A stretch of DNA of 60,703 bases from NCBI GenBank assembly GCA_002070965.1, contig MWEH01000108.1, positions 1 through 60,703 of the forward strand, given 5' to 3'. The translations under genes and the position numbers were made by a program. Shown here in pieces: positions 1 to 60,703 of this stretch. Position 1 is the stretch's first letter, and each line of letters starts with the position of its first letter. Source of the stretch: Firmicutes bacterium ADurb.Bin080. Its GTDB lineage: Bacteria > Bacillota > Clostridia > Christensenellales > DTU072. Under the pieces are notes generated by a model that saw only the letters and a list, made by a program, of their open reading frames with translations, ran no database searches and was not told the DNA's origin.

Positions 1-2
1 AA

Positions 3-113
3 CTGGAAATCCCCCAACGAAGTTCTTACTTCTTTTTTTTCAGCAAAAGTGTAACAAATGTTTTACAACCCTACATTAATGCAAGGGTCAAGGGCTTGAG
101 GGTGATTGAATAA
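3..113 (+). CDS. Possible C-terminal end of a gene entering from the left
   Basis: An open frame runs from the window edge to a TAA at 111-113. It would encode about 36 residues ending in QPYINARVKGLRVIE. The composition looks protein-like, but the stretch is too short to assign to a family, and an open frame of this size can occur by chance. If real, its stop codon overlaps the -35 box of the next promoter. Confidence 0.3.
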   Translation: MEIPQRSSYFFFFSKSVTNVLQPYINARVKGLRVIE

Positions 114-135
114 GGTTGTAGCAATGTGATATAAT
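106..135 (+). promoter_or_regulatory. Promoter of the ABC exporter pair
   Basis: A TTGAAT -35 box lies at 106-111 and a TATAAT -10 box at 130-135, 18 bases apart. TG at 127-128 makes it an extended -10. The start codon at 159 lies about 23 bases downstream of the -10. Confidence 0.6.
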
Positions 136-158
136 GCACTTTGTTAGCAGAGGGGCGG

Positions 159-3098
159 ATGTTTAGACAATTTAAAGATTTTAGATCTATGACTTGGGTT
201 CTGTTGGTAATCGTATTACTGGTTACCGGTCAAGCAGTAGCCGAGTTATATCTCCCCGAAAAAATGAGTGAAATAATCAATGAGGGAATATATATTGATT
301 ATGAGCCCCTTTATAAACACCTCGAAATGGATAAGCCAGATAGTATCGGGGGAGTTGATAGCGAAAAAACCCTTAAGGGATATGATAAAGATAAAATACC
401 AGTTTTTGAAATGGTTGAAGGTTTTTCAACTTATGATTTAACCGAAGCGCTTGAAGAAATAGAAGGGGATCAGAGTGTTAATATTACATTCAGAGATATC
501 CCTATTCACGACAGCAAGGAACTTTTTGAAAAGGTTATAACCCCCTTTCTAGAAGGGTTAAAGCCCTATCAAAAGCTTGGGGCAAATTATAATGAAGATT
601 ACAACGTAACTGAAAAAGAGGAAATCCGCAAGGTAATTAATACTTTAATTATTTTTGAAAATGGGGACCCAAGATCAATTCCTATTGAAGAATCTTCAGG
701 AAACACAATTTCAGTAAACAGTTTGCTTGATCAAGATCCAGATGCTGATGAAGATGCAATGGAAAACAGTAGTAACAGAAAGATACTCACTGCTTGTGTT
801 AGTAGAATGAAGCACTCTATATATGGAAACATTATGCCTATACCAATTGATTCTGAAGGAAATAAAATTCCGACCGATGAGTTTGGACAGGTTATTGATA
901 AAACAAAATTGAGATACGTCTATTCCAATAAAGATGAAGAAGAGGTATCCTCTGCAAAAGAAAGCTATACCGGAAGACCTGACCCCATGCCCGATTATGA
1001 GGTTATTATATGTAACAATGTTTTGGGGTACTCATACAAATATCATGGGGAAAAATGGGTGGATCGAAAAAGAGGGATCAGCGATTTTGATGCTCAATTA
1101 AGGGCTGATTCATATAATTCAGATCTTTTGTACCAGGTATTAATCGCGGAAAATTCTGAAAAGTTTACTACGCAACAGGCTGCAGATTATAAATTCAGAA
1201 TAAGTGAAATGGTAAAAAGGTACAATGATGATGATCAACTAATTCTGCTTGACAGACTCTTTTCTTTAAAAAACAGCTCTGCAAAAAGAATAATGAAAGC
1301 GATAGACGATACCTGGAAACAAAATGACCAGGGAGAAAGCATCACTTTAATAAGAGATAGTGAGTGGCGACAATTTTGGATTAAACTTGCAGATTATTTA
1401 ACCTTGACCCCAACAGGAACAGCTATCAGGGCTGGAAAGGTTTATGAGCTGATGACGGCTGATGATATGCTGCTTCCGGATGGAGAGGAAATACAAACCA
1501 AGGATTTGAACTTCATTCTTATCAGAGGCGGTTACATGATATTATTAACGCTTGGTGCCGTATGTGCCGCGATACTTGCTGCCTTGTTTAGCTCTAAATA
1601 TGCCTCCGAGTTTTCAGCTTTTATTAGATCAAGAGTCTTTAAGAAAGTTCAGTCTTTTTCCATGGCTGAATTTGATCAGTTTTCTACCTCTAGCCTTATA
1701 ACCCGTTCAACAAACGATATTAATCAAATTCAACAAATATTACTCCTAATTTTAAGGACAGGATTAATTGCCCCAATTATATTGATTGGAGGTTTCACCA
1801 TGGCCGCGGAAAAGAGCCTAAAAATGACCTCTGTCCTATTATACGTTTTACCAATCTTGTTTATTGCATCGTTTGTTGCGGCCCGTATTGTTCAGCCAAT
1901 GTTTAAAATTATTCAAAAAAAGGTCGATAGACTTACTCTCGTAACACGGGAAGGATTGACAGGAATTAGGGTAGTAAGGGCTTTTAATAAGCAAGAAAGT
2001 GAAAACGAAAGATTCCAAGAAGTGAATGAGAGCTTAAGAAAAACAGCGACTACAATAAGCAAATATAATGCCATATTGGCCCCTTTAATCTCGGTATGTA
2101 TCAACTGCGCAATGGTTGGGGTTGTATGGATAGCAAGTAAACAAATCGCCTATGACGAAGACATAAAAGTTGGGGATATGATGGCTGTTATTCAATATAT
2201 GCAACAAATAATGATGGCATTAGTTATGCTTGCAACAGTCTTTGTAATGTTTCCCAGGGCTTCCGTTTCTGCCGCAAGAGTAAATGAAGTTCTTGATACA
2301 AAAGTCAGGCTTAGGGATTCTCTTGAACCGAATAGGAATTACTCGGAAAAGGGTGTTGTTCGTTTTGAAAATGTTGATTTTAAGTATTCCATTGATGCAG
2401 AGAACTATTCCTTAAAGGATATTTCTTTTGTTGCCGAAAAGGGAAAAGTTACTGCAATTGTTGGAGGGACTGGGTCGGGGAAAAGTACAATTATTAATTT
2501 AATCCCAAGATTTTATGATGTAACCAGTGGCAAGGTATTGGTCGATGGGATAAATGTTAGGGATATACCTCTTGAAGAGTTGAGAGCAAAAATAGGTTTT
2601 GTCCCTCAGCGCTCGATGTTATTCTCCGGGACCATAAAAGAAAACCTTAAATGGGGAAAGGAAGACGCTTCTGATCAAGAACTTTGGGATTCGCTTCGAA
2701 TAGCTCAAAGTGAGAACTTTGTGAAAGGTAAGTCTGGAGCCCTAGATAGCGAGGTCGAACAAGGTGGGGGTAATTTTAGCGGAGGACAAAAACAAAGGCT
2801 TTCGATAGCAAGAGCCATAGTTAGAAAACCTGAAGTAATGATTTTCGATGATAGTTTTTCTGCTCTGGACTTCAGAACGGATAAAAATCTTCGCGCTGCT
2901 TTAAAACAAGTTACTAGAGAAACAGCGACTATTATTATTGCACAAAGAATTGGCACAATTATGGATGCCGATTTAATTTTAGTTCTTGATGAGGGTAAAA
3001 TTGTGGGAAAAGGAACTCATCAAGAGTTACTATGCAATTGTCAACTATATAGGGATATAGCACTTTCGCAAATAAGTGCAGAAGAATTAGGAATATAA
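159..3098 (+). CDS. ABC exporter half-transporter with large extracytoplasmic insertion (degenerate ATP site)
   Basis: Membrane-fused ABC exporter subunit of about 979 residues; family members usually have 570-650. Start chosen at ATG 159, which follows AGAGGGG, rather than the upstream TTG at 141. The first membrane helix is at about residues 11-29. A hydrophilic, acidic stretch follows to about 450, then the second helix (about 459-480), the remaining helices, and the ATPase domain from about 735. Walker A GGTGSGKST is near 769 and the signature FSGGQ near 872. Walker B reads FDDS, with Asp where the catalytic Glu is expected (about 897). The H-loop reads AQR, with Gln for His (about 929). 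These changes match the non-catalytic subunit of heterodimeric exporters such as LmrC and TM287. Its stop codon overlaps the start of the next gene. The substrate cannot be read from the sequence. Confidence 0.9.
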   Translation: MFRQFKDFRSMTWVLLVIVLLVTGQAVAELYLPEKMSEIINEGIYIDYEPLYKHLEMDKPDSIGGVDSEKTLKGYDKDKIPVFEMVEGFSTYDLTEALEEIEGDQSVNITFRDIPIHDSKELFEKVITPFLEGLKPYQKLGANYNEDYNVTEKEEIRKVINTLIIFENGDPRSIPIEESSGNTISVNSLLDQDPDADEDAMENSSNRKILTACVSRMKHSIYGNIMPIPIDSEGNKIPTDEFGQVIDKTKLRYVYSNKDEEEVSSAKESYTGRPDPMPDYEVIICNNVLGYSYKYHGEKWVDRKRGISDFDAQLRADSYNSDLLYQVLIAENSEKFTTQQAADYKFRISEMVKRYNDDDQLILLDRLFSLKNSSAKRIMKAIDDTWKQNDQGESITLIRDSEWRQFWIKLADYLTLTPTGTAIRAGKVYELMTADDMLLPDGEEIQTKDLNFILIRGGYMILLTLGAVCAAILAALFSSKYASEFSAFIRSRVFKKVQSFSMAEFDQFSTSSLITRSTNDINQIQQILLLILRTGLIAPIILIGGFTMAAEKSLKMTSVLLYVLPILFIASFVAARIVQPMFKIIQKKVDRLTLVTREGLTGIRVVRAFNKQESENERFQEVNESLRKTATTISKYNAILAPLISVCINCAMVGVVWIASKQIAYDEDIKVGDMMAVIQYMQQIMMALVMLATVFVMFPRASVSAARVNEVLDTKVRLRDSLEPNRNYSEKGVVRFENVDFKYSIDAENYSLKDISFVAEKGKVTAIVGGTGSGKSTIINLIPRFYDVTSGKVLVDGINVRDIPLEELRAKIGFVPQRSMLFSGTIKENLKWGKEDASDQELWDSLRIAQSENFVKGKSGALDSEVEQGGGNFSGGQKQRLSIARAIVRKPEVMIFDDSFSALDFRTDKNLRAALKQVTRETATIIIAQRIGTIMDADLILVLDEGKIVGKGTHQELLCNCQLYRDIALSQISAEELGI

Positions 3099-5065
3099 TG
3101 AGTGCGGATTTTGATAATAACACAATAAAAAAAGAAGAGCCAAAGCAACCGGCAGGTGGGGGCTTTAATTTAGGGGCTGCTTTTAATGTTACCGGCCCTG
3201 AAATTAAAGAAGTCATAAAAGCCAAAAACTTTGGTGGAACTGTCAAAAGACTGGTTAAATATCTTAAGCCTCAATATCATATGATTATTATTATGATAGT
3301 TCTCGCTATAATTGGAGCATGGTTTGCTATTTGGGTCCCAGACATAATGAAAAAGGTCACGAATGTTCTTGTCGATAGCTTACAGTTTTTCACAAATATT
3401 AGACCCGCTTCAGATCCTGTGAATCCTGGAAATAATCAACTTTTAGATTATATTGCACCAGTTTTATGGACAAGCGCTTCATTGTATGTGTTGAACTCTC
3501 TATTTCAATTCATTAGTGCCTTGATTGCTGGAATTACATCACAAAGACTTGTCTGTAGAATGCGCCATGATGTTAAGTATAAGCTTGATAGAGTATCTCT
3601 ATCGTATTTTGATACAACCCCGTTCGGGGAAATTCTATCAAGATTTACAATTGATATTGAGATGATATCCGCTACAATTCAAGAGAGTTTAAACCAAATT
3701 ATTACCGGGGTCATGACAGTCGGTGGAGTTTTCATAATGATGATGAGAATAGACTGGTTGTTATCAATGGTTACTCTGTTGAGCCTCCCCTTGTTGATGT
3801 TGGTTTCAACGGTTATTGTAAAACGTTCACAAGTTGAATTTTCAAAACAACAAAAGAAAATTGGACAACTCAACGGCTTTATTGAAGAAATGTATACCGG
3901 ACATCAGGTTGTTAAGCTCTACAACAGAGAATATGACAGCATAAAAATTTACGAAAAAATCAATAAGGATTTAAAACGAGCAACAAGACGTTCCCAATTT
4001 TTGTCTGGAATAATTCTTCCTTCGATTAAATTTATAAATAATCTAGTATATGTTGGAATATGCGTTGGCGGAGGATTTAGGGCTGGAAGTGGATTGATTA
4101 CTATAGGAGATATTCAAGCACTCTTATCCTATACCCGTCAATTTGCTCAACCTATAGAAAACATTAGTAATATTGCAAACACAATACAGTCTTCCGTTGC
4201 TGCAGCGGAAAGAGTTTTCCAAGTCTTTGACCTAGAGGAAATGACCCTAGAAGGGTCTAAACAGATTAGTTGCATGGATTGTAAAGGAAATGTTTCCATC
4301 GAACATATAGCTTTTTCTTATTCTCCCGATAAACCATTGATACGTGACCTATCCCTTAGTGTCGCAGCAGGTGAACAAATAGCAATAGTGGGCCCAACTG
4401 GGGCTGGAAAAACTACCTTGGTAAACTTGTTGATGAGATTTTACGAAGTGGATTCTGGAAGGATTCTTATCGACGGAGTTGATATGAAGGAGTATTCGAG
4501 AAATGATTTGAGAAGCCTGTACGGGATGGTTCTTCAGGATACCTGGCTGTTCAATGGAACTATAGCTGAAAATATTGCCTATGGAAAACCTGGGGCAACA
4601 AGGGAAGAAATAATTTCTGCTGCTAAGCAAGCAAATGCACATTCTTTCATAGAATTAAGTGAGCATGGATATGACACAGTCCTAAAAGAAGACGCATCAA
4701 ATATTAGTGCAGGACAGAAGCAACTCTTAACAATAGCGAGAGCCATTCTTAAGGATCCAAGAATTATTATTCTCGATGAGGCTACAAGCTCGGTAGATAC
4801 AAGAACTGAAAAGTATGTTCAAAGCGCAATGCTTGCGATGATGGAAGGGAAGACAAGCTTTGTTATTGCTCACAGATTATCAACTATTAAATCCGCAGCG
4901 GTGATTTTAGTAATGAATGATGGGGATGTTGTGGAACAAGGCAATCATGAGCAACTAATGGAGAAAAAAGGTTTTTATTATGAGTTGTATAATTCACAAT
5001 TCGCTGGGGAAAAAGATGACTTGTTTAATGTGTCTTGCGAGAATGTAAAGTTTACTCAATCATAA
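3098..5065 (+). CDS. ABC exporter half-transporter, catalytic partner subunit
   Basis: A 655-residue membrane-fused ABC exporter subunit of ordinary size. An N-terminal cytoplasmic tail of about 60 residues is followed by the membrane domain and a C-terminal ATPase. Walker A GPTGAGKTT is near 432, Walker B ILDEATSSVD near 558, and the H-loop AHRLSTI near 592, so the catalytic Glu and switch His are intact. The signature reads ISAGQ instead of LSGGQ. That is the expected complement to the upstream subunit: together they make one hydrolytic and one degenerate ATP site. The ATG shares its A with the TAA of the upstream gene, indicating translational coupling. The products very probably form one heterodimer in the cytoplasmic membrane that exports an unknown substrate. 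Confidence 0.93.
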   Translation: MSADFDNNTIKKEEPKQPAGGGFNLGAAFNVTGPEIKEVIKAKNFGGTVKRLVKYLKPQYHMIIIMIVLAIIGAWFAIWVPDIMKKVTNVLVDSLQFFTNIRPASDPVNPGNNQLLDYIAPVLWTSASLYVLNSLFQFISALIAGITSQRLVCRMRHDVKYKLDRVSLSYFDTTPFGEILSRFTIDIEMISATIQESLNQIITGVMTVGGVFIMMMRIDWLLSMVTLLSLPLLMLVSTVIVKRSQVEFSKQQKKIGQLNGFIEEMYTGHQVVKLYNREYDSIKIYEKINKDLKRATRRSQFLSGIILPSIKFINNLVYVGICVGGGFRAGSGLITIGDIQALLSYTRQFAQPIENISNIANTIQSSVAAAERVFQVFDLEEMTLEGSKQISCMDCKGNVSIEHIAFSYSPDKPLIRDLSLSVAAGEQIAIVGPTGAGKTTLVNLLMRFYEVDSGRILIDGVDMKEYSRNDLRSLYGMVLQDTWLFNGTIAENIAYGKPGATREEIISAAKQANAHSFIELSEHGYDTVLKEDASNISAGQKQLLTIARAILKDPRIIILDEATSSVDTRTEKYVQSAMLAMMEGKTSFVIAHRLSTIKSAAVILVMNDGDVVEQGNHEQLMEKKGFYYELYNSQFAGEKDDLFNVSCENVKFTQS

Positions 5066-5107
5066 AGTAGTTATTAAAGATTCGCTTGCGTTTTAGCCTT
5101 GATTCAA

Positions 5108-5137
5108 TTGTATCAAATATGGTATTTATGATATAAT
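5108..5137 (+). promoter_or_regulatory. Promoter of the PRPP-synthase-like gene
   Basis: TTGTAT at 5108-5113 and TATAAT at 5132-5137, spacer 18, with an extended -10 TG at 5129-5130. The start codon is 37 bases downstream. Confidence 0.65.
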
Positions 5138-5173
5138 TTTCGTGTTGGTTTAGAACAATTTTTGGAGGAAGGA

Positions 5174-6376
5174 ATGCCCACTTTTTTTAATCAAGTGTTC
5201 GAGGATGCACAGCCTGTTGCCCCTCTAGGTTTAATAGTTTTAGAGGGATCAAGAGAGCTTGGAAAAAAAATTGATGATTATTTAGTAAAATGGTATAACA
5301 CAGATATTGGGAAAAAGAATGCTAAATTTCATAAAGATACTTTTATTTTAAATAGTGAATGTCCCAGATTTACAACGGGCGACGCTAAGGGATTGATTTC
5401 CGAGAGTGTTAGGGGATATGACATTTATGTTCTTGTGGATGTAGGAAACTATAGTATCACATACGAGATGTTTGGAAAACATAACAATATGTCTCCCGAT
5501 GACCATTATGCAGATTTAAAAAGAATAATTAGCGCTGCAGGAGGAAAAGCTGCCAGAATTACAGTCATTATGCCTATGTTGTACGGAGGAAGGCAGCATC
5601 GCAGAAATACAAGAGAGAGTCTTGATTGTGCGCAAATGTTGCAAGAGCTGTTTAATATGGGTGTTAATGGGGTAATTACTTTTGACGCACATGATCCCAG
5701 AGTGCAAAATGCTGTTCCTCTAATGGGTTTTGATAATTTCTTTCCGACTTACCAAATCATGAAAGAACTTGTAAACGCTTTTCCCGAAATACAATTAGAT
5801 AAAGATAATTTCATGGTTGTCTCCCCGGATGAAGGAGCCATGAAAAGAAATATATTCTATGTATCCGTTTTGGGCGTCAATCTCGGGATGTTTTATAAGA
5901 GAAGGGACTATACTTGCGTTGTAGGGGGTAGAAACCCTATTGTTGCCCATGAATATATTGGAACAGATGTAAAGGGGAAAAACATATTAGTCGCGGATGA
6001 TATTATCGCTACCGGAGATTCTGTTTTAAGATTATGTAGAGATTTGAAAGAAAAGGGTTGTAAGGATATTTTCCTGACAGCAACTTATGCATTATTTACA
6101 GAAGGGATCGAAAAATTTGATGAAGCATATGAGCAAGGATTGTTTAATGCGGTCTTGAGCACAAATCTTACCTATATTAATGAGGATCTTGTTTCAAGAA
6201 AATGGTTTATTAAGGCGGACTTATCAAAGTTTATAGCATATATTATTTCTTCATGTAATCAGAATAAATCGGTTTCCCCTCTTCTGAATTCTGCCGATAG
6301 AATACATGAATTATTAGGGAAAACTGATGGTTTTTGTAAAGAAGCTACCGAAGCAATTATGAAAGATTTGGACTAG
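5174..6376 (+). CDS. Ribose-phosphate pyrophosphokinase-like protein
   Basis: A 400-residue protein with the two-lobed PRPP synthase architecture. ATG 5174 is chosen because GGAGG lies five bases upstream; the frame's TTG at 5162 would sit before that site. The motif MLYGGRQHRR (about 140-150) corresponds to the catalytic region of canonical Prs (PYARQDRK). FDAHDPRVQNA (about 172-182) matches the VDLHADQIQG region. LVADDIIATGDSV (about 272-284) is the ribose-5-phosphate/PRPP loop. The protein is about 80 residues longer than canonical Prs (about 315), with extra sequence at the N-terminus and C-terminus. It probably makes PRPP from ribose 5-phosphate and ATP in the cytoplasm, but divergence at all three motifs leaves room for a paralogue with another role. 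Confidence 0.8.
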   Translation: MPTFFNQVFEDAQPVAPLGLIVLEGSRELGKKIDDYLVKWYNTDIGKKNAKFHKDTFILNSECPRFTTGDAKGLISESVRGYDIYVLVDVGNYSITYEMFGKHNNMSPDDHYADLKRIISAAGGKAARITVIMPMLYGGRQHRRNTRESLDCAQMLQELFNMGVNGVITFDAHDPRVQNAVPLMGFDNFFPTYQIMKELVNAFPEIQLDKDNFMVVSPDEGAMKRNIFYVSVLGVNLGMFYKRRDYTCVVGGRNPIVAHEYIGTDVKGKNILVADDIIATGDSVLRLCRDLKEKGCKDIFLTATYALFTEGIEKFDEAYEQGLFNAVLSTNLTYINEDLVSRKWFIKADLSKFIAYIISSCNQNKSVSPLLNSADRIHELLGKTDGFCKEATEAIMKDLD

Positions 6377-6389
6377 AATCATTCTATTG

Positions 6390-6418
6390 TTGACATTTAG
6401 TCCTATTGTATTTAGTAT
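6390..6418 (+). promoter_or_regulatory. Promoter of the metallo-hydrolase gene
   Basis: A perfect TTGACA at 6390-6395 and TAGTAT at 6413-6418 are separated by 17 bases. They lie just after the preceding stop codon and about 67 bases before the next start. Confidence 0.7.
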
Positions 6419-6484
6419 ATATGTAACAATTATTTAATTATTTATGGTATTTTTATCCTTTTTATCCTGTATTTGGAGAAATAT

Positions 6485-7138
6485 ATGAAAATTCAATGGT
6501 TAGGTCACAGTTCGTTTAAACTCACCGAGAGTACTGGAGTGAGTGTTGTTACCGATCCGTTTGATGGTTCTGAAGTGGGAATCCCTTTCCCTGATATCAG
6601 TGCTGATGTTGTTACAATAAGCCATGGCCATTTTGATCATAATAAAGTTGAAAATGTTAAGGATCATAAATTAGTTCTTAACAGCACTGGCATGCACGAG
6701 GTTGACGGGGTAGATATTAGTGGTTTTTTAAGTTATCATGATTCGCAAAAGGGTGCAGTAAGAGGAAAAAATATTGTATTTAGATTTAGAATGGATGGGG
6801 TTGAGGTATGTCATCTAGGCGATATCGGGGAAAAACTCAGTCCAATGCTCGCAGAATTGATTGGGTCTATTAATATTCTTCTGATACCGATTGGGGGCAG
6901 ATATACAATAGATGCTGATATGGCAAAAGAATATGTCGATTTCCTTATGCCTGACGTAGTGATACCTATGCACTATATGCAGGATGGATATAACACGGAG
7001 TTAGATGACCTGGAAGATTTTTTGAGGAAATTTGACAGAGATTCAATCGAATGTCCAGATACCGACGAGGTGGAATTTGACCGTGCAGATTTTGACGGAG
7101 AAAGGACTCGAGTAATAGTTCTTAGAAAAATCGATTGA
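6485..7138 (+). CDS. Metallo-beta-lactamase-fold hydrolase (UPF0173/UlaG-like)
   Basis: A 217-residue metal-dependent hydrolase. The start ATG 6485 follows TTGGAGAAA; an in-frame TTG at 6473 is rejected because it precedes that site. The N-terminal WLGHSSFKL and TDPFD motifs, SHGHFDHN (the HxHxDH metal site, about 51-58), HLGDIG and the C-terminal IPMHY histidine are typical of the YtkL/UPF0173 group. The substrate of this group is generally unknown. It is a soluble cytoplasmic protein without a signal peptide. It is transcribed alone from its own promoter and shows no link to a pathway. Confidence 0.85.
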   Translation: MKIQWLGHSSFKLTESTGVSVVTDPFDGSEVGIPFPDISADVVTISHGHFDHNKVENVKDHKLVLNSTGMHEVDGVDISGFLSYHDSQKGAVRGKNIVFRFRMDGVEVCHLGDIGEKLSPMLAELIGSINILLIPIGGRYTIDADMAKEYVDFLMPDVVIPMHYMQDGYNTELDDLEDFLRKFDRDSIECPDTDEVEFDRADFDGERTRVIVLRKID

Positions 7139-7259
7139 TTTTTCGTAAAAATTTTTATAGATAGAGTAAGTCTTACAACATTATGGTGTTTTTATCGATG
7201 GATTATTAGTATCTTCGTTAAAAATATATATTATGTCATTTAGATTATTAGGAGAAAAT

Positions 7260-8714
7260 ATGGATTTAAACATTAAAGAGAAATTGGACAGTATGACTGT
7301 CTTTGAATTGAGGCATCTTGCAGGAGAACAAGGATTTCTTAACCCGAGCGGGAAAAAGAAGGTTGAGATGATTGAATTTCTTTTATCAAAGGAAGATTTT
7401 GTCGCAAGTTTAATTCAGTCTCAAGCGTCAAAGTCAAACCAAAATAGTTCAAATGATCGAAAAAAGAATGCATCGCCCAGGAATAACTCTAATGGAAGAC
7501 AAAAAGATTATTCAAACGATTCGAAAGATGAAGATGAGGGAGATGATAGCAGAAAATTTGAACATAGTGAAATGGAGATAAGAGAGGGGGTTCTTGAAAT
7601 ATGCCCCGATGGATATGGGTTTTTAAGAGCTTATAACTATGAACAAGGAGACGGAGATGCATATATTTCCGCAACCAGGATCAGAAAATCCGGGTTAAGG
7701 AAAGGCGATCTTGTGAAGGCATATGTGAAAAAACTTGCTGAGAATCGTCCGATGAATGTTCAAGAGATAATTCAGGTTAATAATTTACCTACGGAAAAAG
7801 CTTTTGACCGTCCCGCTTTTGAAACTCTCATACCAATACATCCTGACTCTAGGTTTAAATTAGAGCTTCCGGGAATTGGAAATGATATGGCAATTCGAGC
7901 TATAGACTTAGTGTCTCCCATCGGTAAGGGACAAAGAGGTATGATTGTTAGTCCCCCTAAGGCTGGAAAGACCACTCTTTTAAAAAGAATTGCTCACAGT
8001 GTATCATCCAATTATCCAGAAGCTCATTTAATAGTACTCTTGATAGATGAGAGACCCGAAGAAGTAACAGATATGCAAAGAAGCATAAGAGGAGAAGTAG
8101 TTTTTTCCACGTTCGATGAAATGCCAGAACATCACACTAAAGCTTCGGAGATGGTTTTGGAAAGGGCGAAAAGGTTGGTGGAACTTGGCAAAGATGTTGT
8201 TATTCTGATGGATAGCTTAACTAGGCTAGCAAGAGCTTATAATTTAGTGATATCTCCCACAGGAAAGACTCTAAGCGGAGGAATAGATCCGGGAGCGTTA
8301 CATTCTCCAAAAAGATTCTTTGGCGCTGCAAGAAACATTGAAAATGGCGGGAGTTTGACTATCATCGCCACGGCCTTAGTTGACACAGGGAGCAGGATGG
8401 ATGATGTAATATATGAAGAATTTAAGGGGACTGGCAATATGGAGATCCACCTTGACAGAAAACTCTCTGAAAAGAGAATTTTCCCAGCAATTGACTTAAA
8501 TAGAAGTGGGACTAGAAGAGAAGAACTATTATTAGATTCCAAGGAGCTCGAGGGTATATGGGCGGTAAGAAAAATACTTTCGGTCGGAGATGTACAAGAG
8601 GCAACAGAGAATCTAATCAGTATGATGATTCGAACCGGAAATAATGCGGAATTTATATCTCAACTCTCTTTGCAGATACAGAAACTACAAAAAGAAGGAT
8701 ACAGCTTAAGATAA
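7260..8714 (+). CDS. rho: Transcription termination factor Rho
   Basis: A 484-residue hexameric RNA helicase that ends transcription. ATG 7260 is chosen with GGAG five bases upstream; ATG 7233 has no site. Domain order: an N-terminal helical SAP-like domain (about 1-45, VFELRHLAGEQGF), then a low-complexity Asn/Ser/Asp/Lys linker (about 55-100) absent from E. coli Rho. A cold-shock RNA-binding domain follows (about 105-165, ICPDGYGFLRA), then the RecA-like motor. Walker A PPKAGKTT is near 232, Walker B LLIDERPEEVTDM near 260, and the GGSLTIIATALVDTGSRMD region carries the Q and R loops. All motor motifs look intact. A hairpin follows the stop directly, but its U-tract faces the opposite gene. 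Confidence 0.97.
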   Translation: MDLNIKEKLDSMTVFELRHLAGEQGFLNPSGKKKVEMIEFLLSKEDFVASLIQSQASKSNQNSSNDRKKNASPRNNSNGRQKDYSNDSKDEDEGDDSRKFEHSEMEIREGVLEICPDGYGFLRAYNYEQGDGDAYISATRIRKSGLRKGDLVKAYVKKLAENRPMNVQEIIQVNNLPTEKAFDRPAFETLIPIHPDSRFKLELPGIGNDMAIRAIDLVSPIGKGQRGMIVSPPKAGKTTLLKRIAHSVSSNYPEAHLIVLLIDERPEEVTDMQRSIRGEVVFSTFDEMPEHHTKASEMVLERAKRLVELGKDVVILMDSLTRLARAYNLVISPTGKTLSGGIDPGALHSPKRFFGAARNIENGGSLTIIATALVDTGSRMDDVIYEEFKGTGNMEIHLDRKLSEKRIFPAIDLNRSGTRREELLLDSKELEGIWAVRKILSVGDVQEATENLISMMIRTGNNAEFISQLSLQIQKLQKEGYSLR

Positions 8715-8745
8715 AAAAAAGATCGCCTCCCATAAAGAGGCGATC
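8713..8745 (-). terminator. Intrinsic terminator of fba (convergent with rho)
   Basis: A nine-base perfect stem, GATCGCCTC (8721-8729) with GAGGCGATC (8737-8745), has a seven-base loop. Eight A residues at 8713-8720 become a U-tract when read on the minus strand. On the plus strand the hairpin lacks a U-tract. Confidence 0.85.
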
Positions 8746-8764
8746 AATTCATTAACTAAATCTT

Positions 8765-9694
8765 TTATGCCTTTCCAGAGCAACCCAACACATATTGAAT
8801 TTTGTGTTTTACTATTTCCTTAACAGCATTTCTCGCTGGTCCTAAATATTGTCTAGGATCAAAATGAGAGGGATTCTCTTGGAAATATTTTCTAATTGTG
8901 CCTGTTACAGCCATTCTAAGATCAGAATCGATATTAATTTTGCAAACTGAAAGGGAAGCTGCCTTTCTTAACATATCTTCGGGCACTCCTTGTGCTCCAG
9001 GCATATTACCACCATATTGATTAATAATTTCAACAAGATACTGTGGAACTGAACTTGCACCATGCAATACGATTGGGAAACCAGGCAACCTTTTTCCAAC
9101 TTCTTCTAATATATCAAACCTCAATTTTGGTTCACCCTTGAATTTGAAAGCACCGTGGCTGGTTCCAATAGCTATAGCAAGGCTGTCAACGTTGGTTTTT
9201 GTTACAAATTCCTCAACTTGAGCAGGATCTGTATAGCTGCTATCTGCAGCGCTTACGTTAACATCATCTTCAACCCCAGAAAGTCTTCCGAGTTCAGCTT
9301 CAACAACAACACCTCTATCATGGGCATAGTCAACAACATTCTTTGTGATTTTAATGTTCTCTGCAAAGCTGTGGCTGGATGCATCAATCATTACTGAGGT
9401 AAAACCCATCTGTATGCAATCTTTACATATCTCAAATGAGTCACCATGGTCAAGATGCAAGACTATTGGTAGTCCAGAGTCTTCAACAGCGGCTTCAACT
9501 AACTTCTTGAGATAAATAGGACTCGCATATTTGCGTGCACCGGCGGAAACCTGAAGGATTAACGGCGCATTCTCTTCTTTTGCTGCGCTTACTATTCCCT
9601 GTATGGTCTCCATATTGTTTACATTGAAAGCTCCAATTGCATACCCGCCCTTATAGGCTTTTTCAAACATTTCTTTACTTGTTACTAATGGCAT
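8765..9694 (-). CDS. fba: Class II fructose-bisphosphate aldolase
   Basis: A 309-residue zinc-dependent aldolase of glycolysis that cleaves fructose 1,6-bisphosphate into dihydroxyacetone phosphate and glyceraldehyde 3-phosphate in the cytoplasm. The start MPLVTSKEMF is set by GGTGGAGG a few bases upstream; the longer frame would add ten unlikely residues. LHLDHGD (about 79-85) holds the catalytic Asp and a zinc His. VEAELG (131-136) and the VLHGASS segment are further family markers. Length and motifs fit the Bacillus FbaA type. A TATAAT -10 box is on the minus strand at 9728-9723, without a clear -35. The gene is convergent with rho. Confidence 0.96.
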   Translation of the reverse strand: MPLVTSKEMFEKAYKGGYAIGAFNVNNMETIQGIVSAAKEENAPLILQVSAGARKYASPIYLKKLVEAAVEDSGLPIVLHLDHGDSFEICKDCIQMGFTSVMIDASSHSFAENIKITKNVVDYAHDRGVVVEAELGRLSGVEDDVNVSAADSSYTDPAQVEEFVTKTNVDSLAIAIGTSHGAFKFKGEPKLRFDILEEVGKRLPGFPIVLHGASSVPQYLVEIINQYGGNMPGAQGVPEDMLRKAASLSVCKINIDSDLRMAVTGTIRKYFQENPSHFDPRQYLGPARNAVKEIVKHKIQYVLGCSGKA

Positions 9695-9878
9695 ACTAAT
9701 ACCTCCACCTGATAATGTTAACATTATACTACTTCAAGATAGTAAAATCTACTGAATAAAATTATCGTACTCCAATAATAAATTGGAATTATTAACATAA
9801 GCTATCAACCGGGGGAAATTCTTAGAGTCGGGAAAAAAGATTTAACATAACAAATATTTTTGTATTTCTTAATCACTA

Positions 9879-9907
9879 TTGCGACTTTTTATACTATATC
9901 GTATAAT
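9879..9907 (+). promoter_or_regulatory. Promoter directing a probable leaderless mRNA
   Basis: TTGCGA at 9879-9884 and TATAAT at 9902-9907 have an ideal 17-base spacer. Transcription should start about seven bases after the -10. That is at or next to the ATG at 9914, leaving no room for a ribosome-binding site. Confidence 0.7.
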
Positions 9908-9913
9908 GGCTTT

Positions 9914-10654
9914 ATGATTAGGAACGATGAAATTATATTGGATTTAGATTGTTGTGGATATAAGCTATATCAATCCCCTTCAGGATATTGTTTTACAACT
10001 GATTCAGTATTCTTGTCAGCTTGTGTTAGGGCAACTTCAAACGAAAGAGTTTTAGAAATCGGGTCGGGTTCAGGAGTAATATCCTTTTTGATTGCAGGGA
10101 AGACTGATGCGCTTGAGATTGTTGGTATTGAAATACAAAAGAGACTTTATGAAATGTCACTAAGGTCATTAGAGCTCAATAAATTGAACGACAGGGTCAA
10201 ATTTATTAATGGAGATATTAGAACAATAAAAAATGTTTTGCCAGCTGGGTCATTTGATGTAGTCGTTTCAAACCCGCCATATCAAATTCATAATAGTAAA
10301 GACGAGTTATCAGAGAAAGAGATATGTAAGACTGAAGTTTTATGCTCTTTGAAGGATTTGTTAACAGCTACTAAACGATTGCTTAAGTATGGTGGACGGT
10401 TTTATGCTGTTATAAGAACTAACAGGTTAGTGGACTTGATTTCAGAAATGCGTGCAAATCAGATAGAGCCGAAGAAGCTTATTCCAATACAAGCAAACAT
10501 TGAATCAGACATAGATTTGTGTATTATAGAGGGAAAGAGAAATGGTAGGCCAGGATTTCTGACTTGTAAGCCCATTATTATATATGATGAAAAAGGCAAT
10601 TATACTCCTGAAACTCAGGAGATTTATTATGGTCACAAGAATAAAGGTAATTGA
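9914..10654 (+). CDS. TrmN6/YabB-like tRNA (adenine-N6)-methyltransferase
   Basis: A 246-residue class I SAM-dependent methyltransferase. FTTDSVFLSA near the start, VLEIGSGSGVISFLIA (SAM-binding motif I, about 48-63) and VVSNPPYQ (the catalytic NPPY of N6-adenine methyltransferases, about 117-124) place it with enzymes that modify A37 of tRNA-Val. The start is MIRNDEIILDL at 9914. An upstream TTG at 9860 would lie before the promoter. There is no ribosome-binding site, and the promoter geometry points to a leaderless message. Its stop is followed after three bases by the ATG of rsmI, so the two RNA-modifying genes form an operon. Confidence 0.85.
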   Translation: MIRNDEIILDLDCCGYKLYQSPSGYCFTTDSVFLSACVRATSNERVLEIGSGSGVISFLIAGKTDALEIVGIEIQKRLYEMSLRSLELNKLNDRVKFINGDIRTIKNVLPAGSFDVVVSNPPYQIHNSKDELSEKEICKTEVLCSLKDLLTATKRLLKYGGRFYAVIRTNRLVDLISEMRANQIEPKKLIPIQANIESDIDLCIIEGKRNGRPGFLTCKPIIIYDEKGNYTPETQEIYYGHKNKGN

Positions 10655-10657
10655 TTG

Positions 10658-11482
10658 ATGCAAGGGAAGTTGTTTATTGTAGGGACCCCGATTGGGAATC
10701 TAGGTGATCTGTCGTTCAGAGGAAAAGAAGTTTTATCTTCGGTAGATTATATTGCATGTGAAGATACGAGACATTCTTCCCTTTTATTAAAACATTATGA
10801 GATTAAGAAACCACTCATATCATATCATAAACATAACGAGAGAGAATCGACTGAGAAGATACTTGAATTACTGAATGACTCAAAGCATGTAGCACTTATT
10901 AGCGATGCTGGGATGCCCGCTATATGCGATCCAGGGGCATATCTGATTAAAACAGCCAGGGAGTCAGGAATAATTGTCGAGAGCGTTCCGGGGCCAACTG
11001 CGTTGACTTCTGCGATTTCTATCGCAGGAAATGATTTTACAGGTTTTACGTTTCTGGGTTTTTTGCCAGAGAAAGAGTCGAGTAGAAAAAAGATAATAGA
11101 TGAGTTTAAAGGGTCTTCTTTGCCCTTTGTATTTTACTGTGCCCCCCATGATATTGAAAAGAACATTAATTTTATCTACGAAAGAATTGGAGACAGGGAA
11201 GTAATACTAGTAAAGGAAATATCCAAGATTTTTGAGAGTGTTGTATTTGCTAAATTATCAGAAGTTAAGTTTGAAACTGTTAAAGGAGAGTATGTGGCTA
11301 TTGTTCTTCCCGAAAGAAAGAGCGTGGAAGAGTCAGAGATAATAAAAGCATTGCATAACGAAATAAAGATGGGTTATAAGAAATCTCAAGCAATAAAAAA
11401 TGTTTCTGACAAGCTTAATGTCCCCAAAAATGAGGTTTATGGTTTGGCTTTATCAGTAAATGCGAATGAATTGGAGGAGTAG
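10658..11482 (+). CDS. rsmI: 16S rRNA (cytidine-1402-2'-O)-methyltransferase RsmI
   Basis: A 274-residue tetrapyrrole-methylase-fold enzyme that 2'-O-methylates C1402 in the decoding centre of 16S rRNA. LFIVGTPIGNLGDLSFR at the N-terminus, ACEDTRHSSLLL (about 35-46), SDAGMPAICDPG (about 78-90) and the PGPTALTSA loop are all diagnostic. ATG 10658 is preferred to the adjoining TTG at 10655. AAAGGT in the last codons of the previous gene is the only weak ribosome-binding site, so translation probably depends on coupling. Length is normal for the family. Confidence 0.95.
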   Translation: MQGKLFIVGTPIGNLGDLSFRGKEVLSSVDYIACEDTRHSSLLLKHYEIKKPLISYHKHNERESTEKILELLNDSKHVALISDAGMPAICDPGAYLIKTARESGIIVESVPGPTALTSAISIAGNDFTGFTFLGFLPEKESSRKKIIDEFKGSSLPFVFYCAPHDIEKNINFIYERIGDREVILVKEISKIFESVVFAKLSEVKFETVKGEYVAIVLPERKSVEESEIIKALHNEIKMGYKKSQAIKNVSDKLNVPKNEVYGLALSVNANELEE

Positions 11483-11501
11483 TTGACTTTTGCTTTGAAG
11501 T

Positions 11502-11530
11502 TTGTAAAAGTATAGATTTCGTGGTACTAT
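11502..11530 (+). promoter_or_regulatory. Promoter of the GH13 glucosidase gene
   Basis: TTGTAA at 11502-11507 and TACTAT at 11525-11530, spacer 17, with an extended -10 TG at 11522-11523. No operator-like repeat is evident. Confidence 0.6.
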
Positions 11531-11567
11531 TTTATAGAAAAAATAAATATATATACGGAGAGTGAAA

Positions 11568-13262
11568 ATGAAGACAAGATGGTATAAAGATGCGGTTTTT
11601 TATCAGATATACCCACGGAGCTTTTGCGACAGCAATGGGGATGGAATCGGTGACATAAAGGGCATTATCAGCAAACTTGATTATTTGAGGGATCTTGGAA
11701 TTAATGCTGTTTGGCTTTCACCAGTATATAAGTCACCTAACTGTGATAATGGTTATGATATTTCGGATTATAGAGATATTAATCCCGAGTTTGGAACGAT
11801 GGAGGACTTCAAGGAGATGCTTAAGGGGATGCATGATAGAGGCATTCGTTTAGTAATGGATCTCGTTGTAAATCACTCCTCTGATGAACACTTTTGGTTC
11901 CAAGAGAGTAAAAAGAGTAAAGATAACCCATACAGGGATTACTATATTTGGAGAGAAGGGAAAGGAAAAGATGGGAAGAAGCCTCCAAATAACTGGACTT
12001 CAAGATTCACAGGAAAGGCCTGGACTTTCGATGAAAAAACAAAAGAGTGGTACTTACACTTATTCACGAGCAAACAGCCCGATTTAAACTGGGATAATCC
12101 AAAAGTTAGAGAAGAGGTAGCCAATATATGTAATTTCTGGTTTGAGATGGGGGTTGATGGATTTAGATGCGATGTAATAACTTATATTAGTAAAGAAGAA
12201 GGTCTGCCAGATGGGAAAGGACTTCCGATTTTAAGGGGAGATGAACATTTTGTGTTGGGACCTAATATTCACAAATACTTCAACGAGATTAATGAAAAAG
12301 CTTGGTCAAGATACGACACAATGATTGTTGGAGAAGCTATAGGATGTAAACTAAAGGATGCTCCTTCGATAATAGCGGAAGACAGAAATGAATTGGACAG
12401 TGCAATTACTTTTGAATTGGTTCAAGTTGACTTCAAATCTGATTTTTTACCCGTAAAATTTAATTTAAGAAAATTCAAGCAAGTTCAATCTGCATGGCAA
12501 AACCTTCCGTCTAATTGCTGGCCCACTCTCTATTATGAGAATCACGATCAGCCGCGAAGCATAACTCGATATGGAAATGGGTATGGTATACACAGAAAGG
12601 AACTCGGGAAGATGCTTGCTGTTTCTTATTTCATGCTCAGAGGGACCCCATACATTTTTGAAGGGCAAGAAATAGGTATGACAAATATATATCTGAAGCC
12701 CGATGAGTATGTTGATGTTATGGCAAAGCAAATATTCACCATAGTAAAAAAAGTCTTTCCGCCACTATTACCTTTTGCAAGATGGGCTATGTCAAAAAGG
12801 GCGAGAGATCATGCGAGAACCCCTATGCAGTGGGAAGGAAAACAGGGCTGTGGTTTCACAACGGGAACACCCTGGATGAAGGTTAACCCGAATTGTGATG
12901 ACATCAATGTTGTTTCTGCCTTAAAAAACCCTAACTCTATTCTTAATTTTTACAAAAAGTTAATTGATTTTAGGAAGGGAAATGACATTATAAAAAATGG
13001 AACATATAAAGAATACTATGCAGGGAATAAAAATGTTTTCTGCTTTGAAAGAAAGACAGGAGATAAAGCTTATTTGGTTATATGCAACTTTAAAGAGAAA
13101 AACATTCCATTTAACGTTGATGATACAGGGATGAAGGGGGCAAAATTAGTTATTTCTAATTATCCCAATCAAGAGGATGTTCTGGGAGATGCTATTTTAT
13201 TAAAACCATATGAGGCAGTTGTTTTCGAAAAAGGAAATTCCGATTCAAAAAGAATAATATAG
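11568..13262 (+). CDS. GH13 oligo-1,6-glucosidase-type alpha-glucosidase
   Basis: A 564-residue intracellular glycoside hydrolase with no signal peptide. ATG 11568 follows CGGAG with a good gap; the GTG at 11562 is too close to it. Family regions in order: DLVVNHSS (I, His 103), QPDLNW, GFRCDVIT with nucleophile Asp 202 (II), MIVGEA with acid/base Glu 256 (III), and ENHDQPR with Asp 327 (IV). The residue after the nucleophile is Val. In this subfamily Val goes with alpha-1,6 specificity, whereas Thr marks alpha-1,4 maltases. It therefore probably removes glucose from isomalto-oligosaccharides or dextrin branches. Trehalose-6-phosphate hydrolase is a less likely alternative. No sugar transporter or regulator adjoins it. 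Confidence 0.92.
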   Translation: MKTRWYKDAVFYQIYPRSFCDSNGDGIGDIKGIISKLDYLRDLGINAVWLSPVYKSPNCDNGYDISDYRDINPEFGTMEDFKEMLKGMHDRGIRLVMDLVVNHSSDEHFWFQESKKSKDNPYRDYYIWREGKGKDGKKPPNNWTSRFTGKAWTFDEKTKEWYLHLFTSKQPDLNWDNPKVREEVANICNFWFEMGVDGFRCDVITYISKEEGLPDGKGLPILRGDEHFVLGPNIHKYFNEINEKAWSRYDTMIVGEAIGCKLKDAPSIIAEDRNELDSAITFELVQVDFKSDFLPVKFNLRKFKQVQSAWQNLPSNCWPTLYYENHDQPRSITRYGNGYGIHRKELGKMLAVSYFMLRGTPYIFEGQEIGMTNIYLKPDEYVDVMAKQIFTIVKKVFPPLLPFARWAMSKRARDHARTPMQWEGKQGCGFTTGTPWMKVNPNCDDINVVSALKNPNSILNFYKKLIDFRKGNDIIKNGTYKEYYAGNKNVFCFERKTGDKAYLVICNFKEKNIPFNVDDTGMKGAKLVISNYPNQEDVLGDAILLKPYEAVVFEKGNSDSKRII

Positions 13263-13310
13263 CTAAATATATAAACTGAATACAACTTAATTTTCCAAGA
13301 AGTAAAATAA

Positions 13311-13336
13311 AAACCCGCAGTTACCGGCGGGTTTTT
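13311..13336. terminator. Bidirectional terminator between the glucosidase and gap
   Basis: The stem AAACCCGC (13311-13318) pairs with GCGGGTTT (13327-13334) around an eight-base loop. A T-tract on the right and an A-tract on the left let it serve both convergent genes. Confidence 0.85.
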
Positions 13337-13358
13337 ATGTTGTTATTTATGAGTAGAA

Positions 13359-14378
13359 TTACACCAATTCTGAGAAAAACTTAATGGTTTTGACCATTTG
13401 GGATGTGTAGGAATTCTCATTATCATACCAACTAGTTACCTTTACAAAGCCTTTTCCATCTGGAAGGGTTGTAGCTTTCGTAAGAGTGGAATCAAAGAGG
13501 GATCCAAATGTCATGCCGATAACATCTGATGAAACGATTTCATCTTCTGTGTAACCATAGCAATCATTTGCGGCTGCTTTCATGAAACTATTAATTTCCG
13601 CTGCAGTTACTGCTTTCGTTGTAACTGCTACTAATTCAGTAATAGATCCTGCTGGAGTGGGCACTCTTTGTGCTGCTCCATCAAGCTTTCCAGCAAGTTC
13701 AGGGATAACAAGGCCAATTGCCTTTGCCGCACCTGTTGAATTAGGTATAATATTTTCTGCTGCTGCTCTGGCTCTTCTGAGATCGCCTTTGCGATGGGGG
13801 CCATCAAGGACCATCTGGTCTCCAGTATAAGCATGAATAGTTGTCATAAATCCTTTTTCAATATTCGCAAGCTTGTGAAGATTGTAAGCCATAGGGGCAA
13901 GACAATTAGTGGTACAAGATGCAGCAGAAATAATCGTATCAGAAGCTTTTAAAATATTTTCGTTTACCCCAAAAACAATAGTAGGTAGATCGTTGCCAGC
14001 AGGGGCAGAAATTACAACTTTCTTTGCACCAGCATCAATATGAGCTTGTGCCTTATCTTTTGAGGTGTAAAAACCTGTGCATTCAAGAACTACATCTACA
14101 TTGTAGGATTTCCAAGGAAGCTCATTTGCTTTTGCCATTGCAAAAATGGGAATTTCCTTTCCAGCTACAACAATAGATGAATCCTTTACTGATACTTGAT
14201 CACAAAGGGCGTATCTTCCTTGTACTGAATCATATTTTAATAAGTGTGCCAACATTTTTGCATCGGTCAAATCATTGATCGCAACAATTTCATATCCGGG
14301 TGCGTTGAACATTTGCCTAAAAGCTAGTCTTCCGATCCTTCCGAAACCGTTGATAGCTACTCTTACATTTTTTGCCAT
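13359..14378 (-). CDS. gap: Glyceraldehyde-3-phosphate dehydrogenase, type I
   Basis: A 339-residue glycolytic enzyme that oxidises and phosphorylates glyceraldehyde 3-phosphate with NAD. The nucleotide-binding [14 protein letters not shown] is at the N-terminus. INDLTDA places an Asp at the ribose-binding position, as in NAD-dependent forms. The catalytic motif SCTTNC is at 154-159 (Cys 155). [18 protein letters not shown] and WYDNENSYT are conserved. The start has CGGAGG upstream. The usual clostridial neighbours pgk and tpi are absent, so gap is a single transcription unit here, downstream of leuS but with its own promoter. Confidence 0.97.
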
Positions 14379-14426
14379 TGTATTACCTCCGAAAACTATA
14401 ATATAGTATGATTTTTATTATCTCTA

Positions 14427-14455
14427 ATTTTACTATTTGAACGTAATTTACGCAA
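14427..14455 (-). promoter_or_regulatory. Promoter of gap
   Basis: Read on the minus strand, TTGCGT (14455-14450) and TAAAAT (14432-14427) are 17 bases apart, about 50 bases upstream of the gap start. Confidence 0.6.
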
Positions 14456-14628
14456 CTGTTTGAGGGGTCTAATACTAAGATTTATATACATTTTTCAGAA
14501 GAAATGGCTCTGAAAAAGATAAATAAAATAGTAATAATAGATTGGAATATTCTTAATACCAAATGGTTATTTGGACAAAAGGAAAAAGAATAGTTTATAC
14601 ACAGGATTAAGCGCATTATAAAAAAATA

Positions 14629-17040
14629 CTATTTTGCTATAATATTTATAATTCTGTCTTTTACATAGATGACTTTTAGCACCGTCTTTCCATCTAACAA
14701 TCCTTGTTCTTTAACTGTTGCCATAACAGATTCCTCATCAGAACCGGTCTGGATTACTACTTTTCCTCTAAGTTTTCCCATGATTTGTACAGGAATTTCC
14801 ACGGAATCCATTACAAGCTTGTCAGGATTGTATTTTGGGAAAACAGCTTTATCTATCATAGCCCCATCATTTATTATCGAAAAAAGTTCACTTGTGATAT
14901 GTGGCGCAACAGGGTTTAATAAAAGAGAAATCGTATTAATTTCTTTTTTTGTTACACATCCTCTGGAGAAAATGGTATTTAAAGCAGTCATTAGGAACGC
15001 TATTGCAGTATTAAACTTGCAGTTCTCATAATCCCCATCTACTTTTTTTATAAGTAAATCAAGGTTTAAATCGCTATTATCTACATATTTATCTGGTTTC
15101 AATATATCTTGCAAGGCCCAATATCTCGAAAGAAATCTTTGGCAGCCTTTTATCCCATCCGGAGACCAAGGAGCAGGTTTTTCATAATCTCCAATGAAAA
15201 GGATAAAGGTTCTAAGTACGTCCGCACCATAATCCTTAAGAACATCATCGGGGTTTACTACATTCCCTCTTGATTTACTCATTTTCTCTCCATCTGCTCC
15301 CAAGATTAATCCTTGTGCAGATCTTCGAGCATAAGGTTCTTTATTAGTTACAACTCCGATATCATACAAAAATTGATTCCAGAATCTTGAATAAATCAAA
15401 TGCCTAGTTACGTGTTCCATTCCTCCATTGTACCAATCTACTTGGCCCCAGTAGGAGTAAGCTTCTGGATTAACTGCAAAATTATCATCTTTTGGACTCA
15501 TATAACGTAAAAAATACCAACTACTTCCAGCCCACTGAGGCATAGTGTCCGTTTCTCTTGTGGCGGGGCCTCCGCAGATTGGGCAAACTGTATTAACCCA
15601 GTCAGAACACTTAGAAAGAGGAGAACTTGCATCATCTGTTGGGCTAAAATCTTTCATTTCAGGGAGCAATAAAGGTAATTGTTCTTCGGGTATTGGGACC
15701 TGACCACACTTTTTACAATTAACTATTGGGATTGGTTCTCCCCAATACCTTTGTCTATTAAAAGCCCAGTCTTTCATTTTATAATCAGTTTTTGGTTTCC
15801 CAACTCCCAATATTTCCATTTCGTGAATCATTTTTGAAATCGCTTCAGGGACTGGCAACCCATTTATGAGGGGGGAATTTACCATTATGCCTTTATCATT
15901 CTTCTCTACATAGGGTTCTTTTTGAACGTCTACATCACTTTTTATTACTTCAATAATAGGAAGACCGAACGCCTTTGCAAAGTCCCAATCCCTCTTATCG
16001 TGGGCGGGAACAGCCATGATTGCTCCGGTTCCATAGTCCATCATAACGTAATCAGCAACAAAAACAGGGATTTCTTTATTTGTTAATGGGTTAATTGCTT
16101 TAATTCCTTTGAGAATAATTCCAGTCTTTTCCTTTGAAAGCTGAACTCTTTCGAACTCTTTTTTATGTCGAGCTTTATCTTGGTAATCAAGTATTTCGGG
16201 CAAATTCTGGATATTTTCTTCAATTGCATGGATTATGGGGTGTTCCGGAGATAGGACTAAAAATGTAGCTCCGTATATTGTATCTGGGCGGGTTGTATAG
16301 ACCACAACTGGGTGCTGATCATCACCAGATATGATTTGAAAAGTGACTTCAGCCCCAGTAGATTTTCCAATCCAGTTTTCCTGCTCGGTTTTTATTCTTT
16401 CAGGGAAATTTACCGTGGATAGTCCAGAAAGAAGAGTTTCTGCATAATCTCTAATTTTTAAGAACCAAACATCTTTTTCCTTTTGAATTACTTCGGAACC
16501 ACATCTGTCACATACTCCGTTTTGACTTTCCTCATTAGCAAGTACAACTTTGCACTCTGGGCAAAAATTTACAGTAGTTTTTGATTTGTAAGCTAACCCT
16601 TTCTTAAATAATTGGATAAAAATCCACTGTGTCCATTTATAATAAGAGGGATCTGTGGTGTCTACAGTTCTGTCCCAACAGAAGCTGTAACCTATTGATT
16701 TCAGCTGTTCTTCAAACTTCTTAATGTTTGAGTCGGTTACCTTTCTTGGATGTTGTTTGGTTTTTATTGCATAATTTTCTGTGGGCAATCCAAATGCATC
16801 ATATCCTATAGGGAAAAGAACGTTATACTGTTGGAGTCTTTTTTTTCGGGAAATTACCTCCATCGATGAAAATGCACGTATATGGCCAACATGCAAACCA
16901 GATCCGCTTGGATAAGGGAACTCAATCAAGGAGTAAAATTTTTCCTTATTGGGGTCTTCAGTGACCTCAAAAATATTGCCTTTATACCAGTAATTCTGCC
17001 ATTTCTTTTCTATTGCTTTGAAATCGTAATCTTTTGCCAT
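14629..17040 (-). CDS. leuS: Leucyl-tRNA synthetase
   Basis: A class I aminoacyl-tRNA synthetase of 803 residues, the usual bacterial size. FPYPSGSGLHVGH (41-53) is the HIGH region. GEKMSKSRGNVVNP (about 580-594) is the KMSKS loop. The zinc site CPECKVVLANEESQNGVCDRCG is present near 160. The CP1 editing domain includes the threonine-rich TTRPDTIYGATF and the AVPAHDKRD segment. The start follows GGTGGAGAG. No T-box leader precedes the gene. No clear terminator follows, but the next gene (gap) has its own promoter. Confidence 0.97.
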   Translation of the reverse strand: MAKDYDFKAIEKKWQNYWYKGNIFEVTEDPNKEKFYSLIEFPYPSGSGLHVGHIRAFSSMEVISRKKRLQQYNVLFPIGYDAFGLPTENYAIKTKQHPRKVTDSNIKKFEEQLKSIGYSFCWDRTVDTTDPSYYKWTQWIFIQLFKKGLAYKSKTTVNFCPECKVVLANEESQNGVCDRCGSEVIQKEKDVWFLKIRDYAETLLSGLSTVNFPERIKTEQENWIGKSTGAEVTFQIISGDDQHPVVVYTTRPDTIYGATFLVLSPEHPIIHAIEENIQNLPEILDYQDKARHKKEFERVQLSKEKTGIILKGIKAINPLTNKEIPVFVADYVMMDYGTGAIMAVPAHDKRDWDFAKAFGLPIIEVIKSDVDVQKEPYVEKNDKGIMVNSPLINGLPVPEAISKMIHEMEILGVGKPKTDYKMKDWAFNRQRYWGEPIPIVNCKKCGQVPIPEEQLPLLLPEMKDFSPTDDASSPLSKCSDWVNTVCPICGGPATRETDTMPQWAGSSWYFLRYMSPKDDNFAVNPEAYSYWGQVDWYNGGMEHVTRHLIYSRFWNQFLYDIGVVTNKEPYARRSAQGLILGADGEKMSKSRGNVVNPDDVLKDYGADVLRTFILFIGDYEKPAPWSPDGIKGCQRFLSRYWALQDILKPDKYVDNSDLNLDLLIKKVDGDYENCKFNTAIAFLMTALNTIFSRGCVTKKEINTISLLLNPVAPHITSELFSIINDGAMIDKAVFPKYNPDKLVMDSVEIPVQIMGKLRGKVVIQTGSDEESVMATVKEQGLLDGKTVLKVIYVKDRIINIIAK

Positions 17041-17071
17041 TTGCTCTCCACCCCATATTTTTATGCCTTAT

Positions 17072-17101
17072 ACTATACACGCGTGCGAAATAAAATGTAA
17101 A
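17072..17101 (-). promoter_or_regulatory. Promoter of leuS
   Basis: On the minus strand TTTACA (17101-17096) and TATAGT (17077-17072) are 18 bases apart. The 5' leader to the leuS ATG is only about 25 bases, which excludes a T-box from this promoter. Confidence 0.6.
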
Positions 17102-17284
17102 GTGAAATGCCCAATATAGGTTGGATCACATAATATAAGCATTATGTATACGAAATGAAGAAAATTGAATAAATGAAAAGGTAAAAACATTCTGAATAAG
17201 CAGAAAGGAGAAGGCATATTCATTAAATATTAAATGATTACATACACCGGGATTCCCTTTCACACAATGCACACAGGCCCTTCC

Positions 17285-17313
17285 TTGCAATGTACATGCG
17301 TGTAATGTATAAT
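17285..17313 (+). promoter_or_regulatory. Promoter of the unknown protein-ABC-FtsX operon
   Basis: TTGCAA at 17285-17290 and a perfect TATAAT at 17308-17313 with a 17-base spacer. The first gene starts about 160 bases downstream. Confidence 0.6.
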
Positions 17314-17479
17314 TTAAGTCAAATTAGTTGAATATTTTCCTGATTTTTTTCTTTTGCTTATTATATCTTGAGATCAGGACTGTTTTTTGTGGGATATTAG
17401 AAGAATATAGATAAAGCCTCTTATGCGTAAAGAACAATATTTTACATCTTGAAATAGGCTTAAAGGAATAAATAAAAAA

Positions 17480-18994
17480 ATGAAGTTTATTTTCTCAAGC
17501 AAAGGAATTGTATTAATCTCATTTTTGCTGATGATTAGTCTATTATCTGTAATGTTAGGCGTAATTTCGGAGAGTTCAAAAAAGACGCCCTTGGGGACAA
17601 TAACAGCTGAGAATTATGTTCCGGAGAGGCAAACCTTGTACGCGCTTGAGACACAAAATGAATTTAAAATTGGAATAAAGGAGTTTATATTAGATTTTTT
17701 AGGGTTGAAAGACCCCTCTTTAATTTCATCTGCTGGCGCAGAAAAACTACTTGATTGCTTTAGACGGGCTGGGATATCTGGAGAGAAAGCACTTAGTTTT
17801 TCTAATTTTCTACGAAATATTGTTGACCCGGATGAAGTTTTAGACCTTCAAAACGCTGATAATAAAGAAGATTTAAAGGGGATATTTGCACTACTAGCTT
17901 TTTTTTCAGATGTAGAAACAAGAATCGATGAACAATCTGGACAAGAGCTAAAGGTACTAATTTTTAACCCCGAAAAGTATATTATGAATATTTTTGATAC
18001 GAACATATATTCGGCGGGTTTTATCTCAATTACAAACAATACGATGCTAACTTATGATGAAATAGCAAAAATAATTTTTGAGGTGTTTTTTTCAGAGTCG
18101 TTGAGTACAGAAACTTCTATCGAAAGGGAAGATTTCGTTGCAATTTTTCAGACTTATATATACCTTGGATCTTTATTATCAGACTTTAAGCAAAACGGCG
18201 GAACTATGACACAAGCAAGATTAATTTCCGAATTAATTTTCCAGTCGGGAACCGAACTAAAAGAAATCATTGATGAAAATGGTATAGAGGAACTGATGAA
18301 TTTTATCGGCTTTGCTTCCCCATTTCCTTCCCTTGCAGATGATCCTAAATTTTTAGAATTAGTTGAGGGCACTGATTGGATCGAAGCAATAGAGAAGCTG
18401 GATGAGATAAGATCAGTTGTTCAAGACAACCAGAATACTGCCCGATTCATGATCACTTTGGCAGTTAATTCTATGATCGGAATCGAAAATATGGCGTTTG
18501 AGAGCCTTGCTCGCGCTCAAGCGGAGGAAACGGAAAATCCTCAGATTTACCTATATCTTAGTATGATATCTTTTTCAAGAACATTGAAACAAGCTTTAAA
18601 TATCGCCTATCAAGATAACTTGCTCATTAAGAATAATGAAGATTTAGCAAATAATTTAGCGCTTTTGCTTACTCGCGCTAGAGGCATCGATCAGCCATTC
18701 GGGAGCGAGGAGGAAGCAAACATTTATGAAGTTAATGCATTTAACGAGTTATTATTGTTTTTGGATACTGTCGAGGATGTATTTTCTGACTTTAGCGGCG
18801 TGAGTTCAATAGAAATGATTAATGATTTATCCCAAGAAAACGTTCTGATTCTAGAGAATTACTATTCAGTTTTTATTGATTACGATGATAAGTTTACGGA
18901 TAGTTTTAATAGTGTTATTAGTACAATTTTTGTTAATTCAGCTCTTAACCTGTATTTGCAGGCATATGAGTTGATGGTCGGAATTGAGGAGTGA
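17480..18994 (+). CDS. Membrane-anchored protein of unknown family, first gene of an ABC-FtsX operon
   Basis: I do not recognise a family. The 504-residue product has one N-terminal hydrophobic helix (about 9-29, VLISFLLMISLLSVMLGVIS) after a short positive start. That fits an uncleaved anchor or a signal peptide. About 470 hydrophilic, acidic and mostly helical residues follow, with no second membrane helix and almost no cysteine. The start is preceded by AAAGGA at a rather long gap. It lies ten bases upstream of a LolD/MacB-type ATPase and is co-oriented with an FtsX-type permease. It may be the extracytoplasmic partner of that transporter, in the place taken by MacA-like adaptors elsewhere, but shows no MacA (HlyD) motif. 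The role is inferred from context only. Confidence 0.7.
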   Translation: MKFIFSSKGIVLISFLLMISLLSVMLGVISESSKKTPLGTITAENYVPERQTLYALETQNEFKIGIKEFILDFLGLKDPSLISSAGAEKLLDCFRRAGISGEKALSFSNFLRNIVDPDEVLDLQNADNKEDLKGIFALLAFFSDVETRIDEQSGQELKVLIFNPEKYIMNIFDTNIYSAGFISITNNTMLTYDEIAKIIFEVFFSESLSTETSIEREDFVAIFQTYIYLGSLLSDFKQNGGTMTQARLISELIFQSGTELKEIIDENGIEELMNFIGFASPFPSLADDPKFLELVEGTDWIEAIEKLDEIRSVVQDNQNTARFMITLAVNSMIGIENMAFESLARAQAEETENPQIYLYLSMISFSRTLKQALNIAYQDNLLIKNNEDLANNLALLLTRARGIDQPFGSEEEANIYEVNAFNELLLFLDTVEDVFSDFSGVSSIEMINDLSQENVLILENYYSVFIDYDDKFTDSFNSVISTIFVNSALNLYLQAYELMVGIEE

Positions 18995-19004
18995 GAAATA
19001 AGGA

Positions 19005-19688
19005 ATGATTTTGTTAGAAGCAAAAAATATTGAAAAAAGTTTTGTCGAAAATATAAAGGTTTTAAGAGGGGTTTCTCTTACTGTGCAAAAGGGTGATTTC
19101 ATTTCTATAGAAGGTGCCTCTGGGTCGGGAAAGTCAACCTTACTAACAATTCTTGGAGGTATTGACCGCCCGGATTCTGGAGAAGTACTATTTTGTGGAG
19201 AAGATATTGCTAAAATGACGGAAAAGGAACTTGCCATATTAAGAAGAACTAAAATTGGGTTTGTTTTTCAGTTTTTTAATCTTGCCCCATATTTGACAGT
19301 ATTTGAAAATGTTTTGCTACCCATAATTCTAGATAAAAAGAAAGTCTCAGAATATGAAAACAAAGCTCTAGATTTACTTAAAGACCTCGGAATATATGAA
19401 TATAAAGATAGACTTCCCGCAGCGCTCTCCGGAGGAGAACAACAAAGAGTAGCTATTGCAAGAGGACTGATTTTCAGCCCTGATGTGATAATGCTTGATG
19501 AGCCTACAGGAAATCTAGATAGTGTTAACAGCGCGGGAATAATGGATCTATTGAAGAGAATTAATCTTGAATTAGGGACAACTATCATACAGGTTACACA
19601 CAGTAGAGAAAACGCAGAGTATGGGAATAGAAAAATAGTAATAAAAGATGGCATAATTCTAAATGGGAACGATGGGGTTGAAGGCTAA
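19005..19688 (+). CDS. ABC transporter ATPase, MacB/LolD type
   Basis: A 227-residue cytoplasmic ATPase with all motifs: Walker A GASGSGKST (about 37-45), Q-loop FVFQFFNL, signature LSGGEQQRVAIARG (about 140-153), Walker B VIMLDEPTGNLDS (about 161-173) and a switch His in QVTHS. The LDEPTGNLD form and length are typical of ATPases paired with FtsX-type mechanotransmission permeases (LolD, MacB, YknY). Such systems move lipoproteins, peptides or antibiotics, or drive extracytoplasmic work, rather than pumping ions. The downstream permease is its obvious partner. Confidence 0.93.
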   Translation: MILLEAKNIEKSFVENIKVLRGVSLTVQKGDFISIEGASGSGKSTLLTILGGIDRPDSGEVLFCGEDIAKMTEKELAILRRTKIGFVFQFFNLAPYLTVFENVLLPIILDKKKVSEYENKALDLLKDLGIYEYKDRLPAALSGGEQQRVAIARGLIFSPDVIMLDEPTGNLDSVNSAGIMDLLKRINLELGTTIIQVTHSRENAEYGNRKIVIKDGIILNGNDGVEG

Positions 19689-19818
19689 AATACATTTTAT
19701 AATACCTGGGATTCTTGAAGAGAAATGGATGATTAAATCAAACAACGATTTGCTTATTTTTACTGAGGATCAGATGATTAAAGCAAGAAAGAAATCGTCA
19801 ATGCGGAAGAGGGGCTGA
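19663..19818 (+). CDS. Small ORF bridging the ATPase and permease genes
   Basis: A 51-codon frame overlaps the last 26 bases of the ATPase gene in another phase and fills the gap up to two bases before the permease start. The predicted product is basic and hydrophilic and ends KKSSMRKRG. A second in-frame ATG is at 19672. No clear ribosome-binding site is seen. It may be a real small gene, a translation-coupling device that delivers ribosomes to the TTG start, or chance. Confidence 0.3.
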   Translation: MGTMGLKAKIHFIIPGILEEKWMIKSNNDLLIFTEDQMIKARKKSSMRKRG

Positions 19819-19820
19819 TA

Positions 19821-22343
19821 TTGAATATCCTTTTAAAAAACACTTTCAGAAGCGTTGAAAGCAACAGAGGTCAGGTTTTTGTTATAGTGCTTACAATAAT
19901 GATTGTAACTGCTATGATTTTTATTTCCTTTTCAATGTTTGACATCTTCTATAATTTAAATATGGCAGAATACGATAGAATAGCACAAGGGTCTGAAATG
20001 CTTCTTGGGGACAATCTAGGAAGCAATGAATTCTTTAGCGAGGCAAGGGTTCGAGGCCAGATAGATCCTGAGGATATAGAAAGTGCTTTCTATTTTGCTA
20101 AGTTCAATACAATTTTAAAGACCGATACAAATTCCATAACGGTACTTTTAGAGGCGACTGACTTAAGTTCGTATTTCGAAGAAAGACCTTTAAACTATGT
20201 CGGTAAATTTACTGAAACAACGCTTAATCCGGATATAGACTACCGACTTCTCGGAGGATATAACACGGTTATAGTTGGAGAAAGTTTTGCTGAGAAAAAT
20301 TCTTTAAGAGTGGGGCAGCTGGTTGAAGTTTATGTCCCTACATATAACAAGTATGTAAAAATGGTAGTTGAGTATATTGCTCTAAATGAAGGTATTTTTT
20401 CTTCTCCAGCTGACATGAACATCCTTGTAGATTTTTCAGGCATTGGAAATCAAGGCCAAGTAAACGCAGTATATTTGGATTTCAAATCTTCCGAACTTTA
20501 TGATAAGTATTACTCAATTTTTGAAGAAGAATTCCCTGCGATAAGACTCGGGGAGGGGAACAGTTATACTAAGGTAATTCAAATCGTTAAAAACAATACG
20601 ATGCTTCTTGTCGTGGGGCTTGTTTTCTTGGTCGCAACTATGATGTTGATACTGGTTACATCGTATTTGATTGTAGCAAGAAATAGAGTCGCTGAAATGA
20701 CAATATTTAAGGCAGCTGGGGCAACTCCAGGGCAAGTCATCCTTATAATGAGTTTAGAAGTGCTTTTGTATGCTTTTTGCGGGGGCCTACTTGGGCTTTT
20801 GTTAGGAAGAGCCGCCATGGGTCTTGCTGCATATGTTTTAATTCCATTAGTTCACCAAACTGTAAATTATGCTTTTTGGAAGTACATCGCGGCTTTTGCA
20901 ATCTCTCTTATTGTAAGTTACATAGGAGCTATTTTCCCAATAATCTCAGTTGCGAAGAAAAGCATTAGACAGTTAACTTCCATTTCAAATAAATTTGCAA
21001 AGGATGTTAAGTTGCCTCTCTTCATAATAAGCTCAGTAGCTTTAGTGGGTCTTACAGTTGCTTATTCTATTATGAAAGATATATATCTCTTGATTATTGC
21101 CCCTCTTTTAGTAATAGCTTTAATTTTATGGCTATATTCAGCGACTTCTTATGTGATAAGATTCTTTAGTTTCTTAGGAAGAAAGGTATCCGGAACAGGA
21201 TTGTTATATATGGCCGGATTGAGCATCAAGAGGAACAAAGCGATTCGGACAGTAATTTTAATGATTTCGGTAATCACTGTTTTTACATTCTTGGTTTTTC
21301 AAGTCCTAGATATAGTGAATTATGCTGTCGTTCCATTTCGTTCAAGGTATAAGGCAGACTTTATTGTAGTAAATACTGAGAGAGATAATACAGCGCAAGA
21401 GCAAATGAAAGAAAAGATTGATGCTGTTAACGGAGTTCAGACTTCCGGATATTTCAATTCAGTAAAATTTATTGTTCCCGGGACTGAAAAAAAGGAATGG
21501 ACTGTTTATGGGGTTGATAGATTTGATACTTTAAAAATGTGCGCGGATATAGACGATTCAGATATTTTGGATCTTTGGGAAACTAACGAAAATGCGATAG
21601 TGCTTTCCAATGATATGTTGATTCGACTGGATCTTGATATTGGAGATACTCTTAGGGCAAATCCTATTAGAACCGATTATGATGAAGTAAGCTATGAATT
21701 TATTGTTGTTGGAGTGGATTATACTATAACAGAATATGATAGAATCGGATATTGTAGGTATAATCAAATTGACCATATGAGCCAAGAAACGGTTTTTTTA
21801 GTCAAAGCAGAGGAAGGAACCTCCGAAGGAAACACATTTGTGACTCTAAGGTCAGAGATTGAAGATTTTTCTTTGAAAAACTGTTATTCATTAACTTATA
21901 AAGAATGGGCACTGGCAAAGCACGAGAATCTTAGCGGAGTTAGTTTACTTATTCAAATTTTGCAAATTGTTTTCTACTTTGTAGGAATTGTAGGTATACT
22001 TAATTTATCCATTGTTACTGGGTATGACAGAAGAAATGAAATGAAATTATATAAGATTTCAGGAATGTCTAATTCCGATAATGTCCACTTTTCTTTTTTT
22101 GAGGGACTCGTAATTGCTATTTCGGGAAGCAGTTTAGGCTTTATCATTAGCTATGTTGTTAACTTAATTCTTCCGGCTTTTGCCTCAGTAATTGACAAAT
22201 ATATTAGTGTAAACTATTTGCCATATAGCCTTTTACTAATTTTTGGCGTTAGTTTTGTGATGTTTTCGGGAGTCTGGACTCTAATCGGGGCCATTAATCG
22301 TAAAAGGAAAATAACAAGTATCAATGAAAGAATTTTAGAATAG
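19821..22343 (+). CDS. FtsX/MacB-type ABC transporter permease, duplicated-domain form
   Basis: An 840-residue integral membrane protein. The first helix is at about 17-40. A large extracytoplasmic domain (about 45-250) follows, then a helix cluster at about 255-440 with an FtsX core containing FKAAGATPGQV. A helix at about 475-498 leads to a second extracytoplasmic domain (about 500-705) and three C-terminal helices. Two FtsX units in one chain resemble long permeases of Gram-positive bacteria. The start is TTG 19821 with AGAGGGG six bases upstream; no ATG is available in frame after the upstream stop, and MNILLKNTFRS is a typical family start. It works with the ATPase encoded just upstream. 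Confidence 0.9.
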   Translation: MNILLKNTFRSVESNRGQVFVIVLTIMIVTAMIFISFSMFDIFYNLNMAEYDRIAQGSEMLLGDNLGSNEFFSEARVRGQIDPEDIESAFYFAKFNTILKTDTNSITVLLEATDLSSYFEERPLNYVGKFTETTLNPDIDYRLLGGYNTVIVGESFAEKNSLRVGQLVEVYVPTYNKYVKMVVEYIALNEGIFSSPADMNILVDFSGIGNQGQVNAVYLDFKSSELYDKYYSIFEEEFPAIRLGEGNSYTKVIQIVKNNTMLLVVGLVFLVATMMLILVTSYLIVARNRVAEMTIFKAAGATPGQVILIMSLEVLLYAFCGGLLGLLLGRAAMGLAAYVLIPLVHQTVNYAFWKYIAAFAISLIVSYIGAIFPIISVAKKSIRQLTSISNKFAKDVKLPLFIISSVALVGLTVAYSIMKDIYLLIIAPLLVIALILWLYSATSYVIRFFSFLGRKVSGTGLLYMAGLSIKRNKAIRTVILMISVITVFTFLVFQVLDIVNYAVVPFRSRYKADFIVVNTERDNTAQEQMKEKIDAVNGVQTSGYFNSVKFIVPGTEKKEWTVYGVDRFDTLKMCADIDDSDILDLWETNENAIVLSNDMLIRLDLDIGDTLRANPIRTDYDEVSYEFIVVGVDYTITEYDRIGYCRYNQIDHMSQETVFLVKAEEGTSEGNTFVTLRSEIEDFSLKNCYSLTYKEWALAKHENLSGVSLLIQILQIVFYFVGIVGILNLSIVTGYDRRNEMKLYKISGMSNSDNVHFSFFEGLVIAISGSSLGFIISYVVNLILPAFASVIDKYISVNYLPYSLLLIFGVSFVMFSGVWTLIGAINRKRKITSINERILE

Positions 22344-22470
22344 ATTACTTGATAATTAATATTTACAGTATTTTAGTTTAGATATTTATGCAAAGTTTTG
22401 TTTATATAAATTATTCTAATAGAAACCCTCGGAATGATGTTCAGGACAGATTCTTTAAAGGCATCTTATG

Positions 22471-22499
22471 TTGAGTAAAAAATTAGAATATGATAACAT
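22471..22499 (+). promoter_or_regulatory. Probable promoter of the acyltransferase gene
   Basis: TTGAGT at 22471-22476 and TAACAT at 22494-22499, spacer 17, with an extended -10 TG at 22491-22492. Confidence 0.4.
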
Positions 22500-22585
22500 T
22501 GTCTTACGATAGGGTATCGAAAGGGGAAATTCATACTCAAAAATTCCTCCCTCAAACGAAATAGAAAAATTAGTCGGGTGTAAAA

Positions 22586-23890
22586 ATGGGGAAACAAAAA
22601 TCTATTGAAAAACAACAAAAGACAGATTCGAATATATCTTCAAAACAATCAAATCGTAGGACTAGACCTAAATATAAAATTCCTACAAAGTTTTCGTATG
22701 GTTTCTGGCGTATATTCCTTACAGTTTGGGCAAGATTGTTAAATATTTCGCCTGACAAAGAATCAATTATTCAAATGAATAATATTGAAGGCCCAGTACT
22801 AGCTCTTGGTGCCCACGTAAATGGCATTGATTTTGCAGGTATGATGGCAACTCTTAAGAATAAACGTATTGCTTTTGTTGTTTCTGCAAGCCTATTTTAT
22901 GAAAAGTTTATATCTGGGTTTGTTAGGTTTTTAGGAAACATCATACCAAAGAAGCAGTTTTCTGCGGATTTTGAGTGTATTAAAGCTATGAAATTTTTTA
23001 TCGATAACGGGATAAGTATTGGCATATATCCGGAGGGCAGAGTTTCTATTGATGGGAAATCCGGGGATGTAGCAGATTCAACGATTAAGTTAATAAAATA
23101 CTTGGGAGTTCCCGTAGTGTTTTCATATACTCCAGGAGGATATTTGCAGAGACCTAGATATGCAAATAAAATGCGGAAGGGAAATAGATTGTATTCCTAT
23201 TCGAAACTTATCTTGAGCAAAGAGCAAGTCCAACAAATGGAAATATCAGAAATCAGAGAAGTTGTCAGAGAAGCATTTTGCTATAATGAGATGGAATATC
23301 AAGAGAAGCATCAACTTTCATTTATTCCCAAATCTCGAAAGGTTTCACTGACTTATGGACTAGACTTTTTGTTGCACCAGTGTCCTAAATGCCTTGCTGA
23401 ATGTTCGATGGATGCAACCTCTGGGCCAGAAATGAGATGTAAGAAATGTGGCAATACCATATCCATTGATTCCTTCGGGCATATTTCTCCCGTTAAAGAT
23501 GGAGACCTTTGTTATGATCGCATAGATAAATGGTATGCTTTTCAGAGGGAATCCTTGTTGAAGAAAATAGAAGATTCTGAGAATTATTCTAGATCGACAA
23601 AGGTAGACTTATTAATAAACGATGAATCGAAATTCGCTTTTGAAAAAGTTGATTCAGGGATACTTACTATTGATAAAAATGGTTTTTGTTTTGAAGGAGA
23701 TGTTTTTCAAGGGTTGACTATAAGTATAAAGGAATCACCATATATAACAGTTCGATTAGGAAAACATATTGATTTTTTTGTGGACTACAGGATATACCGA
23801 TTTATTTTTGAGGAAAAGGGAGAGCCAGCAGGTTTTAATCTAGCAGCAGAACTCTTACATAAGAAATATCATAGAATCGAAAAACTCTAA
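22586..23890 (+). CDS. PlsC-like acyltransferase with C-terminal zinc ribbon
   Basis: A 434-residue protein. The N-terminal half (about 70-230) looks like a glycerolipid acyltransferase: HVNGID (about 75-80) is the HX4D catalytic motif, IYPEGRVS (about 148-155) matches the EGTRS-type substrate motif, and GVPVVFSYTPGG follows. After about residue 265 comes CPKC with a later CKKCGN, a four-cysteine zinc ribbon, and then about 140 residues of unknown fold. Ordinary PlsC is about 200-250 residues, so roughly half of this protein is an unexplained addition. There is no strong hydrophobic anchor, only an amphipathic stretch near 35-55. It probably acylates a lysophospholipid or related alcohol at the inner membrane face. 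The ribosome-binding site is weak. Confidence 0.75.
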   Translation: MGKQKSIEKQQKTDSNISSKQSNRRTRPKYKIPTKFSYGFWRIFLTVWARLLNISPDKESIIQMNNIEGPVLALGAHVNGIDFAGMMATLKNKRIAFVVSASLFYEKFISGFVRFLGNIIPKKQFSADFECIKAMKFFIDNGISIGIYPEGRVSIDGKSGDVADSTIKLIKYLGVPVVFSYTPGGYLQRPRYANKMRKGNRLYSYSKLILSKEQVQQMEISEIREVVREAFCYNEMEYQEKHQLSFIPKSRKVSLTYGLDFLLHQCPKCLAECSMDATSGPEMRCKKCGNTISIDSFGHISPVKDGDLCYDRIDKWYAFQRESLLKKIEDSENYSRSTKVDLLINDESKFAFEKVDSGILTIDKNGFCFEGDVFQGLTISIKESPYITVRLGKHIDFFVDYRIYRFIFEEKGEPAGFNLAAELLHKKYHRIEKL

Positions 23891-23905
23891 CATTAAATCT
23901 TCTCC

Positions 23906-23936
23906 CATTCTAAGGAATGCTCTTTCTTTTTTATAT
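23906..23936 (+). terminator. Weak terminator after the acyltransferase gene
   Basis: The five-base stem CATTC (23906-23910) pairs with GAATG (23915-23919) over the loop TAAG, and a T-rich run follows. It is short, so termination is uncertain. Confidence 0.35.
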
Positions 23937-24028
23937 AAATACTAAGATTAAATCTATTTTGAGACCTAGAAGAGATTGTTTGAACAAATCAGTAGTTAAA
24001 TGATATTTGGACTAAAATGCTCTAATTA

Positions 24029-24057
24029 TTGCGGTTAGGGGTGCCATATGCTAGAAT
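24029..24057 (+). promoter_or_regulatory. Promoter of tyrS
   Basis: TTGCGG at 24029-24034 and TAGAAT at 24052-24057, spacer 17, with an extended -10 TG at 24049-24050. The leader to the ATG would be about 33 bases, too short for a T-box. Confidence 0.65.
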
Positions 24058-24096
24058 TGGTCTTATACTGATATAAATGTGCTCCCGGAGGGATTA

Positions 24097-25332
24097 ATGA
24101 AAAATAATGTTTTTGATGTTTTGAGAGAAAGGGGTTTTATTAAACAAACTGTTTTCGAGGATGATCTTTACGAATATTTGGGAAAAGGAAGTGTTCCTTT
24201 TTATGTGGGGTTTGATCCAACCGCAGATAGTTTGCATGTGGGACACTTTTTAGTTTTAATGGCAATGAGTCATATGCAACTAGCTGGACATAAACCTATA
24301 GTGTTAATAGGCGGGGGAACCGCAATGGTTGGTGACCCTTCTGGAAGAACGGATATGCGTTCAATTATGACGAAAGAAACGATAGATAATAACGTTGAAT
24401 GTTTTAAAAAGCAAATGTCAAGGTTTTTTACTTTTGAAGGTCCAAACGCAGCTATCATAGAGAATAATGCCGATTGGCTTTTAAATCTGAATTACATAGA
24501 TTTTTTGAGAGAGGTAGGATCACAGTTTACTGTAAACAGAATGCTTTCCGCGGAGTGTTTTAAGTCTAGAATGGAAAAAGGGCTTTCTTTTCTAGAATTT
24601 AATTATATGCTGATGCAATCCTATGACTTTTTAGTTCTGTTCAAGAAGTATGGGTGCCGTTTACAATGTGGCGGAGATGATCAATGGTCAAACATTCTTG
24701 CGGGGGCTGATTTAATAAGAAGAAAGGAACAAGAACCCGCTTTCGCTTTAACTTTCTCACTTTTATTGACCTCTGAAGGAAAGAAAATGGGAAAAACGAT
24801 GAAGGGAGCTCTTTGGCTAGACTCAAAAAAAACATCCCCTTACGAGTTTTTCCAATACTTTAGAAATATAGATGACAACGATGTAAGGAATTGTATGATG
24901 TTTCTTACTTATTTATCTGTAGATGAGATTGATAAGTTAACTTCTTGTTATACCGAAAAAGAGGGAATTAGGCTCTTTTCTAAAGAAATAAATAAAGCAA
25001 AAGAAATATTAGCTTTCGAAGTGACTAGAATTGTTCATGGAATTGAAGAAGCAAATAAAGCTCAGGAATTGTCAAGGGCGGCTTTTTCGGGTGATGGTGA
25101 AATGCCACAGAAAACAATCCCCCCAGGCATAAAAAATATAGTTGAAATAATTGTAGCGCTAGATCTTGCCCCAAGCCGTAGCGAGGCAAAAAGATTAATT
25201 CAAGGATCTGGGATAAGAATAGGAGAAGAACTAATTGAATCATTTGACTATTGCATTGATGCGCAAAAGGAAGAAAATGGTTTTGTTATCCATAAGGGAA
25301 AGAAAATCCATATTTTTGTTTCTGTTCAATGA
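24097..25332 (+). CDS. tyrS: Tyrosyl-tRNA synthetase
   Basis: A 411-residue class I synthetase that charges tRNA-Tyr. ATG 24097 is chosen because CGGAGGG lies just upstream; the GTG at 24079 precedes that site. FDPTADSLHVGH (39-50) is the HIGH region. GGDDQW carries the tyrosine/tRNA contact. KMGKT (about 230) is the KMSKS loop in the form usual for bacterial TyrRS. An S4 RNA-binding domain (about 345-411, APSRSEAKRLIQGSGIRI) ends the protein. It is transcribed alone. Confidence 0.96.
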   Translation: MKNNVFDVLRERGFIKQTVFEDDLYEYLGKGSVPFYVGFDPTADSLHVGHFLVLMAMSHMQLAGHKPIVLIGGGTAMVGDPSGRTDMRSIMTKETIDNNVECFKKQMSRFFTFEGPNAAIIENNADWLLNLNYIDFLREVGSQFTVNRMLSAECFKSRMEKGLSFLEFNYMLMQSYDFLVLFKKYGCRLQCGGDDQWSNILAGADLIRRKEQEPAFALTFSLLLTSEGKKMGKTMKGALWLDSKKTSPYEFFQYFRNIDDNDVRNCMMFLTYLSVDEIDKLTSCYTEKEGIRLFSKEINKAKEILAFEVTRIVHGIEEANKAQELSRAAFSGDGEMPQKTIPPGIKNIVEIIVALDLAPSRSEAKRLIQGSGIRIGEELIESFDYCIDAQKEENGFVIHKGKKIHIFVSVQ

Positions 25333-25523
25333 AGGAATATATTCTACTATTCAATTTTTATTCTGTTCTTATGTTTTAACTTGAAGAAGTTTAAAGTGTT
25401 TATACTATATTTAACGCCCATATAAGATCGATTTGAAGGTTAGTCTTATAGATATTGAAGAGTTATCCCTAACTTAAGTATTTTACACGGACATGAAAAT
25501 ATTCAGATATTAATGGAGAAAAA

Positions 25524-26192
25524 ATGAGGTCTTTTTTAACTATTGAAAAAGAGTGTACTCACGAAACAATTGTAAAGAAAAGTCGGTTTATTTGTTCGCT
25601 AAAGCCAATATGTGAATTGAAAGAGGGAATTATTTTTTTAAAAGAAGTCAAAAAAAAATATGCAGATGCAACACATAATTGTTATTCAATTCTAGGATTA
25701 CCTGAATCAAACGAAGAAAAAACGTCGGATGACGGAGAGCCAGCTGGAACTGGGGGCTTGCCAATAAAGAATATTCTTGTACAAAATGAACTTAGAGGAA
25801 TAGCATGTATAGTGACGCGATATTTTGGCGGTATCAAACTAGGCGCCTCAGGATTAAGTTCTGCGTATGCAAATAGTGTAGTTGAAAGTCTTGCTCGGGT
25901 TAGCGTTGTCGAAATGATTTGGTCGGAAATTTTTGATGTAATTCTTTCGTATAGTGAAGCCATAGAGGCGACAAACCGCTTGCAAAAAGAAAAAATTGTT
26001 TGCTTAGGTTCACAATATTTTGAGAAAGTAAAAGTCAAATTTGGTATACCTTCTGAGAAAAAAGATGTATTCTATAGAATAATGGAAGACATTACTTCTG
26101 GAAAAGTAAATATGGAGATATGCTCGAAACAATATCTCGGATATAGGAGAGAAATAAATGAAAGTGACTTTATCAAAAAATCCCAAAAATAA
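25524..26192 (+). CDS. yigZ: YigZ/IMPACT family protein (UPF0029)
   Basis: A 222-residue cytoplasmic protein. The N-terminal IMPACT domain shows NCYSILG, SDDGEPAGTGGLP (about 71-83) and VTRYFGGIKLGASGL (about 97-112), the strongest family motifs. A C-terminal ferredoxin-like domain (DUF1949 type) follows. The bacterial function is not settled; eukaryotic IMPACT acts in translational control. A GGAG site precedes the ATG. The 3' end overlaps the start of ilvE by 35 bases in another frame, so the pair is co-transcribed. Confidence 0.9.
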   Translation: MRSFLTIEKECTHETIVKKSRFICSLKPICELKEGIIFLKEVKKKYADATHNCYSILGLPESNEEKTSDDGEPAGTGGLPIKNILVQNELRGIACIVTRYFGGIKLGASGLSSAYANSVVESLARVSVVEMIWSEIFDVILSYSEAIEATNRLQKEKIVCLGSQYFEKVKVKFGIPSEKKDVFYRIMEDITSGKVNMEICSKQYLGYRREINESDFIKKSQK

Positions 26193-27213
26193 GCCAGACG
26201 TGTCCTCTCTTGGCTTTGGAAAGTATTTTACTGACCATATGCTTGTAATGGATTATATCGGTGGGAAATGGGCGGACCCAGAAATAGTGCCATATGCCCC
26301 ATTTTCCTTAGATCCTTCCACATGTGTTCTGCATTATGGACAAGGGATATTCGAAGGACTTAAGGCATATAAAAATGAAAAGGGCGAAGTAACCATGTTC
26401 CGTCCCCGAGACAATTTTATTAGAATGAATAAGGGAGCTACTCGGATGTGTATGCCGAATTTTGACATAGATTTAGTAATGGCTGCTCTTAAGGAACTAT
26501 TAAAAATTGATGAGTCGTGGATCCCATCCGCTCCTGGGACATCCCTATACATTAGACCAACTCTAATTGCAAAGGATGAAATGTTAGGGGTCCATCCCAG
26601 CCATGATTACAGGTTTTTTATAATCCTTTCTCCAGTGGGCGCTTATTATTCAACCGGATTAAAACCAACAAAAATACTTGTTGAAGAAGAATATGTTAGA
26701 GCCCCGTTGGGAGGAACCGGTGAAGTTAAATGCATGGGAAATTACGCTGCTTCCTTGCTTGCCGGCGATCTTGCAAGACGTAGGGGCTTTGAACAAGTGT
26801 TGTGGTTGGATGCCAAAGAAAGAAAGTATGCTGAAGAGGTTGGCGCAATGAACATTTTCTTTGTAATTGATGGCGTTGTTAAGACCCCAGCTTTGGTTGG
26901 CTCTATATTGGCAGGTATTACACGCGATAGCGTCATAAAACTACTTAAGTACGAGGGAATTCCGGTTGAAGAGACGAGGATTTCCGTGGAAGAGCTATCT
27001 GATGCTTATAAAAATGGGAAACTTAACGAGGTGTTTGGAAGCGGAACTGCGGCAGTTATATCCCCAGTAGGAGTACTTGGAATGCACGGAAAAGAATATA
27101 TCATTAATAATTTTGAAATGGGGCGAATAACCTCTCTCTTGTATGATCGGCTTACGGGTATTCAGTGTGGAAGAGAGAAAGATATATTTAATTGGGTTAC
27201 AGCAATTAACTAA
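26158..27213 (+). CDS. ilvE: Branched-chain amino acid aminotransferase
   Basis: A 351-residue fold-type IV PLP enzyme that interconverts branched-chain amino acids and their 2-oxo acids. FGKYFTDHMLVMDY at the N-terminus, LHYGQGIFEGLKAYK (about 60-74), GGTGEVKCMGNYA with the PLP lysine at 191, and FGSGTAAVISPVG (about 294-306) are diagnostic of the IlvE group rather than D-amino-acid transaminase. AGGAGAG inside the yigZ coding region serves as its ribosome-binding site. Other isoleucine/valine genes are not in the window. Confidence 0.95.
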   Translation: MKVTLSKNPKNKPDVSSLGFGKYFTDHMLVMDYIGGKWADPEIVPYAPFSLDPSTCVLHYGQGIFEGLKAYKNEKGEVTMFRPRDNFIRMNKGATRMCMPNFDIDLVMAALKELLKIDESWIPSAPGTSLYIRPTLIAKDEMLGVHPSHDYRFFIILSPVGAYYSTGLKPTKILVEEEYVRAPLGGTGEVKCMGNYAASLLAGDLARRRGFEQVLWLDAKERKYAEEVGAMNIFFVIDGVVKTPALVGSILAGITRDSVIKLLKYEGIPVEETRISVEELSDAYKNGKLNEVFGSGTAAVISPVGVLGMHGKEYIINNFEMGRITSLLYDRLTGIQCGREKDIFNWVTAIN

Positions 27214-27220
27214 AAATAAC

Positions 27221-27246
27221 AAACCGCATGAAAGTGCGGTTTTTTG
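27221..27246 (+). terminator. Terminator of ilvE
   Basis: AAACCGCA (27221-27228) pairs with TGCGGTTT (27235-27242) over a six-base loop, followed by a run of T. The recX start codon lies only five bases after the T run. Confidence 0.85.
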
Positions 27247-27250
27247 ATAT

Positions 27251-27853
27251 ATGGACAAAATTGATTACATAACAATTAAGAAAAATTCAGCAGAAATTTC
27301 TGTGAACGGTGAAACTGTTTCTAACATTAATTTAGAGGCACTGTTAAAGAGTGGGCTAAAGGCTGGGGAGGTTTCAGAACAGGACATAAAAAATCTATTG
27401 ACCCATAGCGAAAAGCTAAATGCTAAAAAATTTTTACTGGCGTCAATAACTAGAAATCAAAAGTCTGAAAAGGAAGCAAGAATTAAGCTATACCAGAAAG
27501 GTTTTTCTAGAGTCGCAGTCGAATACGCTTTAGGGGTTGCGAAGGAATACGAATATATTAACGACAAAAAATTTGCATACGAGTTTACTCAAGTTGGAAT
27601 AAAAACGAAGGGTGAACATAGAATCCGCTATGAATTAAGATTGAAGGGAATTTCGGACAATCTTATAGAAGAAGCACTAGGTAAATATTCCGAAGGACAG
27701 AGTGTTACAGCCTTAAAATTTGCGATCAAATATATGTCAGACAAGGAAACTAATCTTAAGAATATAGACAAATTATATAAATTTTTAATGGCTAAAGGAT
27801 ATGACTATGAAATAATTATGCCGATAATCAATAAATTTAGGGGAGATGACTAA
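27251..27853 (+). CDS. recX: Regulatory protein RecX
   Basis: A 200-residue, mostly helical protein that modulates RecA filaments. RNQKSEKEARIKLYQKGFS (about 76-94) and the YINDKKFAYEF segment (about 108-118) are the family core, followed by RYELRLKGISDNLIEEAL. An N-terminal segment of about 60 residues before the core is usual in Bacillota. The ATG sits just after the ilvE terminator, and I see no ribosome-binding site and no clear promoter. The N-terminal sequence nevertheless matches the family from the first residues. RecA is not encoded nearby. Confidence 0.85.
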   Translation: MDKIDYITIKKNSAEISVNGETVSNINLEALLKSGLKAGEVSEQDIKNLLTHSEKLNAKKFLLASITRNQKSEKEARIKLYQKGFSRVAVEYALGVAKEYEYINDKKFAYEFTQVGIKTKGEHRIRYELRLKGISDNLIEEALGKYSEGQSVTALKFAIKYMSDKETNLKNIDKLYKFLMAKGYDYEIIMPIINKFRGDD

Positions 27854-27961
27854 TCAATTTATTTGTATCCTTAGATACTGAAATATGGTTTTTTGCTTGT
27901 ATATATTTAATTTTTAGGGAATTTGAATCCTAATCATAGTTTTGAATGTTTTATAAAATCA

Positions 27962-27994
27962 GATTGAGTTCCCTTTGGTTTACTCAATCATTTT
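27962..27994 (+). terminator. Possible terminator of recX
   Basis: GATTGAGT (27962-27969) pairs perfectly with ACTCAATC (27982-27989) over a 12-base loop, followed by ATTTT. The low GC content makes it a weak candidate. Confidence 0.45.
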
Positions 27995-28020
27995 ACACTT
28001 TATATACTTTATGTTATTCT
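27992..28020 (+). promoter_or_regulatory. Promoter of metG
   Basis: TTTACA at 27992-27997 and TATTCT at 28015-28020, spacer 17, with TG at 28012-28013. The leader would be about 50 bases; no SAM riboswitch or T-box fits in it. Confidence 0.6.
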
Positions 28021-28077
28021 ATCTTCTAATTGCGCACGCGAGAAAAATCTTGCTGGATATTTGGGAGGCTACATATC

Positions 28078-30021
28078 ATGAATAAAAAATACTATATCAC
28101 AACTCCGATCTACTACAGTAGTGGCAATTTCCATCTTGGCCATTGTTATACAACGGTGGTTTGTGATGCTTTAGCAAGGTTTAAAAGACTCGAGGGTTTT
28201 GATGTTTTTTATCTAACGGGAACGGACGAACACGGACAAAAGGTTGAACAAAAAGCAAAAGAAGCAAACAAGACTCCAAAGGAATTTGTTGATGCTTTGT
28301 ATGAACAGATTGTTTCTTTATGGTCCTTGTTAGGAATTAGTTATGATAAATTTATAAGAACTACTGATGATTATCATGTTGAAGCTGTTCAAAAGATATT
28401 TAAAAAATTATATGAAAAAGGTGATCTGTATAAGGCTCAGTACGAAGGACTATATTGTACGCCATGCGAGAGCTTTTGGACTGAATCTCAGCTAGTCAAT
28501 GGTAAATGCCCTGATTGTGGAAGAGAAGTGAAAATGATGCAGGAAGAAAGCTACTTTTTCAAGTTAAGTAAATATCAGGACAAATTAATGGAATTATACG
28601 AAAAAAATCCAGATTTCATTTCTCCAAAAAGCAGAATGAATGAAATGGTTAATAATTTTATTAAACCTGGATTAAAGGATTTATGCGTCAGCCGCACATC
28701 TTTTAAATGGGGCATACCAGTTACTTTTGATGATTCTCACGTTATATATGTATGGATAGATGCTTTGTCTAATTACATTACTGCTCTTGGGTATCCGAAT
28801 GTGCAGGATTCTCTTTTCACTAAGTATTGGCCGGCTGATATTCATATGGTAGGTAAAGAAATAGTAAGATTCCACTCTATAATTTGGCCTGCTATCTTAA
28901 TGGCTCTTGATTTACCTCTACCCAAGCAAGTATACGGTCATGGTTGGTTGCTGTTTGGCGGGGATAAAATGAGCAAATCTAAAGGTAATGTCACTGATCC
29001 TTTTGTATTATGTAATAAATTCGGTGTCGACTCAGTGAGATATTTTCTTCTTCGCGAAGTTCCTTTTGGAAGCGATGGATTATACACGAACAGGGCGTTT
29101 CTTTCTCGTTTGAATAGTGACCTTGCAAATGATCTTGGAAATTTAGTTAGTCGCACTACGGCAATGATTGAGCAAAATTTTGCTGGAGTGTTGCCAACTC
29201 CATACGATAGTATTGATATGGATCATGAAATCATTGGCATGATAAACAACTTATTTATTTCCGTAAAAAATAAGATGGATGAATTGCATGTCCCAGAAGC
29301 TTTAAGCGATATATGGACCTTAGTTCAGAGAGCTAATAAATATATCGATGAGACGAAACCCTGGGCGCTGGCAAAAAATCCTGATAACAGGGAAAGGCTA
29401 GCTACAGTGCTATATAACCTTTCTGAGGCAATCAGGGTTATTGCCGTAATGCTCTCACCATTTATTCCAAATTCCTCCAAGATTATTTTAGAGAGTTTCG
29501 GATTAAAGGAACCGAAGTTATTTGAAGAAAATACTACTTTTGGTAAATTAAAAGGAGGGGAGACCGTAAAAAGAACGGAAGGGCCTATTTTCCCTCGTAT
29601 TAATATTGAAAAAGAGTTGCAGAATATGGAAGGTGAAGAAGAGAGTACTGAAAAAAAGCCTGAGATTACAAAGAAACACTCTGTAGAGAAAAAAGATATA
29701 ATAAATATTCAGGATTTTGCAAAAGTGGAGTTGAAGACCGGAAAAATACTAGCATGTGAAAAACTTCCAAATAGCAGTAAACTTTTGAAATCAACTGTAG
29801 AAATTGGAGGAGAAACCAGGACTATATTAAGCGGAATAGCGAAGTGGTACTCCCCCGAAATGATGGTCGGAAGGAATGTAGTTGTTGTAACTAATTTGGC
29901 TTCTGCTTCAATTGGAGGGGTGATGAGCGAAGGAATGCTGTTATGTGCAGAAGACACCCAAGGAAATGTAGTTCTGCTGACTCCCGAAAAAGCTATGGAA
30001 AGTGGAAGCATCATTTCATAA
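28078..30021 (+). CDS. metG: Methionyl-tRNA synthetase
   Basis: A 647-residue class I synthetase with the C-terminal dimerising tRNA-binding domain. ATG 28078 follows GGGAGG; the TTG at 28030 would add 16 residues ahead of that site. The HIGH element is HLGH (19-22). CTPCESFW followed by CPDCG is a four-cysteine zinc site in the catalytic domain. DKMSKSKGN (about 296-304) is the KMSKS loop. An EMAP/Trbp111-type domain (about 545-647, VELKTGKILACEKLPNSSKL) ends the chain after a charged linker. It leads a cluster with tatD, a radical SAM gene and rsmA, a common grouping in Clostridia. Confidence 0.96.
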   Translation: MNKKYYITTPIYYSSGNFHLGHCYTTVVCDALARFKRLEGFDVFYLTGTDEHGQKVEQKAKEANKTPKEFVDALYEQIVSLWSLLGISYDKFIRTTDDYHVEAVQKIFKKLYEKGDLYKAQYEGLYCTPCESFWTESQLVNGKCPDCGREVKMMQEESYFFKLSKYQDKLMELYEKNPDFISPKSRMNEMVNNFIKPGLKDLCVSRTSFKWGIPVTFDDSHVIYVWIDALSNYITALGYPNVQDSLFTKYWPADIHMVGKEIVRFHSIIWPAILMALDLPLPKQVYGHGWLLFGGDKMSKSKGNVTDPFVLCNKFGVDSVRYFLLREVPFGSDGLYTNRAFLSRLNSDLANDLGNLVSRTTAMIEQNFAGVLPTPYDSIDMDHEIIGMINNLFISVKNKMDELHVPEALSDIWTLVQRANKYIDETKPWALAKNPDNRERLATVLYNLSEAIRVIAVMLSPFIPNSSKIILESFGLKEPKLFEENTTFGKLKGGETVKRTEGPIFPRINIEKELQNMEGEEESTEKKPEITKKHSVEKKDIINIQDFAKVELKTGKILACEKLPNSSKLLKSTVEIGGETRTILSGIAKWYSPEMMVGRNVVVVTNLASASIGGVMSEGMLLCAEDTQGNVVLLTPEKAMESGSIIS

Positions 30022-30068
30022 TAATTCTTAAATTTGTTTATGCGAAAATGATTAATAGTAAATAGTGA

Positions 30069-30839
30069 ATGGATATGTATATTGATACACACGCTCATTT
30101 AAATGATGAAAGACTGCTAGCTGAAACAGAGCAAATCGTTGCGGATATGGAAAAAGATCAAATATCCCATATTATTAACGTTGGTTGGGATATAGATTCT
30201 TCCCAAAAGGCAATTGAAATATCTGAGAAATATGAACGTATGTATGCAATAATAGGTATTCATCCCCACGAAAGTAGCAAAGTGAAAGAAAAGGATTATC
30301 AATTGTTATATGATTATTCAAGGAATACTAATGTAGTTGGATATGGGGAAATAGGCTTGGATTTTTATCATAATTTAAGTCCAAAAGACATTCAAGAGAG
30401 AGTATTTAGAGAGCAGATAGAAATCGCGTTTGATGCAAAATTACCCTTGATTTTACACGTACGAGAGGCTTACCAATTAACATACGATATTTTGAAAGAC
30501 ATGAGTAAGTTTTTAACTAATGGCTTGATATTACATTGTTATAGCGGCTCAGCAGAGATGGTGAAAAGATTTTCTGAATTTGATGCTTATTTTAGTCTGG
30601 GAGGAGCCATTACTTTTAAAAACGCAAACAAAGAGTCGGTTGCAAAGGAGATTCCCGAAGAAAGGCTATTGCTTGAAACAGACTGCCCATACATGACCCC
30701 CGTTCCCAAAAGAGGAGAAATTAATTATCCTAAATACATAAAATACGTTGGGGAGAAGCTTGCGTATTGGTTTCCCTACAGGGATATAGCTAGGACAACC
30801 TCAGAGAATGCTCTTAGGATTTTTGCGAAAATACAATAA
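30069..30839 (+). CDS. tatD: TatD family metal-dependent hydrolase
   Basis: A 256-residue TIM-barrel metal hydrolase of the TatD/YcfH DNase family. DTHAHL (6-11) is the metal-binding start. GEIGLDFYH (about 93-101), LILHVREAY with a metal His (about 126-134), HCYSGS (about 156-161) and LLLETDCPYMTP (about 194-205) complete the set. Two Met codons at 30069 and 30075 could each start the protein, and the ribosome-binding site is weak. The family has 3'-exonuclease activity in E. coli. The gene follows metG by 47 bases. Confidence 0.92.
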   Translation: MDMYIDTHAHLNDERLLAETEQIVADMEKDQISHIINVGWDIDSSQKAIEISEKYERMYAIIGIHPHESSKVKEKDYQLLYDYSRNTNVVGYGEIGLDFYHNLSPKDIQERVFREQIEIAFDAKLPLILHVREAYQLTYDILKDMSKFLTNGLILHCYSGSAEMVKRFSEFDAYFSLGGAITFKNANKESVAKEIPEERLLLETDCPYMTPVPKRGEINYPKYIKYVGEKLAYWFPYRDIARTTSENALRIFAKIQ

Positions 30840-30848
30840 AGGAGATAA

Positions 30849-31439
30849 ATGAACAACTATTCATATTTAGTTGGAAACAAACTATATATTAATTTAACAA
30901 ACAGGTGTAGTAACTCCTGTGAATTTTGTATCAGGAATACGGATGCATTCCATGATTTAGATTTGTGGCTCAGTGAAGAACCTTCTGCTAACAAAGTTAT
31001 TGAATCTTTCCCAGATTTGTCTTCTGTAGAAGAGGAGGTTGTTTTTTGCGGATATGGGGAGCCGACTTACAAGCTTGAAAATATTATAAAAATATCCGAG
31101 TATCTTCACTCTTGTGGGAAAAAAACTAGATTAAACACAAATGGTCAAGCAGAACTGCTATTTGGGGGACATGTACCCAAAAAACTAAGTGGATTTATTG
31201 ATACTGTCAGCATATCATTAAACGCCGTAGATAAAGAAAAATACAATACGTTATGTCATCCTGTTATGGGTGAAAAAGCTTTTGACGCAATTATTGATTT
31301 TGCAAAGGAATGTAAAAAGTACATTCCTCGAGTCGTTTTATCCGTCGTAGATGTAATTCCAATCGAAGACCAAATTAAAGCCGCAGAAATTGCAAAAGAA
31401 ATTGGTGTAGATTTTCGAATTAGACATTATACTGAATAG
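30849..31439 (+). CDS. TatD-linked radical SAM protein
   Basis: A 196-residue small radical SAM enzyme. NLTNRCSNSCEFCIRN holds the CX3CX2C cluster motif (Cys 20, 24, 27), and CGYGEPTY follows as the SAM-contact region. It matches the TatD family-associated radical SAM group by content and by position, nine bases after tatD with an AAGGAG site between. The substrate of that group is not known to me. The short C-terminus without extra cysteines argues against a SPASM-type peptide maturase. It is expected to be oxygen-sensitive, fitting an anaerobe. Confidence 0.88.
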   Translation: MNNYSYLVGNKLYINLTNRCSNSCEFCIRNTDAFHDLDLWLSEEPSANKVIESFPDLSSVEEEVVFCGYGEPTYKLENIIKISEYLHSCGKKTRLNTNGQAELLFGGHVPKKLSGFIDTVSISLNAVDKEKYNTLCHPVMGEKAFDAIIDFAKECKKYIPRVVLSVVDVIPIEDQIKAAEIAKEIGVDFRIRHYTE

Positions 31440-31452
31440 TTTTGGAGGCTAT

Positions 31453-32421
31453 ATGGACATTAAAGAAATATTAATTAAAAATAATTTTAGGTTCAAAAAA
31501 TCTCTAGGACAAAACTTTATAACTGACACCAATCTTCTTGAAGCCATTGTTACGGAGGCAGGTATTTCAAAAGAAGATGTGGTTTTAGAGATAGGAACAG
31601 GAGCAGGAACATTAACGAGAGCGATTTCACGTAGCGCGGCTAGAGTTTTGTCTTTCGATATTGATAGTTCCCTCGAACCAGTTCTAAGAGAAACTCTTGC
31701 CGACCTCGACAATGTCCAAGTAATTTTTCGAGATATTATGAAGCTTTCTGATGATGAGATCTTATCCTATACAAATGGAGCTTTTAAAATTGTTGCAAAT
31801 ATACCGTATAATATAACAACTCCTTTGATAATGAGATTTGTTGAGAGTAAATTACCTTTAATAAGTGCAACATTTATGGTACAGCAAGAAATTGCTGACA
31901 GACTTGTTGCAAACCCTTGCACTCCAGAATATGGGGCAATAACATTGAGCTTGGGACTTAAAACTAATGTAAGTGTATTAAGGAAGGTCAATAGACATGT
32001 CTTTTATCCTGTCCCAAAAGTTGATAGTGCAGTTATTCACTTAGAAATGGTTAACGATAAATATGAGTACAAAGATGAAAAAACACTAAAGAGACTTATT
32101 AGATCGGGATTTCATATGAGAAGAAAGACTTTTGTCAATAATATAATTGCTTCTTTTCCAGAGTTATCAAAAGAAATAATATTAAATGTTTTACGCGAGC
32201 TAAATTTTGACGAAAACGTTAGAGGAGAAGCTTTAAGCATATCGGACTATATTAAAATTGCTGATTCGATTTTTTCTCTTTCGGGTCCTTCGGATAAAGA
32301 TAGTTTAGCTGATTGCGATCTCTATGAAGATGATATGTATTTTGAAGAGGAATATGGTTCATCTTCAGAAGAATCCAACGAAAAAGGAACGCAGATAGAT
32401 ATTATAGATTATGAAAAATAA
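31453..32421 (+). CDS. rsmA: 16S rRNA dimethyladenosine transferase RsmA/KsgA with acidic tail
   Basis: A 322-residue methyltransferase that dimethylates two adjacent adenosines near the 3' end of 16S rRNA. KKSLGQNFITD (about 14-24), LEIGTGAGTLTRA (SAM motif, about 46-58), VANIPYNITTPL (the catalytic NIPY, about 114-125) and the RKTFVNN segment are classical. The family is normally about 270-295 residues. Here about 45 extra residues rich in Asp, Glu and Ser follow position 275. A GGAGG site precedes the ATG. It belongs to the metG-tatD-radical SAM cluster. Confidence 0.95.
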   Translation: MDIKEILIKNNFRFKKSLGQNFITDTNLLEAIVTEAGISKEDVVLEIGTGAGTLTRAISRSAARVLSFDIDSSLEPVLRETLADLDNVQVIFRDIMKLSDDEILSYTNGAFKIVANIPYNITTPLIMRFVESKLPLISATFMVQQEIADRLVANPCTPEYGAITLSLGLKTNVSVLRKVNRHVFYPVPKVDSAVIHLEMVNDKYEYKDEKTLKRLIRSGFHMRRKTFVNNIIASFPELSKEIILNVLRELNFDENVRGEALSISDYIKIADSIFSLSGPSDKDSLADCDLYEDDMYFEEEYGSSSEESNEKGTQIDIIDYEK

Positions 32422-32439
32422 ATGTTATTGGGGGTTAAT

Positions 32440-33999
32440 ATGACTTTTATTTCAGCTATAAAGGGTGACTCAGGGAGATGGCAAGCCATTTTGGTTTTAG
32501 TAGCTTACATATTGGTAATTATTGGAATTTCCATATACTCAAGAAAGAAGTCTTCATCACTGGATGGATTTCTTTTGGGGAATCGCTCAATCGGTGGGTG
32601 GCTAAGTGCGTTTGGATATGGAACAACATATTTTTCTGCCGTTGTATTTATTGGCTATGCTGGAACTTTTGGTATGAGTCTGGGACTTGCTGGGATATGG
32701 ATAGGTATTGCTAATGCATTAATTGGATGCTTTCTTGCCTGGGTTGTTTTGGCGGAAAAAACCAGGGTTGTAACCCAAAAACTTAATGCAAAAACAATGC
32801 CGGATTTTTTTGAAAAGAGATACTCTTCCCCTGGGTTAAAGGTTTTTTCATCGATTTTAATATTTATATTTTTAATTCCTTATTCAACATCAGTATATCA
32901 GGGAATAGGCTATATTTTTGAAGCGGTTTTTTCTTTAAAATTTGAATACTGCGTTATTATAATGGCTGTTTTAACTGCAGTTTACATAGTATTTGGAGGG
33001 TATTTAGGAAATACCTTCAGCAATTTCTTTCAGGGTATTGTTATGATAGTAGGAATTGTCATTATAATAGCTCTTATGCTCTCATCAGAAAAGGTCAACG
33101 GCATAGAAGGATTAAAAAAACTTACACAAAGCGGATATGGAATTCTTCCATCTTCAGTATCTCCCACAGGTTATTTTCTGGATAAACCTGCGGTAGTATT
33201 ATTTTTCAATATATTACTAACTTCTTTTGGTGTATGGGCAGTTCCACAATCTGTACAAAAGTTTTATGCGATTAAAGATAAAAAATCAGTTATGAGAGGT
33301 TCCGTTATCGCCACAGTTTTTGCTGTAGTTATTGGCGTAGGCGCATACTTTAACGGAGCTTTTTCAAGGTTGTTTTTCCCAGATATACCAGCTGAAGGAA
33401 CAGGGAATATTGTGCCCAACATGTTTTTACAAAATGAATACATGGGTTATGGGATTCTGGGTTTGATTTGCGTACTGGTTTTAGCTGCAAGCATGTCTAC
33501 TCTTTCATCCATAGCTTTAACATCTGCCTCATCTATTGGAGTCGATGTATATAAAGGATATATTAATAAAATTGCACCTGAGAAAAAAATCAAATTAGTT
33601 GTGAGCGTGAGCAGTGCAGTTTTTGTGCTTATCTCCGCAGTTCTAGCAATATTTAAGGTCGATGCCATAGTCACCTTAATGTCTTTATCTTGGGGCACAT
33701 TGGCTGGTTGTTTTCTCGGACCCTACGTTTACGGACTATATTCTAAAAAGGCTAATAAAGTTGGGGGATACATATCAATGATCACTACATTAGTAGTTAC
33801 TTTTACTTTGATTTTTGTTTTTGGCGCACTAGAAGGCGGGCAAGGATTTTTAGGTTTATTAAAAACGGGAATGAAAAGGGCGCAAGTAATAGGTGTTATA
33901 TGTATGGTTTTGTCAATGACTTTGACCCCCATTGGATTTTTATTCAATAAAAATGAAACGGTTGATAAGGCAAAAACATTGTCAAAGACTATATCTTGA
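32440..33999 (+). CDS. Sodium:solute symporter (SSS family)
   Basis: A 519-residue membrane protein with about 13 hydrophobic segments spread over its length. DGFLLGNRSIGGWLSAFGYGTTYFSAVVFIGY (about 42-73) and MPDFFEKRY are typical of SSS family members, as are the later ASMSTLSSIALTSASSIGVD segment and the alternation of short loops. ATG 32440 is chosen because GGGGG lies just upstream; ATG 32422 directly after the rsmA stop lacks a site. Substrates in the family range from proline and pantothenate to sugars, and nothing here decides between them. It may be read through from rsmA. Confidence 0.9.
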   Translation: MTFISAIKGDSGRWQAILVLVAYILVIIGISIYSRKKSSSLDGFLLGNRSIGGWLSAFGYGTTYFSAVVFIGYAGTFGMSLGLAGIWIGIANALIGCFLAWVVLAEKTRVVTQKLNAKTMPDFFEKRYSSPGLKVFSSILIFIFLIPYSTSVYQGIGYIFEAVFSLKFEYCVIIMAVLTAVYIVFGGYLGNTFSNFFQGIVMIVGIVIIIALMLSSEKVNGIEGLKKLTQSGYGILPSSVSPTGYFLDKPAVVLFFNILLTSFGVWAVPQSVQKFYAIKDKKSVMRGSVIATVFAVVIGVGAYFNGAFSRLFFPDIPAEGTGNIVPNMFLQNEYMGYGILGLICVLVLAASMSTLSSIALTSASSIGVDVYKGYINKIAPEKKIKLVVSVSSAVFVLISAVLAIFKVDAIVTLMSLSWGTLAGCFLGPYVYGLYSKKANKVGGYISMITTLVVTFTLIFVFGALEGGQGFLGLLKTGMKRAQVIGVICMVLSMTLTPIGFLFNKNETVDKAKTLSKTIS

Positions 34000-34210
34000 G
34001 TAAATTACTATGACAAATCATTGGATATAGAATGGACCTCAGCAACTATTTGTAGGTTGTATTGAATGGTTATTTAGTCTTTTCTCATAAGATATTTGTA
34101 TTGGTATATGAAAGACTATTTAGGTGGGTTTATTTACCTTGTTCAGTACATCCCATTTAGTAGATCTCTTTGAGCGTGAATTTGTTTCCTGGAGAGGAAT
34201 ATTTTTAATG

Positions 34211-34771
34211 TCATAGGACAAAACCGTAGAAGATAAGGCCAAGTCCTGCTGAAGCAAATAGAAAGACAATAGGATGAATCTTTTTTAAAAACCGCATGGC
34301 AATGAAGGTAACAACCATCAAAATTATTCCAAACCAGTTGAAAAATGTTGTGGCTCCATCTGAAACTATGACAGTTGAATACGCAACAGACGCAAATGCT
34401 GATAAAATTAATGCCAAAACTGCTGGCCTTAAAAAAATAAAAACCCCTTTTACAATTTTATTTGAAGAGAACTTTTTTCCAACATAAAATATTGAGATGA
34501 TGATTAAAAAGGGCGGGATAAATAAACCTGAAATAGCGCAAAACACTCCAAGTAATCCACCCAAATTGTATCCTATGAAGGTTGAGATATTGACGGCAAA
34601 AGGACCTGGGGTGCTTTCGGCAATGCCAATAAAATTGATTAGTAGTTCCGGAGATATCCACCCTTTGCTCAAAACAGTCGATTGTATGAAGGGAATCATT
34701 GCATATCCCCCACCGACAGTGAAAAGAGATATTTTAAAGAAACTGAGAAAAAGATCTAAATATATACTCAT
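34211..34771 (-). CDS. chrA: Chromate transporter family protein, second half-subunit
   Basis: A 186-residue short-chain CHR protein with about six hydrophobic segments. FTVGGGYAMIPFIQS (about 17-31) and FIGIAESTPGPFAVN (about 47-61) are the family signatures. Short CHR proteins occur as pairs that together equal full-length ChrA. Its ATGA start overlaps the stop of the upstream half by four bases. The pair may export chromate, though many short CHR pairs have untested substrates. Confidence 0.88.
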   Translation of the reverse strand: MSIYLDLFLSFFKISLFTVGGGYAMIPFIQSTVLSKGWISPELLINFIGIAESTPGPFAVNISTFIGYNLGGLLGVFCAISGLFIPPFLIIISIFYVGKKFSSNKIVKGVFIFLRPAVLALILSAFASVAYSTVIVSDGATTFFNWFGIILMVVTFIAMRFLKKIHPIVFLFASAGLGLIFYGFVL

Positions 34772-35424
34772 TTCTTCTCCCGATCGTCCTCTGTCATGGA
34801 GCCATCAAGTTTGTTTGGCAATATTTTCTGCTTTCTTTTTTTGAAAAAAGAATCAAATAAAGTGTATATAATCCCAAAGACGATTGTTCCTAAAACGATG
34901 AAAATATTATCAAAAGAAATAATATGAAAGACTGAGAGCAAACCAAACACCAAACATAAAAAGAAAACAGCGTAGACCGCCGGCCGTTTTTCAGTTTTTA
35001 AAAATTTACCTAAGTTGATTACGGCATTCAGGATTAATGCCGCTACGCCAGCTCGCATTCCAAGAAAAGCCCAATTTACATATGGGTTATCAAAATACCG
35101 GGTTAATAACGAGGAAATGAGGGTAATAATAACGATAGGTGGTAGCATTACTGAAATAGATGCAACAAATGCTCCAAGAAATCCAGCTACTTTTGCCCCA
35201 ACAAAGGTGGCAGAGTTTAAAGCTATAGGACCAGGAGTGCTCTCTGCAATCGCAACAATATCCAACATTTCTTCCGACGTTAACCATTTTCTTTTTGCTG
35301 ATGCTTCCCGCTCAATGATGGAAATCATCGCATAACCACCACCAAAAGTAAGAGCCCCGATTTTAAGAAAGGTAAAAGCTAAAATTATTAAGTTTTTTAA
35401 TTTAACCTTTATATTTTTTGACAT
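34768..35424 (-). CDS. chrA: Chromate transporter family protein, first half-subunit
   Basis: A 218-residue short-chain CHR protein. LTFGGGYAMISIIEREA (about 26-42) and VAIAESTPGPIALNSATF (about 56-73) parallel the motifs of its partner. About six hydrophobic segments are followed by a charged C-terminal tail of some 30 residues. AAGGAT lies upstream of the start. It begins 16 bases after the TtcA-like gene, which suggests a three-gene operon on the minus strand. Confidence 0.88.
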   Translation of the reverse strand: MSKNIKVKLKNLIILAFTFLKIGALTFGGGYAMISIIEREASAKRKWLTSEEMLDIVAIAESTPGPIALNSATFVGAKVAGFLGAFVASISVMLPPIVIITLISSLLTRYFDNPYVNWAFLGMRAGVAALILNAVINLGKFLKTEKRPAVYAVFFLCLVFGLLSVFHIISFDNIFIVLGTIVFGIIYTLFDSFFKKRKQKILPNKLDGSMTEDDREKK

Positions 35425-35440
35425 GTGCTAGATCCTTTTT

Positions 35441-36220
35441 TTATTCGTGTTCGTTATTTTCAGATGATTTGTATTTTGAATGGAATAGAAAAGCACTTTC
35501 GGGATTCATAATTGCAGAAAAAATACTGTTCCTCGCCTTGGGGATGGTTTTAGAAATATCAGTTAGGAGGAGCTTTACCTCTTCCCTCTTTGTCTTTTTG
35601 TTTATTGGACAAGGGCTTTCAATTAATGGAAGTTGTAGGTATTCGCGAATATAACAAATATCTGCTTCTTCTACATATATAAAAGGTCTAATAACGGTTA
35701 TTTCTGATCTATCCATATATGTAACAGGCTGATACGTATTAAGACGATTTTCATAAAACAGTGACATTAAAAACGTGTCCACTAAATCTTCCTTATGATG
35801 ACCTAAAGCAAGAGAAGTGGCCCCAATTTCCTTGCATTTATTTGCAAGCGCGCCTCGTCGCATATTTGAACACAGACTGCAGGGATTTTTTTCTTCCCTG
35901 GCTAAAAAAACAATTGAAGCTATGGAAGTTTTTTCTAAATAGAAATCTATTCCATTATCTAAGCAGAATTCATTCAAGGCAGAAGTAGGGAGAGGGGGAC
36001 CTGGAAACCCTAAATCAATAGTGATAGCTGATAGTTTGAAATCATAAATTCCGTATTTTTTTAGCTCGTTAAGCGCATAAAGGAGTGTGAGGCTATCTTT
36101 CCCTCCGGAGACACCCACGGCAATATGTTCTCCATTTTGTATCATAGAGAAATCTTCTATTGCTTTTCTTACTCCACCAAGTAAGTGTTTTATAGTTCTT
36201 TTTATTCTTAGGCTTTCCAT
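35441..36220 (-). CDS. TtcA-like tRNA 2-thiolation protein (PP-loop ATPase)
   Basis: A 259-residue adenine-nucleotide alpha-hydrolase. GVSGGKDSLTLLYAL (about 37-51) is the PP-loop. CSLCSNMRRGAL (about 122-133) supplies the CXXC expected to bind an iron-sulfur cluster or carry sulfur. LGHHKEDLVDTFLM matches the TtcA/TilS group. The start MESLRIKRTIKH is taken at 36220, where TGGAA precedes it; ten upstream codons are open but lack a site. It probably thiolates C32 of tRNAs, but related proteins thiolate other positions. Its promoter overlaps the terminator of the tRNA-Gln gene. Confidence 0.82.
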   Translation of the reverse strand: MESLRIKRTIKHLLGGVRKAIEDFSMIQNGEHIAVGVSGGKDSLTLLYALNELKKYGIYDFKLSAITIDLGFPGPPLPTSALNEFCLDNGIDFYLEKTSIASIVFLAREEKNPCSLCSNMRRGALANKCKEIGATSLALGHHKEDLVDTFLMSLFYENRLNTYQPVTYMDRSEITVIRPFIYVEEADICYIREYLQLPLIESPCPINKKTKREEVKLLLTDISKTIPKARNSIFSAIMNPESAFLFHSKYKSSENNEHE

Positions 36221-36250
36221 TATTATTCCAGTATTTTGTACATTAAGCAT

Positions 36251-36279
36251 ATTAAACTACATAAAAACAGGGCTGTCAA
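36251..36279 (-). promoter_or_regulatory. Promoter of the TtcA-chromate transporter operon, inside a terminator
   Basis: On the minus strand a perfect TTGACA (36279-36274) and TTTAAT (36256-36251) are 17 bases apart. The -35 box is made by the loop and right arm of the tRNA-Gln terminator hairpin. Confidence 0.6.
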
Positions 36280-36293
36280 ATGACAGCCCTGTT
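36262..36293 (-). terminator. Terminator of the DUF1858-tRNA-Gln unit
   Basis: Thirteen perfect complementary bases, AACAGGGCTGTCA (36266-36278) and TGACAGCCCTGTT (36281-36293), leave only two unpaired bases, so the top of the stem must open. A U-tract follows on the minus strand. It begins at the last base of the tRNA. Confidence 0.88.
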
Positions 36294-36366
36294 GGCAGGA
36301 GCAGTAAGAATCGAACTTACATCAAAGGGGTCAGAGTCCTTTGTGCTACCATTGCACCATGCTCCA
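36293..36366 (-). tRNA. tRNA-Gln (anticodon CUG), CCA encoded
   Basis: A 74-base cloverleaf on the minus strand. The acceptor TGGAGCA pairs with TGCTCCT, the D-stem is GTGC/GCAC, and the anticodon loop CTCTGAC gives CTG. The T-arm is GTAAG-TTCGATT-CTTAC, followed by discriminator G and genomic CCA. Positions 1 and 72 are both T and do not pair; a weak first pair is typical of tRNA-Gln. The last anticodon-stem pair is A opposite C, a mismatch. The tRNA starts seven bases after the stop of the DUF1858 gene. Confidence 0.93.
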
Positions 36367-36373
36367 ACGTTGA

Positions 36374-36580
36374 CTATTTTTTATCGCAGGCTTCATTTAA
36401 AGCCTTGATCATCTTGTCTTCATCTATATTGTGTGCAGCAGCGGCTTCCCCGACAGTTTCATTGTTTGCAAGAATACACCCTAAACAGTGCATCCCAAAG
36501 CCGTAGAGAACTTCAGCCATAGCCTGAGTGTTACCCATTTTTAAAGCATCAATTAGCATAGTATCTTTTGTAATTTTCAT
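36374..36580 (-). CDS. DUF1858 (hybrid-cluster-associated disulfide) protein
   Basis: A 68-residue small cytoplasmic protein. The start MKITKDTMLIDAL at 36580 is fixed by TTGGAGGA just upstream. The motif MHCLGC provides a CXXC redox pair near residue 29. The flanking LEVL-like helices and NIDEDKMIKALNE are typical of the DUF1858 domain often found with hybrid-cluster proteins. The molecular role is unknown; a thiol-redox or metal-cofactor function is inferred. It shares its transcript with the tRNA-Gln gene immediately downstream. Confidence 0.88.
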   Translation of the reverse strand: MKITKDTMLIDALKMGNTQAMAEVLYGFGMHCLGCILANNETVGEAAAAHNIDEDKMIKALNEACDKK

Positions 36581-36609
36581 TTTTTCCTCCAATAAATAAC
36601 AGTATTCGT

Positions 36610-36639
36610 AGTATATAACATGTCTACTTTGATTGACAA
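36610..36639 (-). promoter_or_regulatory. Promoter of the DUF1858-tRNA-Gln unit
   Basis: On the minus strand TTGTCA (36639-36634) and TATACT (36615-36610) are 18 bases apart, about 30 bases before the start codon. Confidence 0.6.
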
Positions 36640-36658
36640 CTATTTTTCCATCAAACAA

Positions 36659-37615
36659 CTAAGTGAATAGGGTCAAGGCTACGGGTATTGTAATAATAGA
36701 AATAATAGTGGAAATAATAACCATTTTTGCGGGTAATTTTGTTGATTTTCCGAGTCTTGAGCAAAACATCATTATATTATTCGCAGAAGGTACAGCTGCG
36801 ATAGTTATCAAATTAACTTTTACGGCTGACATATCATAAAATAATGAGATAAGAAGAATTAAGCAAAAAGCCAGGATTGGGGAAATAATTAAACGAATAA
36901 GGGAAGAAAGGTAGGGTTTTATATCCGTGAAGAGCTCCTTAAAATTCATGTCGGATAATTCGATTCCCACAAGAGTCATTGCAAGTGGCCCAACCATAGT
37001 TGAGAAGAATTGGATTGTATTTTGAAGCCCAGTAAGAGGGAATTTAACAAAATTAATATTGAAAAGATATAATGGTAAAACAAAAAGGAATGATAATGTA
37101 GCAGGATTTAAAAAAGCCTTTTTTATATTCATGGTTTTTTTATCTCCAGTTAGAAGATAGATACCAAAGGTCCAGGAAACAAGATTAAAAGCAGTGATTC
37201 CTGCTGTTGCGTAGAGAAGAACTAAAGGATCTCCGGGGAATAATAGTTGAAGAAAAGGGATAGCCATATATCCGGCATTACTAAAAGCCCCTGCATAAGA
37301 AATCATGCGTTTTTCCTCAGGGTCAACTTTTTTAAGTAGAACATGAACAATCATTTTACCTATGTATGCAAGTGAAATAATTAAGAATGAAACAAACACA
37401 AAAACGACAACCAAATTTATAACGACTGAAGGATCATAGTTTTGCTTGAGAAAAGAGTTAATAGTAACAAATGGGGTGCATACGTAAAGCAATAGGATTG
37501 AAATGAAAGAAACAGCCTGCTCTTTAACTATCATATGCCGCTTAGCAATTATAAACCCAGGAATAGCCATAAACAAGAGTAGTGAAACGCTTTCGAAACT
37601 AGCTTTGAACAACAT
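36659..37615 (-). CDS. AEC family (auxin efflux carrier-like) transporter
   Basis: A 318-residue membrane protein with about ten hydrophobic helices in two halves. FLQLLFPGDPLVLLYATAG is typical, as is the central GAFSNAGYMAIPFL (Asn-Ala-Gly-Tyr, about 109-122) where the helices break. AEC proteins in bacteria export or import dicarboxylates, malate among them; the substrate here is open. Its ATG shares a base with the stop of the upstream unknown gene (TAATG), so the two are translated together. Confidence 0.88.
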   Translation of the reverse strand: MLFKASFESVSLLLFMAIPGFIIAKRHMIVKEQAVSFISILLLYVCTPFVTINSFLKQNYDPSVVINLVVVFVFVSFLIISLAYIGKMIVHVLLKKVDPEEKRMISYAGAFSNAGYMAIPFLQLLFPGDPLVLLYATAGITAFNLVSWTFGIYLLTGDKKTMNIKKAFLNPATLSFLFVLPLYLFNINFVKFPLTGLQNTIQFFSTMVGPLAMTLVGIELSDMNFKELFTDIKPYLSSLIRLIISPILAFCLILLISLFYDMSAVKVNLITIAAVPSANNIMMFCSRLGKSTKLPAKMVIISTIISIITIPVALTLFT

Positions 37616-38349
37616 TATTTTATAACTCCAAATTTATCTAGAATAAGCTCTAGTTCCTTTATTTCGCGCAAGCAATTATTAGACTTTACAAGAGTATGAT
37701 AAAGCCCGATCCATATGGCTTCCAATACAATAGGATCATTATAATCCATAACGTGAAGAAAACCTTTGAGAAGCTTCAAACAATCCTTCCGAATTGTCTC
37801 AGGGATTGAATTGTCTCCTATTACCGAGTCAATCATTATATTTATCCAGTAGGAACATTCCTCTTTTGTCTTATCAGGGATGGTAGCATTTACTGCAGGC
37901 GCGGAAGGGGACTCGTTAGGAGGAGTAACAAATACTCCCAGATATAAGTTTTTGAAACTAATCTCAAGGGGCCTTATTATGTTATCGCAAAATTTAATGT
38001 AGGAATCGTGCGGTTTTGGCCCGGGGAAGAAATTAGTAATAAAATCGGTGGGCGAAATAGTAGATTTGTCAAACTCGAAAAGTAATCCAACAATCAAAGA
38101 AACGATTTGCATATCCGTTTTAGGGAGGGAAAATCTGACTTCGTTGGAATTGCTGTGGGAAAGAGCTTTTTTATATTCGGATTTAAAAGGTGCTGTTCTG
38201 GCACACTCCCCAATTATAGAAAAGTAATCTGGTCTAGAAACTAATATTTTCAGGATATTTGAAATTGGCTTCTCAACTAATATTAGGCGTGATGAGAAAA
38301 ATAAATTAATAGATTCTTGAAACAATATAAGGTCTTTCTTTGTTTCCAT
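37615..38349 (-). CDS. Conserved-looking protein of unknown function
   Basis: I do not recognise a family. The 244-residue product is soluble, rich in helix-forming residues, with no signal peptide and no membrane helix. There are few cysteines and no nucleotide-binding motif. METKKDLILFQESIN is chosen as the start because GAGG with a second AGGA lies upstream; the frame is open for 15 more codons. It is translationally coupled to the AEC transporter and divergent from a Crp/Fnr regulator. Control of, or response to, the transported compound is a guess from context only. Confidence 0.7.
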   Translation of the reverse strand: METKKDLILFQESINLFFSSRLILVEKPISNILKILVSRPDYFSIIGECARTAPFKSEYKKALSHSNSNEVRFSLPKTDMQIVSLIVGLLFEFDKSTISPTDFITNFFPGPKPHDSYIKFCDNIIRPLEISFKNLYLGVFVTPPNESPSAPAVNATIPDKTKEECSYWINIMIDSVIGDNSIPETIRKDCLKLLKGFLHVMDYNDPIVLEAIWIGLYHTLVKSNNCLREIKELELILDKFGVIK

Positions 38350-38385
38350 TCCTAAAACCTCATTATTAAGTGATTGATAAATAAT

Positions 38386-38413
38386 AACATACAATTTTTC
38401 AAAAGTCTTGCAA
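38386..38413 (-). promoter_or_regulatory. Possible divergent promoter of the unknown protein-AEC operon
   Basis: On the minus strand TTGCAA (38413-38408) and TATGTT (38391-38386) are 16 bases apart. The palindromic TTGCAA is the same hexamer used as -35 by the plus-strand promoter. Confidence 0.4.
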
Positions 38414-38436
38414 TTAAAGTTTTTACATTGTATAAT
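38408..38436 (+). promoter_or_regulatory. Promoter of the Crp/Fnr-type regulator gene
   Basis: TTGCAA at 38408-38413 and a perfect TATAAT at 38431-38436, spacer 17. The inverted repeat ATACAAT/ATTGTAT (38389-38395 and 38427-38433) is centred on the -35 and covers both divergent -10 regions, a possible operator. Confidence 0.65.
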
Positions 38437-38485
38437 TAACTAAATTTTGTTGCCTCGGATACATCTTTTTTTAGGGGATTTTTTG

Positions 38486-39178
38486 ATGAATATATTTAAA
38501 TTAATTAAAAAGAACGAGCTGTTTAGTAATTTCGATGATAAAGAAATAAATGCTATTTTTGATTGTCTGAAGGGCAGGATTCTCAAGTGCTCCAGAGGGA
38601 AAATTCTTTGTGAGCAGGGATCTGCAGTTGAAGAAATAGGGATTATTCTAGAAGGTTCTGCGGTGAAATTTTTCACAAAAGCTAATGGCTCAAAGGAAGT
38701 TGAGGAAGTACTTAACTCTGGGGATATGTTCGGAGAGATAGATGGTTACAGCGTTGAAAGGAATTCTCGATTTTCAATAGTTGCCGCAGAAGATGCCACT
38801 GTTTTATACATCACTGTATCAACAATAGTTAAACAGTGTGAAAAAACTTGTTCGTTTCACCAAAAATTACTTGAAAATACCTTAGAGTATATGTCAAAAA
38901 AGATTCTAGGTATGCGGAAAGACGCCGAATATTTATCCATAAAGAGTATGCGGTTAAAAATTGCGAAGCTAATATATGAAAAATATTTGGAACAAGGAAC
39001 CACAAATGTTTCTTTGGGAATAAATCGTAATGAAATGGCAGAATATCTTAATGTCTCAAGACCATCAATGTCTCGCGAGATGATAAAAATGAGAGAAGAA
39101 GGGATGTTTGATTTTTGGAAGGATAAAATCACCATTAAGAACATTGATGCTATTGTGGCCATAGTTAATGCAAAATGA
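38486..39178 (+). CDS. Crp/Fnr family transcriptional regulator
   Basis: A 230-residue regulator. The start at 38486 follows AGGGGAT; an earlier ATG at 38447 precedes that site. An N-terminal cyclic-nucleotide-type beta-barrel (about 15-125, with ILCEQGSAVEEIGIILEG and SGDMFGEIDG) is joined by a long helix to a C-terminal winged helix. The recognition region is RNEMAEYLNVSRPSMSREMIKMREEG (about 183-208). The Arg and Ser of the cAMP pocket are not evident and no N-terminal cysteine cluster is present, so the effector is unknown. It overlaps the next gene by four bases and may control the divergent AEC operon. Confidence 0.88.
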   Translation: MNIFKLIKKNELFSNFDDKEINAIFDCLKGRILKCSRGKILCEQGSAVEEIGIILEGSAVKFFTKANGSKEVEEVLNSGDMFGEIDGYSVERNSRFSIVAAEDATVLYITVSTIVKQCEKTCSFHQKLLENTLEYMSKKILGMRKDAEYLSIKSMRLKIAKLIYEKYLEQGTTNVSLGINRNEMAEYLNVSRPSMSREMIKMREEGMFDFWKDKITIKNIDAIVAIVNAK

Positions 39179-40098
39179 GACCTGAATTAGAAGTGTTTAT
39201 CTATGTTTTATTAGGAATTGTCGGTTTTTTAACGCTTTGTTTTTTATCATTTTATTTTTTAGTATTTTATTACCTAAAAAAGCTAGTTAATCCAAAAAAG
39301 AGAACTTTCGAAGAACTAGTGGAATACGAGGTTAAGGAAAAAAACTTTAATCGTAAGTGGTTAGAAATACCTTTTCTGGAGATGAGAACAACCTCTATAT
39401 ATGGATATAATTTATTTGGACGGTTTTACGAAAACAATCCTGATTCATCCAAAATTATGATATCTTTACATGGACACAATTCCTGCTCCGTTTCTCAAAT
39501 GAAATATCTTGAGATGTTTTTCGAAGGTGGATTTAATGTTTTTATCCCGGACCATAGACATAGTGGTTTCAGTGAGGGTCCTTCAGTAACCTTTGGGGTT
39601 AAGGAAAAAACCGATGTCATAAACTGGATTGATATTCTTCAGGAAAAATATCCAAATGCTGAGTTCTATGTTTTTGGAGAAAGTATGGGCGCAGCTACGG
39701 GGATTATGGTATCTGCTGAAGATAAAAGGATTAAGAGTTTAGTGGAATATTGTGGTTTTGCTAATATTCCTACTCTAATAGGAAAACATGTCAAAAATGA
39801 TTTTTTAACGAAAAAATTATTTTGGCCTGCAATGAGATTACTTTGCAAGATTATCTATGGGTTTGATTTTGGAGACAGTGACCCACTGGGTGCAATGAAA
39901 AAAGTTAGTATTCCTGTATTGATAATGCATAGTCAAGCAGACAGTGTTGTAGGGTTTGAAAATGCCCTTTTGCTTAAAGAAGCAAAGCCAGATGCGGACT
40001 TCGTTTCTTTTACTGACAGTATTCATGCCAGATCTATGGTAAAATATCCTGGGCAGTTTAAAGAAGCCGTTTTAAATTTTCTATTTAAAAATCCTTGA
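39175..40098 (+). CDS. Membrane-anchored alpha/beta hydrolase
   Basis: A 307-residue alpha/beta hydrolase. An N-terminal hydrophobic helix (about 8-33) anchors it, and the catalytic domain follows. The LHGHNSC oxyanion-side motif is near 99. The nucleophile is Ser 170 in FGESMGA, the acid Asp 256 in HSQADSVV, and the base His 284 in SIHAR, so the triad is complete. The family resembles BAAT/YqkD-like hydrolases. The ATGA start overlaps the stop of the regulator gene, implying joint expression. The substrate is unknown. Confidence 0.88.
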   Translation: MRPELEVFIYVLLGIVGFLTLCFLSFYFLVFYYLKKLVNPKKRTFEELVEYEVKEKNFNRKWLEIPFLEMRTTSIYGYNLFGRFYENNPDSSKIMISLHGHNSCSVSQMKYLEMFFEGGFNVFIPDHRHSGFSEGPSVTFGVKEKTDVINWIDILQEKYPNAEFYVFGESMGAATGIMVSAEDKRIKSLVEYCGFANIPTLIGKHVKNDFLTKKLFWPAMRLLCKIIYGFDFGDSDPLGAMKKVSIPVLIMHSQADSVVGFENALLLKEAKPDADFVSFTDSIHARSMVKYPGQFKEAVLNFLFKNP

Positions 40099-40221
40099 TC
40101 TATGTTTTGAGAAGACAAGGAATTATTATTTAAACATTGTGGTTTAGTTATCCGGGATACACCATATAATGTATTAGACTTGCAATTGATAGAAAAAAAA
40201 CAAAAACTAATATTTTTTTGT

Positions 40222-40250
40222 TTGACAAGGGTAATTGTACTTGATATTAT
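40222..40250 (+). promoter_or_regulatory. Promoter of the S10-spc ribosomal operon
   Basis: A perfect TTGACA at 40222-40227 and TATTAT at 40245-40250, spacer 17, with an extended -10 TG at 40242-40243. It is the strongest-looking promoter in the window. Confidence 0.8.
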
Positions 40251-40282
40251 ATGTCAGTTGCGTAAAAATGCCAGAGGTAACT

Positions 40283-40312
40283 ATGGAATATTGCATTCCG
40301 CTTGAATGTTAA
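40283..40312 (+). CDS. Possible leader peptide of the S10 operon
   Basis: A nine-codon frame, MEYCIPLEC, has GAGG at 40274-40277, five bases from its ATG. It ends at a TAA about 30 bases before the leader hairpin. A GGAAT/ATTCC stem lies inside it. The site spacing is as good as that of the real genes nearby, but so short a frame can be accidental. Confidence 0.4.
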   Translation: MEYCIPLEC

Positions 40313-40341
40313 TTCCGAATCAAAGAATGGTTTACTTATAT

Positions 40342-40363
40342 AAGGCTGAAAAGCCTTTTATTT
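40342..40363 (+). terminator. Terminator-like hairpin in the S10 leader
   Basis: AAGGCT (40342-40347) pairs with AGCCTT (40352-40357) over a GAAA loop, followed by TTATTT. It is short, and transcription must pass it, so it is a candidate attenuator and not a full stop. Confidence 0.45.
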
Positions 40364-40428
40364 AGAAGGCAGTTTGACACACACGGACTAGTGTATAACA
40401 AATTGATTAATTTCAGGAGGAGACAATC

Positions 40429-40737
40429 ATGGCAGGTCAAAAGATCAGGATTAAGTTGAAAGCTTATGACCACAATTTAATTGATGCATCATGCGAGAAA
40501 ATTGTAGTGGCTGCAAAGGAAACTGGAGCAAGCGTATCTGGCCCAATTCCATTGCCGACACAAAAAGAAATAGTCACTATTCTTAGGTCGCCACATAAGC
40601 ACAAAGATAGCAGAGAACAATTCGAGTTGCGTACACACAAGCGCGTTATCGATATATATAACAGCACATCGAAAACGGTCCAACAGTTAATGAAAATGGA
40701 TCTTCCTGGTGGCGTTGATATTCAAATCAAGTTGTAA
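40429..40737 (+). CDS. rpsJ: Ribosomal protein S10
   Basis: A 102-residue protein of the small subunit head. It also acts as NusE in antitermination with Nus[16 protein letters not shown] at the start and [18 protein letters not shown] (about 69-86) are diagnostic. AGGAGGAG precedes the ATG. It opens the long ribosomal protein operon, and its length and sequence are ordinary. Confidence 0.97.
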
Positions 40738-40749
40738 AGGAGGCTCATT

Positions 40750-41403
40750 ATGCAAAAGGCAATTATTGGAAAGAAGCTTGGCATGAGCCAAATATTTACG
40801 CCAGATGGCACAATTATACCGGTATCCGTTATTCTCGCTGGGCCTTGTACAGTTGTACAAGTAAAAACTGCAGAGAAAGATGGATACTCTGCCGTTAAAG
40901 TTGGATTTGAAGAGGTTGCGCCTGATAAAGTTAACAAACCAAATGCTGGGCAATTTAAAAAATCCAATTTAGCAGTGCAAAAAGTTTTGAGAGAAATGAA
41001 ATTGGACAATAGCGCTGATTATTCCGTCGGCGATAAGATCGGATGCTCTATTTTTTCCGTTGGTGACCATGTAGATGTTACTGGAAATACAAGAGGAAGA
41101 GGGTTTTCCGGAACCATACAAAGATGGGGGACCCACAGAGGGCCAATGGCTCATGGTTCGGGATATCATCGGGGAGTAGGATCTCTTTCCGCTAATAGCA
41201 GTCCTTCAAGGGTTTTTAAAAATAAAAAAATGCCTGGTCAATATGGTAACGAAAAAGTTACTATTCAAAACCTGGAAGTGGTAAGAGTGGATGAAGCAAG
41301 AAATGTACTGTTGATTTCGGGCGGAATACCTGGAGCTAAAGGTTCTATAGTATTCGTTAAATCTTCATGCAAATCGGCCTCAGGCTCAAGATGGATTAAA
41401 TAA
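40750..41403 (+). CDS. rplC: Ribosomal protein L3
   Basis: A 217-residue large-subunit protein that reaches towards the peptidyl transferase centre. GKKLGMSQIFTPDG at the N-terminus is typical. So is the central loop with RGFSGTIQRWGTHRGP and KKMPGQYG, whose Gln is the usual methylation site in other bacteria. The start follows AAAGGAGG, 12 bases after rpsJ. Nothing unusual is seen. Confidence 0.97.
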   Translation: MQKAIIGKKLGMSQIFTPDGTIIPVSVILAGPCTVVQVKTAEKDGYSAVKVGFEEVAPDKVNKPNAGQFKKSNLAVQKVLREMKLDNSADYSVGDKIGCSIFSVGDHVDVTGNTRGRGFSGTIQRWGTHRGPMAHGSGYHRGVGSLSANSSPSRVFKNKKMPGQYGNEKVTIQNLEVVRVDEARNVLLISGGIPGAKGSIVFVKSSCKSASGSRWIK

Positions 41404-41420
41404 TAGCGAGGAGTAGAGTC

Positions 41421-42041
41421 ATGATAAATTACAAACTAATAGATACAAAAGGTAATGAATCTGGAAACATTGAGTTGAATGAAAATGTTTTCAATCAACC
41501 TTACAATGAGTCTCTCATTCATCAAGTGGTAGTAGCGCAACTTGCAAACAAAAGGCAGGGGACTAAATGTTCATTAACCCGTGCTGAAGTTCGCGGAGGT
41601 GGAGCTAAGCCATGGAGACAAAAGGGTACTGGTAGAGCAAGACAGGGTAGTATTAGATCCCCTCAATGGTATCATGGTGGGGTTGTGTTTGCTCCGAAGC
41701 CTAGAGATTTTTCCAAAAAAATTAACATAAAAATGAAGGCCTCTGCTTTTTGCAGTGCTATAAGCCAAAAATTAAGGGATGGAAATGTAATTATTCTTAA
41801 CGAATTGGAAATCAGCGAACCTAAGACAAAACTGATGGCTGAGATATTAAAAAATATTGGAGTAGAAAAAACGGCTCTTATGGTTATTCAAGACAATAAA
41901 AATGTGCTGAGAGCGGCTAGGAACATAGAAGGTATAAGCATGATTAATGTAAACACGATAAACGTTTATGATATCTTACGCTTTCAAAAACTAGTCTTGA
42001 CCGCGGAAGCTGTTAAGTCTATCACGGAGGTTTACGCATAA
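41421..42041 (+). CDS. rplD: Ribosomal protein L4
   Basis: A 206-residue large-subunit protein whose loop lines the exit tunnel. The loop RGGGAKPWRQKGTGRARQGS (about 59-78) is intact. The C-terminal Rossmann-like part ends VYDILRFQKLVLTAEAV. In other bacteria L4 represses its own operon, so the leader upstream of rpsJ is a possible target. Its last base is the first of rplW. Confidence 0.96.
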   Translation: MINYKLIDTKGNESGNIELNENVFNQPYNESLIHQVVVAQLANKRQGTKCSLTRAEVRGGGAKPWRQKGTGRARQGSIRSPQWYHGGVVFAPKPRDFSKKINIKMKASAFCSAISQKLRDGNVIILNELEISEPKTKLMAEILKNIGVEKTALMVIQDNKNVLRAARNIEGISMINVNTINVYDILRFQKLVLTAEAVKSITEVYA

Positions 42042-42331
42042 TGAATTCATACGATATTATTGTTAAGCCTATTCTTTCTGAAAAAAGTAATGCGGGAATT
42101 CCAAACAAAGTATATACGTTTGAAGTTTCCGAGTCAGCGACTAAAACTCAGATTAAGATGGCGGTAGAAGAGATTTTCAGTGTTAAAGTAGTCAAGGTTA
42201 ATACAGTAAACTACGATGGCAAAGTAAAGAGGAGAGGCCGTACTTCTGGAAGGACTCCTTCTTTTAAAAAGGCATATGTGACATTGAGTGTTGACAGTAA
42301 ACCTATAGAGTTACTTGAGAATTTGGCGTAA
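42041..42331 (+). CDS. rplW: Ribosomal protein L23
   Basis: A 96-residue protein at the tunnel exit, the docking site for trigger factor and signal recognition particle. YDIIVKPILSEKS at the start and the VVKVNTVNYDGKVKRRGR loop are typical. CGGAGG inside rplD and a TAATG overlap indicate coupled translation. Confidence 0.96.
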   Translation: MNSYDIIVKPILSEKSNAGIPNKVYTFEVSESATKTQIKMAVEEIFSVKVVKVNTVNYDGKVKRRGRTSGRTPSFKKAYVTLSVDSKPIELLENLA

Positions 42332-42346
42332 TAGGAGGCAGAATCG

Positions 42347-43177
42347 ATGGGAGTAAAAAGATATAGACCAACAACCCCCGGACGTCGTGGAATGAGTGTG
42401 TTGGATTATTCACACATTACTACTACGGAACCTGAGAAAAGTTTACTAGTAAGTAAAAATAGTCAGGCAGGGAGAAACGCAAACGGTAGAATCACCGTTA
42501 GGCACCAAGGTGGTGGCAACAGGGTTAAATATAGAATCATTGATTTCAAAAGAGATAAAGATGCTATACCAGCAAAAGTTGCGACGATTGAATATGATCC
42601 AAACCGCACTGCTAATATTGCGCTTTTGAATTATGCGGATGGCGAAAAAAGATATATATTGGCCCCCTTGGGACTTAGTGTTGGTGATGAAATTATAAGC
42701 GGGACAGAAGGAATAGACATCAAGACCGGGAATACACTTCCCTTGGCTAATATACCCGTGGGTACAATGATTCACAACATTGAACTTCAACCCAAAAGAG
42801 GAGGACAAATTGCACGTTCTGCCGGAGCTTCCGCTCAGCTTATGGCTAAAGAGGGAGGAAAGGCTACTCTTCGTATGCCAAGTGGTGAGATGAGATACGT
42901 GCCTGTACAGTGTAGAGCTACAATTGGTCAAATCGGCAATCTTGATTATGAGAATGTAAGCTTGGGTAAAGCCGGAAGGCACAGACATATGGGTGTCAGA
43001 CCTTCAGTTAGAGGTGTTGTTATGAATCCTTGTGATCACCCGCATGGTGGTGGAGAAGGCAAATCTCCTATTGGAATGCCTTCACCAGTAACCCCCTGGG
43101 GCGTTCCTACTCTTGGATACAAGACAAGGAATAAGAAAGCACGCTCAAATAAAATGATTATTAAACGTATCAACTAG
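42347..43177 (+). CDS. rplB: Ribosomal protein L2
   Basis: A 276-residue protein needed for subunit joining and peptidyl transfer. The N-terminal [20 protein letters not shown], the [15 protein letters not shown] segment and the C-terminal [13 protein letters not shown] are conserved; the last holds the functionally important His. Length is standard. GGAGG precedes the ATG. Confidence 0.97.
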
Positions 43178-43188
43178 GAGGAATAAGT

Positions 43189-43476
43189 ATGAGCAGATCT
43201 ATTAAAAAAGGCCCGTTTGTTGCCGATCATCTTATGAAGAAAGTTGAGGCCATGAATGCTTCTGGAGAAAAGAAACCAATAAAGACTTGGTCACGTTCTT
43301 CCACGATTTTTCCTCAATTTGTTGGCCACACATTTGCAGTGCATGATGGAAAGAAGCATGTTGCAGTGTATGTTACAGAAGATATGGTTGGGCTAAAGCT
43401 TGGTGAGTTTGCCCCAACAAGAACTTTCCGTGGGCACGGAGGAGCAAAATCAACTGCTCCGGCGCCAAAGAAGTAG
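43189..43476 (+). CDS. rpsS: Ribosomal protein S19
   Basis: A 95-residue head protein of the small subunit that contacts S13 and the A-site t[42 protein letters not shown] and [16 protein letters not shown] are the family signature. GGAGG lies eight bases upstream. It sits between rplB and rplV as usual. Confidence 0.97.
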
Positions 43477-43485
43477 GAGGGACGT

Positions 43486-43875
43486 ATGGCTACAAGAATC
43501 AGAGAGAAAACAAAAACGCGCGAGGAAGCTAAAGATATCAGACCTCAAGCAAAAGCAAAGTATATTAGGATATCTGCAAATAAAGTAAATGCGACCTTGG
43601 CACTAATTCGTGGGAAAAAGTATACCGAAGCCGTTGCTATTCTTAACAACATGAATAAGTCTTCAAGCGAACCGGTCTTAAAAGCCCTGAATTCTGCTGC
43701 TGCAAATGCTGAAAACAATCTTAATATGAATAAGGACTCATTAGTTGTTGCAAGGGCTGTAGCTGAACAAGGTCCTACTCTAAAAAGATTTAGAGCAAGG
43801 GCGAAGGGCAGAGGAGCAAGAATATTGAAACGTACAAGCCACATTTCAGTTGTGCTTGCAGAGATACAAGGATAG
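43486..43875 (+). CDS. rplV: Ribosomal protein L22 with N-terminal extension
   Basis: A 129-residue protein whose hairpin lines the exit tunnel. The core YIRISANKVNATLALIRGK begins only at about residue 26, while most L22 proteins are about 110 residues. The first 22-25 residues are therefore a charged extension (REKTKTREEAKD). The hairpin region RFRARAKGRGARILKRTSHI near the C-terminus is normal. A GGAGG site precedes the ATG, supporting this start. Confidence 0.96.
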   Translation: MATRIREKTKTREEAKDIRPQAKAKYIRISANKVNATLALIRGKKYTEAVAILNNMNKSSSEPVLKALNSAAANAENNLNMNKDSLVVARAVAEQGPTLKRFRARAKGRGARILKRTSHISVVLAEIQG

Positions 43876-43889
43876 GAGGATAGAGAGAA

Positions 43890-44612
43890 ATGGGACAAAA
43901 GATTAATCCGACAGGCTTTAGAGTTGGTGTCATATATCCTTTCAATAGTACTTGGTACGCTGGCAAGAAGGATTTTGGCAAATTTCTGAAAGAGGATTAC
44001 TTAATTCGGGGATATATTAAGAAAAATTATTATGATGCAGCCATTTCAAAAATAATTATTGAGAGAGCCGCTGAAAATATAAAAATCGATGTGTATTGTG
44101 GAAGAGTTGGTGTTGCTGTTGGTAAGAAGCTTGATGCAAGAAGTAACGCTGGAGATCAAAATCAGACTTCCTCACAATCGACCACAACTACTGAAAAAGG
44201 CATTAATGATATCAACAATGCTATCAGAAAGATAGTGGGAAAAGAGAGAAATTTTAATGTTAATATTCACGAGATAAAAAACACCGATCTTGATGCACAG
44301 TTAGTGGCCGAAAATATTGCTGCTCAACTAGAAAAAAGAACACCTTTTCGCAGAGCCATGAAGGGCGCTATGAGCAGGACTCTTAAGGCTGGAGCAAAGG
44401 GAATTAAGGCGATGGTCAGTGGTAGATTAGATGGAAATGAAATAGCTAGATCTGAAAGTTATCATGAAGGATCCATTCCTTTACAGACAATGAGAGCTGA
44501 TATAGATTACGGTTTTTCGAAAGCCCAGACCACATATGGTGTGTTGGGAGTAAAAGTTTGGATATATAAGGGAGAGATTTTCGAAAAATCAGGAAAAGGA
44601 GGTAATAACTAA
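43890..44612 (+). CDS. rpsC: Ribosomal protein S3 with an insertion in the KH domain
   Basis: A 240-residue small-subunit protein at the mRNA entry, where it helps unwind m[16 protein letters not shown], the C-terminal [18 protein letters not shown] and [23 protein letters not shown] are classical. The KH GXXG loop, normally GKKG, is interrupted. GKK (78-80) is followed by about 23 residues rich in Ser, Thr, Gln and Asn before the helix resumes at [12 protein letters not shown] (104-115). The reading frame is clean and flanking regions align, so this is a real insertion and not a frameshift. Confidence 0.96.
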
Positions 44613-44613
44613 T

Positions 44614-45048
44614 ATGTTAATGCCTAAGAGAGTAAAAAGAAGAAAACAACACCTTACAAAAACTAAGGGAAGAGCGGCTGTTGGTAACAAAATAGCTTAT
44701 GGAGAATTTGGATTGATCGCACTTGAACCAGGAAGAATCACAAGTAACCAAATCGAGGCAGCTCGTGTTGCAATGACAAGGTATATCAAGCGTGGAGGAC
44801 AAGTTTGGGTAAATATTTTCCCCCATATGTCAGTAACCCAGAAACCTGCAGAGACTCGTATGGGAAGTGGAAAAGGAACCCCAGAATATTGGATAGCTGT
44901 AGTTAAGCCAGACAGAGTTTTATTTGAAATGGGTGGAATAACTGAAGCCCTTGCAAGAGAGGCCTTAAGATTAGCTGCACAAAAACTTCCAATAAAATGC
45001 AAGTTTGCAAAGAAGACTGATTTAGTGGAACAAGGCGGTGAAGCATAA
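44614..45048 (+). CDS. rplP: Ribosomal protein L16
   Basis: A 144-residue large-subunit protein near the A-site tRNA elbow. [34 protein letters not shown] and [19 protein letters not shown]-like sequence are diagnostic. GGAGG is 11 bases from ATG 44614 and 17 from the second ATG, so the first is preferred. Length is normal. Confidence 0.97.
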
Positions 45049-45293
45049 TGAAATCAAATACTTTTTTTGAAATGACCAATGAGGAATTGAACAATAAAGT
45101 TCAAGAGTTAAAAAAACAACTGTTTGAGTTGCGCTTTAAACAATCCGTATCTAAGTTGTCAAACCCGTTAAGCATAAATGAGTGTAAAAAAGATATAGCT
45201 AGAGCTCTTACAATTCTTCGTCAAAGACAACTCGGGATTTCCGAAGAACCTACGAAGACAGTAAAGAAAAAGACATCTAAGTCTAAGGCATAA
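45048..45293 (+). CDS. rpmC: Ribosomal protein L29
   Basis: An 81-residue helical protein at the tunnel exit, next to L23. MTNEELNNKVQELKKQLFELRFKQ and KDIARALTILRQRQ are typical. A Lys/Ser/Thr-rich tail of about a dozen residues (TVKKKTSKSKA) makes it slightly longer than the usual 65-70. Its start overlaps the rplP stop (TAATG). Confidence 0.96.
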   Translation: MKSNTFFEMTNEELNNKVQELKKQLFELRFKQSVSKLSNPLSINECKKDIARALTILRQRQLGISEEPTKTVKKKTSKSKA

Positions 45294-45308
45294 TCGGAGG
45301 AGTTTGAA

Positions 45309-45566
45309 ATGGAAGAAAGAAATTTAAGGAAGACTAGAGTTGGTGAAGTCGTAAGTAATACAATGGATAAGACCATTGTAATTAAAATTGAAAAGAGAAC
45401 CAAGCATCCAGTTTACAAAAAGTACATTGTTAGATCCAAGAAACTATATGCTCATGACGAAAATAATGAATGTACTGTTGGTGATATAGTTGAAGTAATG
45501 GAGACAAGGCCCATTTCGAAGAATAAGCGGTGGCGTCTTGTACGTATAGTTGAGAAAGCAAAATAG
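45309..45566 (+). CDS. rpsQ: Ribosomal protein S17
   Basis: An 85-residue OB-fold protein that binds 16S rRNA early in assembly. [19 protein letters not shown] and [16 protein letters not shown] are conserved, as is the [24 protein letters not shown] region. GGAGG is placed normally. Length is standard. Confidence 0.97.
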
Positions 45567-45578
45567 GAGGCAATACAT

Positions 45579-45953
45579 ATGATACAACCTCAAACAAGAT
45601 TGAAAGTTGCTGATAATACTGGTGCTAAGGAGATAATGTGCATACGTGTTCTTGGCGGATCTTTTGTTAGAAGCGGTGGAATTGGAGATGTAATAGTAGC
45701 TTCTGTAAAAACAGCTACTACTGGAGGAATTGTTAAAAAGGGCGATGTAATCAAAGCGGTTATAGTAAGAACCCACAAAGAGTTGCAACGCAAGGATGGG
45801 ACAGTTATAAGATTTGATGATAACGCAGCTGTAATAATAGATAATCTCGTTCAAAAACAACCTAAGGGAACTCATATCTTTGGACCTATCGCTAGAGAAT
45901 TAAGAGAAAAGGGATATATGAAAATTATTTCTCTTGCTCCGGAAGTAATATAG
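45579..45953 (+). CDS. rplN: Ribosomal protein L14
   Basis: A 124-residue beta-barrel protein at the subunit interface and the binding site of the silencing factor Rsf[44 protein letters not shown]-like sequence and [23 protein letters not shown] are diagnostic. GGAGG precedes the ATG. Nothing unusual is seen. Confidence 0.97.
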
Positions 45954-45963
45954 GAGGCATATG

Positions 45964-46518
45964 ATGGCTAAAACAAAACTTCGTAAAGATGATTATATTA
46001 TGATTATCTCTGGAAAAGATAAGGGTAAGACTGCCCAAGTTATTTCTGTTGATTCGGATAAAAATAGAGTTTTTGTAGAAGGCAATAATTTGGCTTCGGT
46101 AAACACTAAAGCTGTAAAAGCAAGAAAGGCCAGTGAACAGAGTGGGTTAATCAAGAGACCTGGAAGCATTGATATTAGCAACGTTTTGCCTGTTTGCGCT
46201 TCCTGTGGAAAACCTACAAGAATTGGCATGGAAGTTGTTGATGGGAAGAAAGTTCGCGTTTGTAAGAAATGTGGGGCTGTTTTAGTTACAAAGAAAGCAG
46301 CTGCAAAAGCTGCTGCAAAAGCAACAGTTAGAAAAAAGGTCGCAGTAAAGAAATCCGAAACGGACTTAGAGGCGACAAATAATAATACTCAAGATGTTGT
46401 GCTAGCTCCAGAGGGAATTCAAGAAGAGAACAAAACTAAAACAACGGTAAAAACCAGAAAGAAAATTGAGAAAACAGCAACCGATTCGGAAAGTAACGGT
46501 TCCGCTGAAGATAAATAA
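45964..46518 (+). CDS. rplX: Ribosomal protein L24 with long C-terminal tail
   Basis: A 184-residue L24; the family is normally 100-110. The KOW motif [13 protein letters not shown] and the [27 protein letters not shown] zinc-ribbon-like segment (about 78-102) are complete. From about residue 108 an 80-residue tail begins with Ala/Lys repeats and continues as a Lys/Thr/Glu/Ser low-complexity region ending SAEDK. ATG 45964 is chosen because GGAGG is six bases away; ATG 45961 is only three away. The tail is in frame up to the usual spacing before rplE. Confidence 0.95.
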
Positions 46519-46529
46519 GGAGGCGCAAG

Positions 46530-47120
46530 ATGGCTAGCAAAAAAGAAGCAGTTGTAAAAGAGGCTCCTGCGCAAAGAGAAGTAAGAAGACTTCAAATCAA
46601 GTTTAGAGAAGAAATTATCCCGGCTATGATGAAAAAGTTTAGTTACGGATCTGTAATGGAAGTGCCTAAACTTGAAAAAATTGTCTTAAATATGCGTTTG
46701 GGTGACGTAAAAGATAATGCAAAGAGCATGCAACTTGCAATAAAAGAGTTAGAAACTATTTCTGGGCAAAAAGCAGTAGTTACTAAGGCTAAAAAATCAG
46801 TTGCAAACTTTAAAATTAGACAAGGACAGTCGGTCGCAGCTATGGTCACTCTTAGGGCAGATCGTATGTGGGATTTTTTTGATAAATTGGTTTCAATAGC
46901 TCTACCCCGTGTTAGAGACTTTAAGGGAATTTCCCCTAAAGCTTTTGATGGAAGAGGTAACTATGCACTTGGAATTAAGGAACAACTTATTTTCCCAGAA
47001 GTATCATATGACGAAATCGAACATGTTCGTGGATTTGATATAAGTTTTGTTACTACAGCTAAGACAGACGAGGAAGCAAAAGAACTTCTCACTCTTCTTG
47101 GAATGCCCTTTGCGAAGTAG
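46530..47120 (+). CDS. rplE: Ribosomal protein L5 with N-terminal extension
   Basis: A 196-residue protein of the central protuberance that binds 5S rRNA and contacts the P-site tRNA. The usual start ([29 protein letters not shown]) comes after about 23 extra residues rich in Lys, Glu and Ala. [22 protein letters not shown] and the [20 protein letters not shown] segments are conserved. GGAGG before ATG 46530 supports the longer form; no good site precedes a shorter start. Confidence 0.96.
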
Positions 47121-47129
47121 GAGGTAATT

Positions 47130-47315
47130 ATGGCAAAAAAATCAATGATCAATAAACAACAGAGGAAACAAAAGTTTTCCACTCGTGAGTATACACGTTG
47201 TTCAATATGCGGAAGACCACATGCCGTTTTGCGTAAGTACGGTATATGCAGAATATGTTTTAGAGAGCTTGCTTACAAGGGGCAAATCCCCGGTGTTCGT
47301 AAAGCCAGCTGGTAG
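47130..47315 (+). CDS. rpsZ: Ribosomal protein S14, zinc type
   Basis: A 61-residue zinc-binding S14 of the small-subunit head. The ligands are Cys 24, 27, 40 and 43 (CX2C-X12-CX2C). [20 protein letters not shown] and the C-terminal [11 protein letters not shown] are typical of the short C+ form found in Gram-positive bacteria. GGAGG precedes it. Confidence 0.97.
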
Positions 47316-47326
47316 GAGGTAGAAAT

Positions 47327-47728
47327 ATGACAATGACAGATCCAATTGCAGATATGCTTACTCGTATAAGAAACGGATTGGCCGCTAAAAGCCACTTCGT
47401 GGATATGCCCTCTAGCAAAATTAAACAAGCTATTGCAGATATATTAGTGGAGGAAGGTTATTTGGAATCAGCTTCAGTTGTTCAAACTGAAGGTCAGATT
47501 CAAGACACCTTACATGTTGTACTTAAGTACATTAACAAAGAGAAAGCAATCAAGGGACTTAAGAGAATCAGTAAACCGCGCTTGCGTGTTTACGCAAAAG
47601 CGACTGCTCTTCCAAAGGTCTTGGGCGGAATGGGTGTAGCGTTGATTTCAACTTCTAGTGGCGTTATGACTGACAAAAAGGCTAGAGAAATCGGAGCTGG
47701 CGGCGAAGTTATAGCTTACATTTGGTAG
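47327..47728 (+). CDS. rpsH: Ribosomal protein S8
   Basis: A 133-residue 16S rRNA-binding protein important for assembly of the platform. In E. coli it represses the spc operon. [15 protein letters not shown] and the C-terminal [31 protein letters not shown] are diagnostic. ATG 47327 has GGAGG seven bases upstream. Length is standard. Confidence 0.97.
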
Positions 47729-47738
47729 GAGGTAAATA

Positions 47739-48287
47739 ATGTCTAGAATAGGTGTAAAAAGTATCAAATTAGGCCCTAATACCACTTTTAATATTAGTGA
47801 AGAGGGTTTGATAACAGTTAAGGGCCCGAAGGGGACATTAAAGCAACAAGTTGCAGACGCTGCAAAGATTGACTTCCAAAATAAGCAAGGTGTTTTGCAC
47901 CTTATTTCAAAAGAAGAGGATGTTAAGCAAAATGCTATGCATGGTCTATATCGGTCTCTTATTGCTAACATGGTGATAGGCGTTGAAAAAGGTTTTGAAA
48001 AAAGACTAATTGTTAACGGTGTTGGGTATAAGGTTGCAATGCAGGGCAAAACTCTGGTGATGAATATTGGATACAGCAAACCTGTAAATTTTGAGACTCC
48101 GGAAGGAATTACTCTTTCTGTGGCAGGACCTACAGAAATAGTCGTTGAAGGGTGTGACAAAACTGTGGTGGGTCAATGTGCTGCAGACATTAAAGCAAAG
48201 AGAAAACCTGAACCGTATCATGGGTATGGAATAAGGTATAAAGATGAAGTTATTCTCCGTAAAGAAATTAAAGCTGCGGGTAAATAG
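47739..48287 (+). CDS. rplF: Ribosomal protein L6
   Basis: A 182-residue two-domain protein at the base of the L7/L12 stalk. MSRIGVKSIKLG, ITVKGPKGTLKQQV and the second-domain GYSKPVNFETPEGITLSV and KPEPYHGYGIRYKDEVI segments are conserved. GGAGG upstream; ordinary length. Confidence 0.97.
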   Translation: MSRIGVKSIKLGPNTTFNISEEGLITVKGPKGTLKQQVADAAKIDFQNKQGVLHLISKEEDVKQNAMHGLYRSLIANMVIGVEKGFEKRLIVNGVGYKVAMQGKTLVMNIGYSKPVNFETPEGITLSVAGPTEIVVEGCDKTVVGQCAADIKAKRKPEPYHGYGIRYKDEVILRKEIKAAGK

Positions 48288-48295
48288 GAGGACTT

Positions 48296-48664
48296 ATGAT
48301 TAATAAACCAAATAAGAATGTAATAAGGCAGAAACGCCATCTTAGGATTAGAAAGGATATTAATGGCTCACAAAAATGTCCTCGCCTAAATGTATACAGA
48401 TCAACATCTCATATTTATGGCCAACTGATAGATGATGTGTCCGGAAATACTTTGGTTTCAGCAAATTCTGTTGAAAAAGAAATATCTGTTCAGTTAAAGG
48501 GGAAGAATAAAGTCCAACAGGCTTCTTTAGTAGGAGAGATATTAGGGAAGAGGGCTATTGAAATGGGCTATAATGTAATAGTATTTGACAGAGGCGGGTA
48601 TCTCTATACTGGTAGAGTTGCAGCTTTTGCAGACGGCGCAAGAAAAGCCGGACTTAATTTTTAG
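48296..48664 (+). CDS. rplR: Ribosomal protein L18
   Basis: A 122-residue 5S rRNA-binding protein of the central protuberance. [21 protein letters not shown]-like N-terminus, [15 protein letters not shown] and the C-terminal [20 protein letters not shown] are typical. GGAGG lies close to the ATG. It forms the 5S complex with L5, encoded upstream. Confidence 0.97.
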
Positions 48665-48675
48665 GAGATTTTTAT

Positions 48676-49197
48676 ATGGCAAGGAATGATAATAAAGAGA
48701 GATTCAATAAAGAACCCAAAGACGAGTTGATTGTTAAGACCGTTGATATTAAGCGTGTTGCAAAAGTAGTTAAAGGTGGAAGAAATATGAGGTTTTCTGC
48801 CCTGGTCGTAGTTGGAGATGGACAAGGTAAAGTCGGCTGTGCGGTTGGTAAAGCAAAGGAAGTGCCAGAAGCAATAAAAAAAGCGGAGAAAGCTGCAACA
48901 AGCGAAATGTGTTCAATCGCCAGAAAGGGTACAACGATTCCTCACGAGGTAATAGGCGTATACGGAAGAGGAAAGGTAATAATGATTCCTGCTGAACAAG
49001 GAGCTGGTGTTATTGCTGGAGGTCCGGTGCGTGCTGTATTAGAGGCTTGCGGAATATCAGATATAAGGACTAAGTCCATCGGCACGAATAATCCAGTCAA
49101 TTGTGTTAAGGCGACTGTTGAAGGACTCAAGAGCTTGAGAACAGTTGAACAAGTCGCAGCACTTCGTGGGAAAAAAGTCGAAGAGATTTTGGGCTAG
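48676..49197 (+). CDS. rpsE: Ribosomal protein S5
   Basis: A 173-residue protein important for decoding accuracy and mRNA entry, adjacent to S3 and S4. [19 protein letters not shown]-like sequence, [18 protein letters not shown] and the [22 protein letters not shown] region are diagnostic. Length is standard. Confidence 0.97.
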
Positions 49198-49208
49198 GGA
49201 GGTAAGTA

Positions 49209-49391
49209 ATGTCAAAAATTAAAGTAACTCTAATGAAGAGTACCATTGGTTGCTTGAAGAACCAAATAGAAACTGTTACGGCCCTCGGACTTCATAAGAT
49301 CGGGCAAACGAAGATTCACGATGATAATGAAGTAATTAGAGGAATGATCTTCAAGGTAAAACATATGGTTCAGGTGGAAGAAGTAAAATAA
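49209..49391 (+). CDS. rpmD: Ribosomal protein L30
   Basis: A 60-residue large-subunit protein with the short bacterial form. KVTLMKSTIGCLKNQIETV and LGLHKIGQTKIHDDN are typical. GGAGG precedes the ATG. It lies between rpsE and rplO as in other spc operons. Confidence 0.96.
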   Translation: MSKIKVTLMKSTIGCLKNQIETVTALGLHKIGQTKIHDDNEVIRGMIFKVKHMVQVEEVK

Positions 49392-49404
49392 ATAGGAGAA
49401 TATT

Positions 49405-49848
49405 ATGAAATTACATACAATTGCTCCTGCGGATGGCGCAGTGAAGTCTTCCAAAAGAATAGGAAGAGGTATAGGTTCAGGACACGGAAAAACAAGTACT
49501 AAAGGACATAAAGGACAATGGGCTAGAAGCGGTGGTGGCGTTCGTCCTGGTTTTGAGGGAGGCCAAATGCCCTTGACAAGACGTATCCCGAAGAGAGGTT
49601 TTAACAACCAGTTTTCAGTCGAATACAGTATTGTTAACTTGGGGGATTTAAACGCTTTTGAAGAAGGGACCTTGATTAATGCTGATCTCTTACTTGATGA
49701 AGGAATCATTGGTAAATTATCAGTATCAGGAGTTAAAGTTCTTGGAGATGGAGAGTTAACGAAGCCACTTACAATTCAAGCCGCGAAATTTTCAAAATCA
49801 GCTTTAGAAAAGATTGAAAAGGCAGGCGGAAAAGCAGAGGTACTTTAA
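49405..49848 (+). CDS. rplO: Ribosomal protein L15
   Basis: A 147-residue large-subunit assembly protein. The N-terminal glycine-rich RNA-binding part ([20 protein letters not shown], then [23 protein letters not shown]) is classical, followed by a small globular domain. Its last base overlaps the secY start. Confidence 0.97.
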
Positions 49849-51191
49849 TGTTTAGGACTATTATAAACGCTTTTAAAGATAAAGAAATAAGGAAGAAGAT
49901 TCTTTTTACTCTTGCTCTTTTACTAATGTATAGGATTGGTTGTTTTGTTCCGATCCCTGGGTTGGATGTTCAGGCTATGGGTTTAACAACTATAGCCAAC
50001 AATGATTTTCTTCAGTTGTTGTCTACTGTCACTGGGTCAGCTTTCTCCAATGGTACAATTTTTGCGTTAGGAATAGTTCCTTTTATTAATTCTTACATTA
50101 TTATGGAACTCCTTACCTTAATAATACCTAAGCTTGGTAAACTTGCTAAGGAAGGAGAGGATGGAAGAAAGAAAATAACACAATACACCAGGTATGTAGC
50201 AATTCTTCTAGCTTTAGTTCAAGCGATCGGAATTATGTTCGTTTGGAGGGAGTATATAAGCCCAGTATTTGGGATAACTCCTGATGCCGCGGCCAATAAT
50301 GTCAATGAGATTTTTACTATGATTTGTATAGTAATTATACTCGTAGGTGGGTCTTCATTGGTCATGTGGATTGGCGAGAGAATAACTGAATATGGGGTTG
50401 GAAATGGAACCTCCCTTATTATTTTCATTGGTATAGTTTCTTCCTTGGGTTCTACCATTTTAAACGCATTTATTACAATACCACAGCAAGTGCAAAGTGG
50501 TAACAGCACAGGAATATGGTTTTTACTTGGATTCTTTGCTATTATTTTTCTCCTGATTTTAGCCATCGTTTATGTTGACATGTCAGAAAGAAGAATAGGA
50601 GTAATTTACTCGGGTGGCAGAATTGTTGGGAATAGACAAACGCAATCTCAAACGACATACATACCTTTAAAGGTTAGTGCCGGGGGTGTTATGCCTATAA
50701 TTTTTGCATCCTCACTTATCATGTTCCCTCAAATGATTATTCAATTCGGGGGATGGAGTACTTCCAAATTTGGCCTATTTTGGTCGGAGTGGATGGGTAC
50801 AAATGGAAATTTATATGCCCCGTTTATGTTTTTCTTGATAATTTTCTTTGCGTATTTTTATGCTCAAATTCAATTTGATCCAGATGATGTTGCGAGGAAT
50901 CTTAAAGAGAGGGGAGGCACGCTTGTCGGCGGTATTTCTCCTGGGAAACCTACTTCAGATTATTTAAGACGTATCAATAATAGATTAACACTTTTTGGGG
51001 CGTTGTTCTTGGCTACAATAGCTTTGGTCCCAACACTAATTCTACAACAGGTTGATGGTTTCTCCGATCTCGGATTTGGACAAGCTTTCTCAGCAACTGG
51101 TTTGTTGATTGTTGTTTCAGTTGCCTTGGAATTTGATAAACAGTTACAAGGGCAGTTACTTGTTAAGAATAATAAAGGATTTTTGAAATAA
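49848..51191 (+). CDS. secY: Protein translocase subunit SecY
   Basis: A 447-residue channel protein with ten membrane helices. The cytoplasmic N-terminus is followed by LLMYRIGCFVPIPGLD, the plug region LLSTVTGSAFSNGTIFALGIVPFINSYI, GIGERITEYGVGNGTS-like sequence and the long C5 loop ERGGTLVGGISPGKPTSDYL. GAGG lies in the rplO end and the TAATG overlap couples it to L15. It forms the Sec translocon with SecE and SecG, which are not in this window. Confidence 0.97.
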   Translation: MFRTIINAFKDKEIRKKILFTLALLLMYRIGCFVPIPGLDVQAMGLTTIANNDFLQLLSTVTGSAFSNGTIFALGIVPFINSYIIMELLTLIIPKLGKLAKEGEDGRKKITQYTRYVAILLALVQAIGIMFVWREYISPVFGITPDAAANNVNEIFTMICIVIILVGGSSLVMWIGERITEYGVGNGTSLIIFIGIVSSLGSTILNAFITIPQQVQSGNSTGIWFLLGFFAIIFLLILAIVYVDMSERRIGVIYSGGRIVGNRQTQSQTTYIPLKVSAGGVMPIIFASSLIMFPQMIIQFGGWSTSKFGLFWSEWMGTNGNLYAPFMFFLIIFFAYFYAQIQFDPDDVARNLKERGGTLVGGISPGKPTSDYLRRINNRLTLFGALFLATIALVPTLILQQVDGFSDLGFGQAFSATGLLIVVSVALEFDKQLQGQLLVKNNKGFLK

Positions 51192-51817
51192 TGAATATTG
51201 TGTTGTTAGGCGCACCCGGCGCAGGAAAAGGGTCTCAAGCTGTTGTTATGTCTGCCCACTATGGTATTCCTCATATTTCAACAGGAGATGTATTGAGAGC
51301 GAATATAAAAAACCAAACCGAAATTGGTAAGTATGCCAAGCAATTTATTGAGAAAGGTCTACTTGTTCCAGATGAAGTAGTTGACAAGATTGTTGCAAAT
51401 AGAATTTCAGAAGAAGATTGCAAGAAAGGTTTTATATTAGACGGGTATCCAAGAACCATTAATCAAGCGGACGCTTTAGGCGGAATAACAAAATTAGATT
51501 ATGTGATAGTAATAGATGTTGATTATTCTGTAATAGTAAAAAGAATATCTGGAAGAAGAATGTGTAGTTGCGGCGCAACATATAATACAAGTACTTATGA
51601 TAGATCTGATTGTGCCGTTTGTGGTAAAAAATTATTTACTAGAGATGATGATAAAGAAGAGACTGTATTAAAAAGACTTGAAGTATATGAAAAAAACACA
51701 GCACCGCTTCTGGATTATTATTCAAAGAAAGGATTGATTCTCAAGGTTGATGGAAGCGAAACAGTGGAAAAGACCTTTGAAAATGTACTTAAGGCACTAA
51801 ATAATGCTAACAATTAA
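51191..51817 (+). CDS. adk: Adenylate kinase, zinc-lid type
   Basis: A 208-residue enzyme that converts AMP and ATP to two ADP. The P-loop GAPGAGKGSQ is at 7-16; ISTGDVLRA binds AMP; FILDGYPRT is at 81-89. The lid has Cys 125, 127, 141 and 144 and probably binds zinc. The first pair is CXC instead of the usual CX2C, one residue shorter than in most zinc-lid enzymes. The start overlaps the secY stop, and the 3' end overlaps map by 14 bases. Confidence 0.96.
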   Translation: MNIVLLGAPGAGKGSQAVVMSAHYGIPHISTGDVLRANIKNQTEIGKYAKQFIEKGLLVPDEVVDKIVANRISEEDCKKGFILDGYPRTINQADALGGITKLDYVIVIDVDYSVIVKRISGRRMCSCGATYNTSTYDRSDCAVCGKKLFTRDDDKEETVLKRLEVYEKNTAPLLDYYSKKGLILKVDGSETVEKTFENVLKALNNANN

Positions 51818-52547
51818 GACCGATTATGAAATTGAACTCATGCGAAAAGCAGGGGCTATTGTTAGGGATGTGCTTGAAATAGTTGGTAATAATGCAAAGC
51901 CAGGTGTAACTACCAGAAAGTTGGATGCTATTGCTTATGATTACATTAAAAAATGCGGTGCTCATCCTTCTTTCCTAGGATATGGAGGATTTCCAAGTTC
52001 GATATGTACATCGATAGACGAGGAGATAGTGCATGGAATCCCTTCCGGAAGAGTGTTAGAAGAGGGATGCTTGTTGAAAATAGATGCTGGAGCGTGTCTT
52101 AATGGCTTTCATGCAGATGCGGCAAGAACTTTTTTAATAGGAAATGTTTCCGAGGAAAAAAGATTGTTAGCGAAGGCTTGTGAAGAAAGTTTCTTTCGAG
52201 GGATATCAATCTTAAAAGACGGGATTAGATTGGGGGATCTAGGCAATTGTATTCAAACATTTGTTGAAGGAAAAGGGTATAGTGTTGTAAGAGAGCTTGT
52301 AGGACATGGTATTGGTAGAGAATTGCATGAAGACCCCAGTGTCCCGAATTACGGAATAATGGGCAGAGGCTTGAGATTATCGAAAAACATGACTATTGCA
52401 ATAGAACCAATGATTAATTACGGTACTCGAAAAGTACAAATACTAGAAGATAATTGGACGGTTGTTACTCAAGATGGAAAACCGTCAGCACATTATGAGA
52501 ATACCGTCGTTATTAAAGAAGAAGGTGTCGAGATATTGACATTGTAA
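51804..52547 (+). CDS. map: Methionine aminopeptidase, type I
   Basis: A 247-residue metalloenzyme that removes the N-terminal methionine of nascent proteins. Metal ligands can be followed in DAGACLNGFHADAARTF (two Asp), GHGIGRELHEDP (His), IAIEPM (Glu) and ENTVVI (Glu). It starts inside the end of adk, which is unusual only in the length of the overlap (14 bases). It follows secY-adk in the standard order. Confidence 0.96.
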   Translation: MLTIKTDYEIELMRKAGAIVRDVLEIVGNNAKPGVTTRKLDAIAYDYIKKCGAHPSFLGYGGFPSSICTSIDEEIVHGIPSGRVLEEGCLLKIDAGACLNGFHADAARTFLIGNVSEEKRLLAKACEESFFRGISILKDGIRLGDLGNCIQTFVEGKGYSVVRELVGHGIGRELHEDPSVPNYGIMGRGLRLSKNMTIAIEPMINYGTRKVQILEDNWTVVTQDGKPSAHYENTVVIKEEGVEILTL

Positions 52548-52551
52548 AAAA

Positions 52552-52833
52552 ATGAAAACAGTAAAATCTTTGGAGTTAGGTGAAATTGTTTTTTCTACAG
52601 CAGGTAGAGATAGTGGTCGTTTTTACATAGTAGTTGAAATCATTGATGAAAATTACGTATCTATCGCTGATGGGGATTTAAGGAGAATTGAATCTCCCAA
52701 GAAAAAGAAGATTAAACACCTTAAAACTGAGGGAATAATAATAGAAAAGATAAAAGAAAAAATAGAGCTTGAGAAGAAAATATTTGATGCAGAAATAAAA
52801 AGTGCATTAAGATCCTTTAACGGATCAATATAA
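52552..52833 (+). CDS. KOW-domain RNA-binding protein (L14e-like)
   Basis: A 93-residue basic protein. The N-terminal half has a KOW-like barrel: LELGEIVFSTAGRDSGRFYIVV then YVSIADGDLRRIESPKKKKIKHL. A charged helix of Lys, Glu and Ile follows. Small proteins of this type sit between map and infA in many Clostridia and are annotated as KOW or L14e/L27e-like. A ribosome-associated role is inferred from the fold and operon position. No ribosome-binding site is seen; the start lies four bases after the map stop, suggesting coupling. Confidence 0.85.
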   Translation: MKTVKSLELGEIVFSTAGRDSGRFYIVVEIIDENYVSIADGDLRRIESPKKKKIKHLKTEGIIIEKIKEKIELEKKIFDAEIKSALRSFNGSI

Positions 52834-52847
52834 ACAGGAGAGAATAC

Positions 52848-53069
52848 ATGCCGAAGGAAACTCAAATAGAAGAAGAAGGAACGGTAATTGAGGTTTTGCC
52901 AGGTACCAAGTTTAAGGTGGAACTGAAAAGCGGTCGAGTAGTATTAGCTTATCTCGCAGGGAAAATGAGACAACATTTTGTAAAAGTATGTCAAGGAGAT
53001 AGCGTGAGAGTTGCTTTTAGCCAGTATGATTTTACACAAGGAAGGATTATATACAGAAATAAAAACTAG
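52848..53069 (+). CDS. infA: Translation initiation factor IF-1
   Basis: A 73-residue OB-fold factor that binds the A site of the small subunit during initiation. EEEGTVIEVLPGTKFKVEL, YLAGKMRQHFVKVCQGDSV and YDFTQGRIIYR are diagnostic. AGGAGAG precedes the ATG. It carries a few substitutions compared with common IF-1 (for example HFVKVCQGD), but length and core are normal. Confidence 0.96.
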   Translation: MPKETQIEEEGTVIEVLPGTKFKVELKSGRVVLAYLAGKMRQHFVKVCQGDSVRVAFSQYDFTQGRIIYRNKN

Positions 53070-53081
53070 GGAGGTAATGAT

Positions 53082-53198
53082 ATGAAAGTTAGACCATCAG
53101 TTAAACCTATTTGCGATAAATGCAAAGTAATAAAAAGAGACGGAAAAGTAATGGTTATTTGTTCAAAATATCCAAAACATAAGCAAGTTCAGGGTTAA
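53082..53198 (+). CDS. rpmJ: Ribosomal protein L36, zinc type
   Basis: A 38-residue protein too short for most gene calls. [20 protein letters not shown] and [11 protein letters not shown] give zinc ligands Cys 11, 14 and 27 and His 33. GGGAGG lies upstream of the ATG. Position after infA and before rpsM is the usual one. Confidence 0.97.
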
Positions 53199-53226
53199 TT
53201 ATCGATAAAGTGTATTTTCATTTTAA

Positions 53227-53256
53227 TTGCTACTGTTTTGATAATTATGTTATACT
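53227..53256 (+). promoter_or_regulatory. Internal promoter of the alpha (rpsM) operon
   Basis: TTGCTA at 53227-53232 and TATACT at 53251-53256, spacer 18, with an extended -10 TG at 53248-53249. It starts a transcript about 120 bases before rpsM. Confidence 0.6.
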
Positions 53257-53292
53257 TTCGCAGTTAGTCTAAATACAAAAAATCAAAAACAA

Positions 53293-53341
53293 TTTTTCAG
53301 GGCGGCTGAGCCCGAAACGACAAAGGGTTTCACCTGAAAAA
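53293..53341 (+). ncRNA. Structured leader RNA upstream of rpsM
   Basis: A closing helix TTTTTCA (53293-53299) with TGAAAAA (53335-53341) can be extended by GG/CC. It encloses two hairpins: GGGC/GCCC (53300-53303 and 53310-53313) and GAAAC/GTTTC (53314-53318 and 53327-53331). The result is a compact three-way junction 45 bases before the rpsM start. It has no U-tract and is not a terminator. S4, encoded downstream, controls this operon in E. coli through an mRNA structure, so a protein-binding leader is a reasonable but unproven idea. Confidence 0.55.
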
Positions 53342-53384
53342 CATAATATATAATAGGAAAAACAAAAAAAATGGAGGTTACCAA

Positions 53385-53762
53385 ATGGCTCGTATTGCAG
53401 GTGTGGATTTGCCCCGTGAGAAGAGAGTTGAGATAGGATTGACCTATGTCTATGGAATCGGAAGAGTTACCGCTAACAAGATACTTGATATCTGTAAGGT
53501 TAACCCGGATACCAGAGTGAAGGATTTGTCTGAGGACGATGTGGTCAAAATTCGTTCATACATTGAAAACAATTTTCGTGTAGAAGGAACTCTCAGAAAC
53601 GAAATAAGTCAGAATATTAAAAGATTACAGGACATAGGCTGTTATCGTGGCGTAAGGCATAGAAAGGGATTGCCAGTTAGAGGTCAATCTACCAAGACGA
53701 ACGCACGTACTCGAAAAGGCCCGAAGCGTACCGTGGGACGCGCAAAGAAAGCAGAAAAATAA
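53385..53762 (+). CDS. rpsM: Ribosomal protein S13
   Basis: A 125-residue small-subunit head protein contacting tRNA and the large subunit. [26 protein letters not shown]-type N-terminus, the helix-two-turn-helix [22 protein letters not shown] and the basic tail are typical. ATGGAGG precedes the ATG. It is the first gene after the internal promoter. Confidence 0.97.
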
Positions 53763-53789
53763 TAGTCTATAATTAGGAGGCGAAATTTT

Positions 53790-54185
53790 ATGGCAACAAT
53801 AAAAAGATCCGCTATAAAAAGAAGAAAAGATTTAAAAAATATTGAGAAAGGGCAGGCTCATGTACATGCTTCTTTCAATAATACTATAGTGACAATTACC
53901 GATATGAATGGTGAGACCATTAGTTGGTCATCCTCGGGAAAATTGGGTATGAAGGGTAGCAGAAAAGCCACTCCTTACGCAGCTCAAATGGTTGCTGAGG
54001 ATGCAGCAAAAGCCGCAAAGGAACATGGACTTCGTACCGTTGAGGTTTACATTAAGGGGCCTGGACAAGGTCGCGAATCAGCAATTAGAGCATTTGAAAA
54101 ATGTGATTTGTTGGTTACAATGATTAGAGATGTTTCCCCAATTCCCCATAATGGATGTCGTCCACCCAAAGTCAGAAGGTTGTAA
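53790..54185 (+). CDS. rpsK: Ribosomal protein S11
   Basis: A 131-residue platform protein near the E-site m[42 protein letters not shown] and the C-terminal [18 protein letters not shown] are diagnostic. GGAGG lies 11 bases upstream. Length is standard. Confidence 0.97.
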
Positions 54186-54203
54186 TTCAGGAGGTTATTA
54201 AAA

Positions 54204-54827
54204 ATGGCAAAATATACAGGTCCTGTCTGTAAACTATGCAGACGTGAAGGAAATAAATTATTTTTAAAGGGAGAGAGATGCCTTGGAGCTAATTGCTCTT
54301 TTAACAAGAATCCAGTCCCTCCCGGACAACATGGCGCTTCGAGAAAGAAAGCCACTGCTTATAGCATTCAGCTAAGGGAAAAACAAAAGACCAAGAGGAC
54401 ATACGGATTGATGGAAGGCCAGTTTCATAGTTACTACGAAAAGGCTACTAACTTACGTGGTGTGACTGGTGAGCTGATGTTAATCTTGATAGAAAGAAGG
54501 TTGGATAACGTTGTTTATCGTATGGGAATTTCATCAAGCCGGGCTCAATCTAGACAACTTGTTGGGCATGGTCATATATGCGTAAATGGAGAGAAAGTAA
54601 ATATTCCCTCTTACTTAGTAAAAGCCGGTGATGTTGTTTCTATTAAACAAAGTAAGCAAGATAAACCATTCTTTAAGGATTTGAAATCGCAAAAAGTATC
54701 TAATTTACCCAAATGGCTCTCTTTTGACCCTGCAACTTTAACTGGAAAAGTTGAAGCATTGCCAGAAAGAGCGGATATCGATGTTCAAGTATCTGAACAT
54801 ATGATAGTTGAGTTATACTCGAAATAA
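54204..54827 (+). CDS. rpsD: Ribosomal protein S4, zinc type
   Basis: A 207-residue protein that nucleates small-subunit assembly and lies at the mRNA entry. The N-terminal zinc site uses Cys 9, 12, 26 and 31. The S4 domain (about 95-160, RLDNVVYRMGISSSRAQSRQLVGHG) is intact. It is the likely autoregulator of this operon by analogy with E. coli. Placement next to rpoA is canonical. Confidence 0.97.
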   Translation: MAKYTGPVCKLCRREGNKLFLKGERCLGANCSFNKNPVPPGQHGASRKKATAYSIQLREKQKTKRTYGLMEGQFHSYYEKATNLRGVTGELMLILIERRLDNVVYRMGISSSRAQSRQLVGHGHICVNGEKVNIPSYLVKAGDVVSIKQSKQDKPFFKDLKSQKVSNLPKWLSFDPATLTGKVEALPERADIDVQVSEHMIVELYSK

Positions 54828-54847
54828 TTTTTGGAGGGAACATAATT

Positions 54848-55804
54848 ATGATGGAAGTAAGAAAACCTAGAATACTGGTTGAAGATAATGCAGATGGGTC
54901 TGAGGCAGTTTTTACTGTGGAACCCCTTGAGCGTGGCAACGGTATAACTTTGGGAAATAGTTTAAGGCGTGTTTTAAGCACTGCTTTACCCGGAGTAGCG
55001 ATTATAGGAATCAAGATCCAGGGTGTCCCTCACGAGTATTCCACTATAGATGGAGTTCGGGAAGATGTAATGGAGATAATTCTTAACTTAAAGGAAGTTG
55101 CAATTAAGGTAGCTGACCCTGAAAAGTTTGAGACTATAACTGTAAGATTGGCAAAGAGTGGTTTGGGTGTTGTAAAAGCAGGGGATATTCATGTTCCCGC
55201 TGGAGTGGAAATATCCAACAAAGACGCTTATATTTGTTCGTTGGAAGAAAATGCATCGATTGACATAGAATTAACTATAGGTGCAGGCAGGGGTTATAAA
55301 TCTGCGCAGGACAATAAAAATACAAAAGCTGCGATTGGATATATTCCGATAGACAGTTTGTTTTCGCCTTTAAAATCAGTTAGTTACGAAGTAAGCAGTA
55401 CCCGTGTTGAACAATCAATAGACTATGATAAACTTATAGTCAAGGTAAAAACCAATGGAGCAGTGACTCCTAGAGAGATTTTATCTCTTGCAGCAAAGTT
55501 GCTTAATGAGCATTTATCTTTGTTTATTAATCTTGTTGATGGAATGGAAACAAAACACATTTTCACAGAGGGTGAGGATGATCAACCACAAAAACAACCG
55601 GGGGGAAATAGTATTGAAGATTTAGAGCTTTCAGTTAGACCCTTAAATTGTTTGAAACGTGCGGGTATTTTTACAATTGAGGATCTCCTAAAATTGACAG
55701 AAGATGATATGCTAAAAGTTAAAAATCTTGGGAAGAAGTCTCTTGAGGAAGTTATGGAAAAACTTTCTTCAATGGGATACACCCTTAAGACGAAGGAAGA
55801 CTAA
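54848..55804 (+). CDS. rpoA: RNA polymerase alpha subunit
   Basis: A 318-residue subunit that nucleates polymerase assembly. The N-terminal dimerisation domain (about 1-230) contains EPLERGNGITLGNSLRRVLSTALPG. A short linker leads to the C-terminal domain (about 250-318, DLELSVRPLNCLKRAGI then KNLGKKSLEEV) that binds UP elements and activators. TTGGAGGG is ten bases from ATG 54848; a second ATG at 54851 is also possible. Confidence 0.97.
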   Translation: MMEVRKPRILVEDNADGSEAVFTVEPLERGNGITLGNSLRRVLSTALPGVAIIGIKIQGVPHEYSTIDGVREDVMEIILNLKEVAIKVADPEKFETITVRLAKSGLGVVKAGDIHVPAGVEISNKDAYICSLEENASIDIELTIGAGRGYKSAQDNKNTKAAIGYIPIDSLFSPLKSVSYEVSSTRVEQSIDYDKLIVKVKTNGAVTPREILSLAAKLLNEHLSLFINLVDGMETKHIFTEGEDDQPQKQPGGNSIEDLELSVRPLNCLKRAGIFTIEDLLKLTEDDMLKVKNLGKKSLEEVMEKLSSMGYTLKTKED

Positions 55805-55815
55805 GGAGAAAGAAA

Positions 55816-56331
55816 ATGGCAAAGAATAAAAAATTAGGTAAGAGGACTGATATTCGCTTATATATATTGAAAAATCAGGCTAGTGAGCTTCTTTGGTATG
55901 GAAAACTTGAAACCACGCTGGATAGAGCAAAATCTGTTAAGAGAATTGCCGAGAAGATGATTACGTTGGCAGTCAAATCTTACGAAGACACGGTAAAGGT
56001 TTATAAGGATAAGCTTAACCAAAAAGAGGAAACAATTAAAGTTGAATATCAAAATGATGGGCCCAAAAAACTTGCTGCTCGTAGAAAAATTCTTGCGAGC
56101 CTAAGAGACCTACAAGAAATCCAGGGTGAAAAAGAGAAGAAAGCAGATTATAAAGAAAGAACTGCAGAAATTACCCATCCTTTGGTTGAAAAGATTTTTC
56201 GTGAATATGCCCCTAAATATGCTGCCAGGGCGGCAGAGAAGGGAACTTCAGGAGGATATACGAGGATTATCAAACTAGGAGCTAGAAGGGGAGATGACGC
56301 AGAAATGTGTATTCTTGAACTAGTTGACTAA
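55816..56331 (+). CDS. rplQ: Ribosomal protein L17 with central insertion
   Basis: A 171-residue protein near the tunnel exit; most bacterial L17 proteins are 115-130. The N-terminal part (KLGKRTDIRLYILKNQASEL, then LETTLDRAKSVKRIAEKMI) and the C-terminal GGYTRIIKLGARRGDDAEMCILELV are normal. Between about residues 54 and 110 lies a Lys/Glu-rich helical segment of some 50 extra residues. The frame is continuous and an AGGAG site is present. It is the last gene of the alpha operon and is followed by a strong terminator. Confidence 0.95.
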   Translation: MAKNKKLGKRTDIRLYILKNQASELLWYGKLETTLDRAKSVKRIAEKMITLAVKSYEDTVKVYKDKLNQKEETIKVEYQNDGPKKLAARRKILASLRDLQEIQGEKEKKADYKERTAEITHPLVEKIFREYAPKYAARAAEKGTSGGYTRIIKLGARRGDDAEMCILELVD

Positions 56332-56350
56332 TAAACTGTATCAATTATTA

Positions 56351-56379
56351 ACGCCGGCATAATAGCCGGCGTTTTTTTT
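56351..56379 (+). terminator. Terminator of the ribosomal protein operon
   Basis: ACGCCGGC (56351-56358) pairs with GCCGGCGT (56365-56372) over a six-base loop, followed by eight T residues. It is the strongest terminator in the window. Confidence 0.93.
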
Positions 56380-56395
56380 GTGTGTAGTAACAAAA

Positions 56396-56425
56396 TTGAC
56401 TTATTTAGTCTATTTGTGATAATAT
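56396..56425 (+). promoter_or_regulatory. Promoter of coaX-hom
   Basis: TTGACT at 56396-56401 and TAATAT at 56420-56425, spacer 18, with an extended -10 TG at 56417-56418. The ATG is about 20 bases downstream with GAGG between. Confidence 0.6.
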
Positions 56426-56445
56426 TCACTGTAATGAGGTAAAAT

Positions 56446-57219
56446 ATGATACTTTTACTGGACATAGGTAATACTAATATAAAAATAGGCCTTCTCGAGA
56501 ATGATGAAATAACTCACTCTTGGAGAATTGCATCCGATCATAACAAAACTGCTGATGAATTTGGGATGATTTTTTATGACTTATTTATTAATGTAAAGAA
56601 GTCTTTTTCTGATGTAGAAGGGATTATAATTAGTTCAGTAGCCCCAGCTTTAAATTATACAATTGAACATATGTGCGCTTATTATACAAAGATTAAACCA
56701 ATTATGGTTTCGACAAAGTTAGACCTTGGAATAAAGATTGGGTATACTTTTCCTGAAGAACTAGGAGCCGATAGGATTGTAAATTCTGTTGCTGCATACC
56801 ATATTTATGGCGGACCTTGTATGGTTGTTGATTTTGGAAGTGCGACAACATTCAATATTGTTTCGGATGATGGTATTTTTCTTGGTGGGGCAATAGCTCC
56901 TGGGATTAAGTCAAGTGCGGAATCCTTAACAAATACAGCGGCGAAACTTCCCCGAATTGAATTATTTAAGCCAGAACAAATAATTGGGAAAACAACCGTT
57001 GCTAATATGCAGTCAGGTCTTATATATGGTTTTACGGGGTTGGTTGAAGGTTTAATAAAGGGCATGAAATCTGAGAGTGGGTATGAAGAAGGGCTCAAAG
57101 TTATAGCTACTGGTGGAATGAGCGAGTTAGTAAATGATAATAAGCTTTTCGATAAAGTTGACAGAGCTCTCTCCCTTAAAGGACTTAAGATATTATATAA
57201 GCTTAATAAAGTCATATAG
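56446..57219 (+). CDS. coaX: Type III pantothenate kinase
   Basis: A 257-residue ASKHA-fold kinase that starts coenzyme A synthesis from pantothenate. LLLDIGNTNIKIGL (phosphate-1 motif, 3-16), GADRIVNSVAAYHIYG (about 106-121), VVDFGSATTFNIV (about 126-138) and GGAIAPGI (about 147-154) are diagnostic of CoaX rather than CoaA. Length is standard. It shares a promoter with hom, 17 bases downstream. Confidence 0.95.
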   Translation: MILLLDIGNTNIKIGLLENDEITHSWRIASDHNKTADEFGMIFYDLFINVKKSFSDVEGIIISSVAPALNYTIEHMCAYYTKIKPIMVSTKLDLGIKIGYTFPEELGADRIVNSVAAYHIYGGPCMVVDFGSATTFNIVSDDGIFLGGAIAPGIKSSAESLTNTAAKLPRIELFKPEQIIGKTTVANMQSGLIYGFTGLVEGLIKGMKSESGYEEGLKVIATGGMSELVNDNKLFDKVDRALSLKGLKILYKLNKVI

Positions 57220-57236
57220 AATAACAGGAGATTTTT

Positions 57237-58511
57237 ATGAAGAAAGTAGGCGTGGCACTTTTAGGGTTAGGTACAGTAGGTGGTGGAACATATCGTATTC
57301 TATCTGAGATGAGAGAGAAAATAAAGTCGACAGATGATGTTGATATTGAAATAATACATGTTTTGGAGCGAAACCAAGACAGAGTTAGAGAACTTGGGGT
57401 GGATCCAAAGATTGTTTCAACCGATATTAATAATGTTTTAAAGGACCCTAGAATCTCAATCGTTGCTGAATTTTTCGGGGGGATTGAACCCGCTAGGTCA
57501 TTTCTAATACAATCTCTTAAGGCAGGTAAAAGTATCGTTACAGCAAATAAGGAAATGTTTTCAAAACATTGGTCTGAATTTGAATGCGCCGCAAAGGAAG
57601 GGAATGCGGGGATATACTTTGAAGCCACTTGTGCTGGAGGCGTCCCCATAATCAGGACTTTAACAGCCAGCATGCAGGGGAACACAATTCAATCTATACA
57701 GGGAATTGTAAATGGAACTACCAACTATATTCTTACAAAAATGGCTGATGAAGGGAAAGATTATGATAGTGTTTTGAAAGAAGCACAAAAACTTGGATAT
57801 GCGGAAGCAAATCCATCTGCTGATGTTGATGGATTTGATAGTATGTATAAATTGTCAATTTTGTCCACATTATGTTTTAATAAGAAAGTCCCTTTAAATA
57901 AGATTTATCGCGAAGGGATAACAGGTATAGACAAAATTGATATAGAAAATGGGAAGAAGTTTGGATACACCCTAAAATTATTAGCAATAGGTAAACTAAA
58001 TGATGGAAAAATCGAGGCTCGAGTTCATCCAGCATTTATTGCTAATGAAAACCCATTGGCATCAGTAAAAGGTTCATTTAATGCAATTCTTATTAATGGT
58101 GATAATGTTGGGGACATAATGTTATATGGAAGAGGGGCTGGAGATCTCCCCACAGGATCAGCGATAGTATCAGATATTGTATATTGTGCAAGACAACAGA
58201 CACATAAGCTCTCTTCTTTTGACAATAGACCGGAAGCGGTAAGCGATGAGGATTTTGAGAACGATTTTGAGTGCGAGTATTATGTTAGAATGAATGTTAT
58301 GGACAAGCCAGGGGTGCTAGCAAAAATAGCCGCCGCATTTGGGAAATATGATGTTTCCATTAATAGTGTGGAACAAATAGCTTCTCAAGGGTCCGCAAAC
58401 ATTATTTTTATGATTCATATGACCCAAGAAAGTTTTATTAATAAAGCGATCAAGGATATAAAATCTCTATCCGAAGTTTTGGCGGTTAACTCAATAATTA
58501 GGGTTATTTAA
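57237..58511 (+). CDS. hom: Homoserine dehydrogenase
   Basis: A 424-residue NAD(P)-dependent enzyme that reduces aspartate semialdehyde to homoserine for threonine and methionine synthesis. The Rossmann motif ALLGLGTVGGGTYRIL is at 8-23. IVTANKEM, GGVPIIRTL and GIVNGTTNYILTKM (about 157-170) form the catalytic domain. YAEANPSADVDGFDS follows. An ACT domain (about 348-424, VRMNVMDKPGVLAKIAAAFG) provides likely feedback control. GGAG precedes the ATG. Other pathway genes are not adjacent. Confidence 0.96.
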   Translation: MKKVGVALLGLGTVGGGTYRILSEMREKIKSTDDVDIEIIHVLERNQDRVRELGVDPKIVSTDINNVLKDPRISIVAEFFGGIEPARSFLIQSLKAGKSIVTANKEMFSKHWSEFECAAKEGNAGIYFEATCAGGVPIIRTLTASMQGNTIQSIQGIVNGTTNYILTKMADEGKDYDSVLKEAQKLGYAEANPSADVDGFDSMYKLSILSTLCFNKKVPLNKIYREGITGIDKIDIENGKKFGYTLKLLAIGKLNDGKIEARVHPAFIANENPLASVKGSFNAILINGDNVGDIMLYGRGAGDLPTGSAIVSDIVYCARQQTHKLSSFDNRPEAVSDEDFENDFECEYYVRMNVMDKPGVLAKIAAAFGKYDVSINSVEQIASQGSANIIFMIHMTQESFINKAIKDIKSLSEVLAVNSIIRVI

Positions 58512-58549
58512 TAAATAATTCTCTATATCTTAAGGTTATATTTTTTTGC

Positions 58550-58577
58550 AAACAGGTGTTCACACGCCTGTTTTTTT
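58550..58577 (+). terminator. Terminator of coaX-hom
   Basis: A ten-pair stem (58550-58559 with 58564-58573, one G-T pair) has the loop TCAC and is followed by a run of seven T. Confidence 0.9.
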
Positions 58578-58604
58578 AATTTCACACTATTTACACAAAT
58601 ATAA

Positions 58605-58613
58605 TGATATACT
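58605..58613 (+). promoter_or_regulatory. Extended -10 promoter of the beta-propeller gene
   Basis: TGATATACT at 58605-58613 is an extended -10. A second TATAAT at 58600-58605 overlaps it. No -35 box at the right distance is convincing. Confidence 0.45.
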
Positions 58614-58640
58614 TAAGTTAATAGGGCTAGGAGAATTATT

Positions 58641-60560
58641 ATGAAAGGTTTATTTAAAAGAAAAAGTCATTTGGAAAATGTGGATGAGTCGCAAATCATA
58701 AAGAAGAAAAAAATGAAGAAAAAGACCAAAGTCATTCTTTTTTCTGGAGTTGCATTGATTCTTGCATCGGCAATAGTAGTAGGGTGCCTTGCCGCGTTTT
58801 TACCTAAAACACCGATTCACGAACCTGGACAATACTCTGTCGTACAGTTTTCAAGCAAAAATGCATTAGTAGCTAGATTAGCTGCGGATGGACAGTCTTT
58901 CGATTCGATATTTGGAGGATGGCGATCCTCTTCTCCGCTTATGGAATTCGGAGCTCCAACCGCAAATATTGCAGTGGATGATTCGGATTCAGATGACACG
59001 CAAGTCTCATCAACAAATGTTCAAGTTCAAGGGCTAGATGAAGCAGATATTGTAAAAGTCGATGGTAATTATATTTACACTTTGAGTTATAACATTCTTC
59101 GGATAATTGAAGTTTCTTCAGGACAAATGGAAGTAGTGTGGACTAGCGATTTTATTGAAAATAATTTTTACGCAGATGAAATTATGCTTTATGAGGATAG
59201 ATTGGCGGTTCTTGGCCGTTCATATACAGTTGAATCAGGTGACTCTGTGCCAGACTATTCTGGACCGTTATATGATGAGGCTGTTTCATATCCTGGGTAT
59301 TATTATAATTACTATTCAAGCATGATTGCGATACGTATTTATGATATTACCGATAGATCGACACCTGTTCTGGAGAATGAAATAAAACAGAGCGGTTATT
59401 ATAATACAGCCAGGTTATCTGGAAGTACTTTGTATTACGTAGCCCAATATAACTATTATGATTACAATGTAGATTCCATCTTGCCTAAAGTGCAAAACTC
59501 TATCGAGGAGGATGCGGTAGAAATGGACTTGGCTGATATATATTACATAGAAGGACTTCCTCAAAATACATATACTACAGTTGGTAAAATTGATTTAACT
59601 GAAACCTTTTTGCATGAATATAATTCATTTATAGCTGGGTCGGCTACGGTTTACTTTTCGGGAGATAATATTTATCTTTGCGATTATAACTATTATTCAC
59701 AGTTTATATCCAATGGATTTGTTTCTCTTAGGGACAATTCTGTCTCTGGAACCACCCGAATAGTAAAAATAGGGGCCGATGATCTAGAGATTAGTGCCGT
59801 TGGGGAAGTTGAAGGAATCGTATCTGACAGATATTGGCTGGATGAATTTCAAGGAAATTTAAGAATAGCAACTGTGACTGGATGGAATCAATACTCAAAT
59901 GTTTTTATTTTAAATGAAAATCTAGAGGAAATAGGGAAAATTTCCCAAATTGCGCCAGGGGAATCTATTTATTCAGTCAGGTTTACCGGAGAAACAGGTT
60001 CAATGGTCACGTTTAGACAAGTCGACCCACTGTTTCTTTTAAATTTATCGGATCCATATAATCCTAGTATATCTGAAGGATTAAAGAAGGAAGGCGTATC
60101 TTACTATCTTCACCCCATAGAAGGAACGGATCTTACCATTGGCCTTGGCCGAGAAACCAATGAAAACGGAGTGACTCAAGGGATAGAAGTTGTTCTTTTT
60201 GATTACAGTGGTGAGGAAGCAGTAATTGTAGGAAACCCAATAGTAATAGGGGAGGATTTATATGCCTATTCTGAGGCATTATACAATCCAAGGGCAATTT
60301 TATATGACAAGGAGAAAAACATATTTGCGTTTTCAGCTGATTATACGACAGATCCTTACACATATAACTACATAAATGGTTACTTTATTATAGGATTCTC
60401 TGCTGAAGGGCTTGAGATAAGAAAGGAGATTCAACATATAGGAAGCAATATAAACAGATCTGTAATTATTGGAGACTACATGTACGCTATTTCCTTAGCA
60501 AAGATTACTTCGCATGCTCTGCTTGAAAATGAAATAGGGGATGTTTTTGCAACACTGTAA
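58641..60560 (+). CDS. Secreted or membrane-anchored beta-propeller domain protein
   Basis: A 639-residue extracytoplasmic protein. A very basic N-terminus is followed by one hydrophobic helix (about 30-52). The helix contains VVGC, a lipobox-like site with Cys near 49, so it may be a lipoprotein or a signal anchor. The rest contains NVQVQGLDEADIVKVDGNYIYTL (about 121-143), the hallmark of the Beta_propel (DUF2233-unrelated, PF09826-type) family, and then repeated beta-rich segments with many Tyr and Asp. No catalytic motif is seen; binding or scaffolding at the cell surface is inferred. A good AGGAG site precedes the ATG, and the stop at 60560 is inside the window. Confidence 0.85.
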   Translation: MKGLFKRKSHLENVDESQIIKKKKMKKKTKVILFSGVALILASAIVVGCLAAFLPKTPIHEPGQYSVVQFSSKNALVARLAADGQSFDSIFGGWRSSSPLMEFGAPTANIAVDDSDSDDTQVSSTNVQVQGLDEADIVKVDGNYIYTLSYNILRIIEVSSGQMEVVWTSDFIENNFYADEIMLYEDRLAVLGRSYTVESGDSVPDYSGPLYDEAVSYPGYYYNYYSSMIAIRIYDITDRSTPVLENEIKQSGYYNTARLSGSTLYYVAQYNYYDYNVDSILPKVQNSIEEDAVEMDLADIYYIEGLPQNTYTTVGKIDLTETFLHEYNSFIAGSATVYFSGDNIYLCDYNYYSQFISNGFVSLRDNSVSGTTRIVKIGADDLEISAVGEVEGIVSDRYWLDEFQGNLRIATVTGWNQYSNVFILNENLEEIGKISQIAPGESIYSVRFTGETGSMVTFRQVDPLFLLNLSDPYNPSISEGLKKEGVSYYLHPIEGTDLTIGLGRETNENGVTQGIEVVLFDYSGEEAVIVGNPIVIGEDLYAYSEALYNPRAILYDKEKNIFAFSADYTTDPYTYNYINGYFIIGFSAEGLEIRKEIQHIGSNINRSVIIGDYMYAISLAKITSHALLENEIGDVFATL

Positions 60561-60605
60561 GATTTGGCAAGAAGATAGGAATGAATTACATAAACTGATA
60601 TGATG

Positions 60606-60629
60606 AAAAAACCTAATAAACTGTTAGGT
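60606..60629 (-). terminator. Minus-strand terminator near the right edge
   Basis: ACCTAA (60611-60616) pairs with TTAGGT (60624-60629). Six A residues on the left (60606-60611) become a U-tract on the minus strand. It suggests a convergent minus-strand gene beyond the window. Confidence 0.5.
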
Positions 60630-60703
60630 GTTAATTCTCAAAGTAAATGCAAAATTTAAGATAGTGCTAGATTTTTTGGCATAAATGCAAAAAAAAGGGT
60701 AAA

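Follow-up and report, generated by a model that had tools for sequence, protein, structure and literature searches.

Low-complexity extensions of ribosomal proteins are already known. In bacteria, such regions are frequent, mostly C-terminal, placed at the surface and rich in Ala, Glu and Lys, and they are described without an assigned role; for the lysine-rich ones, binding of nucleic acids was suggested (PMC6821194). Extensions exceeding 20 residues are widespread among bacteria, and in the case of Mycoplasma pneumoniae they are mostly predicted to be disordered and their disruption affects fitness (PMC9534751). As for uL24 itself, the protein adjoins the tunnel exit (PMC6298777), where contacts of nascent chains with particular ribosomal proteins were reported (PMC8556260), and SecA contacts the ribosomal protein uL29 in E. 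coli (PMC6620043). The chloroplast protein uL24c, also at the exit, is 40 residues longer in all, and a contact with the nascent chain was proposed for it (PMC5071890).

The window analysed here is a contig of 60,703 nucleotides from an assembly (202 contigs, 2.65 Mb) of an uncultured member of the Clostridia. Its uL24 gene, rplX, lies in the ribosomal operon between uL14 and uL5, and the features of this region are the following:

45964-46518, forward strand: rplX (uL24), 184 residues; protein codons 45964-46515, stop codon TAA 46516-46518
45964..46284, forward strand: uL24 core, residues 1-107; KOW domain and L24 C-terminal region, by HMM matches and AlphaFold2 fold
46285..46353, forward strand: tail block 1 (residues 108-130), with 9 basic residues and no acidic ones; dN 0.020, dS 0.90 against the nearest relative, G001
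46318..46338, forward strand: KATVRKK word inside tail block 1, an instance of [AT][AVT]R[KR][KR]
46354..46428, forward strand: acidic linker (residues 131-155), with 7 acidic residues and no basic ones
46429..46473, forward strand: tail block 2 (residues 156-170), with 7 basic residues and a single acidic one
46474..46518, forward strand: acidic C-terminal end, residues 171-184, with the stop TAA; 1 basic and 4 acidic residues
46519-46523, forward strand: GGAGG, directly after the uL24 stop
46530..47120, forward strand: uL5, the next gene; 18 residues precede its NCBIfam match

Residues 1-107 are a complete, ordinary bacterial uL24. The initial annotation had called the core complete, and the profile searches bear this out: TIGR01079 matches residues 3-106 (E 3e-26, 91.9 bits against a cut-off of 53.7), PF17136 reaches 74 bits against a cut-off of 27, and KOW is also above its cut-off. 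The core contains a zinc-ribbon-like CxxC...CxxC arrangement, of which both CxxC pairs are kept in the window protein and in 48 of the 56 uL24 sequences read. In the AlphaFold2 model, ten-residue blocks of the core have pLDDT values of 74-90, and the best uL24 match in the PDB covers 102 residues with an rmsd of 2.4 (Z 14.2). The same core fold is found in the uL24 chains of B. subtilis (6ha1, 103 aa, Z 13.5) and T. thermophilus (4v8a, 107 residues, Z 13.9). Among the 60 PDB matches listed, uL24 chains are no longer than 122 aa, except for five of 159-234 aa. Relatives identified by uL24 were mostly metagenome-assembled; the 13 named records include Clostridia, Clostridiales, Eubacteriales bacterium, Candidatus Stercoripulliclostridium and Christensenellaceae, the lowest being an Omnitrophota record at 37% identity.

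After this core follows a C-terminal tail of 77 residues (108-184), made of four blocks of alternating charge. It had been placed correctly by the initial annotation, the tail codons running from 46285 to 46515 before the stop at 46516-46518, while the length given there, 80 residues, has to be reduced to 77, and the statement that it nearly doubles the protein corresponds to a 1.72-fold lengthening from 107 to 184 aa. Its description as Ala/Lys repeats followed by a Thr/Glu/Lys stretch is fair, the alternation of charge blocks being the more telling pattern. Charge is more segregated in the window tail than in its own shuffles (P 0.011). As P fell below 0.05 in 17 of the 34 tails of the window's family and in 2 of the 11 tails of other families, charge segregation is a tendency of these tails and no rule.

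AlphaFold2, run with 13 sequences, gave the tail pLDDT values of about 40-49 and no secondary structure. Segments below 50 comprise residues 112-147, 149-153 and 155-180, and these predictions support the view that the tail is intrinsically disordered. pLDDT serves here as a proxy for disorder, in place of the disorder program used in PMC9534751; by this proxy the tail resembles most of the M. pneumoniae extensions described there. It also meets the count of more than 20 residues past the E. coli end used in that work, as 77 residues follow a core alignable to chains of 100-110 aa, and it resembles the regions of PMC6821194 in being C-terminal and rich in Ala, Glu and Lys. In contrast, the frequent carriers named in PMC6821194 are S2, S16, L25, S3, S6, L3, L10, L17, L19, L21 and L31, and the main texts of both PMC6821194 and PMC9534751 do not contain the name 'L24'. 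The visible part of the chloroplast uL24c extension is N-terminal and 15 residues long, whereas that of the window protein is C-terminal (PMC5071890); an N-terminal extension of the chloroplast type, reaching to the tunnel, is lacking in the window uL24. A known domain was rejected as an explanation: no Pfam family matched the tail with an E of 1 or below, and the one NCBIfam match had E 0.045 and 13.1 bits against a cut-off of 190. In the literature searched, no report of a uL24 tail in these bacteria was found.

The distribution of the tail was then followed across the order, class and phylum. Absence from close relatives had been named beforehand as an observation that would refute the initial interpretation; instead, tails were present in 34 of the 34 genomes of the window's family in which the 3' end of the uL24 gene was read, with lengths of 22-126 aa, so that this objection fails. 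From the rest of the order, a first draw took one genome per other family. Of these, 22 gave a uL24 match, and they divided evenly: 11 have a tail of at least 25 aa and 11 end 2-4 residues past the core. Altogether, 16 families are tailed (f1, f3, f6, f8, f9, f10, f14, f15, f17, f19, f20, f21, f28-f30 and f32) and 15 are tail-less (f2, f4, f5, f11, f12, f13, f16, f18, f22-f26, f31 and f33), with no uL24 match obtained for f7 and f27. No mixed family occurred among those read, several of which are represented by one genome. Outside the order, the 8 longest frames among those listed in a class sample carried no tail, and neither did the 5 longest frames read in a phylum sample outside the class.

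Two trees place this pattern on the phylogeny. The first has 54 rows, not selected by tail, and was built from uS17, uL14, the uL24 core and uL5. One branch (SH-aLRT 98) splits its 43 tailed from its 11 tail-less rows, and none of 500 shuffles needs as few state changes. In the second tree, of 126 rows from the uL24 core and uL5, the 104 tailed rows form one clade (SH-aLRT 98) nested in tail-less lineages, giving one gain of the tail and zero losses. The outgroup of this larger tree consists of 8 genomes of the class from beyond the order, which are the longest class frames listed there, and it favours families with long open frames, as 60 added stretches were taken mainly from these. Both trees are quick ones without bootstrap and contain several weak forks; a few rows, all tailed, were left out for little sequence (G031 and G020 from the 54-row tree; L119, L120, L139 and L173 from the 126-row tree). 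Among the rows read, the tail thus seems to have been gained once within the order and then kept. A tail that was gained once and has been kept since probably has a job on the ribosome. According to PMC9534751, the extensions studied in that work are confined to no particular sub-group, while the uL24 tail marks one clade among the genomes read.

What these tails have in common was surveyed in 104 tails from 15 families (5281 residues). Their length ranges from 22 to 173 aa, with a median of 40. Net charge is positive in all 104, though as low as +1 in some, and the first 25 residues reach a net charge of +3 or more in 100 of them. Lysine makes up 27% of the residues, Ala 21%, Glu 13% and Thr 12% (72% together), and only 19 of the 5281 residues are aromatic. 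A make-up so rich in lysine, positive and poor in aromatics points to binding of nucleic acids rather than to a membrane-inserting or hydrophobic element. Short words recur within families: PKKR[TV]RKR in most f15 tails, AKKAAK in 7 of 9 f3 tails, KATAKK in 7 of 9 f17 tails and KKEAKK in 6 of 9 f28 tails. In 6 of the 8 families with at least five tails, the best common exact 6-mer surpasses every one of 200 shuffles (f6 ties and f32 fails), and in a reduced alphabet the best 8-mer beats the maximum of the shuffles in 8 of 8, both tests being inflated by near-identical family members. Common ancestry accounts for part of this similarity within families. Positive charge and disorder are general to the tails, each word being local to one family; between families, it seems to be charge rather than sequence that is kept. 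Since the charge is kept while the words change, electrostatics or generic phosphate binding is favoured over one conserved protein partner.

To describe selection at the residue level, the window's genome (G000) was compared with its nearest relative (G001), whose uL24 is of equal length and aligns without gaps. In this single pair (NG86), dN and dS are 0.024 and 0.70 in the core and 0.105 and 0.69 in the whole tail; for comparison, dN of uL14, uL5, uS17 and uL29 is 0.005-0.025. The tail is uneven in this respect. In addition to block 1, residues 156-184 change little (dN 0.015, dS 0.34, the latter from just 5 synonymous codons), whereas the linker 131-155 has a dN of 0.33 and a dS of 1.07. 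Counted as residues, 2 of 52 differ in 108-130 and 156-184 together, the linker having 11 differences in 25 positions (Fisher P 3.4e-5). Judging from this one pair of sequences, residues 108-130 and 156-184 appear to be constrained approximately like the cores of ribosomal proteins and the linker appears to be free. The low dN/dS over the tail, together with the presence of tails in every family genome read, argues that the tail is not there by chance. Two constrained stretches with a free acidic linker between them look like a two-point tether.

Our preferred reading, a tentative one but with a sizeable chance of being correct, is that uL24 has in its tail a polycationic arm, intrinsically disordered and under selection, that grips a phosphate-rich surface near the exit and helps to assemble or hold this region. 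The block-wise constraint, the single gain, the positive charge of all 104 tails and the basic words common within most families speak for it. The basic blocks would rest on the phosphate-rich surface round uL24, which could be that of the 23S rRNA close to the exit rim or that of an adjacent ribosome, and the acidic linker would stop the arm from sticking along its whole length. In this way the arm may assist the assembly or the holding of the exit-rim region. Counting against this reading, the strict form of the basic word described below is absent from 4 of the 34 family tails. The tails with weak charge segregation or a net charge as low as +1, and the extended uL5 of some relatives, also speak against it.

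This word, [AT][AVT]R[KR][KR], occurs in 30 of the 34 tails of the window's family, where 0.8 would be expected from shuffling each tail, and in 0 of 11 tails from other families (0.1 expected). A looser form occurs in 27 of the 34 (2.8 expected) and in 1 of the 11 (1.1 expected). Where the strict form is present (30 tails), the first copy begins 12-81 residues past the core. The uL24 tails of L028 (G016), L012 (G007) and L055 (G020) contain 2-3 copies of the loose form with acidic-containing stretches between them; repeated copies in long tails suggest that such tails may have grown by duplication. Searched as a DNA pattern, the word has a single match in the window's genome, in rplX, and 0 in the reversed control; as the pattern leaves out CGN at the last two places, its codon coverage is partial and other copies in the genome are possible. 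Summed over 40 family genomes the pattern is not enriched, with 49 matches against 51 for the reversed control, and a motif common to other proteins is therefore unsupported. We read 31 of the 49 matches, within 30 fetched loci, and found 17 in uL24 and 14 outside it. Twelve of the latter are in frames no longer than 62 aa, one is in a 105-aa frame and one in a 613-aa frame (KATTSKK, L086); in frames of at least 97 aa, uL24 thus accounts for 17 of 19 matches. Among the 18 further matches, 4 are inside uL24 tails by their coordinates (G001, G008, G014 and G027).

The chief rival to the rRNA-gripping arm builds on this word. According to it, the word would act as a short linear motif, tethered at a variable distance, which recruits SecA, SRP/FtsY, YidC or an anionic membrane to the ribosome. 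The position of uL24 near the tunnel exit (PMC6298777) fits with such docking, as do the varying distance of the word from the core, expected of a tethered motif, and the finding that pattern matches read in long frames are nearly all in uL24. In the window, uL29 (45048-45293) has a Lys-rich C-terminal extension. uL29 continues at least 15 residues past position 60 in 28 of 30 genomes of the window's family, in 4 of 11 other tailed genomes and in 0 of 10 tail-less ones, so that the SecA contact of E. coli (PMC6620043) is also longer in the window's family. These extensions are, however, mildly charged and reach net +5 in just 1 of the 30 family genomes. Against docking also stands that sister families share the charge and not the word, although Sec/SRP partners should be common to them. 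A trigger-factor N-domain was detected in 55 of 58 relatives, which rules out that the tail replaces trigger factor. In three genomes of genus g3 in the window's family (G004, G012 and G018), 2-4 weak trigger-factor N-domain matches were obtained for each, with a best E of about 1e-12, unlike the single strong match that is usual in this family. On balance we consider docking doubtful. A broader version, in which one ancient change produced an indispensable mobile arm that steers docking at the exit (Sec/SRP or membrane), with the word as its contact and uL29 as a second arm, appears unlikely.

Longer termini are not a general trait of the ribosomal proteins scanned in this genome. In 20 others encoded in the window (uS14, uS13 and uS11 being outside the scan), no terminus exceeds the NCBIfam match by more than about 21 residues, the longest being the uL29 C-terminus and the uL22 N-terminus, and the S16 and L21 frames of this genome, 110 and 103 aa from stop to stop, have little room for a long tail. 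A general lengthening of ribosomal proteins is therefore not seen. Within the window, bL17 (55816-56331) has an internal insertion of about 57 residues when compared with TIGR00059, of which 110 model positions are matched by residues 5-171, and uS3 (43890-44612) has a Thr/Ser/Gln-rich one of about 22 residues relative to TIGR01009. Some tailed relatives have N-terminal extensions on uL5, of about 240 residues in G051 (L053) and of up to about 165 residues, rich in Lys, Ala and Thr, in G040 (L034); in L037 (G046), another extended uL5 lies across the junction from the uL24 tail.

uL5 sits at the central protuberance, away from the tunnel exit. As it is extended nonetheless in some tailed relatives, the exit position of uL24 is not the whole story, and this, together with basic words that differ by family, cuts against readings based on the exit only. 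The extended uL5 N-termini of G051 and G040 would also fit with drift, in which low-complexity DNA expands at the uL24/uL5 junction and is tolerated as a functionless tail, and so would the wide range of tail lengths and the repeated word in long tails such as that of G016. We regard drift as distinctly unlikely, because the two constrained stretches flank a free linker in the G000/G001 pair, no loss occurred across the 104 tailed rows, all 104 tails are net positive and the terminal excess in the 20 other proteins of the window is small.

Another role, such as bridging of ribosomes, of mRNA or of nucleoid DNA, or keeping nascent chains soluble, is markedly improbable in our view, even though contacts between nascent chains and particular ribosomal proteins were reported near the exit (PMC8556260) and the Lys/Ala-rich make-up resembles that of H1-type tails.

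The tail adds to what is cited here from PMC6821194 and PMC9534751 in four respects: uL24 is the carrier, the gain is placed once with no loss among the rows read, constraint differs by block, and a word is particular to the family. Descriptions of ribosomal-protein tails usually present them as scattered features with no known use. For uL24, the tail can be traced to one gain, no loss being seen among the genomes read in 16 families, and it divides into constrained and free stretches. Tailed and tail-less sister families are thus a natural experiment on the purpose of a disordered arm at the tunnel exit.
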